Assembly: GCF_001317345.1 (NCBI RefSeq)
Contig: NZ_JXCG01000012.1
Span: forward strand, 1 to 51,062
Reading direction: 5' to 3'
DNA: 51,062 bases
Origin: Thermococcus sp. EP1
GTDB lineage: Archaea > Methanobacteriota_B > Thermococci > Thermococcales > Thermococcaceae
The notes beneath the pieces were generated by a model. It saw nothing but the letters and a program-made list of their open reading frames with translations, was not told the origin of the DNA and did not search any database. Below, piece by piece: positions 1 through 51,062 of this stretch (position 1 is its first letter; each line of letters starts with the position of its first letter). The translations under genes were made by a program, and so were the position numbers.

Positions 1-165
1 GCCAGTGAGAGTGAGGCTACCGGCAACGGGACGCCAAATGAACTCTCACAAAGCCCCCTCCATAAGGGCGGGGCAGTTCACGCTTACTATTAAGTGCCCA
101 AAGAATACCGAGTTGCAATGAGCTTGAGACCTCTAAGGGGCAACACCTCAAACGGCCTCTCACTA
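1..165 (+). mobile_element. possible right end of an IS200/IS605-type element (TnpB tail and terminal hairpins)
   Basis: This segment is GC-rich (about 60% over the first 60 bases and 48% over the next 60), clearly above the following sequence. Two frames are open from the window edge: one ends at a TAA at 91-93, the other at a TGA at 119-121. Either could be the tail of a coding gene that lies upstream. The segment also folds on inspection: a GCCCC/GGGGC hairpin at about 53-75 and a GAGA.../...TCTC hairpin at about 135-160. A GC-rich tail with hairpins just beyond an open frame resembles a TnpB C-terminus with its overlapping right-end/omegaRNA region in Thermococcales. The transposase itself is outside the window, so this is inference. 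A structured ncRNA is the main alternative. Confidence 0.33.
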
Positions 166-168
166 AAC

Positions 169-177
169 TTTTTAAAC
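169..177 (+). promoter_or_regulatory. TATA-like element for the HTH-CBS gene
   Basis: TTTTTAAAC lies about 35 bases before the ATG at 209, so transcription would begin close to the start codon and the message would be leaderless or have a very short leader. The element lies just after the GC-rich segment at the left edge. Confidence 0.35.
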
Positions 178-208
178 TATTTTTTACAATAATAACTGGT
201 GGTTATGT

Positions 209-769
209 ATGGTAATTATCCCCCAACCAATAGATCCTCGAGAAATCAAAAAACTTCGAAAAGAGCTGGGAATAACTCAGGAAGAACTTGCTGAACGAGC
301 AGGTGTCACACAAGCTTACATAGCAAAATTGGAAAGTGGAAAAGTAGATCCAAGATTGTCAACCTTCAATCGAATTCTCCAGGCATTGAAAGAATGCAAG
401 AAAAGTCGTTTTACTGCAAGAGAGATAATGTCTTCTCCAATAATTGCCGTTAAACCTTATGAGACCGTTGAAAATGTGGTTAGACTTATGAACGAATACA
501 ACATCTCCCAAGTCCCTATAATGGCAGGAAATAAGGTGGTCGGTTCTATAACTGAGAAAACACTCGTACGAAAAAGCTTTGAACATGAGGATTTACTCTC
601 TAGAAAAGCCATGGAAGTTATGGATGAGCCATTTCCGATAGTGAATGAAGACGAAAGTATTGAAGTAGTAAAATATCTACTGGAGGAACATCCAGCTATA
701 ATTGTACAGGACAAAGAAGGGAAACCTGTGGGGATTATAACACGATCTGATCTTTTCAAATTAAAATAA
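209..769 (+). CDS. HTH-CBS transcriptional regulator (Xre-type HTH plus two CBS domains)
   Basis: 186-residue cytoplasmic regulator. Residues about 11-62 form a Cro/C1-type helix-turn-helix (KLRKELGITQEELAERAG, then the TQAYIAKLESG recognition helix). Residues about 68-122 and 130-185 are two CBS motifs (REIMSSPIIAVKP... and AMEVMDEPFPIVNEDES...), each ending in the usual G-x-I-T. CBS pairs bind adenosyl nucleotides, so DNA binding is probably tuned by AMP/ATP/SAM levels; the actual ligand and targets are unknown. This architecture matches the archaeal family COG3620. The gene stands alone and converges on the secreted-protein gene, ending 5 bases before it. The start used has GGTGGT about 6 bases upstream. 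Family call is firm; biological role is not. Confidence 0.88.
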   Translation: MVIIPQPIDPREIKKLRKELGITQEELAERAGVTQAYIAKLESGKVDPRLSTFNRILQALKECKKSRFTAREIMSSPIIAVKPYETVENVVRLMNEYNISQVPIMAGNKVVGSITEKTLVRKSFEHEDLLSRKAMEVMDEPFPIVNEDESIEVVKYLLEEHPAIIVQDKEGKPVGIITRSDLFKLK

Positions 770-774
770 GAGAA

Positions 775-1329
775 TTAAGAAGCCCGGAAGGGCACAAACG
801 TAATCTCAAAAAGAAGTTCTCCAGTTGTCGCGTTATAAACTTCTACGGTTTGGTGGATAACATAGGCATTGCTTGGGAACGGATAACCCAAAGAGGCTGC
901 GGGATATGCTCCTTTCTCTATATATTTGCTATTTTCTCCAATTATCATTATTTTAACATATTCCTCAACTTTGTAACTTGCATCTGGAATTTCATTGACG
1001 TTATTCCATGCAACTCTTGTTTCATAGCCAAAGAATCCACTCAAGTCATTGGTATACCAGGTAAAATGAACGGCAAACCATGATTTTTCTGGATCATTTT
1101 CACTCCCAAAGGGAAAGCTCCAACCTTTTGACCACTTTACAACCATCCAACTATCTAACGTACTAGATGGGTCAACCACTTGTCCATATAGGAGATACTG
1201 GTAGAAATAGCCCTCCCACCCTACATAGATTCTTGCCTTTTCACTGAGCTCACAAGGTCTTGCACTCATAGGAACTGCCAAAAAACTTAACACCACAAAG
1301 ACGAGTCCTACAGTAAGCAACTTCCTCAT
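775..1329 (-). CDS. secreted or surface protein of unknown function
   Basis: 184 residues beginning with a clear signal peptide: MRK, then a hydrophobic stretch (LLTVGLVFVVLSFLAVPMSA) with likely cleavage after the SARP region near residue 24. The mature part is rich in aromatic residues (WEGYFYQYLLYG, WFAVHFTWYTND) and looks beta-rich. It contains a single cysteine (C26) just after the predicted cleavage site, but the preceding sequence (MSARPC) is not a proper lipobox. I recognise no family. The start is preceded by a purine-rich GGGGTGGTAAA Shine-Dalgarno. It is monocistronic, transcribed away from PAN. Confidence 0.7.
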   Translation of the reverse strand: MRKLLTVGLVFVVLSFLAVPMSARPCELSEKARIYVGWEGYFYQYLLYGQVVDPSSTLDSWMVVKWSKGWSFPFGSENDPEKSWFAVHFTWYTNDLSGFFGYETRVAWNNVNEIPDASYKVEEYVKIMIIGENSKYIEKGAYPAASLGYPFPSNAYVIHQTVEVYNATTGELLFEITFVPFRAS

Positions 1330-1452
1330 TTTACCACCCCTCTAATTAATCTTTATGTTCATTTAATCATCCTCAAAGTATTTAAGAATTTGTGGAAACA
1401 ACTACTAAAAATAAATCCCTAAAATTTATTGAGAAAAATAAAGAAAGGGAGT

Positions 1453-2655
1453 TCATCCATACATAACTTCGTGTGCAGCCATTTGTTGAGCCAATCTTTC
1501 TTCAGAGCCAAGGACTTTCTCAACCGCTTTTAGGAAGTCTTCTTGGGTTACGTATTCTCTCCTTGCTCTAATTGCAAACATCCCTGCCTCTGTTACAATA
1601 GCCTTTAGGTCAGCTCCACTAGCTCCCTCTGTCATCTCTGCTATTACCTTAAGGTCAACTTTCTTGAGGTTCATCTTTCTAGTGTGGACTTTAAGGATCT
1701 CAAACCTGCCGCGGAACTCTGGTAATGGAACTTCTATTAATCTATCAAACCTTCCAGGTCTTAACAAAGCAGGGTCAAGAATGTCTGGTCTGTTAGTTGC
1801 CGCAATAACCTTGACGTTTCCTCTTGGATCAAACCCATCCAACTCAGCAAGAAGTTGCATTAAAGTTCTATTAACCTCCCTTTCTCCTCCAGTTGTCTCT
1901 TCAAGCCTCTTTGCACCGATTGCATCTATTTCGTCTATGAAGACTATTGAAGGTGCCTTTTCCCGCGCAAGTTCAAATAACTCACTCACCAGCCTTGCTC
2001 CTTCACCTATATATTTCCTCACAAGTTCACTTCCCACAACTCTTATGAACGTGGCATTAACCTCATGGGCGAGTGCCTTGGCCATCAAAGTCTTTCCACA
2101 TCCTGGAGGACCATAAAGTAGAACTCCCTTTGGAGGCTCAATTCCAACTTTTTCAAAGAGGTCTGGATGTTTTAGAGGTAGCTCAACAGCCTCTCTAAGC
2201 TCCATTATTTCTTTTTTCAACCCACCAATATCGTTATATGTCACGTTTGGTCTCTCAATTACCTCAAATCCAAGGACAGATGGATCTTTTTGTGATGGTA
2301 AAAGCTCTATCACAGCCATTGTTCTTTGGTCAAGAGCCACTCTTGAACCTGGTTTTAGGTTTTCTCTTTCTATCCATGGTGCAATTCTAACAACAAACCT
2401 AGGTCCATTATAGTTCTGCACAATGGCTCTATCTTCATCCAACAATTCAATTAAAGTCCCCGCAAAAGCAGGGGGTTGTCTAAGTCGGGACATTTCCATC
2501 CTTAAGCGAGAAAGCTCTCTCTCAAGTCTCTCCTTATCGGCCTCAAGTGTTCTCACTTGAAGTTCAAGCTGCCTTATTCTACGTTTGAGATAATAAACGT
2601 AATCATCATATTCCTCCTCATGAGGTTTGATATTGACATCTTTAACATCGTTCAT
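1453..2655 (-). CDS. pan: proteasome-activating nucleotidase PAN
   Basis: 400-residue AAA+ ATPase that unfolds substrates and feeds them to the archaeal 20S proteasome. In order: an N-terminal coiled coil (about residues 18-60), an OB-fold (about 65-120), and the AAA+ module with Walker A GPPGCGKT at 182-189, Walker B IVFIDE at 237-242, the GGEREVNRT region and sensor/arginine-finger segment RPGRFDR. The C-terminus is MYG, the HbYX motif that docks into the proteasome alpha ring and opens the gate. Length matches the family. The start is supported by GGAGGGAG about 5 bases upstream. It is transcribed alone. Identification is secure. Confidence 0.97.
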
Positions 2656-2690
2656 AATTTCTCCCTCCTGTATCTAATTATGTAGAAGAA

Positions 2691-2699
2691 CTTTATTAA
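2691..2699 (-). promoter_or_regulatory. TATA-like element upstream of pan
   Basis: Read on the minus strand, TTAATAAAG lies about 36-44 bases before the PAN start, leaving room for a short leader that carries the GGAGGG ribosome-binding site. The rest of the 2656-2920 spacer is A/T-rich; I see no gene in it. Confidence 0.38.
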
Positions 2700-2920
2700 C
2701 CTACTCATTCACTCTCCCCAAGAGTAACTGGGTAAGGACTTTATAAATCTTTGGTTTATAAAGGTAAACATTAACTCTTTTTTAACCCAATACATCGCTT
2801 GCTAGCTTAGTTTTAAGTGAATCTAAAGTGGAATGCAAAATAATCCATAACACTCCTTCGAAAGACTTAAGTAATCTTTTGTTAGTATTAGATTTTGAGC
2901 ATTCATGGAGGTGACGATAA

Positions 2921-3598
2921 ATGGTAAGAATAAGATTCTTGGGACATGCTGCCTTTGAGATAGAGGGAGGAGGAAAAAAGATACTCATTGATCCCTTTTT
3001 AACAGGGAATCCAACTGCAGCTGCAAAACCTGAAGAATTTGAGAAAGTTGACCTAATCCTCGTAACTCATGCCCATGGAGATCATATAGGAGATAGTGTT
3101 AAAATTGCCCAAAGAACCGGAGCGAAAATAGTAGCGATGTATGATATAGCCAATTATCTGGTGGAAGGAAACGCAGGAATAACCACAATAGGAATGAACT
3201 ATGGCCCAACCGAGGTGGATGGAGTTAAACTAGTTCAAGTGCCCGCCTGGCATTCAAGTAGTGATGGAAAGTACAGCATAGGCAACGCATGTGGCTATAT
3301 TGTAGAATTCGAAGGGATAAAGATATACCACGCTGGAGATACCTACGTCTTTAAAGATATGGAACTTTTTGCAGAACTCTATGGAATTGACGTGGCCTTG
3401 CTTCCTATAGGAGGTCACTTCACAATGGGACCCAAGGAAGCAGCGAAAGCTGTCGAGCTCCTTAGACCTAAGTACGTCATCCCCATGCATTATGGAACAT
3501 TTCCACCAATAGCCAAAACTCCTGAGGAGTTCAAAGAGCTTGTTGGAGACAAAGCTCAGGTTATCATACTAAAACCGGGAGAGGTTTTTGAGCTTTGA
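2921..3598 (+). CDS. metallo-beta-lactamase-fold hydrolase, UPF0173 family
   Basis: 225 residues with the metallo-beta-lactamase signature THAHGDH (H50, H52, D54, H55). Further metal-ligand candidates follow in WHSS (about residue 110), YHAGDT (about 137-142) and the C-terminal MHYGTFP. This pattern and length match the UPF0173 metal-dependent hydrolases, cytoplasmic enzymes of unknown natural substrate related to the UlaG lactonases. The start is fixed by GGAGGTGA about 7 bases upstream. The next gene follows after a 33-base gap and is probably read separately, since that spacer is T-rich. Fold is certain; substrate unknown. Confidence 0.9.
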   Translation: MVRIRFLGHAAFEIEGGGKKILIDPFLTGNPTAAAKPEEFEKVDLILVTHAHGDHIGDSVKIAQRTGAKIVAMYDIANYLVEGNAGITTIGMNYGPTEVDGVKLVQVPAWHSSSDGKYSIGNACGYIVEFEGIKIYHAGDTYVFKDMELFAELYGIDVALLPIGGHFTMGPKEAAKAVELLRPKYVIPMHYGTFPPIAKTPEEFKELVGDKAQVIILKPGEVFEL

Positions 3599-3631
3599 AA
3601 AAGCTTTTAAACTTTCTTTTTTAGCTTTTAT

Positions 3632-4660
3632 GTGGTGAGTGGATTGAGGAGAAGATACACAGCAACAATACTAATTACAAGTTTACTCATAGCTTCCCTT
3701 ATGGGGGTTTTGGTACATGCCCAAGAAGAGACTCCTAATATCCCCGAGTATGATATTATAATTGTTAGAAATGATGACTTGATTGACTACATCACAGTTC
3801 AACCCTATGCAAAACTTCTTAATGTCCCTGTTCTTCCTGTTAATCCTCAGGGATTAGATGAAAAAACTTGGGCTCAATTATATTCTTACGTGCAACTGGG
3901 ATGGAAAAAAGTATTGATAGTTGGAAACTCAAATGCTGTGAGTAAGGAAGTCGAAGACGAGCTCCTTAAAATGGGATATAGCGTTACGCGGATAGGTGGC
4001 GATGTTAGAACCGAAACAGCGGAAAAACTAGCCGTTCATTTTTATCCTAGTGGATCAAAAGCCGTTGTATTGGCAAGTGCTCTGGATTATGGATCTGCAT
4101 TAGCAGCATCAAAATTTGCTATGGAATATGAACTTCCAATGCTATTAACTCTCGAAAATGACCTTTCCGAACATGCCATTGCCGGATTATCAAACCTGAA
4201 ACCAAATCTTGTTATAATCGTAGGTACTGGAATAAACCAAACGATAGAAACAAAACTCAAAAACATGGGATATCAGACATATTGGCTTGGTAGGACTGTT
4301 GAGAAGCCTCCTGTTTCACCCCCTGAAGAACCTTCACCTTATACCTACTCATTCATTGGTGCCATATTAGCTTTAGTAATTGCTGTACCTGTTGTGCTCT
4401 ATTGGGCGAAAAAGAAGTGGTATTCCCACAAAATCCCAGTGGAAGTACTCACAGAGAAAGAGAGAATAGTAGTAAAGGCATTGATAGAACAAGGAGGAAA
4501 AGTAAAGCAAGAAGACCTCCCCGACCTCACTGGCTATTCCAGACCCACCGTCAGTAGAATAATTCAAGAACTTGAAAAGAAGCAACTTGTCGAAAGGGAA
4601 AAAGTGGGCAAAACCTTCATTGTTAAGCTTGTAAAAGAAATAGACTTAAGAGAATATTGA
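3632..4660 (+). CDS. membrane-spanning one-component regulator: extracellular CW-binding-2-like domain, one TM, cytoplasmic winged HTH
   Basis: 342 residues starting with GTG. A basic N-terminus followed by a hydrophobic stretch (about residues 9-30) forms a signal peptide or anchor. Residues about 35-215 resemble the cell-wall-binding repeat 2 fold: KKVLIVGNSNAVSKEVEDEL, then RIGGDVRTETAEKLA, a second V-I-V-G-T-G pass, and a final G-Y-Q-T-Y-W-L. A proline-rich spacer (PPVSPPEEPSP) leads to a transmembrane helix at about 233-254 and a KKKW stop-transfer. Residues about 268-342 are a MarR-like winged helix (LTEKERIVVKALIEQGG..., SRPTVSRIIQELEKK recognition helix). The topology suggests that a signal or ligand outside the cell controls DNA binding inside. 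Targets are unknown; no partner gene is adjacent. Confidence 0.72.
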   Translation: MVSGLRRRYTATILITSLLIASLMGVLVHAQEETPNIPEYDIIIVRNDDLIDYITVQPYAKLLNVPVLPVNPQGLDEKTWAQLYSYVQLGWKKVLIVGNSNAVSKEVEDELLKMGYSVTRIGGDVRTETAEKLAVHFYPSGSKAVVLASALDYGSALAASKFAMEYELPMLLTLENDLSEHAIAGLSNLKPNLVIIVGTGINQTIETKLKNMGYQTYWLGRTVEKPPVSPPEEPSPYTYSFIGAILALVIAVPVVLYWAKKKWYSHKIPVEVLTEKERIVVKALIEQGGKVKQEDLPDLTGYSRPTVSRIIQELEKKQLVEREKVGKTFIVKLVKEIDLREY

Positions 4661-4761
4661 TATCCCAAGGTTGAAAAAGAAGTCTAAAAGAGTCAGAAAG
4701 CCCTGCCGCTCATCATCTCTCAGTTTTTAACTTTTCTTCATCCCAAATTGGGGAAAGAAGG

Positions 4762-4905
4762 TCAAGGACTTCTAAAGAGATGTCCATGGGCCTTGTTTAC
4801 GTGTTTAATATAATCCTTACTCTTCTTAAACACCATACCACATCTTGGACATTTGAAGAATACTTCCCCGTCCCTATCTTTAATTTTTATCGCCTTCATC
4901 ACCAT
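4762..4905 (-). CDS. small C2H2 zinc-finger protein
   Basis: 47-residue gene on the minus strand. The protein carries one classical zinc finger: C19-x2-C22-x12-H35-x4-H40, with the hydrophobic residues expected of the fold (F26, Y32). A GGAGG stands 6 bases before this ATG; in-frame alternatives lie one codon earlier (4908) and at GTG 4902. Single-finger proteins of this kind are scattered in archaea and their viruses and usually bind nucleic acid or protein. It fills what would otherwise be a 300-base gap; the rest (4661-4761, 4906-4961) shows nothing more. Confidence 0.75.
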
Positions 4906-4961
4906 CATCACCCTCCACCCCCATGGAGTAATCTCAGAATCAATTTTTAAGCTTTATCCTT

Positions 4962-5774
4962 CTAAATCCATATCCTATTTCCCTTCACTTTGAGATATCC
5001 CATCCGTTGAAGTTCTTTTAAAAGATCTTCTAAAGCTTCTTCATCAAAGTAAATGCTTATTTTCTCACGTTTTCCTTCAATACTTATTGGTTCACGCTCT
5101 AAAAGGGCATCTATAAGCTCAAGTTTTGTATTCTTCTCTTCAGCCAATGAGAGTAGCATTTGAGCTAGCACAGACTTTCCAATTCCCACAAACATAGCCT
5201 CAATGAGAGATTCCTCAGTGACGTATTCCTCCGCAATCTCGAGGGCCCTTTTTATGAGTTCCTCCTCTATTTCAAGAACCTCTACAAAGTATCTCCTCAT
5301 AAAAGAAACCTCTGTGGTAAGAGTTGCACCCAGCTTTTCTTCAACTTCTTCAAGAACATCTTCAAGATCATCTATGCTAAATTTGAGTTCAATCTCCAGT
5401 TCCTCAAGTTGAGGCACCTCTATCAATCTGAGTTTTTCATCTCCAGTAATATAACCACCCTCAATAAGAGCTGCTAATAATGTAATTCTGGCCACGTCAA
5501 CTTCATCAAAGAGTTCTTTAAACTCTTTTTCCTCACCTACTTCCCAAGCAGACATCAATGCATTAAATGCAACTTGCATTTCCTCTAGAGTTTCTTCAAT
5601 AACAGGACTTATTCCCTTTGATTTTCTAAGTAAATTACCAAACTTGTCTCTAACGACAATAAAGTGATGAAGCTCCCAACCAAATTTCTCTTGAGTTTTA
5701 TTCATTATGCCTTCTCTACTAAGCTCTTTTGAGAGGGTTATCATATCTTCTTTGCTCAATACTTCAAATCTCAT
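4962..5774 (-). CDS. conserved-looking acidic helical protein, unknown
   Basis: 270 residues, strongly acidic and predicted almost entirely helical, with Glu/Leu-rich segments around residues 75-160 (LEELEIELKFSIDDLEDVLE) and 225-255. No signal peptide or membrane helix. The N-terminal part has an aromatic stretch (FGWELHHFIVVRDKFG). The last 45 residues (ISIYFDEEALEDLLKELQRMGYLKV) read like a small winged-helix or adaptor module, but this is weak. The start is supported by GGTGGAG about 5 bases upstream and a TATA-like TTTATAAC near 5807-5814 on the minus strand, so it has its own promoter rather than being read from the genes upstream. Function not recognised. Confidence 0.62.
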   Translation of the reverse strand: MRFEVLSKEDMITLSKELSREGIMNKTQEKFGWELHHFIVVRDKFGNLLRKSKGISPVIEETLEEMQVAFNALMSAWEVGEEKEFKELFDEVDVARITLLAALIEGGYITGDEKLRLIEVPQLEELEIELKFSIDDLEDVLEEVEEKLGATLTTEVSFMRRYFVEVLEIEEELIKRALEIAEEYVTEESLIEAMFVGIGKSVLAQMLLSLAEEKNTKLELIDALLEREPISIEGKREKISIYFDEEALEDLLKELQRMGYLKVKGNRIWI

Positions 5775-5864
5775 AATTCTCCACCATTAAAAGAGGAGCT
5801 TTCTCCAGTTATAAACATTGAGTATTCTCATACCCATAGAATCCAAGTTGAGAGAGATAATTCT

Positions 5865-6503
5865 TCACTCTTCGAAAGTCTTGAAAAGAAGTTTCTTTAG
5901 GGGCTTATTTTTCATTATCTCAGCTATATTTTTTATCTCGTCCGACCCGACTTGGTCTTTGTTTATATATATGTAAAGAGCATATGCCATGACTTTTGGA
6001 TCCCCTTCATTAAGTTCCTCTATAGCCTTAGCCACTTCTCCTTCCAATAGTCTATCTGCTACAGCTTTTAATTTTTCTTTGTCCTTTTTTTCTAGTGCCT
6101 CTTTTAAGGGTATGTAAAACCTGTTTATCGCTAGACGGGCCATTCTTTCTCTTCTTTCCAAGTATTCCATAGGGGTTTCCGATTCAGTTTTTTTAGAAAA
6201 AAACATGTAATAGGCAAACGGAAGTAAAATAAAACCAACCATGGCCCAAATGTATGGAGTTAAAGAAAATGGAAGAATCTCCGAGTATTTGTATTTCAAA
6301 TAGAGAAGAAGTACCAACCCTATAAACCCCCAAAGTACAAAAAACATGATATACATTTCATCCATACTTTTTCGCTTTCGAAGAATTTGATATTTTGAAC
6401 TCGCACCTACTCTTTCAAGAAACTGTAACCTACCTTCTACAAGTTCTATCTCTGCTTCAAGACGCCGGATCCTATTTTCAATTTCCTCCAAAACTTCTTT
6501 CAT
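5865..6503 (-). CDS. small membrane protein with N-terminal coiled coil, unknown
   Basis: 212 residues. Residues about 1-33 form an amphipathic coiled coil (EEIENRIRRLEAEIELVEGR). Two transmembrane helices follow (about 50-68, FFVLWGFIGLVLLLYLK; and 82-105, YIWAMVGFILLPFAYYMFFS). The C-terminal half is soluble, helical and lysine/glutamate-rich, with a MEYLERRERMARLAINRFY segment. No enzymatic motif is visible. Its start overlaps the end of the creatininase-family gene by 4 bases (ATGA-type overlap), so the two are very probably translated from one message. A structural or scaffold role at the membrane is only a guess. Confidence 0.65.
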   Translation of the reverse strand: MKEVLEEIENRIRRLEAEIELVEGRLQFLERVGASSKYQILRKRKSMDEMYIMFFVLWGFIGLVLLLYLKYKYSEILPFSLTPYIWAMVGFILLPFAYYMFFSKKTESETPMEYLERRERMARLAINRFYIPLKEALEKKDKEKLKAVADRLLEGEVAKAIEELNEGDPKVMAYALYIYINKDQVGSDEIKNIAEIMKNKPLKKLLFKTFEE

Positions 6504-7225
6504 AGTCTCCCAACCAGAATTTCTGCTATCTTATCACTAACAATTTCTAAAATCTGTTCTCCCTTCTTTCTTGTGGCCCTGCGAGGATTATCATTTACAC
6601 CATCTGGAAAGACTTCAAGCCCAATATCCTTTTTTATGACCCTAACCGGCAAAGCCTTTTTCTCCCCCTTTGCCTTGTCCATTTTGACAAGCCCTGGAGC
6701 TATTACTAACATCACTGAAGTTTCATCTTCTCCAGCATGCCCTTGAGAGGAACATATTTTTGATATTTCCTCTCTAAAGTCGATCCACCAGTTTATAAGC
6801 AGAATTTCAACATCATGTTTTTCAGCAATTTCCTCAGCTGCCTCAACAAGAGGATATATATTCCCCCCGTGTCCGTTTAGTATGACAAGCTCCTTAAAGC
6901 CTTCCAATGCAAACTCATCCAGAATATCCCGAATATATCTCCGTAAAGTATCTGCCTTTACATTTATGGTACCAGGATATACGTTCAAAACAAAACTGTG
7001 ACCATACCAAACAGGTGGGGCTATAAAGATGTCAATCCCTTTTCTCTTCAACTTTTCTTCGATTCTTCTAGAGATTTCAAGAGGTGCAAATACATCCGTG
7101 CCTAAAGGTAAATGTTTCCCATGAGCTTCTACACTTCCAACAGGAATTAAAACTGCTCTTATGCTCTTTTTCATCTTTGCAAATTCTTCCCAACTGAGTT
7201 CTTCCATTTTCATGTAAAATCCCAC
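6500..7225 (-). CDS. creatininase-family amidohydrolase
   Basis: Up to 241 residues with the creatininase signature: VGSVEAHGKHLPLGTDVF (metal ligands E33, H35, D44), the LNGHGGN loop at about residues 117-122, and GHAGEDETS near 160 supplying the distal Glu. The fold hydrolyses cyclic or linear amides with two divalent metals. Members range from creatininase to the formylamide hydrolase ArfB of flavin/F420 synthesis in archaea and MftE; the substrate here cannot be assigned. The GTG at 7225 overlaps the glycosyltransferase stop by one base; an ATG 12 bases downstream (7213) is a serious alternative start. Sits in a run with GT4, flippase and UbiA genes. Confidence 0.83.
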   Translation of the reverse strand: MGFYMKMEELSWEEFAKMKKSIRAVLIPVGSVEAHGKHLPLGTDVFAPLEISRRIEEKLKRKGIDIFIAPPVWYGHSFVLNVYPGTINVKADTLRRYIRDILDEFALEGFKELVILNGHGGNIYPLVEAAEEIAEKHDVEILLINWWIDFREEISKICSSQGHAGEDETSVMLVIAPGLVKMDKAKGEKKALPVRVIKKDIGLEVFPDGVNDNPRRATRKKGEQILEIVSDKIAEILVGRL

Positions 7226-8361
7226 TATATATTTGAAAGAACTTCTTCATAAGTTTTTTCTATCTTAACCACGACCCTGTCCCAAGAATACTTTTCTTCA
7301 ACAGCTCTTCTTCCATTAGTTCCATACCATCTCCTAAGTTTCTCTTCCTGTAACAATCTCTGAATTGCATTCCTAAGCTCAAGCTCATTTCCAGGAGGGA
7401 CAAGCAATCCTGCTTCATTTTCTTTCACTATTTCAGGAATTCCTCCAACATTTGTAGCTATAACTGGTACCCCAGATGCCATGGCCTCAAGAACAACTAT
7501 TCCAAAGGCCTCTGACGTTACTGAAGGTAAGACAAAGATGTCTGCCATCCTAAAGACTTCAGGAAGTTTGTTGTCCTCTATGTATCCTAAGAAGATAACT
7601 CTATCTTCAATCCCTAAGAACTTAGCTTGCATTTTCAGAAAAGGCAGCATTTCACCACTTCCCACCATTACAAGTGTGGCATCTTCTATCCCAGAAAATG
7701 CATTCAAGAGTACATGCGGGCCTTTTCTATAACTCATACGACTCACATATAGGATCACATCCCCCTCAATCCCAAAATCAGCTTTTATATCATCTTTATT
7801 TGTAGCAGGTATAAATCGATTGTCATCCACACCATTCGGAACAATGGAGATTGGGATATCCGTAAAATGTTCAATAAAAGCTTTAGCCGCTTTGCTCACG
7901 GCAATTATTTTGTGAGGATATTTAAGATACATAGTAAATAAGGGGATTGTCAACCCTAAGGCCTCCCAGAGACGCGAGTCATGAGCAAAAGATATACTAT
8001 GAGTTGTAAGGAGAGTGGCCTTTTCCATAGCTTTTCCAGCTTTTGCAGCTTTTAATGCAAGTGGAGTAAAGGCGTGGTGTGAATGAATGACATCAAAATC
8101 TTTCAAAAATCCATTAAGTTCTTCAGACGACTTTAGACCATAACTCACATTTATCTCTAACAAAGGAGTAATGACTCCCGGGATTTTTATTAACTCAATT
8201 CCCTTTTCAGCCAATTCTCCCTCCTTTCCAGTCTCTCGGTTATTTGTTACTATGGCTACTTCATGTCCTCTTTCCTTTAGTTTTATAGCCAAGTTATGCA
8301 TGTGAGATGCTACTCCCCCTATTTTTGGGTAATACCAATCACTAACTAGTGCTACTTTCAT
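7225..8361 (-). CDS. GT4-family glycosyltransferase
   Basis: 378-residue GT-B enzyme that would transfer a sugar from a nucleotide-sugar donor to a lipid, glycan or small-molecule acceptor at the cytoplasmic membrane face. Visible features: N-terminal KIGGVASHMHNLA loop, HSHHAFTP, the PNGVDDNRF phosphate-binding strand, and the C-terminal EX7E motif SEAFGIVVLEAMASGVPVIA with VGGIPEIV. Length is typical. I chose the ATG at 8361 because GGTGAG lies about 5 bases upstream; a GTG nine bases earlier is part of that Shine-Dalgarno. It overlaps the end of the upstream flippase-like gene by 20 bases. Acceptor unknown; PI-, maltose- or archaeal-lipid-directed enzymes all look like this. Confidence 0.88.
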   Translation of the reverse strand: MKVALVSDWYYPKIGGVASHMHNLAIKLKERGHEVAIVTNNRETGKEGELAEKGIELIKIPGVITPLLEINVSYGLKSSEELNGFLKDFDVIHSHHAFTPLALKAAKAGKAMEKATLLTTHSISFAHDSRLWEALGLTIPLFTMYLKYPHKIIAVSKAAKAFIEHFTDIPISIVPNGVDDNRFIPATNKDDIKADFGIEGDVILYVSRMSYRKGPHVLLNAFSGIEDATLVMVGSGEMLPFLKMQAKFLGIEDRVIFLGYIEDNKLPEVFRMADIFVLPSVTSEAFGIVVLEAMASGVPVIATNVGGIPEIVKENEAGLLVPPGNELELRNAIQRLLQEEKLRRWYGTNGRRAVEEKYSWDRVVVKIEKTYEEVLSNI

Positions 8362-9265
8362 ATCCCTCACCTAAAAGTCTGTAAAAAACAAAAGCTCCTG
8401 CAATCGAGTATATATATTGGAAAAGGAACTTATATAAAAATGCAGTAAGAAAAGCTTTTGTGGATGAACCTATTCCAACAAGAATTCCGAATTCATTCGC
8501 TCCTATTCCAGATGGGATTCCACTTAACGATGCAAATAGCACACTCATCAAGAAAGCGTAGAGTGCCTGCTTAAAAGATATCTCAAGCGAAAAAGCCTTT
8601 CCTACAAGCATTAAACCAAACGTCTGAACGAGTATTACTACAATTGAGATCAAGAATACCATTAAAAAGCTAGACTTATTCTTTCGGGCCTTAATCCAGC
8701 CTGTATATCCTCTGTTCCACCATTCTTTCAAAGTTCGGGAAAATTTCTTTGCCCCAACATCTTCCCAGAATTTAAAGAAGGCCAAAGCAGTTTTGTGGAA
8801 GGCTTTGTCATAGATAAATGCTAAAAGTATCATGGCTATGCCAATGAGTCCAAGCTTGGTAAACCCTAAAAAGATCAGGGCAAAAGACAATATGATCACA
8901 ATCTCTGCTGCCATTCCAAAGGCAAGGGATGATAATGCTGCAAAATAATCCCCTCCCACCAACTTAACTTTTGCCATATGCCCAACTGTAGGAGGAAGAA
9001 TTGCCATTAGATAATATCCACTAACAAAGGCCTGAACTGTTCGCTTAAAGCTCGTTTTTTGAACTCTTCTCAAAACAAGATACCACCTAGTTGCTGCAAG
9101 AACGAGAGTAAAGAAAGATAATATGATTGCAAGAAGGAGATATTTGTACTCAGCTTCTTTTAAAGCAATGAACAGCTCATTAACATCCACACTTCTATAT
9201 AAATAGGCCAAAGATATCACAAATGCTAAGATGCTAAATAGCTTCCTCAAAGTAGTTTTTTCCAT
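8342..9265 (-). CDS. flippase-like / UPF0104 (LPG synthase TM) integral membrane protein
   Basis: 307 residues with about eight hydrophobic helices. The sequence has hallmarks of the YbhN/UPF0104 family (TIGR00374): an early helix with AATRWYLVLR, the FVSGYYLMAILPPTVGH segment, and the late SVLFASLSGIPSGIGANEFGI loop followed by FLTAFLYKFLFQYIYS. Proteins of this family occur as the membrane part of MprF lysyl-PG synthases and in archaeal N-glycosylation and lipid loci, where lipid transfer across the bilayer is proposed. The start at 9265 has GGTG six bases upstream and follows the UbiA stop by one base; a GTG at 9277 is possible. Translationally linked to the genes on both sides. Confidence 0.82.
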   Translation of the reverse strand: MEKTTLRKLFSILAFVISLAYLYRSVDVNELFIALKEAEYKYLLLAIILSFFTLVLAATRWYLVLRRVQKTSFKRTVQAFVSGYYLMAILPPTVGHMAKVKLVGGDYFAALSSLAFGMAAEIVIILSFALIFLGFTKLGLIGIAMILLAFIYDKAFHKTALAFFKFWEDVGAKKFSRTLKEWWNRGYTGWIKARKNKSSFLMVFLISIVVILVQTFGLMLVGKAFSLEISFKQALYAFLMSVLFASLSGIPSGIGANEFGILVGIGSSTKAFLTAFLYKFLFQYIYSIAGAFVFYRLLGEGYESSTS

Positions 9266-9266
9266 C

Positions 9267-10070
9267 TTAGACACCAAACATTGCCTTTAGTGCATGCACC
9301 CCTAAGAGCAAGACCATGCCTCCATCTAACATCCTATAACTCAACTTTTTGTTCCAAAAAACAACTCCCAAAACTCCTACTACAGCAAAGGGAGAGTATA
9401 ATGGACTTAGCAGAAGAAGCAATGAAGCTATTGAGAAACTAATCACTAGTTTCTCCGAAACGCTTTTTCCTATCAACATTGGAGTAGTCTTCAGATTGGC
9501 CCTTTGATCACTATCATAGTCCTCTAAATGGTTTCTAAGTTCCATAGCAATGGAGTACATAAAGAGAGAACCTGCAATGACCAATTCTCCTTCGCTAATA
9601 ACTCCATCAAAGTATGCACCGTAAATAAAAGGCAATACTCCGAAAAATAAGCCATGTGAGAGAATGTCTGCTATTGGAATGCTCTTGAACCTAGGAGGTA
9701 CTGAATAAAAAGTGGCTAATATACTCATTAGAGAATAAACAACAAATGGTTCTTTCCCTACAAAATATGAAAATATCAAACCAGTCATTATCATGAACAA
9801 AGCCGTTATAATGCCCATCCTGAAGCTGAGCTCTCCATTTGCAATTGGGTTTTTATACCTCTTTCTAGGATTAACCAAGTCCGTATCCACGTCAAAACAG
9901 TTATTGATAGCAAATGCATAACCAACATACAATATAATCGAAGTAATCAATAAGAATCCATTGAAAATATCAGGATTATCCCTGAAACTCATGAGCATCC
10001 CAAGAATGCCCATCCCAATAAATGACTTCCCATCAAATATTCTTGAGTTCTTGATTACAGCTCTTATCAT
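9267..10070 (-). CDS. UbiA-family prenyltransferase
   Basis: 267-residue polytopic enzyme of the UbiA superfamily, which joins isoprenyl diphosphates to aromatic or glycerol acceptors within the membrane. The first Asp-rich motif is NNCFDVDTD (a variant of NDxxDxxxD) and the second is DYDSDQRA, each followed by membrane helices. Hydrophobic segments account for about eight TM helices. It differs from the standard archaeal digeranylgeranylglyceryl-phosphate synthase in its opening residues, so it may be a second, specialised prenyltransferase. The start at 10070 is preferred because GGTGGT lies 5-7 bases upstream; an ATG at 10085 is in frame. It leads a tightly packed minus-strand run with flippase, GT4 and creatininase genes. 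Confidence 0.83.
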   Translation of the reverse strand: MIRAVIKNSRIFDGKSFIGMGILGMLMSFRDNPDIFNGFLLITSIILYVGYAFAINNCFDVDTDLVNPRKRYKNPIANGELSFRMGIITALFMIMTGLIFSYFVGKEPFVVYSLMSILATFYSVPPRFKSIPIADILSHGLFFGVLPFIYGAYFDGVISEGELVIAGSLFMYSIAMELRNHLEDYDSDQRANLKTTPMLIGKSVSEKLVISFSIASLLLLLSPLYSPFAVVGVLGVVFWNKKLSYRMLDGGMVLLLGVHALKAMFGV

Positions 10071-10201
10071 CGATACCACCACCATTAGAGACCTTTTGAA
10101 AATTGTTTATATGCTTTTCCAGTGAAAATCTGGTCTCTTTTTTCTTGAAGAATCTTAAACTTGAAACTCTAAAAATTTTGGAGAAAGAAGATAGAGAGGT
10201 C

Positions 10202-11056
10202 CTAACTCTTAGGTCTCTTTTCAAGAAGTTCTCTGACATATTTTGGAATTTGGAACAAAGTCTCGTGCCTCTCTGGGTCATAATACTCTAACTCAAGCTC
10301 TTTTGCTCTTTCTATATCTATCTTAGTAAAGTCGATGTCCCCCTTTACTCCAACTAAGAAACTCCAAGGAGATGCATAACCTATTACAGGAAAGCTAAAG
10401 TAATACACTTTGTCAAAAACCCGCTTCATGTTGTTATATGCTTCCAAAAGCTCGTCTATAAAAAGATAGACACTACCAGACTGAGTTATATATATTCCCC
10501 TTTTGCTTAATGCATCATACGCATTTCTGTAAAATTCTTCACTAAACAAGAGCTTCGCTGGTCCAACAGGGTCTGTAGAGTCTACAATTATAACATCAAA
10601 ATGCTCCTTATGAGCTTTCATATATTCGACACCATCTCCAATTATAAGTTCTGCTCTGGGTTCCTCTTTTCTAAATAACCTCTCTAGGAGACCTTCATCT
10701 ATTTTCAAGTGCTCCATTGAGACTTCGACAACTTTTTTGTCTATCTCTACCATTGTAGCGTGTTCCACGCTTTTATGCCTCAAAACCTCTCTTAAAGTTC
10801 CTCCATCTCCCCCGCCAATGACTAAAACCCTCCGAGGGCCTGGATGAGCCAACATTACTGGATGGACTAAAGGTTCATGGTAGCTTTTCTCACCATTCTC
10901 GACAAGTTGCACAGTACCATCAAGAACGAGTAATTTTCCAAAGCCTTCAGTCTCATAAAGTTCGATTTTTTGATACTCACTTTGAACCTCGAGGATTTTT
11001 GAAGTGATCTTGAATCCCACACCATAACCTCTCGGATACCACTCAATAAATTCCAT
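10202..11056 (-). CDS. speE: polyamine aminopropyltransferase (spermidine/triamine synthase type)
   Basis: 284 residues. This enzyme moves the aminopropyl group of decarboxylated AdoMet to a polyamine acceptor; in Thermococcales the acceptor is commonly agmatine, and longer or branched polyamines also arise. Signature parts are the LDGTVQL entrance strand, [10 protein letters not shown], the AdoMet loop [15 protein letters not shown] (G81-G86), MVEIDKKV, and the catalytic [11 protein letters not shown] start at ATG 11056 because GAGGTGAG stands five bases upstream; upstream in-frame codons lack such a site. It lies 123 bases downstream of the AdoMet decarboxylase gene on the same strand, with a possible promoter of its own (CCCTTTATATC on the minus strand near 11164-11172). 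Sure of family; exact acceptor uncertain. Confidence 0.93.
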
Positions 11057-11179
11057 TATACTCACCTCGATGAAACCTTCAGAGATAGTTTTTAAAGTTT
11101 TGCCATGAAGCATATATCACTTTTCAAAACATATTCAAAGATCTTCCCATTCCAAAAAGAAGATATAAAGGGAATAGAC

Positions 11180-11554
11180 TCACTCTTTAAACAGAAGCCC
11201 CCTATCAAGCTTTACAATGGTTGGCCGTTTACATTTTAATTCCTTAATTATATATTCGCTTGCTTTAAGAGGCATGGTGTGATCCCCACACGTATAAACA
11301 TCAACAGCCGCATAACCATGTTCAGGCCAAGTGTGAATCGCTATATGGCTCTCAGAAACGACAACAACACCAGAAACACCCTGCGGTGAAAATTTGTGGA
11401 AACGTTTATCTATAATCGTGGCATTTGCAACTTCAGCTGCCTTAGTAAGAACCTCTTCTACTTTTTCCATGTCGTCTAATATCTGAGGATCGCATTCGTA
11501 AAGGTCCAAAACCACATGCATTCCTATTGGGTCGTTTACTACTACTTGAACCAT
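11180..11554 (-). CDS. speD: S-adenosylmethionine decarboxylase proenzyme, short archaeal type
   Basis: 124-residue pyruvoyl enzyme that makes the aminopropyl donor for the downstream transferase. Self-cleavage is expected at E68-S69 within VSESHIAIHTWPEHGY; S69 would become the pyruvoyl group. H74 and C89 sit +5 and +20 from the serine, as in the characterised bacterial class 1B enzymes (S63, H68, C83). GGTGA five bases before ATG 11554 selects this start over the GTG at 11563. One caution from known biology: in Crenarchaeota, proteins of this fold can act as arginine decarboxylases, but the separate PvlArgDC gene next door makes AdoMet decarboxylation the likely role here. Confidence 0.9.
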   Translation of the reverse strand: MVQVVVNDPIGMHVVLDLYECDPQILDDMEKVEEVLTKAAEVANATIIDKRFHKFSPQGVSGVVVVSESHIAIHTWPEHGYAAVDVYTCGDHTMPLKASEYIIKELKCKRPTIVKLDRGLLFKE

Positions 11555-11616
11555 CCACGTCACCCCCTTCCATGCACCACACCTCCTTTTATTTTGATTT
11601 TGAAAAATGAAAGAGA

Positions 11617-12093
11617 TCAGTATGGCAACATAACAACAGCTGCAACAGCTGCCGCAGGCCTATCCTTAACGGTTACTTCAGCGACAGCAGCTTTAAATTC
11701 CTTAAGCTTCCAGCCTCTAACTTTAAAGCCTTCTTCGACCATCTTCTTTACCATTCTTTCTGCTTCTTCCTTAGTGCAGTAGCCACTGTATTCATATATG
11801 AGTCCACCTTCATTACCCTCGCTTATTCCCACTCCTAGAGCAGCGCTGATTGTGGACCCCGGTTCATCACTTTCTATGTGAGCGTAAACTGTGGGTAAAA
11901 GCATTCCTATTGGGATATTCTTAGGGAGTTCCTCCACCCACTCGATATATGATGGAATAACACTGCTAAGTTTCACTAGATTGACATTACCAATCCCCAT
12001 CTTGAGTAAAGCATTATCAAAGGCGTTTAATTTTGTTCCTCCCTCAGCACTTGCAGCAAGTAAAATGGCTTTTTTTGGTGTTGTCCAACTCAT
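11617..12093 (-). CDS. pdaD: pyruvoyl-dependent arginine decarboxylase proenzyme
   Basis: 158 residues. Converts arginine to agmatine, the entry point of archaeal polyamine synthesis. The proenzyme should cleave between S43 and S44 in KLSSVIP, leaving a pyruvoyl-capped alpha chain; upstream GGTKLNAFDNALL and downstream SDEPGSTISAALGVG and EGGLIYEYSG match the PvlArgDC family, as does overall length. GGAGGT eight bases before the ATG confirms the start. It is the first of three same-strand polyamine genes and is preceded by a strong TATA element about 100 bases upstream, giving an unusually long leader for this organism group. Confidence 0.94.
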   Translation of the reverse strand: MSWTTPKKAILLAASAEGGTKLNAFDNALLKMGIGNVNLVKLSSVIPSYIEWVEELPKNIPIGMLLPTVYAHIESDEPGSTISAALGVGISEGNEGGLIYEYSGYCTKEEAERMVKKMVEEGFKVRGWKLKEFKAAVAEVTVKDRPAAAVAAVVMLPY

Positions 12094-12195
12094 ATTTGTT
12101 TACCTCCTTTCTCTCCACAAATTATCATGTTATTTTTGATTTTAAGGTTATTTGATTAAGAATTCCGTTATCAATTTGAGGTTACCAGTATGTTT

Positions 12196-12212
12196 GCTTA
12201 TAAACCTTTCGC
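12196..12212 (-). promoter_or_regulatory. BRE/TATA promoter of the polyamine genes
   Basis: On the minus strand this reads GCGAAAGGTTTATAAGC, a purine-rich BRE followed by a good TATA box. With a start site about 25 bases downstream, the pdaD leader would be roughly 80 bases long. Confidence 0.55.
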
Positions 12213-12270
12213 TTTTGCTCAGAAAAAATAGAAAAGAATGGAGGATAGAGTAAATCCCATATGGGCTGCT

Positions 12271-13434
12271 TTAAACCCGATCAACACTAAAATCCTCCTG
12301 AGATTTAATCTCTGATGTTGCTTTTCCAATAGTTGTAGAAAGGAACATTCCTAATATACTAGCCAATGAAGCCAGGGCATACAGATGTTCACTCAAAACT
12401 CCATATTCATAGCCCAGCTCCCCTACAAGGAGACCAAGAACACCAAAGCTTGCAATACCACTAGCTCGGGCAATTGCCTTCTGGATATTACCATTCCAAG
12501 TGAAGCCCATAGTAAGGAGAATTCTAATAACGTACACAAGAACAAAGAAGTAAATAACCTCTACTGAAAATTCAGTTTCAAAATTTATCCCCCTCCATGC
12601 AAAGAATATAGGGGCAAAGATACCATAGGTTACTCCCGAAATTATTGTATGCACCCTTTTATATTGTTTAGTCCCCATTAAATCACTGTGAAGTAACAGA
12701 CCCACTACAAACGCTCCAATGCTAAAGTGAAGACCTATCATCTCACTCAAAAGGGCTATTGAAGTTGATAAAATCATTACTAAGCCAAAAACAGCTTCAT
12801 CGCTCTTCAAGTTTCTGAGACCTTTAATAATCAAGACCTTATGCTTAACATTAAGGAAGTAGTTTATTCCAAAAAGAGCACCTAAAAACAGCCCATCTTT
12901 TATAAGTTCCATTATTAATCCCAAATAACTTAAATGATAGACTTCAAAGTTGATGAGGATGTAGAGACTTATAAGTGCACCAACCTCACTTATTACTGCG
13001 TATGAAAGAGCAATATGGGAAAAATCATCTCCAAAGAATCTAGAAAGTCTCAAAACTATAGGGGCAGATGCAACAGAGAGTATAGCCCCCACAATAAGGT
13101 TCTCATGAGAGAGTGTGTAATTCGTAAAAGGAAGGGTAACAAACGTCATTAGAGCGTATGTAAGAATGTAAATTGGAAGGCTCTTTTTTCCTCCAATGTG
13201 GACCTCTTCTGGGGTGAGCTCAAGACCTGCATACATCATGAGGAAAAATATTCCTAGCTCAGCAAGAAGGTTTAACTCCTCCCTGGGCATAGAAGTGAGA
13301 AATACTCCTAAGAATAATCCCGCTGAAATCTCCCCAAGAAACCCAGGATAGCCAAACCGTTCAAATATTTCAGCAAAGACTCTTGCAATTGCAATTATGA
13401 TAAAGATATACCCAATTACCCCATAAGGTTCCAC
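12271..13434 (-). CDS. CPA2-family monovalent cation:proton antiporter
   Basis: 387 residues with about twelve membrane helices and no cytoplasmic TrkA domain. The family marks are FLGEISAGLFLGVFL near the N-terminus, LAELGIFFLMMYAGLEL, the SVASAPIVLRL broken-helix segment, the YAVISEVGALISL helix, and LHFSIGAFVVGLLL. It would exchange Na+ or K+ for protons across the cytoplasmic membrane. The GTG at 13434 is chosen because GGAGGTG stands six bases upstream; an ATG ten codons earlier is in frame but lacks a site. Divergent from the ACT-domain gene and independent of the Mrp-type antiporter set nearby. Ion preference is unknown. Confidence 0.85.
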   Translation of the reverse strand: MEPYGVIGYIFIIIAIARVFAEIFERFGYPGFLGEISAGLFLGVFLTSMPREELNLLAELGIFFLMMYAGLELTPEEVHIGGKKSLPIYILTYALMTFVTLPFTNYTLSHENLIVGAILSVASAPIVLRLSRFFGDDFSHIALSYAVISEVGALISLYILINFEVYHLSYLGLIMELIKDGLFLGALFGINYFLNVKHKVLIIKGLRNLKSDEAVFGLVMILSTSIALLSEMIGLHFSIGAFVVGLLLHSDLMGTKQYKRVHTIISGVTYGIFAPIFFAWRGINFETEFSVEVIYFFVLVYVIRILLTMGFTWNGNIQKAIARASGIASFGVLGLLVGELGYEYGVLSEHLYALASLASILGMFLSTTIGKATSEIKSQEDFSVDRV

Positions 13435-13526
13435 GTTTGCACCTCCACGTTTCTTGGTATCCATCCAATTAAAAAATTTTCTAAAACTGCAGAAGATTTT
13501 TATTGTCCCAGCGCGTTAGTTATTCT

Positions 13527-13934
13527 ATGAGACATTACGAGATTTTAAAGATCGAAGAAAATGGAAAGGTTGAAATTCCTCTAGAATGGGCTTATGAAGT
13601 AGGACTTGTAAAAGATGCCTATTTCCTAGTGGAAATTGATACTGAGCTGAATGAAGTCCATATGGAAAGGATAGCCTTGCCTGGAAAGCAACTGGTTGAG
13701 ATTGAACTTGTGGTCAAAGATCAGCCTGGAGTTTTGGCCAAGATTACAGGATTACTAGGCAGACATCGTATAAACATTCTCTTTAGCGAAGCCGAGGAAA
13801 TGGAGCAAATTGGACTAGGAGCAATAGTTGCCGTTGTGGACGTGAGTCAGGCAGATGTAACTTTAGACCGGCTTTTAAAGGAGCTACAAATAATAGAGGA
13901 AGTCATGGAGGTATCTCTAAAGGAGATTAAATAA
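13527..13934 (+). CDS. ACT-domain protein with AbrB-like N-terminus
   Basis: 135 residues. Residues about 1-50 (MRHYEILKIEENGKVEIP, then LEWAYEVGLVKDAYFLVEID) resemble a swapped-hairpin AbrB/MazE-like module. Residues about 62-133 are an ACT domain: IELVVKDQPGVLAKITGLLGRHRINI with the typical G-V-L and N-I positions. ACT domains bind amino acids, so an amino-acid-sensing regulator is plausible; no enzyme domain is attached. I start at ATG 13527; an in-frame TTG at 13503 lies in what is probably the promoter, and no ribosome-binding site is visible, so the message may be leaderless. Its 3' end overlaps the convergent antiporter gene by 18 bases. Confidence 0.75.
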   Translation: MRHYEILKIEENGKVEIPLEWAYEVGLVKDAYFLVEIDTELNEVHMERIALPGKQLVEIELVVKDQPGVLAKITGLLGRHRINILFSEAEEMEQIGLGAIVAVVDVSQADVTLDRLLKELQIIEEVMEVSLKEIK

Positions 13935-15443
13935 AAGAAAGAGTAATACTACACCAAAAATCATCATGTATGCATTTATCTCCTTGCCAAATTCAGAAGT
14001 ATCAAAGGGGAAGACCGAAGGCAAATGAAGTCTAAAGACTCCTGCTTTTTTAAGGGCATAGAACAATGTCAGGGCAATAGCAATATTTAGGAAATCTTTT
14101 ACTACCTGTAAATGGGGATATAAGTATATTCCAAAGATCAGGGTAATTAACCCCAACAATAGGGAAAGTATCTCTTTTTTCATTGGGATGTGGATCCTTT
14201 TGCCTCTTTTTGAAAGGTAGTAATTGAGTTTTATAAAGGAAGCAAGTGTGCCAATTGTTCCACCATAGAATAAATATCTCTGAATATCCTTAAGCCCCTC
14301 AAGCAGCATGATCTTTCCAAAAGCACCAATAAATGGGCTGATTCCTCCAATTGCAAGACTTAATAAGATTACTGAAACCATCAGAAACTTGCTATCTCTG
14401 TAGGACAACTTCTCTAAATCACGGGTGTTATAATGTTCTGCTATTGTTCCAACACTTAAGAAAAGTCCTCCTTTAAAGAGTGAATGAGCCATAGCATAAT
14501 ATGCAGCAGCCAAAGGATTCAACATAGCTATACCAAGAAGCACATAACCCATCTGAGATACTGTGTGATATGCTAAAAGTCTTTCAGAATTTTTCTGAAG
14601 TAGAGCCATGATTATACCAAAGAACATTGAAGCAAATGCTGTTACAAATAAAACGTCCTGCATGAACGTATCCAGCGGAAACGTTAGTATTAGAAGTATC
14701 ATTCCATAAGCGGGCATCTTAACAACCAAACCTGAAAGTAGAGCACTTACAGGAGCATCTGCTTTGGAATGGGCGTCTGGAAGCCAGAAATGAAGAGGAA
14801 AAATACCGCTCTTTAATAGAAGAGAGATAAATGCCAAACCTAATGCAACGTTTATCTCCTTTGAGAACGTGAATCTCTCTTTTATCAATACTAAGTTCAA
14901 ATATCCTGTTTTTAAGTAGATTATACCGATAGCTAAGATAAAAATGTATGAAGCCAGCAAGGAGAAAAGCGCATATTTAAACGCGGCTCTTCTTGCACCT
15001 TTTTCTTTAGAGATTGCAACTAAAGCAAAGCTTGAAACTGATGCTATCTCCATATAAACATAGAAATTGAAAATGTCCCTGCTTATAAAGGCACCAAGAA
15101 GACCTGCGTGAATGAGGAGCAATAGTACATACACCTTATTCTCAATTTTTTTCGGGTAATATCCACTGTAGATATAGAGCGCAACAATGGTAAAAAGAAC
15201 CAATTCTCCTACTAGAAATGGAAAGTTATAAGAATCAATCGCTATCTCAATTCCAGCAGGTCTCTCCCATCCACCAACTATCTCAGCATAGGGTAATTCT
15301 AAAAGTATAAAAGGCACAAAAGCCCAAGAAGAGATAGCCCCAATTAAAAATAAGTATTTAGAACGCTTTTCCATTCCTAATGCAGGTAACACTGAGAGCA
15401 TGAAAGCAAATAACAGTGGGGCCGCTACAAGTAAGGGAATCAT
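13917..15443 (-). CDS. mnhD: Mrp/Mnh antiporter subunit D (MbhH-like, ion-pumping ND2/4/5 fold)
   Basis: 508-residue polytopic subunit of the Na+/H+ antiporter. The conserved proton-path region is seen: RDIFNFYVYMEIASVSSFALVA (helix-5 Glu), LLLKSGIFPLHFWLPDAHSKADAPVSALLSGLVVK (helix-7 Lys and helix-8), LLAYHTVSQMGYVLLG, and AHSLFKGGLFLSVG. These match complex-I-type antiporter subunits. The ATG overlaps the stop of the preceding mnhC-like gene (ATGA). It is the last gene of the eight-gene run and no hydrogenase or oxidoreductase gene follows, unlike the related Mbh cluster. Confidence 0.9.
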   Translation of the reverse strand: MIPLLVAAPLLFAFMLSVLPALGMEKRSKYLFLIGAISSWAFVPFILLELPYAEIVGGWERPAGIEIAIDSYNFPFLVGELVLFTIVALYIYSGYYPKKIENKVYVLLLLIHAGLLGAFISRDIFNFYVYMEIASVSSFALVAISKEKGARRAAFKYALFSLLASYIFILAIGIIYLKTGYLNLVLIKERFTFSKEINVALGLAFISLLLKSGIFPLHFWLPDAHSKADAPVSALLSGLVVKMPAYGMILLILTFPLDTFMQDVLFVTAFASMFFGIIMALLQKNSERLLAYHTVSQMGYVLLGIAMLNPLAAAYYAMAHSLFKGGLFLSVGTIAEHYNTRDLEKLSYRDSKFLMVSVILLSLAIGGISPFIGAFGKIMLLEGLKDIQRYLFYGGTIGTLASFIKLNYYLSKRGKRIHIPMKKEILSLLLGLITLIFGIYLYPHLQVVKDFLNIAIALTLFYALKKAGVFRLHLPSVFPFDTSEFGKEINAYMMIFGVVLLFLLFNLL

Positions 15444-15733
15444 TCTTCCTCACTCTCCATTTTTAAAATTAGTGCTAAAGCAAGAGATGTAATTGCAACA
15501 TCAACTACGAGAGTCGTGAGCATTAGAGTAGCAGGTAAGGGATCCACTATAATCCTTCTGGGGAGTATTGGAACATCCCCTCCCTCAATATAACCTGTGC
15601 CAATGAAAAAGAGGACGAGACCTACAGAAACCACGTTTATTGAGAGTACTAACTTAATCAGGTTCTGCTTTGTCATAAGACCATAAAACCCGATTAACAT
15701 TATTATAATCCCCGCTATTTCCGGACTAATCAC
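15440..15733 (-). CDS. mnhC: Mrp/Mnh antiporter subunit C (MbhG-like, NuoK fold)
   Basis: 97 residues with three membrane helices. The NuoK-like pattern is visible: GFYGLMTKQNLIKLVLSINVVSVGLVLFF, then the DPLPATLMLTTLVVDVAITSLALAL helix typical of MnhC. Starts with a GTG that overlaps the previous reading frame, preceded by GGTGGAAC. It abuts mnhB on one side and mnhD on the other. Acts with the D subunit in the membrane arm. Confidence 0.9.
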   Translation of the reverse strand: MISPEIAGIIIMLIGFYGLMTKQNLIKLVLSINVVSVGLVLFFIGTGYIEGGDVPILPRRIIVDPLPATLMLTTLVVDVAITSLALALILKMESEEE

Positions 15734-16148
15734 GTTCCACCCACCTCAGCAAAATATAAAACATGAAGGTAAAAGCCGCACCAACTTTCAAGGCTACTCC
15801 TATATTAAAGAGAGGTACTATACCTCCACTCAGCAAAGCTCCAACATCACCTCCCCTCAAGAAATTATAGAAAAAGTTTCCAAAGAATACTCCTAAAATT
15901 CCCAGGAAAACCAAAAATGCCCCTGAGATACCTTCTATAAACTGCACTTCCCAGAATTTAAATGTTTTTCTAACCCTTTTATACCCGTGGGAGGTTATCA
16001 AAAGAACAATGCTAACCGCAAGAATAACTCCTGCTTGAAAGCCCCCTCCAGGGCTTAAATGGCCATATGCCATCAAGTAAACAGAATATGTAACTAAAAA
16101 CGGGCTTACAAGCTTTGTAGTCGTTCTTACGATAGGAGTCATTTTCAT
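15726..16148 (-). CDS. mnhB: Mrp/Mnh antiporter subunit B (MbhF-like)
   Basis: 140 residues, four membrane helices. The signature GHLSPGGGFQAGV (about residues 28-40) identifies the MnhB family, followed by LVFLGILGVFFGNFF and GIVPLFNIGVALKVGAAFTFMF. Its start overlaps the MbhE-like gene by four bases. In the Mrp complex the B subunit packs between the A C-terminal part and C. Confidence 0.9.
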   Translation of the reverse strand: MKMTPIVRTTTKLVSPFLVTYSVYLMAYGHLSPGGGFQAGVILAVSIVLLITSHGYKRVRKTFKFWEVQFIEGISGAFLVFLGILGVFFGNFFYNFLRGGDVGALLSGGIVPLFNIGVALKVGAAFTFMFYILLRWVERD

Positions 16149-16390
16149 CTTTTCTTCCCTCCAAGGAGGAGATAAAACCCTGCAATTGCAGTAAATAAAA
16201 GAGTGGCCTCCCCCAAACTATCATAAACTCTCCAATCTGCTAAAATTGCAGTAACCAAATTTGGAACCCCTACTTCTCCCCAATGAGTAGTGTAATATTC
16301 ATAACTCCCTCCTTCTGCCCGCGAATAGTCAAGAGATATAAAAACAGCTATTAGAGCGACTACTATGAAGGAGGCTATTATTCTTTTCAT
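16145..16390 (-). CDS. MbhE-like small antiporter subunit (equivalent to the MrpA C-terminal part)
   Basis: 81 residues: one N-terminal membrane helix, a short external loop, and a second helix. The motif WRVYDSLGEATLLFTAIAG matches the D-[ST]-L-G-E-x-x-[VL] element that is present at the end of bacterial MrpA and in the separate MbhE subunit of Thermococcales. The split from MrpA is normal in this group. Overlaps both neighbours by four bases. Confidence 0.82.
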   Translation of the reverse strand: MKRIIASFIVVALIAVFISLDYSRAEGGSYEYYTTHWGEVGVPNLVTAILADWRVYDSLGEATLLFTAIAGFYLLLGGKKR

Positions 16391-16617
16391 TTTTCCACCT
16401 CCCTAATAGTAAAGAGAAACACTCCTATAACAACCGCTCCAACTACTATTGCAGAAAGAGCTACATCTGGAGCTTTCAAAAGCACGAGCACAAGAACAAA
16501 CGCCAAGCTCAGGAAAGCATATTTAACTACTGCATTAACTAGGTTCTTTTCCTCAATCACTGCCACTGAAAGGATTATCATTGCCACAAGGAGAAGTTCA
16601 AGGATTATCCCAGGCAT
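16387..16617 (-). CDS. MbhD-like small antiporter subunit (DUF4040 type)
   Basis: 76 residues, nearly all membrane. ELLLVAMIILSVAVIEEKNLVNAVVKYA, then LLKAPDVALSAIVVGAVVIGVFLFTI is the DUF4040 pattern of MbhD and the corresponding segment of MrpA (A-P-D-V-A-[LF]-x-[AE]-A/I-V). I take the ATG at 16617, five bases after GGTGGA; an in-frame ATG five codons earlier is possible. The 5' end lies inside the mnhG gene. Confidence 0.82.
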   Translation of the reverse strand: MPGIILELLLVAMIILSVAVIEEKNLVNAVVKYAFLSLAFVLVLVLLKAPDVALSAIVVGAVVIGVFLFTIREVEK

Positions 16618-16912
16618 ACATATCCACCACAACTTTTGGTCTTATACCATACTTATAAGCTCCTCTCGCAATCGCATGAGATATCATGGGATTTACCAAA
16701 GCTATCAAAAATGCTAATACAAGGAATTTGAGTTTAACTAGTGGAGAGGCCTGAGAAGCAATAGCTAGAGCTATTAAAATGCTCATTGCTCCCCCTGTAT
16801 CACACTTGGTAGCGGCATGAAGTCTTGTATAAACATCTGGAAAACGAAGGATTCCCAGTGTACCAAACAGCATTATCGATTCTCCAAGCAGAAGAAAGAA
16901 ATATTCTATCAC
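16598..16912 (-). CDS. mnhG: Mrp/Mnh antiporter subunit G (MbhC-like)
   Basis: 104 residues, three membrane helices. The family pattern GTLGILRFPDVYTRLHAATKCDTGG is visible (written here only as a motif: R-F-P-D-x-Y-x-R-L-H-A), followed by two hydrophobic segments and an A-R-G-A-Y C-terminal stretch. GTG start overlapping the mnhF stop, with GGAGGGAG upstream. Confidence 0.9.
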   Translation of the reverse strand: MIEYFFLLLGESIMLFGTLGILRFPDVYTRLHAATKCDTGGAMSILIALAIASQASPLVKLKFLVLAFLIALVNPMISHAIARGAYKYGIRPKVVVDMYAWDNP

Positions 16913-17163
16913 CTGGCTCCCTCCATATATTTTGCTAGAATAAGACCTCCCACTGCATTGACCATTAAAAGCACTATTGCGAGGTCTAAGAAGAAATATT
17001 CATTCATTATAAAACCAAAAATAGCCAAAACCACCACTACCTTTGTGGTCACTGTATTTATTCCCACAATTCTATCGGCTAACGTTGGTCCAAAAAGAAC
17101 TCTATACGATAATATCAAAGATGTAGCCACCAGTATTAAAGCTCCCCAGCCAAATGGGTTCAC
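16909..17163 (-). CDS. mnhF: Mrp/Mnh antiporter subunit F (MbhB-like)
   Basis: 84 residues with three membrane helices; RVLFGPTLADRIVGINTVTTK is the MnhF signature (G-P-[TS]-x-x-D-R-[IV]-x-x-x-[ND]). I prefer the GTG at 17163, which overlaps the mnhE stop as GTGA and gives the family's usual length; an ATG seven codons earlier (17184) is in frame but its GAGGG is too close to serve as a ribosome-binding site. Confidence 0.87.
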   Translation of the reverse strand: MNPFGWGALILVATSLILSYRVLFGPTLADRIVGINTVTTKVVVVLAIFGFIMNEYFFLDLAIVLLMVNAVGGLILAKYMEGAR

Positions 17164-17765
17164 CAGAAGATCTTCTTCAACCATCCCTCGATATCCCCCT
17201 TAATCTTCTCCCCAGCTTTTTCTCTATTGAGAGTTTCCACCTTTATCCAGTGAACATATAGATAGGTCTCTCCAAGTTTTTTATTCACATCTACAGTTAA
17301 TGTCCCCGGAGTTAAAGTTATAGAATTAGCCAGAATTGTTATACCTGTGTTTGAGTGTAGATCAGTCTTTATTTTCACGATACCTGGATTTATATCCATA
17401 AGAATCGCATGTCTTGCTACTTTAAAGTTACTCTCAATTAGCCTGAAGACCATGATAAAGAGGTATTGTGGAATAACAAAAAAGGCGATATAAAGAATTT
17501 TCTCTACTATATGACCACTCTTTCTTATATCACTAGTGAGCATTTCATACATAAAAAGGGATATTATAAAAGTCGCTATTCCACCAATGAAAAGATTCTC
17601 TGATCTTATATTTGTACTTATGATCACCCAAAATGAAAAAAGTGCAATCCAAGTTAGAACTACCTGTTCCCATTTTGGAAGTTTTTGTGCCTCATAAGTT
17701 TCAAATAATACCCTCTGCTTTATTTCATCAAGCCGCTCTCTGAGATAAAAAGGGACTCTACTCAT
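17160..17765 (-). CDS. mnhE: Mrp/Mnh antiporter subunit E (MbhA-like)
   Basis: 201 residues and first gene of the antiporter run. About 40 soluble N-terminal residues precede membrane helices (VVLTWIALFSFWVIIS, LFIGGIATFIISLFMYE, ILYIAFFVIPQYLFIMVFRL). The later part carries the MnhE pattern: NPGIVKIKTDLHSNTGITILANSITLTPGTL and YLYVHWI. The cytoplasmic 40-residue extension is longer than in bacterial MrpE. A TATA-like element (GGGTTATAATT on the minus strand, about 17786-17796) lies upstream and probably drives all eight genes. Confidence 0.9.
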   Translation of the reverse strand: MSRVPFYLRERLDEIKQRVLFETYEAQKLPKWEQVVLTWIALFSFWVIISTNIRSENLFIGGIATFIISLFMYEMLTSDIRKSGHIVEKILYIAFFVIPQYLFIMVFRLIESNFKVARHAILMDINPGIVKIKTDLHSNTGITILANSITLTPGTLTVDVNKKLGETYLYVHWIKVETLNREKAGEKIKGDIEGWLKKIFW

Positions 17766-17887
17766 GTATTATATTAGGTTTTTGCTAATTATAACCCTTT
17801 TGTTAAGCATTTACCCAACTTTTTTATACTCTAAAAACATAATTCTTACATAAAGTTTTGAAGATATCAATAATTATGGTGATAACG

Positions 17888-18439
17888 ATGCCCAGCAATT
17901 GGGAAAAGATAGTCTCGATAACAAAAGGGGGAGTAAGGAGTATCGCAATGATGAAACAAAAAATTCAACGAGGCAAAAAGATTGCTTTACTCATAGATGG
18001 TCCCAATATACTAAGAAAAGAATTCCACGTCCATCTTGAGGATATAGTTAAGGCCCTGGAAGAGTTTGGAAATATTAGAGTGGCGAAGGTCATATTAAAC
18101 CAATACGCTCCCCAAGGACTTATTGAAGCTATTGCAAATCAGGGTTTTGAACCAATAATTGTTGCTGGAGAAACAGGGGTAAAACTTGCTGTTGAAGCCA
18201 TGAGAGAGATATATAATCCAAATGTAGATATAATCGCTTTAGCAACTCGAAATGCTGAATTCTTACCTATAATATTAAAAGCAAAGGAAAAAGGAAAAGA
18301 AACTGCTATAATCGGGATTGAACCTGGGTTTAGTGCAGCTTTAAAACATGCCGCAGATTATGTGGTAATTCTTGAAAGAGGTGAAGCTAATGAGAGCATC
18401 TCTATTCAAGATACTGAGAAGAGAAGAAGGAAAGCCTAG
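17888..18439 (+). CDS. NYN/PIN-like domain protein, paralogue A (TIGR00288 type), degenerate acidic site
   Basis: 183 residues. A basic N-terminal region of about 30 residues precedes an NYN (PIN-like) domain that starts at [16 protein letters not shown] domains are usually metal-dependent ribonucleases using four acidic residues. Here D37 is kept, but the second position is G97 (GETGV) and the last motif reads ATRNAEF (N122, E124), so at least two of the four acids are lost compared with paralogue B. Start: GGTGAT five bases before ATG 17888; earlier in-frame starts (17858, 17876) lack a site. The next gene begins 50 bases before its end. Probably a partner or regulatory subunit rather than an active nuclease; that is inference. 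Confidence 0.78.
18095..18126 (+). repeat. 32-base direct repeat, copy 1 (within NYN paralogue A)
   Basis: This 32-base stretch is repeated exactly at 18597-18628 in paralogue B, encoding the [11 protein letters not shown] segment in both genes. Identity at the DNA level suggests a fairly recent duplication or gene conversion between the tandem genes. Confidence 0.85.
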
Positions 18440-18914
18440 GGAAAAAGAAAAGAAAGAAGTTCCCAAGACCCCTCCAAAGAGTGTAGGGCTTATAATTGAT
18501 GGACCCAATATACTAAGAAAGGAATTCGGGATAAAACTTGAAAACATAAAAGAAGCTCTAGAAAAGATCGGAAAGATTAGAGTGGCTAAAGTTGTTTTAA
18601 ACCAATACGCTCCCCAAGGACTTATTGAGGCCATTGTAAATCAAGGATTTGAACCAATAATAGTTGCCGGAGATACAGACGTAAGAATTGCCATTGAAGC
18701 GATGGAACTCATATACAATAGCGACATCGAGGTAATAGCCCTCGCTACAAGAGATGCAGATTTTCTGCCAATAATAAATGAGGGGAAAGGAAAGGGTAAA
18801 GAGACCGTCATTATAGGAGTAGAACCAGGCTTCAGCATTGCTCTCCAGAATGCCGCCGATTATGTCATTAAGATGGAAGGAAAAGGCGAACAAACTGAAG
18901 GGTACGAAGAGTAA
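18390..18914 (+). CDS. NYN/PIN-like domain protein, paralogue B (TIGR00288 type), intact acidic site
   Basis: 174 residues. After a charged N-terminal linker ([14 protein letters not shown]), the NYN domain begins at [13 protein letters not shown]. All four expected acidic positions are present: D37 (IDGPN), D97 (GDTDV), D122 and D124 (ATRDADF). So this copy is the one most likely to cut RNA. It shares long stretches with paralogue A ([16 protein letters not shown], [25 protein letters not shown]). ATG 18390 follows GAGGTGA by about five bases and lies inside paralogue A, so the two are co-translated. The C-terminus is acidic. Substrate unknown. Confidence 0.82.
18597..18628 (+). repeat. 32-base direct repeat, copy 2 (within NYN paralogue B)
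   Basis: Exact copy of 18095-18126; see that entry. Confidence 0.85.
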
Positions 18915-18918
18915 TACA

Positions 18919-19371
18919 CTATTCCTCTTCAAACTCCAACTTTAGAGATGTGTATTCCCTTTTAAGCTGCTCTACTATTTGAGAGACCTCTGCACTAAGC
19001 CCCATTAGTTTTTCAGAAAGTTTACTAAGTTCTTCTATAGCAATTTCCAAGGCCTTTTCACTTTCTTCTACCTCTTTCATGGCCTCAGCAAGCTTTTCTT
19101 CTTCCTCCCGTTTGTATACTTCAATTTTTAAGGTATCATAATTCCACATTATTTCGCCACTTCTAATAGAAAACTCTATTGAAATTCGCACAACATCTTC
19201 TTTTCTAACTCCCATCTCCTGAAGTTTCTCAAATAAATATTGATTCAGCTGCGCAGCTGCTCTTACAACCTTTTCGGGGTTAAGTTTTCCTCGTGTTAAT
19301 GCAAAAAGAACTTTTCTAACCTTATTTGCATACCCGCTTGCCCTAACAAATCCTGTTGAGAGCCTGGGCAT
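18919..19371 (-). CDS. DUF2258-like archaeal protein with C-terminal coiled coil
   Basis: 150 residues. The opening MPRLSTGFVRASGYANKVRK and the following LFALTRG match what I know of the archaeal DUF2258 family, whose members are uncharacterised and proposed to act on nucleic acids. Residues about 10-85 are a compact alpha/beta domain (EDVVRISIEFSIRSGEIMW); residues about 86-150 are an acidic coiled coil (EEEEKLAEAMKEVEESEKAL). It lies convergent to NYN paralogue B (5-base gap) and divergent from adenylate kinase. Function unknown. Confidence 0.7.
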   Translation of the reverse strand: MPRLSTGFVRASGYANKVRKVLFALTRGKLNPEKVVRAAAQLNQYLFEKLQEMGVRKEDVVRISIEFSIRSGEIMWNYDTLKIEVYKREEEEKLAEAMKEVEESEKALEIAIEELSKLSEKLMGLSAEVSQIVEQLKREYTSLKLEFEEE

Positions 19372-19428
19372 AGCTCCCCACCATAATACTTTAATGCACT
19401 GAAAATATATATCAATATTGGTGATCGA

Positions 19429-20103
19429 ATGAATATTTTAATTTTTGGTCCTCCAGGTTCTGGAAAATCTACTCATTCAAGGAGAATTATAGAAAAATAT
19501 CATATCGAATACATCGCTTCGGGAGATATAATACGAGCTGAGATAAACAAAGAAAACGCTTTAGGTCGAGAAATGAGAAAATATATAGAAAAAGGAGAGT
19601 TACTCCCAGACACGGTGATAAATACTCTCGTTCTTTCAAAACTACGAAGGAGAAGAGAAAACTTCATCATAGATGGATACCCTCGAACAGCCGAACAGGT
19701 TTTGGCACTAGAAAACTTCTTGTATGACCATGGAATAAAAATAGATCTAGCAATTGACATTTTTATTTCAAAAGAGGAAAGTATAACCCGCATATCTGGG
19801 AGAAGAATTTGCAAACGCTGTGGGGCTGTCTACCATATAAAATACAACCCACCCAAGATTTCTGGAAAATGTGATGTTTGTGGTGGAGAGGTGGTTCAAA
19901 GAGAAGATGACAAGCCAGAGATAGTGTCAAAAAGATATGACATCTATATCAACAACATGAATCCCATAATTAAGTTCTACAAAGGCCAGGGAGTGTATGT
20001 ACAGATAAACGGGCATGGAGGGATAGAAGAAGTTTGGGAAAGAATTAGGCCCCTATTAGATTATATATGGAATAGAGAAAGGAAAAGAGAAGAATTTGAA
20101 TAA
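19429..20103 (+). CDS. adk: adenylate kinase
   Basis: 224 residues. Catalyses ATP + AMP = 2 ADP in the cytoplasm. The P-loop GPPGSGKS is at residues 7-14; the AMP-binding DGYPRTAEQV follows; and the lid carries four cysteines (CKRC ... CDVC), a zinc site common in thermophilic long-form enzymes, followed by QREDDKPE and the arginine-bearing RYDIY. GGTGATC precedes the ATG. This is the bacterial-type long form, which occurs in some Thermococcales alongside or in place of the archaeal trimeric type. Confidence 0.94.
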   Translation: MNILIFGPPGSGKSTHSRRIIEKYHIEYIASGDIIRAEINKENALGREMRKYIEKGELLPDTVINTLVLSKLRRRRENFIIDGYPRTAEQVLALENFLYDHGIKIDLAIDIFISKEESITRISGRRICKRCGAVYHIKYNPPKISGKCDVCGGEVVQREDDKPEIVSKRYDIYINNMNPIIKFYKGQGVYVQINGHGGIEEVWERIRPLLDYIWNRERKREEFE

Positions 20104-20228
20104 CCAGAACCCTTCACTATTATACTGGAAATTTCAGATTAGCCATCTCACCAAAAATAACTTAAAACCATACATGGAAGAATATTTAAAACAGCACCCT
20201 GCAAAGGAACTCACTGGAAGGAGAGAGA

Positions 20229-20909
20229 ATGGCAGAGTATTTTGATAAAATTGCTCATAGATATGATGATTGGTACAAAACCAAAGTAGGACAGTACGTA
20301 GATAGGACAGAGAAAAAGCTAGTCTTCTCCATGATAAAAAGCAAGAATGGAAAAGCCCTCGATCTGGGATGTGGTACTGGAAATTACACGCTAGAACTTT
20401 ATATGAGAGGCTTTGACGTCGTTGGGGTTGATTTAAGCGAAGAAATGTTAAAAATTGCCAGAAAAAAGCTTCCCCACGTTAAATTTATCAGAGCAAGCGC
20501 ATACTCTTTACCTTTCGAGGAGAACACTTTTGATCTAGTGCTGAGCATTACAATGTTTGAATTCATTCACAAACCAGAACTTGCCTTAAATGAAATTTAC
20601 AGAGTGTTAAGACCAGGAGGAGAAGTCGTGATAGGCACCATGAACGGCAAAAGCCTCTGGTTTATTTTTAAGCGCATAAAGAGCCTTTTTGAAGAAACTG
20701 CATATAGATATGCAAGATTTTACACTCCAAGTGAACTGGAAAGACTAATGAAAGGAGCCGGTTTTGAAGATGTCGAGAGTAAAGGAATTATCTTCTTCCC
20801 CTCATTCTTTCCCTTTGTAAAGTTAGCCGAGAAGCTCGATGAAAAGTTTAGCGATAAGCTAAAGAACCTTGGAGCATTTATATTGGTTAGGGGAGTTAAG
20901 GGTGATTAG
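20229..20909 (+). CDS. class I SAM-dependent methyltransferase
   Basis: 226 residues. The AdoMet-binding motif I is ALDLGCGTGNYTLEL (about residues 45-58), motif II GVDLSEEMLKIA, and post-motif SLPFEENTFDLVLS with LRPGGEVVIGT, all typical of UbiE/Methyltransf_11 enzymes. The C-terminal 70 residues (FYTPSELERLMKGAGF) form the usual cap. A TATA-like GAATATTTAAAAC lies about 40 bases upstream, followed by GGAAGGAG. The acceptor is not predictable. Its last codons overlap the ParB-like gene by eight bases, implying co-expression. Confidence 0.85.
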   Translation: MAEYFDKIAHRYDDWYKTKVGQYVDRTEKKLVFSMIKSKNGKALDLGCGTGNYTLELYMRGFDVVGVDLSEEMLKIARKKLPHVKFIRASAYSLPFEENTFDLVLSITMFEFIHKPELALNEIYRVLRPGGEVVIGTMNGKSLWFIFKRIKSLFEETAYRYARFYTPSELERLMKGAGFEDVESKGIIFFPSFFPFVKLAEKLDEKFSDKLKNLGAFILVRGVKGD

Positions 20910-21300
20910 ATTAATAACAAGAGAAGAAGCTTTTAAACGAGCTGAAAGGATAAAAAAAGAGAATGAAGCAATTTATGGGATCCAGTTCAAAATTTATCAA
21001 AAATATCTTCCATTTGATATTCTTACACCCACCCAATGGGAATTGAGTGAGAAAAAGCTGTTAGTGGTCCTTCAGGAGATAGTCCATGGATACGATGCAC
21101 CAGTTATTGTCCTTGAACATAGAGGAAAGTATTACATTCTAGACGGTCATCATAGAGCATATGCTAGAAAAAAATTAGGATTCTCACAAGTTGAGGCAAT
21201 AATCCTTAAACCTACTCATGACATCCCCACAAAGATAGAAGAATCCGTAAAAAAGGCAAAGCTGAAGAGTTTAGATGATATAGTGATTGTTAAAGAGTAG
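20902..21300 (+). CDS. ParB/sulfiredoxin-fold protein (SerK-like DGHHR motif)
   Basis: 132 residues. The centre holds YYILDGHHRAYARKKLG, the nucleotide-binding loop of the ParB/Srx superfamily; the DGHHR form is known from the free-serine kinase SerK of Thermococcus, whereas chromosome-partitioning ParB has GERR. The N-terminal half (KRAERIKKENEAIYGIQFK and PFDILTPTQWELSEKKLLVV) shows no other known motif. The protein is about half the length of SerK as I recall it, so it is at best a relative. GTG 20902 follows GGGGAG and overlaps the methyltransferase gene. The K+ channel gene starts 17 bases after it. Confidence 0.68.
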   Translation: MIRLITREEAFKRAERIKKENEAIYGIQFKIYQKYLPFDILTPTQWELSEKKLLVVLQEIVHGYDAPVIVLEHRGKYYILDGHHRAYARKKLGFSQVEAIILKPTHDIPTKIEESVKKAKLKSLDDIVIVKE

Positions 21301-21316
21301 TATCAAGGGGATGTCT

Positions 21317-22828
21317 ATGTGTGAATATACCTTTGAAAACGGGGAGAAATGTAGAATAAAAGCCATATCTGGTTCAAAGTATTGTTCACTTCACATCCCC
21401 TTTGAAGAGGGTGAACTTCTCTACGGTGAGAAAATCAAAGAAATAAAAGAAAGAGCATTTAAAAGAAAGCTAGAAAGAGGAGTAAGACATTTTGAAGGTA
21501 TTCAGCTTTATGAGGCAAGGATCTCAAACTTAACGAGCAAAAAACCCCTTGTTTTCAAGAACTCAAAGATAAAAACACTCATTGTAGAGAGTTCTCATCT
21601 AAAAGGGATAACACTATACAAATGTGAAATTGAACGGGTAATTATCCTCTCGTCCACTATAGGCACTCTATGGATTAAAGGCTCAACATTCTTCGGATTT
21701 AACCTACTAGATGTGAAGTTTGGAAACTCAATTTACATCCGTGAAAGTATAGTGAGATACATCATGATGAACTCTGTGCAACATGTAGAAGGTATGAAAC
21801 CCCACGAAGAAGAGTATGGAGAAAAAGAGGCAGTATATGGAAGGATAGAACTTTCTGAGCTTAAGAAGGTTAGAAGGATAGGCATAAATTCACGTTACCC
21901 TCTGCTCAAAGATGTATTAGAAGAGCACGGAATTAACTTCTCAGGCATTTCAAGAAAGCACGTTAAGGCGAAAATCTTTATCATCAAGAACATTGAATTT
22001 GATCCAAGCCCAAGGTTCAAGAGACAAGTTAGAGTTTTTATAAGAAACCTCGATAGTATTCTACAACTGGAGAATTTGGAGATCCCTAGGCACGTCGAAA
22101 TAAGGGGTGGGCGGTTAAGAATCCCCGAGTTTATTCATACCACAGTCCAAAATAACCTAGTATTTAGGAATGTCACTTTTCATGGGGACATAACATGGAA
22201 TCTCACTGTACTGCCAAACTTGCCAGCCGAATTGACTGTTAAAGGATTTGTAATTTTAGAAAAGTGTCGTTTTAATAATCCTACGATGGAGGAGTTCTTT
22301 TACAGATTAGCTAGAATTAGCTGGGAAAAAAGCGGAGACAAAGAAAAAGCGGATATGTACTACTACCTAGAGATGCTTGCAAGAAGAAAACAGAAGATGG
22401 GAAGATATATAACATATCTACCTAAACTTGGAATTGGAGTAAAGCTACCATCTCTACCTTTCAGAAAAGTCCAAGTAAAAGCAAAGCACTATATCCATCT
22501 CCTCGAGGGAGTTTTTGAGTGGTTTTTTGCAGACCTAACATGTAAATATGGAACAGACTGGAAAAGACCAATTCTAATTTGGATTTTCATGGTTAACATT
22601 ATATTCCCCTCACTTTTCTATTTCACAAAAAGTGTCACAAGTTTCGGTGTCCCCCTTGAAAGTTTTTGGGATTATGAATATTTTAGCATAGTAACAGCTA
22701 CAACACTCGGTTATGGAGATCTCCACCCTATTGGAATAGGGAGGATATTCGCTTCACTTGAAGCTCTATTTGGAATGTTCATGTGGGCAGTCTTCTTGAC
22801 AGTCTTTGCAAGAAAGTACATGCGGTAA
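21317..22828 (+). CDS. potassium-channel protein with zinc-knuckle N-terminus and beta-helix-like cytoplasmic domain
   Basis: 504 residues. C2, C12, C23 and H26 make a small Cys3-His site at the N-terminus. Residues about 60-140 and 210-310 look like right-handed beta-helix or pentapeptide-like repeats (LVFKNSKIKTLIVESSHLKGITLYKCEIERV). A charged helical linker (about 320-420) leads to two membrane helices with a pore between: first helix about 420-440 (PILIWIFMVNIIFPSLFYF), selectivity filter TTLGYGD at 462-468, second helix about 478-500. The filter TLGYGD is a conservative variant of the K+ signature TVGYGD. ATG 21317 is six bases after GGGG. No RCK domain is present, so gating may depend on the unusual N-terminal part. 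Confidence 0.8.
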   Translation: MCEYTFENGEKCRIKAISGSKYCSLHIPFEEGELLYGEKIKEIKERAFKRKLERGVRHFEGIQLYEARISNLTSKKPLVFKNSKIKTLIVESSHLKGITLYKCEIERVIILSSTIGTLWIKGSTFFGFNLLDVKFGNSIYIRESIVRYIMMNSVQHVEGMKPHEEEYGEKEAVYGRIELSELKKVRRIGINSRYPLLKDVLEEHGINFSGISRKHVKAKIFIIKNIEFDPSPRFKRQVRVFIRNLDSILQLENLEIPRHVEIRGGRLRIPEFIHTTVQNNLVFRNVTFHGDITWNLTVLPNLPAELTVKGFVILEKCRFNNPTMEEFFYRLARISWEKSGDKEKADMYYYLEMLARRKQKMGRYITYLPKLGIGVKLPSLPFRKVQVKAKHYIHLLEGVFEWFFADLTCKYGTDWKRPILIWIFMVNIIFPSLFYFTKSVTSFGVPLESFWDYEYFSIVTATTLGYGDLHPIGIGRIFASLEALFGMFMWAVFLTVFARKYMR

Positions 22829-22872
22829 GTTTAAACTTTCACTGAAAGAAATAATAGCAGTGAGGGATGAGA

Positions 22873-23994
22873 ATGAAAGTTGGTCTAATAGTGAATCCAA
22901 TAGCAGGAATGGGTGGAAAAGTAGCCCTTAAGGGAACTGACGGAGTTGTAGAAGAGGCCATTAAAAGAGGAGCAAAACCAGTTGCAATTGAAATCACAAA
23001 ATTGTTCCTAAAAGAGCTCTCCCATTACGATATAAATGTGGAATTCGTAACTGGACCCGATGGATTGGGCGAAGATGCTCTTAAAGAATTCAATTTTCCT
23101 TATGAAGTTATCAGATATAGAAAAATAGGGGAAAAGGAGATCCTTACTATCAAAATACCAGATACTACCAAAGAAGACACAAAAAAACTTGCAACCATTA
23201 TGAACGAGAAAGTTGATATAATCCTCTTTGCTGGTGGTGATGGAACTGCAAGAGATATCTACGAGGCAATAGATAAGAGAAAACCCATCTTAGGTATCCC
23301 AACTGGTGTTAAAATGTTTTCAGGAACTTTTGCAACTTCTCCGGAGGATGCTGCAAGACTTTTGGTAGAGCTTGCAAATGGCAGTGCAAAACTTGTCGAA
23401 AGGGAGATTCTTGACCTAGACGAAAATGCATACAGGCATGATGAAGTAAAAGCGAGAACTTATGGAACTGCCCTTACTCCTTATATTGAAACCTTTATTC
23501 AAGGAGCTAAAGAGTCAACCCCCCTTGACGAAGGGGAAGAGTTAGATGCAATAGCAGAGGCTCTTGTAGAAGAACTTGAAGATGGAATTTACTTCCTCGG
23601 AGCTGGTTCAACAGTAAAGAAAATAAAAGACCTACTCAGTATAGATGGGACCCTCTTAGGGATTGATATTGTAGAAATAAAAAATGGAAAAGCAAAACTT
23701 CTTGTAAAGGATGCCCAAGAAAAAGACTTGCTAAAATTTGTAGGAAATAGACCCAAAATAATTGTCACCGTAGTGGGAGGCCTTAACTTTCTGTTTGGAC
23801 GAGGGAACCAACAATTCTCACCAGAAGTTTTGAAACATATACCCAAAGAAAACGTGATCGTAGTGGCAACCCCATCAAAAGTCCGGAAGCCAATAAGAGT
23901 TTATACTGGAAATAAAGAGGTTGACAGGAAATTTAAAGGATACATAAAAGTTAGGATCTCACCTTGGGCTGAAAAAATGGTGAAAGTTATTTAG
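22873..23994 (+). CDS. ATP-NAD kinase / AcoX-type kinase family protein
   Basis: 373 residues. The start MKVGLIVNPIAGMGGKV and the FAGGDGTARDI motif (about residues 118-128) are the substrate- and ATP-binding elements of the NAD kinase/diacylglycerol kinase superfamily; the longer COG3199 (AcoX-like) branch fits its length. Further family segments are ILGIPTGVKMFSGTFA and FLGAGSTVKKI and NQQFSPEVL. The likely reaction is phosphorylation of NAD or a related nucleotide, with ATP or polyphosphate as donor, but members of this branch are poorly characterised. ATG 22873 is preferred because GAGG lies seven bases upstream; ATG 22867 is in frame. Confidence 0.8.
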   Translation: MKVGLIVNPIAGMGGKVALKGTDGVVEEAIKRGAKPVAIEITKLFLKELSHYDINVEFVTGPDGLGEDALKEFNFPYEVIRYRKIGEKEILTIKIPDTTKEDTKKLATIMNEKVDIILFAGGDGTARDIYEAIDKRKPILGIPTGVKMFSGTFATSPEDAARLLVELANGSAKLVEREILDLDENAYRHDEVKARTYGTALTPYIETFIQGAKESTPLDEGEELDAIAEALVEELEDGIYFLGAGSTVKKIKDLLSIDGTLLGIDIVEIKNGKAKLLVKDAQEKDLLKFVGNRPKIIVTVVGGLNFLFGRGNQQFSPEVLKHIPKENVIVVATPSKVRKPIRVYTGNKEVDRKFKGYIKVRISPWAEKMVKVI

Positions 23995-24083
23995 TCAAAA
24001 AACTTACAAGAGGAATAGGCTTTAGTTTTGGAGTTAGAGTTGATCTTGTGGTTTCTTAACTTTTAGTTAATCACTTTCTGTTT

Positions 24084-24100
24084 AAAAAACTTTTAAAAAA
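24084..24100 (+). promoter_or_regulatory. BRE/TATA promoter of the chelatase-transport operon
   Basis: AAAAAACTTTTAAAAAA about 65-80 bases before the lipoprotein ATG. The next six genes are packed on the same strand with no gap larger than four bases, so this is likely the main promoter for 24164-34674. Confidence 0.5.
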
Positions 24101-24163
24101 GACTTTTTGCATCTTGTAGTGTCACTAAAATCAAAATTAGTAGCACAATTGGTGGTGAAATTT

Positions 24164-26269
24164 ATGAAAAGTAGCAAGATGTTGGTGGCGCTGCTTGTAA
24201 TATCTATCTTAGCATTCAGCAGTGCATGTGTCCAAAAGACTCCAATGGAAACAACCTCCACCTCAATCATCCAAGAAAAGACAACAAGTGCATCTCATGC
24301 TCAAACAGAAACTCAAGAAAAAATAGTAATCACAGACTTTGCGGGAAGAGATGTAACTTTAGAGAAAGTTCCCGAACGAATAATTGTTTTAACAGGCTAT
24401 TGGACCGAGATTCTTCACATACTTGGTTTAGATGATAAAATCGTTGGCATTGGAAAGTACGTTCCAAATAATCCATATATCCCTGAGGAAGTTAAGCAAA
24501 AGCCAGCAGTAGGAAGTTCATTTAAGGGTCTTAATTGGGAAAGTGTTGCAAGTTTAGGGCCAGATTTAATAATTGCTGATTGGTATGGTGGTAAATACAA
24601 GGACAAGGAGACGATTGAGAAAGCAGAAGAAATTGGCATTCCAGTTATAGCACTAACTGCTCAAAGTGTGGAGGATAACGTTAAAGTAGTAGAGCTTTTG
24701 GGGAAAGTTTTTGGGAAGGAAGAGAAAGCCGAAGAGCTTTCAAATTGGATGAAGAGCAAGTTGGAAGAAGTGAACAAAATAGCCAGCCAAATCCCAGATG
24801 ATGAGAGGAAGAACGTCATTATCATAAATGCTCCCAAAGACATAAACGGCCCAATCACAGTTTATGCAAAGGGAAGTGCTTGGGCAAGCATCGTTGAGCT
24901 CGTTGGTGCTCACAACTTGGCTTTTGACAAAGAGTTCGACACTCAGTGGCCGAAGCTTGATTTGGAGAAGATAATTGCATACTGGGGAGACAAAGCTGAT
25001 GTTATAATCGTAACCTCCTTCAGTCAGGATACGCTTGAAAAAACTGTGAATGACATAAAAAACGACCCAAGATGGAGAGAAATTAAAGCAGTTAAGGAAG
25101 GACATGTTTACGGAATTTTGGCCGGTTCTAAAGGATTCTTAGACTGGGGACCAAGGATAGTCGTAGGAGTCTACCAAATGGGTGGACTAATTTATCCAGA
25201 GTATTACCCAGAGTGGAAGCCAGTTGCAAAGGAATTATTTGAGAAGTTCTATGGGCTTAGCTATGAGATAAAAGTGGAGGTAATGGACTCTGCTGGAAGA
25301 AAGGTGACCTTTGAAAAAGTTCCCGAAAGAGTCATCGTTACAAGTAGTTATTGGGCTGAAGTTTTGCATTGCTTAGGCTTGGACGACAAAATAGTGGGAA
25401 TTGATAAGTACACGCCAATGGATCAATTCTTACCAGAAAGCGTTAAGCAAAAGCCGCAAATTGGCTCTGTTTATAAAGGAATTAATTGGGAAACTGTTGC
25501 AAGCTTAGAGCCAGATTTGATCGTAATGGGCCTGTGGTGGGGCTCATTTGAGCCAAAGGAAAAGGAACTATTTGAGAGAGCAGAAGAGCTTAACATTCCA
25601 GTTTTAGCCTTTGGAATTCCTGATTCAAACAAGACAGGAACAGAAATGCCCTATGAAAACATTAGGATAATAAGAGTGCTTGGAAAAGCCTTTGATAAGG
25701 AGAGGGAAGCCGAAGAACTGGCAAGCTTCTTGGAGCACTATTATAATCAAGCCCTTGAAATAGCGAGCAAAATACCAGAAGACAAGAAGAAAAACGTGCT
25801 TATAGTTTACGGCTCATCAATTACTGGTAAATATGCAACAGGGACAATAACTGTCTCTACAAGAGGAAGTGCTTATGCTGAAACCGCTGAACTTGTAGGG
25901 GGACACAACTTAGCTTTTGACGTCAATGAGGGAGGACCTTACCTAAAGCTTGACTTAGAAAAGCTCATAGCACACTTTGGAAACAAAACTGACATTCTAA
26001 TTGTTGTTGACTGGGAAGCGGAGAGACTTAATGAGGCAGTTGAGAAAATCAAGAGCGATTCAAGTTGGCAGGAGATTAAAGCAGTTAAAGAAGGAAACGT
26101 CGTTGGAATATTAGTGAGCTCATATAAGAAAGACGCAACTGCTCTTTATGGACCAAGGTTCATAACGGGAATTTATGCCTTTGGTCATGCAATTTATCCA
26201 GAATACTATCCCAACTGGGAGCCAATCTACAATGAGATACTCCAGAAGTTCTACAAGATAGAGGGGTGA
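24164..26269 (+). CDS. lipoprotein with two fused FepB/BtuF-type substrate-binding domains
   Basis: 701 residues. A signal peptide ends in FSSAC (lipobox-like, C about residue 22) and a Thr/Ser-rich tether follows. Two cluster-A-3-type (metal-chelate/B12) binding domains are joined in tandem: residues about 53-365 and about 368-700. They align closely (AGRDVTLEKVPERIIV against AGRKVTFEKVPERVIV; LGLDDKIVGIGKY against LGLDDKIVGIDKY), indicating an internal duplication. Each would capture a metal chelate, corrinoid or tetrapyrrole outside the cell and hand it to the permease. ATG 24164 follows GGTGGTG by six bases. Family members normally have one domain, so the fusion is unusual. Ligand unknown; iron siderophore, cobalamin and heme are all in range. 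Confidence 0.88.
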   Translation: MKSSKMLVALLVISILAFSSACVQKTPMETTSTSIIQEKTTSASHAQTETQEKIVITDFAGRDVTLEKVPERIIVLTGYWTEILHILGLDDKIVGIGKYVPNNPYIPEEVKQKPAVGSSFKGLNWESVASLGPDLIIADWYGGKYKDKETIEKAEEIGIPVIALTAQSVEDNVKVVELLGKVFGKEEKAEELSNWMKSKLEEVNKIASQIPDDERKNVIIINAPKDINGPITVYAKGSAWASIVELVGAHNLAFDKEFDTQWPKLDLEKIIAYWGDKADVIIVTSFSQDTLEKTVNDIKNDPRWREIKAVKEGHVYGILAGSKGFLDWGPRIVVGVYQMGGLIYPEYYPEWKPVAKELFEKFYGLSYEIKVEVMDSAGRKVTFEKVPERVIVTSSYWAEVLHCLGLDDKIVGIDKYTPMDQFLPESVKQKPQIGSVYKGINWETVASLEPDLIVMGLWWGSFEPKEKELFERAEELNIPVLAFGIPDSNKTGTEMPYENIRIIRVLGKAFDKEREAEELASFLEHYYNQALEIASKIPEDKKKNVLIVYGSSITGKYATGTITVSTRGSAYAETAELVGGHNLAFDVNEGGPYLKLDLEKLIAHFGNKTDILIVVDWEAERLNEAVEKIKSDSSWQEIKAVKEGNVVGILVSSYKKDATALYGPRFITGIYAFGHAIYPEYYPNWEPIYNEILQKFYKIEG

Positions 26270-26273
26270 AAGG

Positions 26274-27320
26274 ATGAGAAGATTTCTCTTTCTTTTTCTT
26301 TTAGTCTCTCCAATCTTTGCATTCTTCATAAGCCTGTTTATCGGGGCGTATCACATGCCGATGGTCGACATAATAAATATGGTGCTCCTAAAATCCCTCC
26401 AACTTATTTCAGGTGTTTTGGCTAAAATAACCCTTGGAAAGATTTATTTTGATGTTCAAATTCCATATCCAAGCGTTTATCAAACGGTCCTCTTTAAAAT
26501 AAGACTTCCCCGGGTTCTTTTAGCTATGATTGTTGGCTCAGCTTTAGCAGTCTCTGGAGCAGTTCTGCAGGCAATATTTAGAAATCCCCTCGTCAATAGC
26601 TATATTTTAGGGATTTCCTCTGGAGCAGCTTTTGGAGCTGCATTAGCCATAGGACTCTCGTTAGGTTTGGGTGTTACTTCTTTAGCATTTGCTTTTGCTC
26701 TGCTTGCAGTGTTTTTGACGACATCTCTTGCTAAAATAGGTGGGAGAATAACCCCGGTATCACTAATTTTGGCTGGTGTTATAGTTAATGCGTTCTTTTC
26801 TGCATTAACATCACTATTGAAGTTTTTAATGGAACACGAAAAATTGGCGAGTGTGGTTTACTGGCTTATGGGGAGCTTTGCCAATGCCGATTGGCATTCT
26901 GTTAAAGTAGCATTTCCAATTATTTTTGCTGGATGCATTATAATATCTCTAATGCGCTGGCAGCTGAATGTTTTATCCTTTGGAGAAGAGGCCAAGCTCG
27001 TTGGAGTTGAGACTGAAAAGTTGAAGTTTGCCTTTATCTTAATCGTTTCACTTATAACAGCTGCTTCTGTCGCTTTTTGTGGAATAATTGGATGGGTTGG
27101 CTTAATGATTCCCCACATGGTTAGAATGGCTTTTGGACCCGACCATAAGAAGTTAATCCCCCTCTCAATAACTGTCGGAGCTTCTTTTATGGTTTTGGCA
27201 GACACCCTAGCGAGATCAATAGCCACTTATGAGATTCCAATTGGGATATTAACCACATTACTTGGGATACCCTTCTTTGCTTATCTATTGAGAAAGACGG
27301 GTGGTGGTTGGCATGCTTAA
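26274..27320 (+). CDS. BtuC/FecCD-type ABC permease
   Basis: 348 residues with about ten membrane helices. Family marks: IRLPRVLLAMIVGSALAVSGAVLQAIFRNPL (helix with the R-P/R-x-x-x-A pattern and G-x-x-L-Q), ILGISSGAAFGAALAI, FCGIIGWVGLMIPHMVR and the C-terminal TLLGIPFFAYLLR. This is the membrane component of an importer for iron chelates, heme or B12. It starts four bases after the binding-protein gene and overlaps the ATPase gene by eight bases. Confidence 0.93.
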   Translation: MRRFLFLFLLVSPIFAFFISLFIGAYHMPMVDIINMVLLKSLQLISGVLAKITLGKIYFDVQIPYPSVYQTVLFKIRLPRVLLAMIVGSALAVSGAVLQAIFRNPLVNSYILGISSGAAFGAALAIGLSLGLGVTSLAFAFALLAVFLTTSLAKIGGRITPVSLILAGVIVNAFFSALTSLLKFLMEHEKLASVVYWLMGSFANADWHSVKVAFPIIFAGCIIISLMRWQLNVLSFGEEAKLVGVETEKLKFAFILIVSLITAASVAFCGIIGWVGLMIPHMVRMAFGPDHKKLIPLSITVGASFMVLADTLARSIATYEIPIGILTTLLGIPFFAYLLRKTGGGWHA

Positions 27321-28083
27321 AGTTAAAGGCTTATCATTCAGTTATGGCGACTTCAGCGTTGAAAATGTTTGCTTTGAGGTTAAAGAAGGAGAGATTTTAA
27401 CTTTATTAGGTCCAAACGGCAGTGGAAAAACCACGATTTTGAAGAATGTCTATGGGTTGTTAAAGCCAAAGAAAAAGTGCGTCTTCATAGATGGCAGAGA
27501 TTTTCACTCTTTGTCATTAAAGGAGAGGGCTAAGTTAGCTGGTTACGTTCTTCAATCCCATTACCCTCCTTTTCCGTACACAGTTTTAGATGTCGTCGTT
27601 ATGGGCTTGGCATCTCAGCTCAGTGTTTTTGAGAGCCCAAGAGAAGAACATTATGAGAAAGCTCTCGAAAAGCTCAGGCTTTTGGGGATGGAGAGTTTTA
27701 AAGACAGGCCATATACCCAGCTGAGCGGAGGTCAATTACAATTGGTTTTAATAGCGAGAGCATTAGTCCAAGAGCCAAAAGTCCTTCTTCTTGACGAGCC
27801 CACCGCTCATTTAGATTTTAAAAATCAGGTAAAAATCCTTGGGATTATTAAAAAACTCGCGAGGGAAGAGAGAATTACAGCAATTCTGACACTCCATGAT
27901 CCAAATTTGGCTTCAATTTATTCAGACAAGATAGCTTTGGTTAAGGAAGGAAGGATCAGAGCCGTTGGAGAGTCGAGCGAGATTTTGAGAGAGGAGATAC
28001 TTGAAGAGGTTTACGGTGTTCCAATTCACATCTTGGAGTTCAATGGATTTAGAGTTATCATGCCAAAAACGGAGGTAGTGTAA
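27313..28083 (+). CDS. ABC transporter ATPase (BtuD/FepC type)
   Basis: 256 residues. Walker A GPNGSGKTT, Q-loop YVLQSHYPPFPYTVLD, signature LSGGQLQLVLIARAL, Walker B VLLLDEPTAHLD and the switch His in LTLHDPN are all intact, so it should hydrolyse ATP and drive the adjacent permease. The C-terminal extension (HILEFNGFRVIMPK) is usual for metal-chelate importers. ATG 27313 follows GGTGGT. Its stop overlaps the next start (TAATG). Confidence 0.93.
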   Translation: MLKVKGLSFSYGDFSVENVCFEVKEGEILTLLGPNGSGKTTILKNVYGLLKPKKKCVFIDGRDFHSLSLKERAKLAGYVLQSHYPPFPYTVLDVVVMGLASQLSVFESPREEHYEKALEKLRLLGMESFKDRPYTQLSGGQLQLVLIARALVQEPKVLLLDEPTAHLDFKNQVKILGIIKKLAREERITAILTLHDPNLASIYSDKIALVKEGRIRAVGESSEILREEILEEVYGVPIHILEFNGFRVIMPKTEVV

Positions 28084-29033
28084 TGCTGAGCTTGATAATA
28101 ACCTCAACGGAAATAGCATTTAGCTTTTTAAAACGCTCTGTTCCCGGGTTATTGATTGGTATATTCATAGCTGAGCTTTTAATTGAGAAAGGAGTTATTA
28201 ACAAGTTCTCTCCAATAGGAAAACCTTTTGTTAAGCTTTCAAATCTTCCAGAGGAGTGTGCTCTAGCCTTTGCAACTGCGTTTTTAAATACGAGGGCAGG
28301 AAATGCCATGCTTATAGATTTTTACAAAGAAGGAAAAATAGGCAAGAAAGAACTCTATATTGCCTCTCTTATGAACGCATTTCCTGCAATGGTTAGGCAC
28401 TGGAACTCATTAATCCCAGTTCTTTTGGCAACGCTTGGAACATTTGGCTTACTTTATTTCGGGATCTTAGTTCTTATTGGATTTATTCAAACAACAGTTT
28501 TTGCATTCGCGGGGAAACTCTTAATTAAGAGCCCAAAACAAATAAAAAATGTTCAAAAGCACGCCAAAAATTCCCAAGAGCCATTTAAAAAAGTTTTAAG
28601 AAAGGCTTTAGCAAAAACTAAGAAGCACTCAATCCCAATTTTAAAAACCATGGTTTTGGCAACTTACATAACCGCCTTACTCATAGCAGCAGGATTTTTT
28701 GAGTATTTAACCTCTCTCGTAAAAGATTTTGCAGCTTTCCTTCCTCTTTCACCGGAAGAAATAAGTGTGGCACTAAGTGCAATGGCAAGCAGTATAGCGG
28801 CTTATACTCTCGGTGCAAACCTCTTAAAAGCTGGATTAATAAGTGAAAAAGCTCTAATAAGGTCTCTCCTTCTTGGATCAGTTCTCGCGAATATAACTTT
28901 CCTAAGAGTGCTGATTCCCTATTATGTTGGTCTATATGGAGCTAAAGATGGAACAAAGATTATGCTCATCTCAATGGCAACACGGAGTGCTATCATACTG
29001 TGCCTTATACTTGTGATGGAGGTGGTTTTATGA
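28083..29033 (+). CDS. GATE / nucleoside-recognition-type membrane protein
   Basis: 316 residues with about eight hydrophobic segments. The N-terminal half (RSVPGLLIGIFIAELLIEKG, then LNTRAGNAMLIDFYKEG and MNAFPAMVRHWNSLIPVLLAT) and the C-terminal half (LSPEEISVALSAMASSIAAYTLGA) resemble the GATE fold (the nucleoside-recognition domain seen in FeoB and spore-maturation proteins). A charged cytoplasmic loop links them (KSPKQIKNVQKHAKNSQE). The gene is sandwiched by overlaps between the ABC ATPase and the chelatase, so it probably carries an ion or the imported ligand. Substrate not known. Confidence 0.72.
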   Translation: MLSLIITSTEIAFSFLKRSVPGLLIGIFIAELLIEKGVINKFSPIGKPFVKLSNLPEECALAFATAFLNTRAGNAMLIDFYKEGKIGKKELYIASLMNAFPAMVRHWNSLIPVLLATLGTFGLLYFGILVLIGFIQTTVFAFAGKLLIKSPKQIKNVQKHAKNSQEPFKKVLRKALAKTKKHSIPILKTMVLATYITALLIAAGFFEYLTSLVKDFAAFLPLSPEEISVALSAMASSIAAYTLGANLLKAGLISEKALIRSLLLGSVLANITFLRVLIPYYVGLYGAKDGTKIMLISMATRSAIILCLILVMEVVL

Positions 29034-32000
29034 TCTGCTTCATATTGGGTTACGGTGCAAGACCTTTACCTTTGCTTGAGAAAATATTGAAAGAGGAAAA
29101 AATCGATGGAATTGTTTTAACAGACCAGAACTGTGAGAAAGAGCTCGAAAAAGTTGAAAGGGCAGAAGTAATTTTCATTTATGCCCACGAACTTCCGGAT
29201 GTTGTTGTAGAGACGCTAAAAAAGAGCAGAGCAAAAATTGTTTCAATGGACAGCTTAAACAACGTTCCGCAAGAGATTTTAGTTAAAGCTAAATCTTACT
29301 ACGTCCTCGGTGGTGAGGAGAATCTAAGAAACTTAGCTAAGTTTTTAGCAAACCTGGCAGGTGAAAAGAGAGAATATGAAGAGCCAAAAGAAGTTCCAAT
29401 GCATGGGATTTACCACCCAAATTTTGGGGTTTTTGAAAGCTTAGATGAATATTTGAAGGTTTATGATAAGAGACCACTTGTTGGGATTCTATTCTGGAGG
29501 AGTGCTTGGCTTTACAGAGAATTCAGCCCGATTGAGGAGCTCATCAAAGCACTTGAAAGTGAAGGGTTAGGAGTTATTCCAGTCTTTACCTATGGGAAAG
29601 ACTCAACAACAGGACTCGGAAAAGAAAAGAGTGAAGCAGTTGAAGAGTTCTTCATAAAAGATGGGAAACCAATTATTGAGGCACTGGTAAGTTTAATCTC
29701 CTTTGGCACCGTTGATTTAAATAATTTGGAAAAGCTGAACGTCCCAGTATTTGCTCCAATTCGCTCTTATTATCAAAACCTCAAAGAGTGGAAGGAGAGA
29801 GAAGGCGTTGATTACATGACGCAGGTTTATGGGGTGATAATTCCAGAAGTTGCAGGAGCGATTGAACCGATATTTATAGCTGGAACTGAAAACATTGAGG
29901 GCTACAAAAAAGGCGAGCCATACGAAGAACACATAAAATATCTCGTCAAAAGAGTGAAGAAGTGGATTGAGCTAAGGAAAAAGCCAAAGAAAGACGTTAA
30001 AATAGCGATAGTTTTGATAAATCCGCCTTGTAAGGGACTTGAAGCCAGCATTGCAGTGGGAATGGGATTAGATGTTCCAGAGAGCATAGTGAGACTTCTG
30101 CACAAGCTAAAAGAAGAAGGCTATTATGTTGGTGAAGAGCTTCCAAAGAATGGAGAAGAGCTAATAAGAATGATTTTGGAGAGAAAGGCAATAAGCGAGT
30201 TTAGATGGACAAGTGTGGAAGAAATCGTCAAAAATGGTGGGGCAATTGACTTCGTAAGCTTGGAGGATTATTTGGAGTGGTTCAATGAGCTTCCCGAGGA
30301 CTTGAGAGAAAAAATAGTCAAAGATTGGGGAAGACCAGAGGACGTTTTGGCAGGAAAAGTAGACAAAACATTGGTTGGAATGGTTTATGATGGAAAGTTC
30401 GTTGTTCCTGGAATAAAGTTTGGAAATGTCTTTATTACTCCCCAGCCAAAGTTCGGCTGCGCTGGGACGAGGTGTGATGGAAAAGTTTGTAGAATCCTCC
30501 ATGATCCGACTATAACTCCTCCTCACCAGTGGTGGGCCGTCTACAGGTGGATAACGAGGAAGTTTAATACCAATGTTATGATTCACTTTGGAACTCACGG
30601 TTATTTAGAATTTAGACCGGGGAAAAGCGTTGGGCTTTCTCCTTCATGTGTTCCTGAGGCGAGCTTAGATGACGTTCCCCACTTATACGTCTATGTAGTT
30701 TCAAATCCAATGGAGGGTGTCATAGCCAAGAGAAGAAGTTATGCAACGTTAATAGATCACATTTATCCCCCAATGGCAATGGCTGAAGTTTTAGATGATT
30801 TAGACTCGTTTCTAAACCAATATGCAAAGGCAAAGAACTTAGGAGATGAGGCAAGGAGAAAGAAAATTTACGAGCAAATTTTGGAGAAAGCTGAGGAGAA
30901 CAAAATAAAACTAAACAATCCTCAAAATGACGAGGAAACTATCGAGGAAATCCACCGCTACGCTGAGTTGATGAGAGGTTCTCAAATTAATCTCGGTCTT
31001 CATATCTTTGGACATCCACCGAAAGAACCAGAAAGATTGGCGGAATACATTGCCACGGCAATGGCTTATGATTCCTACGCTTCCCCGTCAATTAGAAGGG
31101 CAATAGCTGAGGCAATAGGCATGGACTACGACAAGATAAGAAAGAACCCCTTGGAGACTACAAACGGATTTACGAACAGAGAATTGTTGGAGATTTTCCA
31201 CAGGATAGCAGTTAAAAGCTTAGAGCGTTTGCTTAATGGAGAAGGCTTTGATGTCATTGAGGAAGAAATTGAAAAGTGTGGATTCAGAGTTAAGGAGAAA
31301 GAAAAGCTTGAGGGAACGTTTAGAAAAACCCTTGAAGTTGCTCAAAAAGTTGTCGAGTGCGAAAGGGAATATAATGGCTTTTTAGAAGGCGTGAAAGGAA
31401 AATATGTGAAGCCAGGCCCTTCGGGAGCCATAACGAGAGGGAAGTTCGAGATTTTACCGACGGGAAGAAACTTTTATGCAGTTGATCCAAGAACTCTGCC
31501 AACCAAAGCAGCTTGGCAAATTGGAGTTGAAACTGCTGAAAAGCTCTTGGAGAAGTATACAAAGAAGCATGGGAAGTATCCCGAAAGCATTGGGCAGGTT
31601 CTCTGGAGTATAGACGGTTATAAGGCGGATGGCGAACAAATAGCTCAAATTCTCTATTTGCTTGGAGTTAAGCCTATCTGGAAAGGAGATGTAGTTTCTG
31701 ACCTTGAAATAATTCCCTTAGAAGAGCTCGGAAGACCAAGGATTGACGTTCTGGTTAGGATAAGTGGAATTGTTAGAGATACTTTGCCAAATTACATATA
31801 TCTCATAGACAAAGCAATAGAAAAGGTTGTTACGCTGGATGAACCCTTAGAGATGAACTACATCAAAAAGCACTACATTGAGCACATTAAAAAACTGATT
31901 GAATTAGGAAAAAGTTTTGAAGAAGCCCAAAGGTTTGCGAGGTTTAGAGTTTTCTCTGCTCCACCTGGAGCTTATGGAGCTGGTGTAAACTTAGCTGTTG

Positions 32001-32776
32001 AGTCATCGGGCTGGCAGAAGGATGAGGATTTAGCAAAGGTTTGGGTTCAGTGGAGTGGTTACGCTTATGGAAAAGATGCCTTTGGAGTTGAGGCTCACGA
32101 ATCGTTAGTTTTGAACCTCAAAAGCGTTGACATAATCAATAGAAACCACATAAGTGATGAGCACGACTTAACGAACTGCTGCTGTTATTTTGCCTATCAC
32201 GGTGGATTTAAAACAGCGGTAGATGCTCTAACTGGCAAGGATGTAGATATAATCCAAGTTGATACGAGAGACATAAGCGATACTAAAATTGTTGATATTA
32301 AAGTCGAGATTGAGAGAATAACAAGGACAAAGCTTCTCAACGACAGATGGATTGAGGAAATGAAGAAGCACAGCTACAGAGGGGCGAGCGAGTTCTCAAA
32401 GAAGATTCTTCATCTCTATGGCTGGGAAGCAACAACAAAGCTCGTTGAAGATTGGATTTTTGATGAAATAGCGGAAAAGTACGTTCTTGATGAAGATATG
32501 AGGAGATGGTTCGAGGAGCACAATCCCTACGCTATTGAGGAAATTGCAAGGCGTTTGATTGAAGCTTATGAGCGTGGCTTGTGGGAGACGAGCGAGGAGC
32601 TCATTGAAAGGCTCATGGAAGCTTACTCTGAAATTGAGGGGCTTTTGGAGGAACACCTTGGTGAAGGGGAAGTTCAAGGTGGAACGATTGAAATCTACAC
32701 TGCTGAGGATGATGAACACTGGAGTGAAAACATTGAGGAGGTGGATAAAATATGGAAGCTCGTGAAAAACGCTTAA
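29030..32776 (+). CDS. cobN: CobN/BchH-type chelatase large subunit
   Basis: 1248 residues. Large catalytic subunits of this family bind a tetrapyrrole and, powered by an AAA+ partner, insert Co2+ (CobN) or Mg2+ (BchH/ChlH). Core signatures here: [20 protein letters not shown] with H523, [28 protein letters not shown] split by [15 protein letters not shown], and the late [18 protein letters not shown] distinct NCCCYF segment gives three adjacent cysteines (1050-1052) where I expect acidic residues in CobN. ATG 29030 follows GGAGGTGG and overlaps the GATE gene (ATGA); the stop lies 25 bases inside the ChlID gene. Thermococcales are not known for full corrin synthesis, so a salvage or metal-exchange role is likely. 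Confidence 0.88.
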
Positions 32777-34674
32777 TCTTCCCATTTTCTGCAATAGTCG
32801 GGCAGGAAAAGGCTAAATTAGCCTTACTCTGTGTAGCGGTTAATCCGCTAATAGGCGGAGTTTTATTGAAAGGAGACAAAGGAACGGGGAAATCGACCCT
32901 GGTTAGGGCTCTGGCCAACGTTTTGCCCGAGATTGAAGTTGTGGCAGATTGTTCGTTCAACTGCAATCCAATGAACCCATTAGAGATGTGCGACAGCTGT
33001 TATGAGAGATATGAAAATGGGGAAGAGTTGCCCACGTCAAAGAGGAAGATGCGCGTTGTTGATTTGCCTTTGAGCGTTACAATAGACAGATTAGTCGGAA
33101 CAATTGATGTGGAGCGCTTTTTAAAGGAGGGCAAAAAAGCTTTGCAGCCGGGAATATTAGCGGAAGCTAATAGGGGAGTGCTTTACATCGATGAGGTCAA
33201 TCTCTTAGATGACTACATAGCTGATTCACTCTTAGATGCTGCAGCAATGGGATGGAACACAATAGAGAGGGAAGGTATCTCATTTAGACATCCAGCCCGC
33301 TTTATCTTAGTTGGAAGCATGAACCCAGAGGAAGGGGACTTAAGACCCCAAATTCTCGATAGATTTGGTCTATGCGTTGAGGTCTCAGCACCAATGAACC
33401 CAGAGGATAGGATAGAGATAGTTAAAAGAGTAGAAGAATTCCATGAAGACCCAATAAGCTTCTACAAGAAGTTTGAGAGCGAAGAGAAAAAGCTTACAGA
33501 AAAGATTGTTAAAGCGAAGGAACTTTTGCCTAAAGTTGAAATAAGCGATGATTTGTTAAAGCTTTTAGCTGAGACTGTGATTAATTTAAGTATAAAGACC
33601 AACAGGGCTGAAATCACTACAATAAAAACTGCAAAAGCAATAGCCGCTTTAAACGGAAGGAGAAGGGTTTCCTTAGAGGACTTAGAGAAAGCTATGGAAT
33701 TAGCTTTACCGCACCGTCTAAGGGATAGACCTTTTCAAAAGCCACCTCAAATGAAGCCTCCAAAGCCTAAAGATGATAAGAAGCACAATCATGATCATAA
33801 GCACAACCATAAGCATGAGCACAAGAAGGAAGAAAAAAGCGAAAGGAGAAACCAAAAGTCTCGAAGTCAAGGAATCGGAAATTTAGAGCAAAATTTTCGC
33901 TCAAGCGAAGCCAAAATTCCAAAAATAGAAAGCAAAAACTTTGGGAGCAACGACTTTACAGGCTACCGCTCTTCAAGGGACGTTAGCATTACTGTGGTAA
34001 ACTTTCCAAAGGGAATTCCCGTCTCTTATCTACCCCCAAAAGATGAAATAAGGGATGTTGATTTTTACAACTCGACTATTTGGGCAGTGTTAAATGGCAA
34101 GAAGCCACCAATAAAGCTTGAGCTAAAGGATGTCCGCGTTAGGGTTAGGAAGGCAAAGGCTCCTACGCTCTGGGTTTTGCTCTTAGACTCAAGCGGAAGT
34201 ATGGCTGTGAAGAGAAGAATAAGCATTGCAAAGGGGATAGCGGAAAAGCTGGTCGAGAACGGCTATATCAAGAAGTCAAAAATGGCTTTGATAGTTGCAA
34301 AGGGCAAAGAAGCAGAAGTTTTTGTTTCGCCAACTAAGAACTACTGGGAAGTGTTTGAAAAAATAGAAAGTGTCCCAACTGGAGGAAGGACTCCTCTCAG
34401 CTCTGCTTTATACAATCTTTTGCTTTTAGCCAATAGAGAGAGAATGAAAGACAAGTCCGTCAAAGTTAGAGCATTTCTAATAACCGATGGAAAAGCAAAC
34501 GTTCCCCTCTTTGGCAAGAGAATTAAGGATGAAATCATTGAGCTTGCAAAAGCGTTGAGAAAGAAGGGCATTGAGCTTAACATTTACGATACAAATGGCA
34601 AGGGAATAAACCCGGGGATTTCCTATGTTCCAGTTTTGAAGGAAGTCGCGAACGCTAAAGTGTTTAAGGTATAA
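32752..34674 (+). CDS. fused ChlI-ChlD-type AAA+ chelatase motor with His-rich linker
   Basis: 640 residues. The N-terminal AAA+ domain has Walker [10 protein letters not shown] (41-49), Walker [12 protein letters not shown] (about 142-152), and a BchI-like cysteine cluster C67-x3-C71-x8-C80-x2-C83. Residues about 265-325 form the AAA+ lid. A linker at 330-375 is Pro/Lys-rich and contains [13 protein letters not shown] at 345-357, seven His at alternate positions. The C-terminal half is a von Willebrand A domain with MIDAS DSSGS (479-483) and TDGKA. This single protein thus supplies both motor (I) and platform (D) functions for the CobN-like subunit upstream. GGAGGTGG precedes the ATG. The His run suggests transition-metal binding. 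Confidence 0.9.
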
Positions 34675-34780
34675 GGCTTTGAACTTTAAACTTTACATCA
34701 CTAATAGAAAATACAAAAGATAAAAACATATATCTTTATGACCTATATTTTCCATATCTCCAAACTCGGAGAGGAGAAAC

Positions 34781-35368
34781 GTGATTGGTGTAATACTTGC
34801 TGGAGGTAAATCAAACAGGTTTGGAGAGGAGAAACTTCTGTATAACGTGAACGGAAAAGCTTTAATTGCCTACACAATCGAGAGACTCCTGAAATCAAAA
34901 TCAATAGAAGAAGTAGTTATAATAACATTGCAAGAAAGAAAGGACAAATTTAAGGATCTCGGAGTTAGGATTCTCATTGATAAACTTGAGATAGGTCCCA
35001 TTGGAGGGATCTATACAGCTTTGGTCAAGCTGGGGGATGTGTTTATAGCAGCAGGCGATATGCCCAATATAAATCCAGAGTTCGTAAACTATATTATAAA
35101 AGAATTCCACAAATTTAGGCCTATGGCCTGCGTTCCTTTATGGGCAAATGGCTACCTTGAGCCCCTCCATGCTGCTTATTCCCAGGAATTCTTACCTGTT
35201 CTTGAAAATCAGATAAAAAAGGGAGAGTATATGTTGGGGAAAGCCATAAGAAATGCAAAGACATGCTATATTCAAATAGAATCCCTCCCTCTTGAATGGA
35301 GAGAGAGTCTTTTCAATATAAACACAAAAAGAGACTTAAAAAAGTTTAAAGGCGCTTCGAGAGAATAA
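34781..35368 (+). CDS. mobA: MobA-type molybdenum cofactor guanylyltransferase
   Basis: 195 residues. The nucleotidyltransferase loop ILAGGKSNRFGEEKLL opens the protein; GPIGGIYTAL and AAGDMPNINPEF (Mg-binding Asp) follow, as in MobA, which attaches GMP to molybdopterin (Mo or W form). Tungsten enzymes are typical of Thermococcales, though these often use bis-pterin without nucleotide, so another NTP:sugar or cofactor role cannot be excluded. GTG start at 34781 with GAGGAG four bases before it. The 3' end overlaps the convergent GNAT gene by 23 bases. Confidence 0.82.
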   Translation: MIGVILAGGKSNRFGEEKLLYNVNGKALIAYTIERLLKSKSIEEVVIITLQERKDKFKDLGVRILIDKLEIGPIGGIYTALVKLGDVFIAAGDMPNINPEFVNYIIKEFHKFRPMACVPLWANGYLEPLHAAYSQEFLPVLENQIKKGEYMLGKAIRNAKTCYIQIESLPLEWRESLFNINTKRDLKKFKGASRE

Positions 35369-36239
35369 TCATTTTGTCCAAAATCTTTGGGTTGAATTCT
35401 TTTATTAGGTTCTCTTCAACTATTGTACGAAGCTTTGTGAAACCTAGGTTTTTTGCCCTGTTTAATAAGAGAGGAAAGTCCTTCTCCTGCCCCCACATAT
35501 ATGCAGTGACTATCAAATTACTGTAAATGGCCTCCTCAAGGATATAATAGGACTCTCCCAACTTCCCACTTTCGAAATAAACTGCATCATCTATACCTGC
35601 CAGTCTATCTTTAAATGCCGTAAACCAATGATGATAAGAGCTCTGAAATCTCCCTACGACCATCTCTTTATTTTTAATTTCTTTCCATGAAAACTCAAAT
35701 AAATCAGGGGTTTCTTCTTGGTCTGAAAAAAGAGAGAGTTCAAACTCAACAAAATAGCCCTGAAAGAGCACATTATCAATCCCAAGTTTTGTATAAAAAC
35801 CAATAGCACTCTTTTCAGGTACTACTGTCAAAAGCTCACACCCTCTTTCCCTTGCTATATTTTCTACAAAGGTTACAATTCTCTTTCCTACCCCTTTTCT
35901 CCTAAAATCCCTATGAACTTCCAGAATATCTAGATGAGCTATTCTTCTAATTTTACCGACTATTGGCTCTTCGCTTATCAAAAGCTCAGCATTTCCAATA
36001 ATTTTCCCATTTGTCTCCGCCACTATAGGAATCTGACCTTCCAAGAGAAGGCTATTTAAATGAACAGCGCAGGTTTCAATACTCATCCATGGACCACCAT
36101 GCAGATAGCGGTCTTTTATACTGAGTTCTTCATAAGTCGCTTCCCTATTATCGTCTTTCTTAATCCACTTTTCAACACCTGAACAGTGTACTTCAACTAT
36201 CCCCTTTGCATCTTCAAGCTTTGCTATCCTGATATTCAT
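35346..36239 (-). CDS. GNAT-family acetyltransferase
   Basis: 297 residues. The N-terminal domain (about 1-170) is a GNAT fold: IRIAKLEDAKGIVEVH, the VAETNGKIIGNAEL strands, and the acetyl-CoA loop HRDFRRKGVGKRIVTFVE, then GFYTKLGI. The C-terminal ~120 residues, including WKEIKNKEMVVGRFQSSYHHW, lack a familiar motif and may be a degenerate second GNAT lobe. ATG 36239 follows GGTGAT. Acceptor unknown. Confidence 0.82.
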   Translation of the reverse strand: MNIRIAKLEDAKGIVEVHCSGVEKWIKKDDNREATYEELSIKDRYLHGGPWMSIETCAVHLNSLLLEGQIPIVAETNGKIIGNAELLISEEPIVGKIRRIAHLDILEVHRDFRRKGVGKRIVTFVENIARERGCELLTVVPEKSAIGFYTKLGIDNVLFQGYFVEFELSLFSDQEETPDLFEFSWKEIKNKEMVVGRFQSSYHHWFTAFKDRLAGIDDAVYFESGKLGESYYILEEAIYSNLIVTAYMWGQEKDFPLLLNRAKNLGFTKLRTIVEENLIKEFNPKILDKMIILSKRL

Positions 36240-36262
36240 GAAAATCACCAAAAAAGATAAAA

Positions 36263-37222
36263 TCAGGGCTCAGCTTCGCTTAAGAACTCAAGTAGATCTA
36301 GGAGTCTCCTGTCTTTAATCTTTGTTATATATCCGCTTACTTCTTCTCTTCCTATTTTTCCGTCCTTGTATAAGGCAACAACCTTTACACCTTCAAAGAA
36401 CTCTTTCATATCTGGAAAGGCCCTAGCGAACATATCTAGATTGTTGTATATCACATCAAATTTGTCTTCCATTAATATCTGCCAGAGAACATCGATTAAT
36501 GAATCAAATGCAATGTCGAAATACTCTGTACCTCTCCCATACAACATCGCATAAAGGCACTCATGTAAAGCTGCATCATAATTATCTTTTTCTTCGAAGA
36601 TTTCCTCAAAGACCAGATGCACCTGGGCTACTAACTGATTATTCCCACGCGCCTCGGAAAGTACTTCTGCCAGTTCCGCCTTTGCTTTTGGGACCTCTCC
36701 TATTTCAAATGTTATATATGCCTTGTGAATTCTAATATGAACAATCTCCTCCTTCTTCCCAAGTTCCTCAAAGACCTTTTCAGCTTTGCTCATAAGTTCT
36801 AGAGCTTTTTCATACTCCAAAAGTTCCTCATGGATAAGACCCATGTTGTAGTAAACTTTTGCAATATTCTCAAGGTTTCCTTTTTCAGTTTCCTCTTCAA
36901 GCAGTTCTCTGTAAAGCTCAATTGATTTTTCAAGCTCACCTAATAGATAATACAAATCAGCAAGATGATATTTGGCCTCAAAACTTCCATCTTTCTCAAC
37001 CAATTCTTCAAAGTCCTTAATCTTATCAACCTCAAGAAACTCGAGAGAATAGTAGACAACCAGTTTATAGAGTTCGTAATCCTTACACTCTAATGCGAGT
37101 TTCTCAGTTTTCTCTAGAACAATCTTTAGTTCGTCTTCAGTTAACTCATCTGCTTTGTAATAGAGCAACGTTGCTACTTTTTCGCATTCTTTTTCCTGAA
37201 TTGCTTTAAGTACTTCTTCCAT
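36263..37222 (-). CDS. TPR-repeat protein
   Basis: 319 residues, all helical and acidic. At least four tetratricopeptide repeats are visible, the clearest being AKYHLADLYYLLGELEKSIELY (about 88-110) and AKVYYNMGLIHEELLEYEKALEL (about 122-145). No enzymatic or membrane segment. It is a scaffold for protein contacts; partner unknown. GGTGA six bases before the ATG. The GNAT gene begins 23 bases after its stop, so the two may be co-transcribed. Confidence 0.82.
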   Translation of the reverse strand: MEEVLKAIQEKECEKVATLLYYKADELTEDELKIVLEKTEKLALECKDYELYKLVVYYSLEFLEVDKIKDFEELVEKDGSFEAKYHLADLYYLLGELEKSIELYRELLEEETEKGNLENIAKVYYNMGLIHEELLEYEKALELMSKAEKVFEELGKKEEIVHIRIHKAYITFEIGEVPKAKAELAEVLSEARGNNQLVAQVHLVFEEIFEEKDNYDAALHECLYAMLYGRGTEYFDIAFDSLIDVLWQILMEDKFDVIYNNLDMFARAFPDMKEFFEGVKVVALYKDGKIGREEVSGYITKIKDRRLLDLLEFLSEAEP

Positions 37223-37343
37223 CCAGCTTCACCAATTAATTTTGGTGAATGTAGTATTTTAACCTTTGGCAGAACATGATTATTTCATATGAAAAAAGTT
37301 AAATATTCAAAAGTTCTTTAAAAATTTCAAAGGTGAAGTATCT

Positions 37344-37967
37344 ATGTGGGAGATACTCGACAAAATAAAACCTGGTGAGATTGTACTGGTCGAGTACTCT
37401 TCAAACATGAATCCCACCAGAATTCTTCATGATATTATCAAATGGGCCAAGAGCAAAGAATATCAGGTCTTAATCACAGACATGTACAATCTAGTAGAGC
37501 TCCATACTTATCGCATGAAAATGGAAGGATTGGACATGGAAGTATTAAAATGGGCAAAAATCATAGAGATCGGGCGACATGAGCCCTCAGTAGGAGAGGT
37601 AATAAAGTTCATTCCTGTGGATAGAGAATTATTAGCATTATTAGCAGAGTATAAAGAAGTTTATGAGGAGTTTGTGAGTAAAAACTTTACCGTCGTCCTA
37701 TTTTTTGGACTAGAAAGATACATGCTATTCAAAAATGAAGTTATGTCTTTTGTAAGTATTCTTGAGAGATTCTTAGGAGACACACGAAGAATATCAATAT
37801 ACTTTGTAAACAGAGACGTTCTAACAAACATTTCTCCTGATCCCCTCCCCTTGCTTGAAGAACTTGCCACGACTATAATGAAATTCCAGAAAGAGGCAAA
37901 AAAGATCAAGTTCACTATTAATAAAGCATTAAACCCCGAACTTGAGGGATACGAGGAATGTTATTAA
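37344..37967 (+). CDS. DUF257 protein (Thermococcales family)
   Basis: 207 residues. MWEILDKIKPGEIVLVEYSSN, then IIKWAKSKEYQVLITDMYN, LHTYRMKMEG and VVLFFGLERYM fit the DUF257 pattern as I know it from Pyrococcus/Thermococcus. The layout resembles a degenerate RecA/KaiC-like fold without a Walker A, so it may be a pseudo-ATPase, but that is inference. GGTGA precedes the ATG. Monocistronic. Confidence 0.74.
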   Translation: MWEILDKIKPGEIVLVEYSSNMNPTRILHDIIKWAKSKEYQVLITDMYNLVELHTYRMKMEGLDMEVLKWAKIIEIGRHEPSVGEVIKFIPVDRELLALLAEYKEVYEEFVSKNFTVVLFFGLERYMLFKNEVMSFVSILERFLGDTRRISIYFVNRDVLTNISPDPLPLLEELATTIMKFQKEAKKIKFTINKALNPELEGYEECY

Positions 37968-38062
37968 GCACCAAGAGAAGCTGAATCCCTTCATCTACCA
38001 AATGATAAAAAAACTCTCAACTTATCAAAAACTTTTTTATCTCTCTCTTCTTTATTAGGAAC

Positions 38063-38983
38063 ATGCTTGAAGTAATTTTCCTTGGGACTGGAGGCATAAT
38101 GCCAAATAAAGAGAGAAATGTTCCTGCTATAGCTTTAAAATATAAGGGCGAGATAATACTATGGGATATTGGAGAAGGCACATTACGACAGTTCAATATC
38201 GCCAAGCTGAGTCCAATGAAGATCGACAAGATTTTCATAACTCATTTTCATGGCGATCACTATCTTGGCTTGATGAGCTTTATTCAAACCATGAGCTTAT
38301 GGAATAGGGAAAGGCCACTTCATATCTATGGCCCAAAATATACTTTTGAATTCGTACAGAATTATTTAAAAAGTGGATTTTTCAGGCCAGGGTTTGAAAT
38401 TCACATTCATGAGCTTGGAGAAGCTAGATTAAAGTTCGGGGACTATGAAATATGGAGTTTTAAAGTTGAACATGGTGTCCCTGCTTTGGGATATGTATTT
38501 AAAGAAAAGGAGAAGAGAGGGAGTTTTGATATTGAAAAGATTAGAGAGCTCGGACTAATCCCAGGCCCTTGGATGAAGAAGCTTGAAAAAGAAGGAAGAG
38601 TAGAAATTGATGGCAGAATAATACACCTTGAAGAAGTGACTGGAAAGCCCAAAAAAGGAGTAAAAGTAGTATATACCGGAGACACCGAACCATGTGAGAG
38701 AGTGAAGCTTTTTTCAGAAAAAGCTGATCTACTGATACACGAAGCCACATATATAGATAAAGCAGACAGAAACGAGAGTTATCACTCAACAGTTCCTGAA
38801 GCTTGTGAAATAGCAAAAAAAGCCAAAGTGAAACTTTTAGCCCTCTTCCATAGAGCACCTAGATACACTTATGAAGAGTACTGTACGAGAGCACGTGAAG
38901 TATGCAACTACAAATTTATAATTCCAAAGGACTTTGATGTCATTAAAGTTGGTGAGAGGTATGAGCTATCTTCGATACGTTAA
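38063..38983 (+). CDS. rnz: ribonuclease Z (tRNA 3' endonuclease)
   Basis: 306 residues. Removes the 3' trailer from tRNA precursors. Metallo-beta-lactamase signature THFHGDH (H61, H63, D65, H66) follows the GTGGIMPNKERNVPA opening; the exosite-like insertion (about 105-125, GFFRPGFEIHIHE), the YTGDTEP strand, HEATY and the HxST segment (SYHSTVPEACEIA), and the late LFHRAPRY are typical of archaeal RNase Z. Length is standard. Overlaps the TraB-family gene by 23 bases. Confidence 0.95.
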   Translation: MLEVIFLGTGGIMPNKERNVPAIALKYKGEIILWDIGEGTLRQFNIAKLSPMKIDKIFITHFHGDHYLGLMSFIQTMSLWNRERPLHIYGPKYTFEFVQNYLKSGFFRPGFEIHIHELGEARLKFGDYEIWSFKVEHGVPALGYVFKEKEKRGSFDIEKIRELGLIPGPWMKKLEKEGRVEIDGRIIHLEEVTGKPKKGVKVVYTGDTEPCERVKLFSEKADLLIHEATYIDKADRNESYHSTVPEACEIAKKAKVKLLALFHRAPRYTYEEYCTRAREVCNYKFIIPKDFDVIKVGERYELSSIR

Positions 38984-39668
38984 GATCATCGGAACTATGC
39001 ACGTGTCTCCAAGGAGTAGGGAAGAAGTCAGGCAGTTGATCCTAAAGGAAAATCCTGATGCCATAGCTATTGAACTCGACAAACAACGATTCTATGCCCT
39101 CAAATCTTCTAAAAAACTCACGTTTCAAGAAGCCTTGAAACTTGGAAGAAAAGCCCTTTTGGCTTACATTCTAATGAAAGTTGAAGAGAAAATTGGAGAA
39201 GAGTTTGGAATGAAGCCCGGTGGAGAAATGGAAGAAGCTATTCAAATGGCAGGTTTTCTAAGAATTCCCCTTTATCTGATCGACGAGGATATACAAATAA
39301 TCATGGGGAAGCTTTTAAAAGCTCCGTTTAGGGAGAAACTCTTTCTTCTAATTGAAAGTGCTTTAGTGTTCTTTCCAATAGTCCCCATTGAGGGAGAGTC
39401 AGAAAACATTATGGAAAGCTACAAAATAATGATGCATCGTTTTAAAACAAGATATCCCTATTTGTTTAAAGTTCTAGTAGAGGAAAGGAACGAAATAATG
39501 GCAAAACATCTCAAATTTATTGTAGATGAGCTCAAAAAGGCGGGTATCAAAAAGCCTAAAGTAATCGCCGTAGTTGGCCTAGGACATAAAAAAGGAATAG
39601 AGAGAATCTTAAATTCATATAAAGAGCAAAAAGATTTATTAAATAAAAAAACAAATCTACACTGGTGA
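38961..39668 (+). CDS. TraB/PrgY-family protein
   Basis: 235 residues. VKIIGTMHVSPRSREEV and AIAIELDKQRFYAL match the conserved N-terminus of the TraB family (G-T-x-H-V-S and E-L-D-x-x-R); MEEAIQMAGFLRIPLYLIDEDI and ERNEIMAKHL and VAVVGLGHKKGI follow. The predicted metallo-hydrolase-like (Tiki/EreA) fold has a possible peptidase role in bacteria but none established in archaea. It lacks the C-terminal membrane part of longer archaeal members. ATG 38961 follows GGTGAG. Translationally coupled to rnz, and followed closely by a zinc-ribbon gene. Confidence 0.8.
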   Translation: MSYLRYVKIIGTMHVSPRSREEVRQLILKENPDAIAIELDKQRFYALKSSKKLTFQEALKLGRKALLAYILMKVEEKIGEEFGMKPGGEMEEAIQMAGFLRIPLYLIDEDIQIIMGKLLKAPFREKLFLLIESALVFFPIVPIEGESENIMESYKIMMHRFKTRYPYLFKVLVEERNEIMAKHLKFIVDELKKAGIKKPKVIAVVGLGHKKGIERILNSYKEQKDLLNKKTNLHW

Positions 39669-39672
39669 TCCT

Positions 39673-39849
39673 ATGGAGAGACAACATCTAAAATGCCCCC
39701 TTTGTGGTGGAACCAGCTTTAAGGTCGAAGAAGGCAAACTGGATAGTAAATGGGGCTTCACAGCTCACAGAGTAAGTATTGTGATCTGTGAAACTTGTGG
39801 ATATGTAATGATGTTCTACAAAGGAAGGACAATATGGGATTTCGATTAG
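39673..39849 (+). CDS. 58-residue zinc-ribbon protein
   Basis: Small gene four bases after the TraB-family stop, with GGTGAT before the ATG. The protein has two CxxC knuckles, C8-x2-C11 and C39-x2-C42, separated by 27 residues including a SKWGFTAHRVSIVICE strand pattern, which is a typical zinc-ribbon layout. Probably co-transcribed with rnz and the TraB gene. Role unknown; nucleic-acid or protein binding is usual. Confidence 0.78.
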   Translation: MERQHLKCPLCGGTSFKVEEGKLDSKWGFTAHRVSIVICETCGYVMMFYKGRTIWDFD

Positions 39850-40005
39850 TTTTTCTTCCTCACTCTTAGTAATTTTTGTGGTTATAAGGCTTAATGTATG
39901 ATGGTTATTTAGAAGAGAATATGTCAAAATTCCTCTCCATGAACTTTAAATACTCTTTTATGTACTATAACGATTGCTATGAAATTAATCGAGGAGGTTC
40001 TAGTT

Positions 40006-40521
40006 ATGGATCTAGATCATGACGAAATCTTAGTTCTAAAAACAGTTTTTAAAGGAAAATTAGATGATTTGGATATAAAAATATACCAAGCATTAAGAGA
40101 GGATGGGCGAATAAGTGATACCAAAATTGCAGAAAAGCTTGGCATTTCTATAACTACAGTTAGGCGGAGACGATTACGACTCCAAGAGGAGGGAATATTA
40201 CAAATAATCGGTCTCCTGCTTTTGAGAGCGGCTGATGCTGCATATGCTGATGTCTTGGTTAAATTGAACCAACAAATCCGAATTGAAGAGATCAACGAAT
40301 TTATTCATGAAGCAATGAAAAATCCCAGAATATACGAAGTAACCATGTATCTTGGAGGAGATTATGACCTTCTGTTAAGATTTTTTGAAACTAATCTTGA
40401 GCGACTTAGGTATCATGTGGATAAATTCCTTAGGAATCACAAAGTAGTAGAGAAATACAGTGTTTATCCCGCAATAGGAAGTCCGAAAGCATGGTACAAA
40501 TCATTTAAATTGAAATTTTAA
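40006..40521 (+). CDS. Lrp/AsnC-family transcriptional regulator
   Basis: 171 residues. The N-terminal HTH is LDDLDIKIYQALREDGRISDTKIAEKLGISITTVRRRRLRLQEEGIL and the C-terminal RAM-like ligand-binding domain follows (YADVLVKLNQQIRIEEINEF, VTMYLGGDYDLLLRF, VEKYSVYPAIG); only short parts are quoted. Dimers or octamers of this family respond to amino acids or related ligands. ATG 40006 follows GGAGGTT by about seven bases; ATG 39979 is in frame but lacks such a site. A TATA-like CTTTAAATAC is at about 39944-39953. Its position just before the AbgT and M20 genes, with an inverted repeat between, makes it their likely regulator. Confidence 0.87.
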   Translation: MDLDHDEILVLKTVFKGKLDDLDIKIYQALREDGRISDTKIAEKLGISITTVRRRRLRLQEEGILQIIGLLLLRAADAAYADVLVKLNQQIRIEEINEFIHEAMKNPRIYEVTMYLGGDYDLLLRFFETNLERLRYHVDKFLRNHKVVEKYSVYPAIGSPKAWYKSFKLKF

Positions 40522-40663
40522 ATCTTCATCTATATTTTTACGCTGGGTAAAAGTAACACCTTAACACATCGAATTTGTCAGGGTTGACCTATAACAAACT
40601 GCAAGATTACGCCATATTGTAATGTCAAATTTTAAACAACAATACATAAATATTTATTCTTCT

Positions 40664-40680
40664 ATTTGTCTGTGACAAAT
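40664..40680 (+). promoter_or_regulatory. inverted-repeat operator ahead of the AbgT gene
   Basis: ATTTGTC-TGT-GACAAAT is a perfect 7+3+7 palindrome ending 17 bases before the AbgT start codon and lying just after a TATA-like element (ACATAAATATTTA, about 40644-40656). A related half-site ATTTGTC is at 40573-40579, followed by the small palindrome GTCA-GGGT-TGAC. A site overlapping the expected transcription start would block transcription when bound. The adjacent Lrp-family protein is the natural candidate to bind it; that is inference. Confidence 0.68.
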
Positions 40681-40697
40681 CCATTAGGTGATAAAAT

Positions 40698-42221
40698 ATG
40701 CCTGAGGAAAAAGGCGGAGCATTAATGCGATTTATAAACTGGATAGAAAAAGTAGGCAACAAACTTCCCCATATGTTTTGGATTTTCTTAGGTCTCTGGG
40801 TCTTGGTTATCCTGCTCTCAGGTGTTTTGGCAGGAGTATCGGCGATAGATCCAGCGAAAGGCGAAGAAGTCGCAATAGTAAGTCTACTTAATAAGGAAGG
40901 GTTATACTGGATTCTAACTAACATAGTCAAAAACTTTGCACAGTTTCCACCACTTGGACTAGTATTAGTCATGATGATGGCAGCAGGGTTTGCCGAAAGG
41001 GCAGGTTTTATCCCCGCACTTATGAGAACTCTAACAAAAGTTCCTGACAAATATTTGATTCCTGCTATATTCATTTTGGGAATCTGTGGAAACCTTGCCT
41101 CTGATGCTTCTTTAGTAATAATTCCTCCACTTACAGCGGCATTGTTCTATTCCAGAAGAAAAGACCCAATATTTGGACTTATACTTGGATATGCTGCTGC
41201 GTCCTCTGGTTTTACAGCAAACTTATTCATAGCAGGAACTGACGTACTACTCTCAGGAATAACTGACGCGGCAGCTAAAATTGTAGACTCCAATTACAAT
41301 GTATATCCAACTGCAAACTATTACTTTATGGTGGCCTCAACATTCATAATCACTGCTGTTGCCACGATATTCACTGTAAAGTACGCAATGCCAAGATTTG
41401 CTAGATGGGAGGAAGAATACGAGCATGCTCAAGTTCCAGAAGAGTATCTAAAACCTATCACCGACTATGAAATGAGAGCTCTAAAGAAGGCCCTTTTGGC
41501 CGCAGGCGGATATTTCCTTTTGATGTTACTGCTAACAATAATGCCCAACGGACCACTAAGAGATCCTACCCAAAATACAATAGTGCCTTCTACGTTCCTT
41601 AAGGGCATGGTTCCAATCTTGTTCTTGTTCTTCGTAATTGGTGGATATGTTTATGGAAAAAGCGTTGGTACAGTTAAAAGGCCCACCGACATGGTAAATT
41701 ACATGGCAGATGCTATGAAAACTATGGCATCTTACTTGGTCATAATCTTGCCCATAGCAAACTTTACTTATACCTTCAAGCACACGAACATGGCCTCAGT
41801 ACTTGCAATAAAGCTTGCAGATTTCCTCAAGTCCGCAGGATTCACTGGTATCGGCCTATTCATATCCATAATCCTAATAGCCACTTTCATAAATCTCTTC
41901 ATAACAAGTGGATCCACTAAATGGGCATTTTTAGCTCCGGTTCTCGTGCCAATGATGTACTACTTAGGATACACTCCAGAGTGGGCACAATTACTCTACA
42001 GACTTGGTGACTCAAGCACCAACTCATTTACCCCATTGTCCCCTTACTTCCCAGTCATCATTGGATATGCAAGTATCTACAAGAAAGATGTGGGAATTGG
42101 TACAATAATTTCAAGAACGTTCTTGTACTCTATGCTCTTCCTAGTGACGTGGATCATACTAGCAATAATATGGTATCTTCTAGGATTCCCACTAGGGCCT
42201 GGGGCACCAATTAAGTTGTGA
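40698..42221 (+). CDS. AbgT-family transporter
   Basis: 507 residues with about eleven membrane helices. Family marks include FPPLGLVLVMMMAAGFAERAGF, LGICGNLASDASLVIIPPL, the SSGFTANLFIAGTDVLLSGIT hairpin, ITSGSTKWAFLAPVLVPM and RLGDSSTNSFTPLSPYFPVII (quoted in part). AbgT proteins carry p-aminobenzoyl-glutamate or, in other members, drugs such as sulfonamides. Together with the M20 amidohydrolase 53 bases downstream, this looks like uptake and hydrolysis of an acyl- or aminobenzoyl-amino acid. Preceded by GGTGAT and by the operator described above. Confidence 0.9.
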   Translation: MPEEKGGALMRFINWIEKVGNKLPHMFWIFLGLWVLVILLSGVLAGVSAIDPAKGEEVAIVSLLNKEGLYWILTNIVKNFAQFPPLGLVLVMMMAAGFAERAGFIPALMRTLTKVPDKYLIPAIFILGICGNLASDASLVIIPPLTAALFYSRRKDPIFGLILGYAAASSGFTANLFIAGTDVLLSGITDAAAKIVDSNYNVYPTANYYFMVASTFIITAVATIFTVKYAMPRFARWEEEYEHAQVPEEYLKPITDYEMRALKKALLAAGGYFLLMLLLTIMPNGPLRDPTQNTIVPSTFLKGMVPILFLFFVIGGYVYGKSVGTVKRPTDMVNYMADAMKTMASYLVIILPIANFTYTFKHTNMASVLAIKLADFLKSAGFTGIGLFISIILIATFINLFITSGSTKWAFLAPVLVPMMYYLGYTPEWAQLLYRLGDSSTNSFTPLSPYFPVIIGYASIYKKDVGIGTIISRTFLYSMLFLVTWIILAIIWYLLGFPLGPGAPIKL

Positions 42222-42222
42222 T

Positions 42223-42240
42223 CTTTTTTCATTTTTATTT
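42223..42240 (+). terminator. T-rich tract after the AbgT gene
   Basis: Three runs of T follow the AbgT stop (CTTTTTTCATTTTTATTT). Archaeal polymerase terminates at such tracts; partial read-through to the M20 gene 34 bases further on is possible. Confidence 0.35.
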
Positions 42241-42273
42241 GTCTTTGGAATAATTCAAGAGGAGATGAGACAT

Positions 42274-43449
42274 ATGGGGATTGAATCCCGAATTATAGAT
42301 CTTGCAAAGCAATTAGAACCGTATGTCATTGAGAGAAGAAGAGATTTTCACATGTATCCAGAAGTAAAGTTTGAAGAGACTAGAACTTCTAGTATCGTGG
42401 AAGAAGAACTCAAACAGCTTGGGTATAAAGTTCTTAGAACTGCCGAGACAGGCATCATTGGAATTTTAAACGGTGGGAAAGAGGGCAAGACTGTCGCATT
42501 GAGGGCTGATATGGATGCTTTGCCGATTCAGGAGGAGAATGATGTCCCTTACAAGTCCAGAATTCCAGGAAAAATGCACGCTTGCGGTCATGACGCACAC
42601 ACAGCAATGCTCCTCGGAGCAGCAAAAATACTGGCTGAAATAAAAGAGCATCTTGGAGGGACTGTGAAATTAATATTCCAACCTGGAGAAGAAGGTGGTG
42701 CTGGAGCTAAAAAGATTGTCGAAGAAGGACACTTGGATGACGTAGATGCAATATTTGGCATCCATGTATGGGGCCACCTTCCTTCTGGAACTATCGCCAC
42801 AAAAGAAGGTCCTATAATGGCATCATCTGACGGCTTTATTATTCGAATAAAAGGAAAAGGCGGACATGCTGCATCACCCCATCTAACAAATGACCCTACA
42901 GCCCCTGCTGTAGACATATACAATGCCCTTCAAAAGATTGTCTCAAGAAGTGTTAATCCCTTATCTCCCATAGTTATCACAACTCCCATGATAGAAGCAA
43001 GTCATGGATATAACGTAATCCCCGACAGCTTAGAGATTAGAGGGACTTTGCGGACATTTGATATGAACCTTAGAACTAAAATAATAGAGAAAATAGAGAG
43101 CATTGTGAAACACTACTCAGCTGCTTGGGATTGTGAAGGAACTCTTGAATTATTTAGAATACCCTATCCTCCAACAATTAATACTCCAGAACTTGCTAAG
43201 TTTGTTATGAAAACTGCGCGAGAATTAGGGCCCATTACTAAAGCAGAAATGACTATGGGAGCAGAAGACTTTGCATTTTACTTACAAAAAGTTCCTGGTG
43301 CATTTATCTTCCTAGGGATTAGAAATGAGGAAAAAGGAATAATCTATCCCCATCATCATCCTAGATTTGACGTTGATGAGAGTGTACTTTGGAAGGGGTC
43401 TGCCCTGTATTCTCTCCTAGCCTACAAGTATCTGAAAGGGGACGAATAA
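42274..43449 (+). CDS. M20-family amidohydrolase / carboxypeptidase
   Basis: 391 residues. Metal-site motifs of the M20D branch are visible: MHACGHDAHTAMLLGAAK, FQPGEEGGAGAKKIVEEG (catalytic Glu), FGIHVWG, GKGGHAASPH and a C-terminal MTMGAEDFAFYLQ with HHHPRFDVDE. The branch covers AbgA-type aminobenzoyl-glutamate hydrolases, N-acyl amino acid amidohydrolases and the thermostable Pyrococcus/Sulfolobus carboxypeptidases. Pairing with AbgT favours an imported N-acyl amino acid as substrate. I start at ATG 42274, where GGAG sits nine bases upstream; ATG 42265 abuts that site and is less likely. Confidence 0.9.
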   Translation: MGIESRIIDLAKQLEPYVIERRRDFHMYPEVKFEETRTSSIVEEELKQLGYKVLRTAETGIIGILNGGKEGKTVALRADMDALPIQEENDVPYKSRIPGKMHACGHDAHTAMLLGAAKILAEIKEHLGGTVKLIFQPGEEGGAGAKKIVEEGHLDDVDAIFGIHVWGHLPSGTIATKEGPIMASSDGFIIRIKGKGGHAASPHLTNDPTAPAVDIYNALQKIVSRSVNPLSPIVITTPMIEASHGYNVIPDSLEIRGTLRTFDMNLRTKIIEKIESIVKHYSAAWDCEGTLELFRIPYPPTINTPELAKFVMKTARELGPITKAEMTMGAEDFAFYLQKVPGAFIFLGIRNEEKGIIYPHHHPRFDVDESVLWKGSALYSLLAYKYLKGDE

Positions 43450-43514
43450 CATCTCATACTTAAGAGTATTTCCTGTCCTTTCCCCATTTTATAAATTTCT
43501 AAGAGGGGAATATC

Positions 43515-43994
43515 ATGTCTCAAAAAAACAACCAAACTCCGCAAATTGGTTTGGTTGTAAATGGCCCTAATATCCTATCGAAACGATTTAACGTCAGGAT
43601 TGATGAGATTCCAAATATTTTGAGAAGTCTTGGAAGAATTGTTATAGGGAAAGTCGTTCTTAACCATAACATCGCTCCAAAACTTGTTGAGATTATCATT
43701 GACTCTGGTTTGGAGCCAATCATTGTTAATGGGAGAGTTGATGTGGCTGTTGCCGTTGAGACTATGAAAATAATCTACAACCCAAAAATAAATATTCTAG
43801 CATTAGGAGTTAGAGATGCACACTTCATGCCTCTTGTCATAGAAGCCAAAAAGATGGGGAAAGAAGTAATTATTATCACTCCAAAAGACGAAATAAGCGA
43901 TGCACTACAAAATACTGCAGACAGGGTTATAGAGCTTTCAGGAAACCAGTTTCGAGATTGGGTTACAACATCTTCAAAATTAACCTCTCCTTAA
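43515..43994 (+). CDS. NYN/PIN-like domain protein, paralogue C, degenerate acidic site
   Basis: 159 residues and a clear relative of the tandem pair at 17888-18914: LVVNGPNILSKRF, LGRIVIGKVVLNHNIAPKLVE, SGLEPIIVNG, VRDAHFMPLVIEAK. The first expected catalytic Asp is N16 (VNGPN instead of IDGPN), and the last acidic position is His in RDAHF, while the second (RVDVAV) and third (RDAHF) Asp remain. So its losses are opposite to those of paralogue A. A trailing 20-residue Ser/Thr-rich tail follows the domain. It is read with its own AGGGG ribosome-binding site, a short distance before a KH-domain gene. Confidence 0.78.
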   Translation: MSQKNNQTPQIGLVVNGPNILSKRFNVRIDEIPNILRSLGRIVIGKVVLNHNIAPKLVEIIIDSGLEPIIVNGRVDVAVAVETMKIIYNPKINILALGVRDAHFMPLVIEAKKMGKEVIIITPKDEISDALQNTADRVIELSGNQFRDWVTTSSKLTSP

Positions 43995-44035
43995 ACTTTA
44001 TATTATGAGTCTCCAAGATTTTCTTGGGGTCAAAG

Positions 44036-44215
44036 ATGAGAGAAGAACTCAAACGCATGCTCAAAGTTGAGATCCTAGAGATCGAATACGAACAAGATAA
44101 GATAATTGTTTATGTCCCTAAAGACCAAATTAGAATAGCCGTAGGTAGCGGAGGAAGTGCTGTCAAAGCAGCGGAGCTTGTTCTCGGTAAAAAAATTGAA
44201 ATCCGGGGTAGATGA
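44036..44215 (+). CDS. small KH-domain RNA-binding protein
   Basis: 59 residues forming a single KH fold: a helix (REELKRMLKVEIL), strands (EIEYEQDKIIVYVP), the G-x-x-G loop in IAVGSGGSAVKAAELVLG, and a final strand. This is the NusA-like short KH type found in archaea. ATG 44036 is five bases after GGGGT. The M50 protease gene follows after three bases. Confidence 0.82.
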   Translation: MREELKRMLKVEILEIEYEQDKIIVYVPKDQIRIAVGSGGSAVKAAELVLGKKIEIRGR

Positions 44216-44218
44216 AAG

Positions 44219-44800
44219 ATGGCATTTGAGTTCAAGAAACAAGAAATAGAAGACCTAGTAATCTCATTCATAGTCCTTACACTTGTTTTTTCCCGTTTTA
44301 ACATAAAGATAATCCCCTACGTAGCACTGGGTATCTTCACTGCGTTTATCTTTCACGAAATCGCCCATAGACAAGTAGCCAGAAAGTATGGATATTACGC
44401 GATTTATAGAAGATGGGATACTGGAATCTTGCTTGCTCTCTTCCTAGGAATTCTTAACAAATTATTGGGACTTAGATTCCTTTTTGTTGCTGTTGGTGCG
44501 GTTCAGGTTTATTCTCTATATGCCGGGTGGGAAGATAGAGAAATATATGGAAAAATAAGTCTCGCCGGACCAGTGACAAACATACTGGTAGGAATAATTG
44601 CCATAGCCTTATTGAGTTTTGGGAAGCCTTCCGGAGTTGTTGGAGTTTCTCTTTATTACGCTGCTTATATCAATCTATTGCTGGCATTCTTTAATCTCCT
44701 CCCAATACCCCCACTGGACGGTTATAAGGTCCTAAAGTGGAATCCTGGTTATTGGGCAGTTGCAATAGGGACTGCTTTTCTCCTTCAATCCCTCCTCTAA
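44219..44800 (+). CDS. M50-family membrane metalloprotease (site-2 protease-like)
   Basis: 193 residues with about six membrane helices. The catalytic motif HEIAH is at 46-50 within the second helix, and NLLPIPPLDGYKV (around residues 158-170) supplies the third metal ligand Asp, as in S2P/SpoIVFB proteases that cut within membranes. No PDZ or CBS domain is attached, so this is a minimal member. Likely co-transcribed with the KH gene. Substrate unknown. Confidence 0.88.
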   Translation: MAFEFKKQEIEDLVISFIVLTLVFSRFNIKIIPYVALGIFTAFIFHEIAHRQVARKYGYYAIYRRWDTGILLALFLGILNKLLGLRFLFVAVGAVQVYSLYAGWEDREIYGKISLAGPVTNILVGIIAIALLSFGKPSGVVGVSLYYAAYINLLLAFFNLLPIPPLDGYKVLKWNPGYWAVAIGTAFLLQSLL

Positions 44801-44874
44801 TTTTTCACCTTTAGTGATACAAAAAGAGAAAAGTTAAAATAGAACGGGCAAATTGAGATATAGAGGTGAAGAAA

Positions 44875-45447
44875 ATGGAGTACAAAATACCTTTCGGTGT
44901 CAAACTAGATTTTGAAACTGGGATTATTGAGAATGCAAAGAAAAGTGTTAGGAAGCTCAGTGACATGAAGGGATATTTTATCGATGAAGAGGCACAGAAA
45001 AAAATGATTGAAGAAAGCGACCCCGTGGTTTATGAGGTATATGCTATAGAACAGGAAGAGAAGGAAGGAGATTTAAACTTCGCTACAACAGTTCTTTATC
45101 CAGGAAAGGTGGGAAAAGAGTTTTTCATGACAAAAGGTCATTATCATTCAAAGATAGACCGAGCAGAAGTTTACTTTGCTCTCAAGGGCAAGGGAGGAAT
45201 GCTTTTACAAACCCCAGAAGGTGACGCAAAATGGATCCCAATGGAGCCTGGTACAATAGTCTATGTTCCTCCATATTGGGCCCATAGAACAATAAACACT
45301 GGAAATGAGCCATTTATCTTTTTAGCCCTCTACCCAGCAGATGCTGGACATGATTATGGAACAATTGCTGAAAAAGGATTTTCTAAAATAGTAATTGAGG
45401 AAAACGGGGAAATTGTTGTCAAAGACAACCCCAAATGGCAAGAATAA
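44875..45447 (+). CDS. pgiA: glucose-6-phosphate isomerase, cupin type
   Basis: 190 residues. Interconverts glucose-6-phosphate and fructose-6-phosphate in the modified Embden-Meyerhof pathway of Thermococcales. The metal site is H89 and H91 (TKGHYHSK), E98 and H137 (WAHRT), one residue on from the P. furiosus enzyme numbering as I recall it. Length and GRMP-type GTIVYVPPYWAHRT core agree. ATG 44875 is about five bases after GAGGTGA; GTG 44866 is in frame but is part of that site. Confidence 0.95.
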   Translation: MEYKIPFGVKLDFETGIIENAKKSVRKLSDMKGYFIDEEAQKKMIEESDPVVYEVYAIEQEEKEGDLNFATTVLYPGKVGKEFFMTKGHYHSKIDRAEVYFALKGKGGMLLQTPEGDAKWIPMEPGTIVYVPPYWAHRTINTGNEPFIFLALYPADAGHDYGTIAEKGFSKIVIEENGEIVVKDNPKWQE

Positions 45448-45612
45448 ATCTCTTTTTCACTTTATTTATATTCTTAAGATATCTGGATAAAAAATCCAAT
45501 AGAAAACGAGCTTTTAGCTATTTGACTCTCCTCATTGGCTTTGACAGGCATTTCTGGAGTAAAAACTAAAAGATTTTTATATGCTTAAAACATAACCCCT
45601 ACGGTGGTGTTA

Positions 45613-47298
45613 ATGACCTTCGATAAAAAGAGGATAGAGGATATTAAAAAAGCCGAAGAAGAATGGAATGAAAAAACTGTAAAACCTTTCATCGCAAAAA
45701 GGCCAGAAAGAAAGGAAAAATTCATGACCGCAGATGGATTTGAGATCAAACGGGTATACACTCCCGCTGATCTTGAGAACTGGGAGTATCTAGAAAAGCT
45801 CAACTTCCCTGGCCAATACCCATTCACAAGAGGAGTTTATGCTACGATGTATAGAGGAAGACTATGGACAATGAGACAATACGCTGGTTTTGGAACCGCT
45901 GAAGAAAGCAATAAGCGTTACAAATACCTCTTGGAGCAAGGGCAAACTGGTCTAAGCGTCGCTTTTGATTTACCAACACAAATTGGTTATGATTCCGATC
46001 ACCCCATGGCAGAAGGTGAGGTTGGTAAAGTCGGTGTTGCTATTGATTCTCTCAAGGATATGGAGATACTCTTTGATGGAATTCCCCTAGATAAGGTTTC
46101 TACATCAATGACAATTAACGCTACAGCCGCTAATCTCTTAGCCATGTATATTCTTGTGGGTCAAAAACAAGGTGTTTCACAAGATCAACTTAGAGGAACT
46201 GTACAAAACGATGTATTAAAGGAATACATCGCCAGAGGAACGTACATCTTCCCACCACAGCCATCTATGAGGCTAACAACAGACATCATAATGTATTGTG
46301 CAGAACATGTTCCAAAATGGAACTCAATAAGTATAAGTGGGTACCATATTAGAGAAGCTGGAGCAAATGCAGTTCAAGAAGTTGCCTTCACTCTTGCTGA
46401 TGGTATTGAGTATGTTAAGGCTGTCATAGCAAGAGGTATGGACGTTGATAAGTTCGCTCCAAGATTGAGCTTCTTCTTCAATGCTCACAACAATTTCCTA
46501 GAAGAGATTGCCAAGTTTAGGGCAGCAAGAAGACTGTGGGCCAAGATAATGAAGGAGAAATTTGGAGCCAAGAACCCAAGATCAATGCTCTTGAGATTCC
46601 ACACCCAAACAGGCGGTTCAACACTCACAGCTCAACAACCAGAAAACAATATAGTTAGAGTTGCCATTCAGGCCCTAGCCGCAGTTTTAGGTGGAACCCA
46701 ATCCCTCCACACTAATAGTTATGATGAGGCCCTGAGCCTTCCAACAGAAAAGAGCGTTAGAATCGCCTTAAGAACACAACAAATCATTGCATACGAGAGT
46801 GGAGTGGTTGATACCATCGACCCACTTGGAGGAAGCTATTACATTGAGTGGCTTACCGATCACATAGAAGAAGAAGCTATGAAGTACATTGAAAAGATTG
46901 AAGGCATGGGAGGAATGATGAAGGCCATTGAAAGGGGATACATCCAGAAGGAGATCGCCGACTCAGCTTATAAGTACCAGAGGGAAGTTGAAGAGAAGAA
47001 GCGCATTATTGTTGGTGTGAACGAATTTATCGTAGATGAACCACTAGAAGTAGAAATCCTCAAAGTCGATCCAAGCATCAGGGATAAACAGGTAGAGAGA
47101 TTAAAGAAACTTAGAAGTGAACGCAATAATAAAAAGGTTGAAGAAGCATTGGACGCATTGAGAAAAGCCGCTGAGACCGAAGATGAGAACCTAATGCCAT
47201 ACATAATCGAAGCCCACAAGCACCTTGCAACCCTTGGTGAGGTTACTGACATTCTCAGAGAGGTTTGGGGTGAATACAGGGCCCCATTGATTTTCTGA
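45613..47298 (+). CDS. mcmA1: methylmalonyl-CoA mutase, catalytic (N-terminal/alpha) subunit
   Basis: 561 residues. Contains the TIM-barrel of adenosylcobalamin-dependent mutases: [19 protein letters not shown] (substrate pocket Tyr/Arg), [46 protein letters not shown] (His of the active site), and [18 protein letters not shown]. The small B12-binding subunit is encoded elsewhere, the usual split arrangement in archaea. ATG 45613 is five bases after GGTGG; a GTG nine bases earlier is in frame. It makes the cell dependent on cobalamin, which bears on the chelatase operon. Confidence 0.95.
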
Positions 47299-47300
47299 TT

Positions 47301-49454
47301 CTATCCAATTTTCTTTTCTAAATATATTACAATAGCCAAAAGCACTACTAAGCCTAAAATCAACAGGTAAATTTCTCTCGAAGTTAATTCACTCACTTCT
47401 GGCCTTCCCCCAGATACTTTAAAGTGGAGGGTTACGTTTCCCTCCCCAACAACAGCTATGGCAACAAAATCTTCATAACTCCTTATCCCAAACTCCCCTT
47501 TTATAGTCCTTCCTCTTCCCTTAAAGACCCCTTTAAAATTAGTAGAGAGTGGGTCAAGATTCTCTTTCTCATTGTTAAGAGTGAAATAATAAGCCCTAAG
47601 TTCAACCTGTTTATCTGAATCTAAAGAAACCTCAAGCCGTTGTCCTCTAAGAGACGTTGCATTTATAATAAAAGTTCTCAAGCCCTCACCAAATTCTCTC
47701 CTTTTAAGTTCAAAGCTTATATTCTTAGGTTCGTTGAGATACTCAGCCACCAAAAGCACTCCGTCAAAGTAGTTTTCCCCCTCAATCATAATCATGAAGT
47801 CGCTCTGGTTAAAGATAAGATAATCACTCCTACCTTTCTCTTGCGTTGAGGAAGCCACAATCTTCCCAGAAGAATCTAAGAGATGGATTCTCAAGTCTTT
47901 TCCCTGTCTTATGTATCTCCCATATATTATTGCGATCTTCTCTCCCTTCCAATGTTCAAATACGAATGGAGGCGTTATCTTGTTCCCAACAATCCTATAT
48001 GGCAAACCTATATGGTGGTATTCACTAGTATAGTTTATCTTTGCAAGCCAGTTATCACCATACACTGGTAAAATCCCAATCCCAGTCACTTCCAACTTAA
48101 GGGGAACTTCGATCCCATTTATAGTCACGTTAAATAGGATTGGCTCATTAAGTGCAAAACCTTGGGGAAGGTTAGGAAGCTTTAGGACGAGACTCACCTG
48201 TGCACTTTGAACCACATCAAGTTCTTTAACCTGAGTATCATCATAATAGAAGTATGCTTTTATTGAATCTGGCAACCCCTCAACACCAAGCACAACCTTC
48301 TCATTTCCTGCTATAACAATTGCATAACTTGTCGTTCCTCCTAAAATTCCCCTGGCATAAGAATTTACTGCTTTCACATTGAGTTTAGTTTTTAGTGAGA
48401 TTGGAAAAGCGACAGAGTAAGTTGGAGAAACTACACTAAGAGTCAAAATCTGAACATCTTCTGGAACAACAAACTCTAAGAGGACTTCTTCATTAGGGCC
48501 TATTTTCACATCTCTGTAGTAAGGTTCACTTATTATTACTCCATTTTGGTAAACAGTAGCTTTTCCAGAAAATGCAGTTTTTCCTTCGTTTTTAAGCCAG
48601 ATGTAGAGTGTATCTCCTTCCTTTGTCACATTCACTAACGAAATAGCAGGAGACTCAAAATAAAAGCTTTCTTGTTTTATGATGCTGTAATCTACAACTA
48701 TTGTCCCCTGAGTAACGTCTGTTTCAAAGGTTACCTCCCTTTCCTCTTTTGATTCAAGGAGAACTTCTTTTCTGTCAAAGGTCATGCCACTAAAGAGAAG
48801 CTTAACTGTGACATTAATGGGATCCCCATGATTTTTGAGGAGAATGTGAAGCTTGTCGTCTCTCCAAATTCTCTCTATTGTCACAAGCTCATCAAAAGAA
48901 GGAATCGTTAGGCTCTTCGAAATTTTTGCATTTTTTAACGTGAATGTCAGCTGAGTGTAAGAAGGCTTTATTTTTAAGATAATATCTTTATTCGGCTTTA
49001 AGTATAGCTTCTTTTCTGTCACAGTTACTCCTTGAGTTGAAACAATGAGAGTGTCGTCAATCTCATAGTAGCCAGTGTTCGTGATTTTTACCTTTATATA
49101 CGCATCAAAAGACTCAAGAAGAGTGACCTCAAAGTCCTTCCTCTTCACTACCTCAAGATTGGAGTAGTTTCCTAAGATATGGAGCTTGAGAGTGAGAGTA
49201 TCCATATCTACGCTTCCCACAGTATAGTTCACACCATTGAAGAAAACGCTCTCTCCAAACTGCAAAGCCTTAAGGATACTCTCATTCCCTCTTTCCAAGG
49301 TCAGAAAAACTAGGCCAGGATTGTTTTGAGCAACGTCGAAAGTCACAGTGGTGTTATCCACTATCAATACCTCATCTATTCCAAGCTCAACAGAAAGAGC
49401 AAAGGCGTTTCCAACAAACAAAAGGAAAATAAACATTGATAAAAATCTTTTCAT
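47301..49454 (-). CDS. large surface-anchored protein associated with the ABC exporter
   Basis: 717 residues. A signal peptide (MKRFLSMFIFLLFVGNAFA) is followed by a long series of beta-sandwich segments; ITNTGYYEIDDTL, LKNHGDPINVTVKLLF and LKNEGKTAFSGKATVY look like NEW3/CARDB-type Ig repeats at about residues 125-300. A final membrane helix (IYLLILGLVVLLAIVIYLEKK) anchors it to the outside of the membrane. No enzymatic motif. Its start is four bases after the permease stop, with GAGGGATGAACC upstream, so it belongs to the exporter operon. It might act as an external accessory or receptor for the transported molecule. Confidence 0.75.
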   Translation of the reverse strand: MKRFLSMFIFLLFVGNAFALSVELGIDEVLIVDNTTVTFDVAQNNPGLVFLTLERGNESILKALQFGESVFFNGVNYTVGSVDMDTLTLKLHILGNYSNLEVVKRKDFEVTLLESFDAYIKVKITNTGYYEIDDTLIVSTQGVTVTEKKLYLKPNKDIILKIKPSYTQLTFTLKNAKISKSLTIPSFDELVTIERIWRDDKLHILLKNHGDPINVTVKLLFSGMTFDRKEVLLESKEEREVTFETDVTQGTIVVDYSIIKQESFYFESPAISLVNVTKEGDTLYIWLKNEGKTAFSGKATVYQNGVIISEPYYRDVKIGPNEEVLLEFVVPEDVQILTLSVVSPTYSVAFPISLKTKLNVKAVNSYARGILGGTTSYAIVIAGNEKVVLGVEGLPDSIKAYFYYDDTQVKELDVVQSAQVSLVLKLPNLPQGFALNEPILFNVTINGIEVPLKLEVTGIGILPVYGDNWLAKINYTSEYHHIGLPYRIVGNKITPPFVFEHWKGEKIAIIYGRYIRQGKDLRIHLLDSSGKIVASSTQEKGRSDYLIFNQSDFMIMIEGENYFDGVLLVAEYLNEPKNISFELKRREFGEGLRTFIINATSLRGQRLEVSLDSDKQVELRAYYFTLNNEKENLDPLSTNFKGVFKGRGRTIKGEFGIRSYEDFVAIAVVGEGNVTLHFKVSGGRPEVSELTSREIYLLILGLVVLLAIVIYLEKKIG

Positions 49455-49457
49455 GGT

Positions 49458-50246
49458 TCATCCCTCATACTCTCTTCTATATAACCCTAATAAGGTGAAA
49501 ATTAAGCTAAGTAAGATAACGCCGAGGAAAAACATCCCACTCATATTTGGATCACCCTTATAAGCGTCTAAACCAGTGTTGAGTGTAAATCCTTTCTTTA
49601 GAAGAACTCCTATTTGATAACTCAAGTTAAAGCGCTCAGGATTATCAAAGAATGGCAATTGGGGAAGTATGAACTGAGCTGTAAACACTAGTCCAAAGCT
49701 TGCTAATGAAGCATAGAGAGGTCTTGAGAGAATTACTGAAAGCAGCATTGAAACTCCTCCCAAACTTCCAAGTACAAGAATCGTGATCACAAGAACAAAC
49801 AGAAAATCATCAAAAGTTGCAGTAAATCCTTCAAAACCCGCTTTATAGAGAAGAACCATGTAGATTTGCATAACCAAATAGGGAATCCCAAATATCAATG
49901 CCACTGCTGTTATACCAGAAAAGAACTTGCCGAGTACTATTTCACTTTTCTTTATTGGTTTTACTAAGAGTATTCTTATTGTCCCCCTATCTATTTCACT
50001 CGCCAGCAAATCGCTCATAATGATTATTACCACAAGCTGGCCTATTACACTTGCCCAGAAGTTTATCAAAAATTGAGAAATATTTATCTGAAATGAGATC
50101 TCCAAGGCCTTTGCACCATATTCCGTTATCTCTTCATGGGTAAAGAAATAAACTATCACGGGAAGAAGCATTAACGCAAGCATTACTTTTAGTCTTCTAG
50201 ACTTCAAAAGTCTGTAAACTTCGTTTTGGTAAAGAACACTAATCAC
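49458..50246 (-). CDS. ABC-2 type transporter permease
   Basis: 262 residues with six membrane helices. NEVYRLLKSRRLKVMLALMLLPVIVYF opens the protein; SDLLASEIDRGTIRILLVKPIKKSEIVLGKF is the typical ABC-2 coupling segment (E-x-x-x-G-T-x-R/L), and the last helices (MFFLGVILLSLIFTLLGLY) close it. It forms an exporter with the ATPase that overlaps it. I start at the GTG 50246, five bases after GGTGAG; GTG 50255 is in frame. Confidence 0.85.
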   Translation of the reverse strand: MISVLYQNEVYRLLKSRRLKVMLALMLLPVIVYFFTHEEITEYGAKALEISFQINISQFLINFWASVIGQLVVIIIMSDLLASEIDRGTIRILLVKPIKKSEIVLGKFFSGITAVALIFGIPYLVMQIYMVLLYKAGFEGFTATFDDFLFVLVITILVLGSLGGVSMLLSVILSRPLYASLASFGLVFTAQFILPQLPFFDNPERFNLSYQIGVLLKKGFTLNTGLDAYKGDPNMSGMFFLGVILLSLIFTLLGLYRREYEG

Positions 50247-51062
50247 TTGCCTCACCTATGCCGAACTTTTCCATGAGAATTCTTTCAAGAGGGCTTGTAT
50301 GAGGCCTGAAAAGCTTTAAGCGAATGCCCTGGGAGGTTAGGTATTTTGGAAACTGGAGGAAAAGCTCATCCAAAAACCTTGGGTCTACTTGAACTCGTAT
50401 AATCCCCTCCTCTTCCCAAACCTCTCTTACGTAGGGCTTTTCTTTTAAAAAGTTGAGTGCAAAAGCGTTGTTAGAAGTTGCAATGTCATAATCATTCTCT
50501 TCTATTTGCGTGAGATCTCGTATCCTTCCCTGAGCAATAAGCCTACCTTGATTGATGAGGCCAACATAGTTGCACATCTTTTCCACTTCACTTACTATAT
50601 GAGAGCTAACAAAAATTGTCTTCCCTTCTTTTGCGAGGGATATGATTTTTCCAATAAACTCTATTCTTCCGAGAGGATCCAGATTTGCCGTTGGTTCATC
50701 CAATATTAAAAGTTCGGGATTACCAATCAAAGCAGAAGCAAAAGCTACTCTCTGCTTCTGGCCCGAAGATAACTCTTTTATTTTGTTTAATGCTAGTTTT
50801 CCAACACCCACATAGCTCATCAGTTCCTTTGCTTGCTCTATTGCTTTCTCTTTTTTTATACCAGAAAGTCTGCCCATATATATGAGAAAGTCAAAAATTG
50901 TCATGTCCTCATATGCTATTGGAACTTCAGGCATATAACCTACACTTTTCATGATTTCAACCCTTTTTTGGGGCATCTCAAGCCCAAAGATCTTTATTTC
51001 TCCATATGTCGGCCTCAAAGATGCAGTAAGCATTTTTATTGTGGTTGTTTTTCCTGCTCCAT
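50239..51062 (-). CDS. ABC transporter ATPase (exporter type), 5' end beyond the window
   Basis: The coding frame runs off the right edge. Reading into the last 30 bases gives GAGKTTTIKML, the Walker A, so only the first few dozen residues are missing. Visible: Q-loop-like GYMPEVPIAYEDMTIFDF, signature LSSGQKQRVAFASALIG, Walker B LLILDEPTANLDP, and switch VSSHIVSEVEKM. The C-terminal part (KEKPYVREVWEEEGIIRVQV) is the usual extension of CcmA/DrrA-type exporter ATPases. It overlaps the permease and works with it. Substrate unknown. Confidence 0.9.
   Translation of the reverse strand, partial: GAGKTTTIKMLTASLRPTYGEIKIFGLEMPQKRVEIMKSVGYMPEVPIAYEDMTIFDFLIYMGRLSGIKKEKAIEQAKELMSYVGVGKLALNKIKELSSGQKQRVAFASALIGNPELLILDEPTANLDPLGRIEFIGKIISLAKEGKTIFVSSHIVSEVEKMCNYVGLINQGRLIAQGRIRDLTQIEENDYDIATSNNAFALNFLKEKPYVREVWEEEGIIRVQVDPRFLDELFLQFPKYLTSQGIRLKLFRPHTSPLERILMEKFGIGEASD

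Follow-up and report, generated by a model that had tools for sequence, protein, structure and literature searches.

The window, i.e. the whole analysed stretch of 51,062 nucleotides from Thermococcus sp. EP1 (contig NZ_JXCG01000012.1), contains two neighbouring genes, here called A and B, which encode NYN-domain proteins (Table 1). Gene A starts with an ATG preceded by GGTGAT, and gene B with an ATG preceded by a 7-base Shine-Dalgarno match. Both products belong to the Pfam family NYN (PF01936; 79.5 bits, E 4.6e-22 for A and 85.2 bits, E 8.3e-24 for B, cut-off 24.2) and to NCBIfam TIGR00288 (210.9 bits, E 9e-63 and 217.8 bits, E 7e-65, respectively, curated cut-off 178.45). The two proteins are 68% identical and align in register from residue 30, so that one residue numbering is valid for both. 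An Rfam scan of positions 17000-20000 returned no matches. The initial annotation described D37, G97, N122 and E124 in A against D37, D97, D122 and D124 in B, a 50-base overlap of the two genes and a perfect 32-base repeat shared by them. The residues were reproduced exactly by the in-register alignment, and both the overlap and the repeat are present. Position 95, absent from that annotation, represents a fifth fixed change of the acidic cluster (D95 in B, E95 in A). In addition, A carries K131, K153 and H154.

Table 1. Coordinates of the A-B gene pair, its repeats and a distant paralogue in the window
Feature	Positions	Strand	Basis
Gene A, NYN-domain (TIGR00288) putative pseudo-nuclease, 183 aa	17888-18439	+	NYN and TIGR00288 profile matches, fold model
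Gene B, NYN-domain (TIGR00288) predicted active nuclease, 174 aa	18390-18914	+	NYN and TIGR00288 profile matches, fold model
A/B overlap, 50 bases, start of B inside the end of A	18390-18439	+	predicted translational coupling
300-base direct repeat (72% identical), first copy, domain core of A	17993-18292	+	direct-repeat comparison
300-base direct repeat (72% identical), second copy, domain core of B	18495-18794	+	direct-repeat comparison
Perfect 32-base repeat, A copy, encodes 11 residues	18095-18126	+	exact match
Perfect 32-base repeat, B copy	18597-18628	+	exact match
Paralogue C, TIGR00288-like, N37, R95, D97, D122, H124	43515-43994	+	profile search, below cut-off

The acidic positions were related to characterised nucleases by aligning the TIGR00288 family profile to VPA0982 (PDB 2qip), with the chain index taken as residue number + 3 according to the alignment. 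D92 and D115 of VPA0982 correspond to A/B positions 97 and 122. One report equates D14/D92/D115 of VPA0982 with D358/D426/D452 of MARF1 and D13/D118/D143 of a B. fragilis NYN protein (PMC11346440), and the catalytic aspartates of all three proteins map onto positions 37, 97 and 122. As judged from these alignments, three of the four acids represent the established catalytic set, while D124, like D95, is accessory. The objection, foreseen by the initial annotation, that the four acids might not form the catalytic site thus does not apply, since the aspartates of solved or characterised relatives fall on three of them. All three are present in B in 89/89 genomes; D37, G97 and N122 are found in all full-length A orthologues. 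Lacking two of the three catalytic aspartates, A is classed by its sequence as a pseudo-nuclease. B would then be an active nuclease, A would be inactive, and RNA is the presumed substrate. The fold models of A and B have a core pLDDT above 90, and the closest solved folds for both are 2qip and the MARF1 NYN domain (PDB 6fdl, 5yaa), which places both in the NYN fold. A PDB sequence search with B alone gave no match, 2qip being found only with the profile.

We then surveyed 94 Thermococcaceae genomes of six genera, reading the A-B locus in all carriers. Both genes were present in 89 genomes and neither in five, and there was no genome with only one of them. Four of the five genomes without the pair are 73-82% complete, and the remaining one (G077) is 96% complete. 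The order A then B on the same strand was kept in 89/89 genomes, as were D37/D97/D122/D124 in B and E95/G97/N122/E124 in A; D37 of A was present in 88/89. In the 89th genome (G030, L092), the A frame, intact in the other 88, is broken just before the DGPN motif, either naturally or by a sequencing fault. The DGPN motif and D37 are fully kept in full-length A. The conservation check proposed by the initial annotation therefore showed the substitutions of A fixed in all orthologous pairs with B always intact, and no A orthologue having all four acids, which had been named beforehand as evidence against its reading, was found among the 89 genomes. A chance difference confined to one genome is ruled out by the same numbers.

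A and B are under equally strong purifying selection. Invariant positions account for 70 of the 133 core positions in A and 69 in B, mean pairwise identity is 86% and 89%, and median dN/dS is 0.032 and 0.036, respectively. Fixed differences between A and B are restricted to 12 of the 133 core positions, which include 95, 97, 122 and 124 as well as E131K, Q153K and N154H (B to A). The probability that three of the four catalytic acids fall among these 12 positions by chance is 0.002. N154, replaced by H in A, is otherwise invariant in the relatives whose sequences were read. As read from the alignments, A has gained the positive residues K131, K153 and H154 while keeping nearly all family-invariant residues. 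The fixed loss of cutting residues in A suggests a needed partner, not a relic.

The pair is also tightly arranged. In 87/89 genomes, the best start codon of B precedes the end of A. The overlap is most commonly the 4-base ATGA (or GTGA); in other genera it can be as long as about 125 bases. In nearly all cases, a Shine-Dalgarno match within A precedes the start of B. From this geometry, we infer that A and B are translationally coupled. The proposal that an active nuclease and a pseudo-nuclease are made together, put forward in the initial annotation, is hence well supported by the invariant substitutions, intact B, adjacency, overlap and equal constraint. The heterodimer also suggested there, with an activity or RNA choice that would depend on A, is a prediction. 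As for the neighbourhood, 67/89 Thermococcaceae genomes have tmcA as the immediate upstream neighbour of A, in the same orientation and usually at a distance of 60-80 bases. It was not found in this position in the genus of the window (in whose genome it lies on another contig) or in Pyrococcus-type genomes, nor did it adjoin single-copy relatives in the loci read. The only constant unit across loci is the A-B pair itself. The product of tmcA makes N4-acetylcytidine (TK0754 in T. kodakarensis, PMC6393311), and its vicinity may serve as a lead, and only that, to a role of A/B near tRNA/rRNA maturation.

The 32-base repeat (ttaaaccaatacgctccccaaggacttattga) lies inside the 300-base direct repeat formed by the domain cores. 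At L005, an orthologous locus encoding the same A protein as the window, only 3 of 500 synonymous shuffles reached a 32-base run (mean 15); codon choice by itself would usually give a shorter run. It is part of a patchy A/B homogenisation confined to codons 35-95. In 87 genomes, there were 56 in-register identical A/B runs of at least 30 bases, up to 64 bases long, at varying places but always within these codons. No run of at least 30 bases was detected in codons 96-162 of the same genomes, despite stretches of 19 and 21 codons without a fixed difference. Where A and B encode the same amino acid, codons were identical in 61% of cases across codons 38-94 (47-48% expected from codon use) and in 46% across codons 132-152 (43% expected). 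The simplest reading of this patchiness is probably recurrent local gene conversion, which would be allowed in the shared half, whereas in the catalytic half it would either not occur or be removed. The alternative would be a special codon constraint in codons 38-94.

Relatives were surveyed in 59 Archaeoglobi and 152 Methanobacteria genomes and in the other families of Thermococci. A TIGR00288 gene above the cut-off was present in 55 of the 59 Archaeoglobi genomes, one in each, and the non-Thermococcaceae families of Thermococci mostly contained one as well. These single-copy proteins match A/B in family, fold and length. The acids are kept in those whose sequences were read, and B has all the conserved residues. 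They differ from A/B in being mostly encoded by one intact gene per genome. Most archaeal relatives thus represent a single intact copy with no pseudo-partner, from which it follows that B-type proteins can work without A. The fixed tandem pair of an intact and a degraded copy was restricted to Thermococcaceae among the genomes searched. Two more unusual cases were noted: a Hermodarchaeota genome (G126; L202, L207) has two TIGR00288-like genes with degraded acids, DHHR and DDNK, and a bin labelled Thermococcus sp. S139 (L130, L159) contains an Archaeoglobus-like TIGR00288 gene, probably through binning contamination.

Two copies above the TIGR00288 cut-off were present in 14 of the 152 Methanobacteria genomes. 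Here, too, one copy (P1) is intact, and the second (P2) carried N122 in 11 of the 12 sequences read (eleven fetched loci and L234), four of which also have E124 as in A; one P2 (G117) still has D122. In contrast to the A-B pair, D97 is kept in P2, and P1 and P2 are not adjacent. With the N122 copy and the intact one at separate loci, co-translation from a tandem pair is no general feature. In a tree of 133 core columns with the motif columns removed, A (100/98) and P2 (96/87) formed separate clades. A single ancient origin of N122 common to A and P2 was considered and rejected: the whole core does not allow A to be joined with the N122-bearing P2 (p-AU 0.004), with a weaker result for the C half only (p-AU 0.10). 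This weaker rejection leaves independent substitution likely and not proven. D122N in P2, followed by D124E in one branch, was thus likely acquired in parallel to A, most likely after an independent duplication. In the tree of the C half, the region without homogenised tracts, A and B each formed one clade, P2 still grouped with Methanobacteria, and A branched outside B and the single-copy Thermococci genes (88). From this position of A, the A/B duplication may be older than Thermococcaceae. About 1.6 kb downstream of one Methanobacteria P1, an ORF (L118:5040-6111) resembles, by eye, RNA 3'-phosphate cyclase.

A third, more distant TIGR00288-like gene of the window, paralogue C, scored 145.4 bits, under the cut-off of 178.45. 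It occurs sporadically, in 6/94 Thermococcaceae genomes, with two copies in one of them (G078). In C, NGPN replaces DGPN while D97 and D122 are kept, so that the acids lost are complementary to those lost in A. Directly downstream, a 59-aa ORF (44036-44215) resembles a single KH/NusA-type RNA-binding domain, with weak NusA-like matches. Elsewhere in the window, a 720-aa ORF (24107-26269) consists of two successive periplasmic-binding-protein-like halves, indicative of internal duplication.

TIGR00288 is listed by NCBI as a hypothetical equivalog only. The open-access literature searched contained no mention of this identifier, no account of a catalytically active TIGR00288 protein and no description of the A/B pair. 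The closest functional likeness is found in the composite PIN nuclease SMG5-SMG6 of nonsense-mediated decay, likewise formed by paralogous PIN-like domains, one with catalytic acids and one without. There, full activity requires the inactive domain, by which both the active site and the RNA path of the other paralogue are completed (PMC12923823). A/B shares with it the co-conservation of an active and an inactive PIN-like paralogue, activity being judged from residues in our case. SMG5-SMG6 differs in being eukaryotic and multidomain and in belonging to a PIN branch other than NYN/TIGR00288. Moreover, completion of the site by the partner was shown experimentally there, whereas the A/B complex is predicted. 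The likeness is an analogy of function, with no claim of orthology or family membership. For MARF1 and the B. fragilis CRISPR NYN (PMC11346440), nuclease activity has been demonstrated, and both have aspartates where B has D37, D97 and D122. No tandem pseudo-partner of these proteins or VPA0982 is described in the available parts of the sources. MARF1 and VPA0982 share 11-19% identity with A/B. The fungal pseudo-nucleases of the Dis3L2/Ssd1 group (PMC8097288) resemble A in the repeated loss of nuclease residues and a retained RNA-related role, but they belong to the RNase II family, not PIN/NYN, and have no tandem active partner.

Taken together, we lean towards the view that A and B represent an active NYN nuclease and a selected, co-translated pseudo-nuclease working as one unit, probably a heterodimer. 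What was observed directly is the residue state, its fixation, co-inheritance, operon geometry, purifying selection and the lack of homogenisation in the catalytic half. The proposal draws on the fixed residue asymmetry and the concentration of fixed differences on the catalytic acids, the co-inheritance of the genes, the overlap, the equal selection on both genes, the restriction of homogenised tracts to codons 35-95, the parallel D122N in the second copy of Methanobacteria and the precedent of SMG5-SMG6. According to it, A and B would be translated together from overlapping frames and form a complex, most likely an obligate heterodimer or a higher hetero-oligomer. B, with its metal-binding aspartates, would cut RNA, and A, which kept the fold but only one of three catalytic carboxylates and acquired positive residues, would hold or position the RNA, or else gate or complete the site of B. 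Points against it are the MARF1 NYN domain, which is monomeric in solution (PMC6294520), the single intact copies without a partner in most archaeal relatives, the unlinked arrangement in Methanobacteria and the lack of any catalysis reported for TIGR00288 proteins in the literature searched. A broader version of this proposal, which we put forward only tentatively and hold to be rather doubtful, is that archaeal NYN nucleases repeatedly become composite enzymes in which the dead paralogue serves as an obligate subunit and completes the site of the living one, be it for RNA binding or for catalysis. Thermococcaceae, with a tandem and co-translated pair, and Methanobacteria, with unlinked copies, would each have arrived separately at such an archaeal counterpart of SMG5-SMG6. 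Selection would maintain the dissimilarity of the catalytic halves, and gene conversion would homogenise the remainder.

Several other explanations have to be weighed against a working A-B unit. A might be an RNA-binding protein that works separately, silencing or chaperoning the RNAs cut by B or acting as their decoy, with no stable complex and with shared expression only fixing the ratio. This agrees with the positive residues gained in A, with the unlinked N122 copy of Methanobacteria and with Ssd1, a pseudo-nuclease derived from Dis3L2 that turned into an RNA-binding protein, its active site having been lost at least four times (PMC8097288). However, the strict adjacency of the genes, whose frames overlap in practically all of the 89 genomes, and their both-or-neither presence exceed what such a role would need, and we consider it unlikely. 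A decaying duplicate without function, to which the lost catalytic residues and the single broken frame might point, is ruled out for practical purposes: in six genera, the conservation of A equals that of B, and A is intact in 88/89 genomes.

PIN toxins are common in archaea, and a tandem overlap with the non-catalytic gene first resembles the order of toxin-antitoxin modules. A could thus act as an antitoxin-like inhibitor, forming a poisoned heterodimer from which B is released under some condition. The vertical inheritance of the pair (89/94 genomes) and its low dN/dS are unlike the typically patchy toxin-antitoxin modules, and single-copy intact relatives exist without any partner, making this improbable. 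A type II system of the VapBC kind, with a non-homologous antitoxin and patchy occurrence, was rejected, as both proteins are NYN paralogues of near-universal vertical distribution. We assign a similarly low probability to A having remained a catalyst, through a changed metal site (D37, E124 plus one more acid), or having taken on a new activity. In favour of this, A retains D37 and DGPN in full and merely exchanges one acid for another (D to E) at 95 and 124, yet it lacks two members of the established set of three catalytic aspartates (D97 to G and D122 to N). In MARF1, changes of D426, the equivalent of position 97, and D427 impair function in cells (PMC6294520), and D13A abolishes the activity of the B. 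fragilis NYN (PMC11346440).

TIGR00288 proteins are widely distributed in thermophilic archaea, and the A/B paralogues combine apparent gene conversion in one half with strict difference in the other. A fixed pair of an active and a dead nuclease in genetically tractable archaea makes the role of a pseudo-nuclease for its partner directly testable. If A/B is indeed a composite enzyme, it would represent an independent archaeal parallel to the arrangement known from human nonsense-mediated decay.
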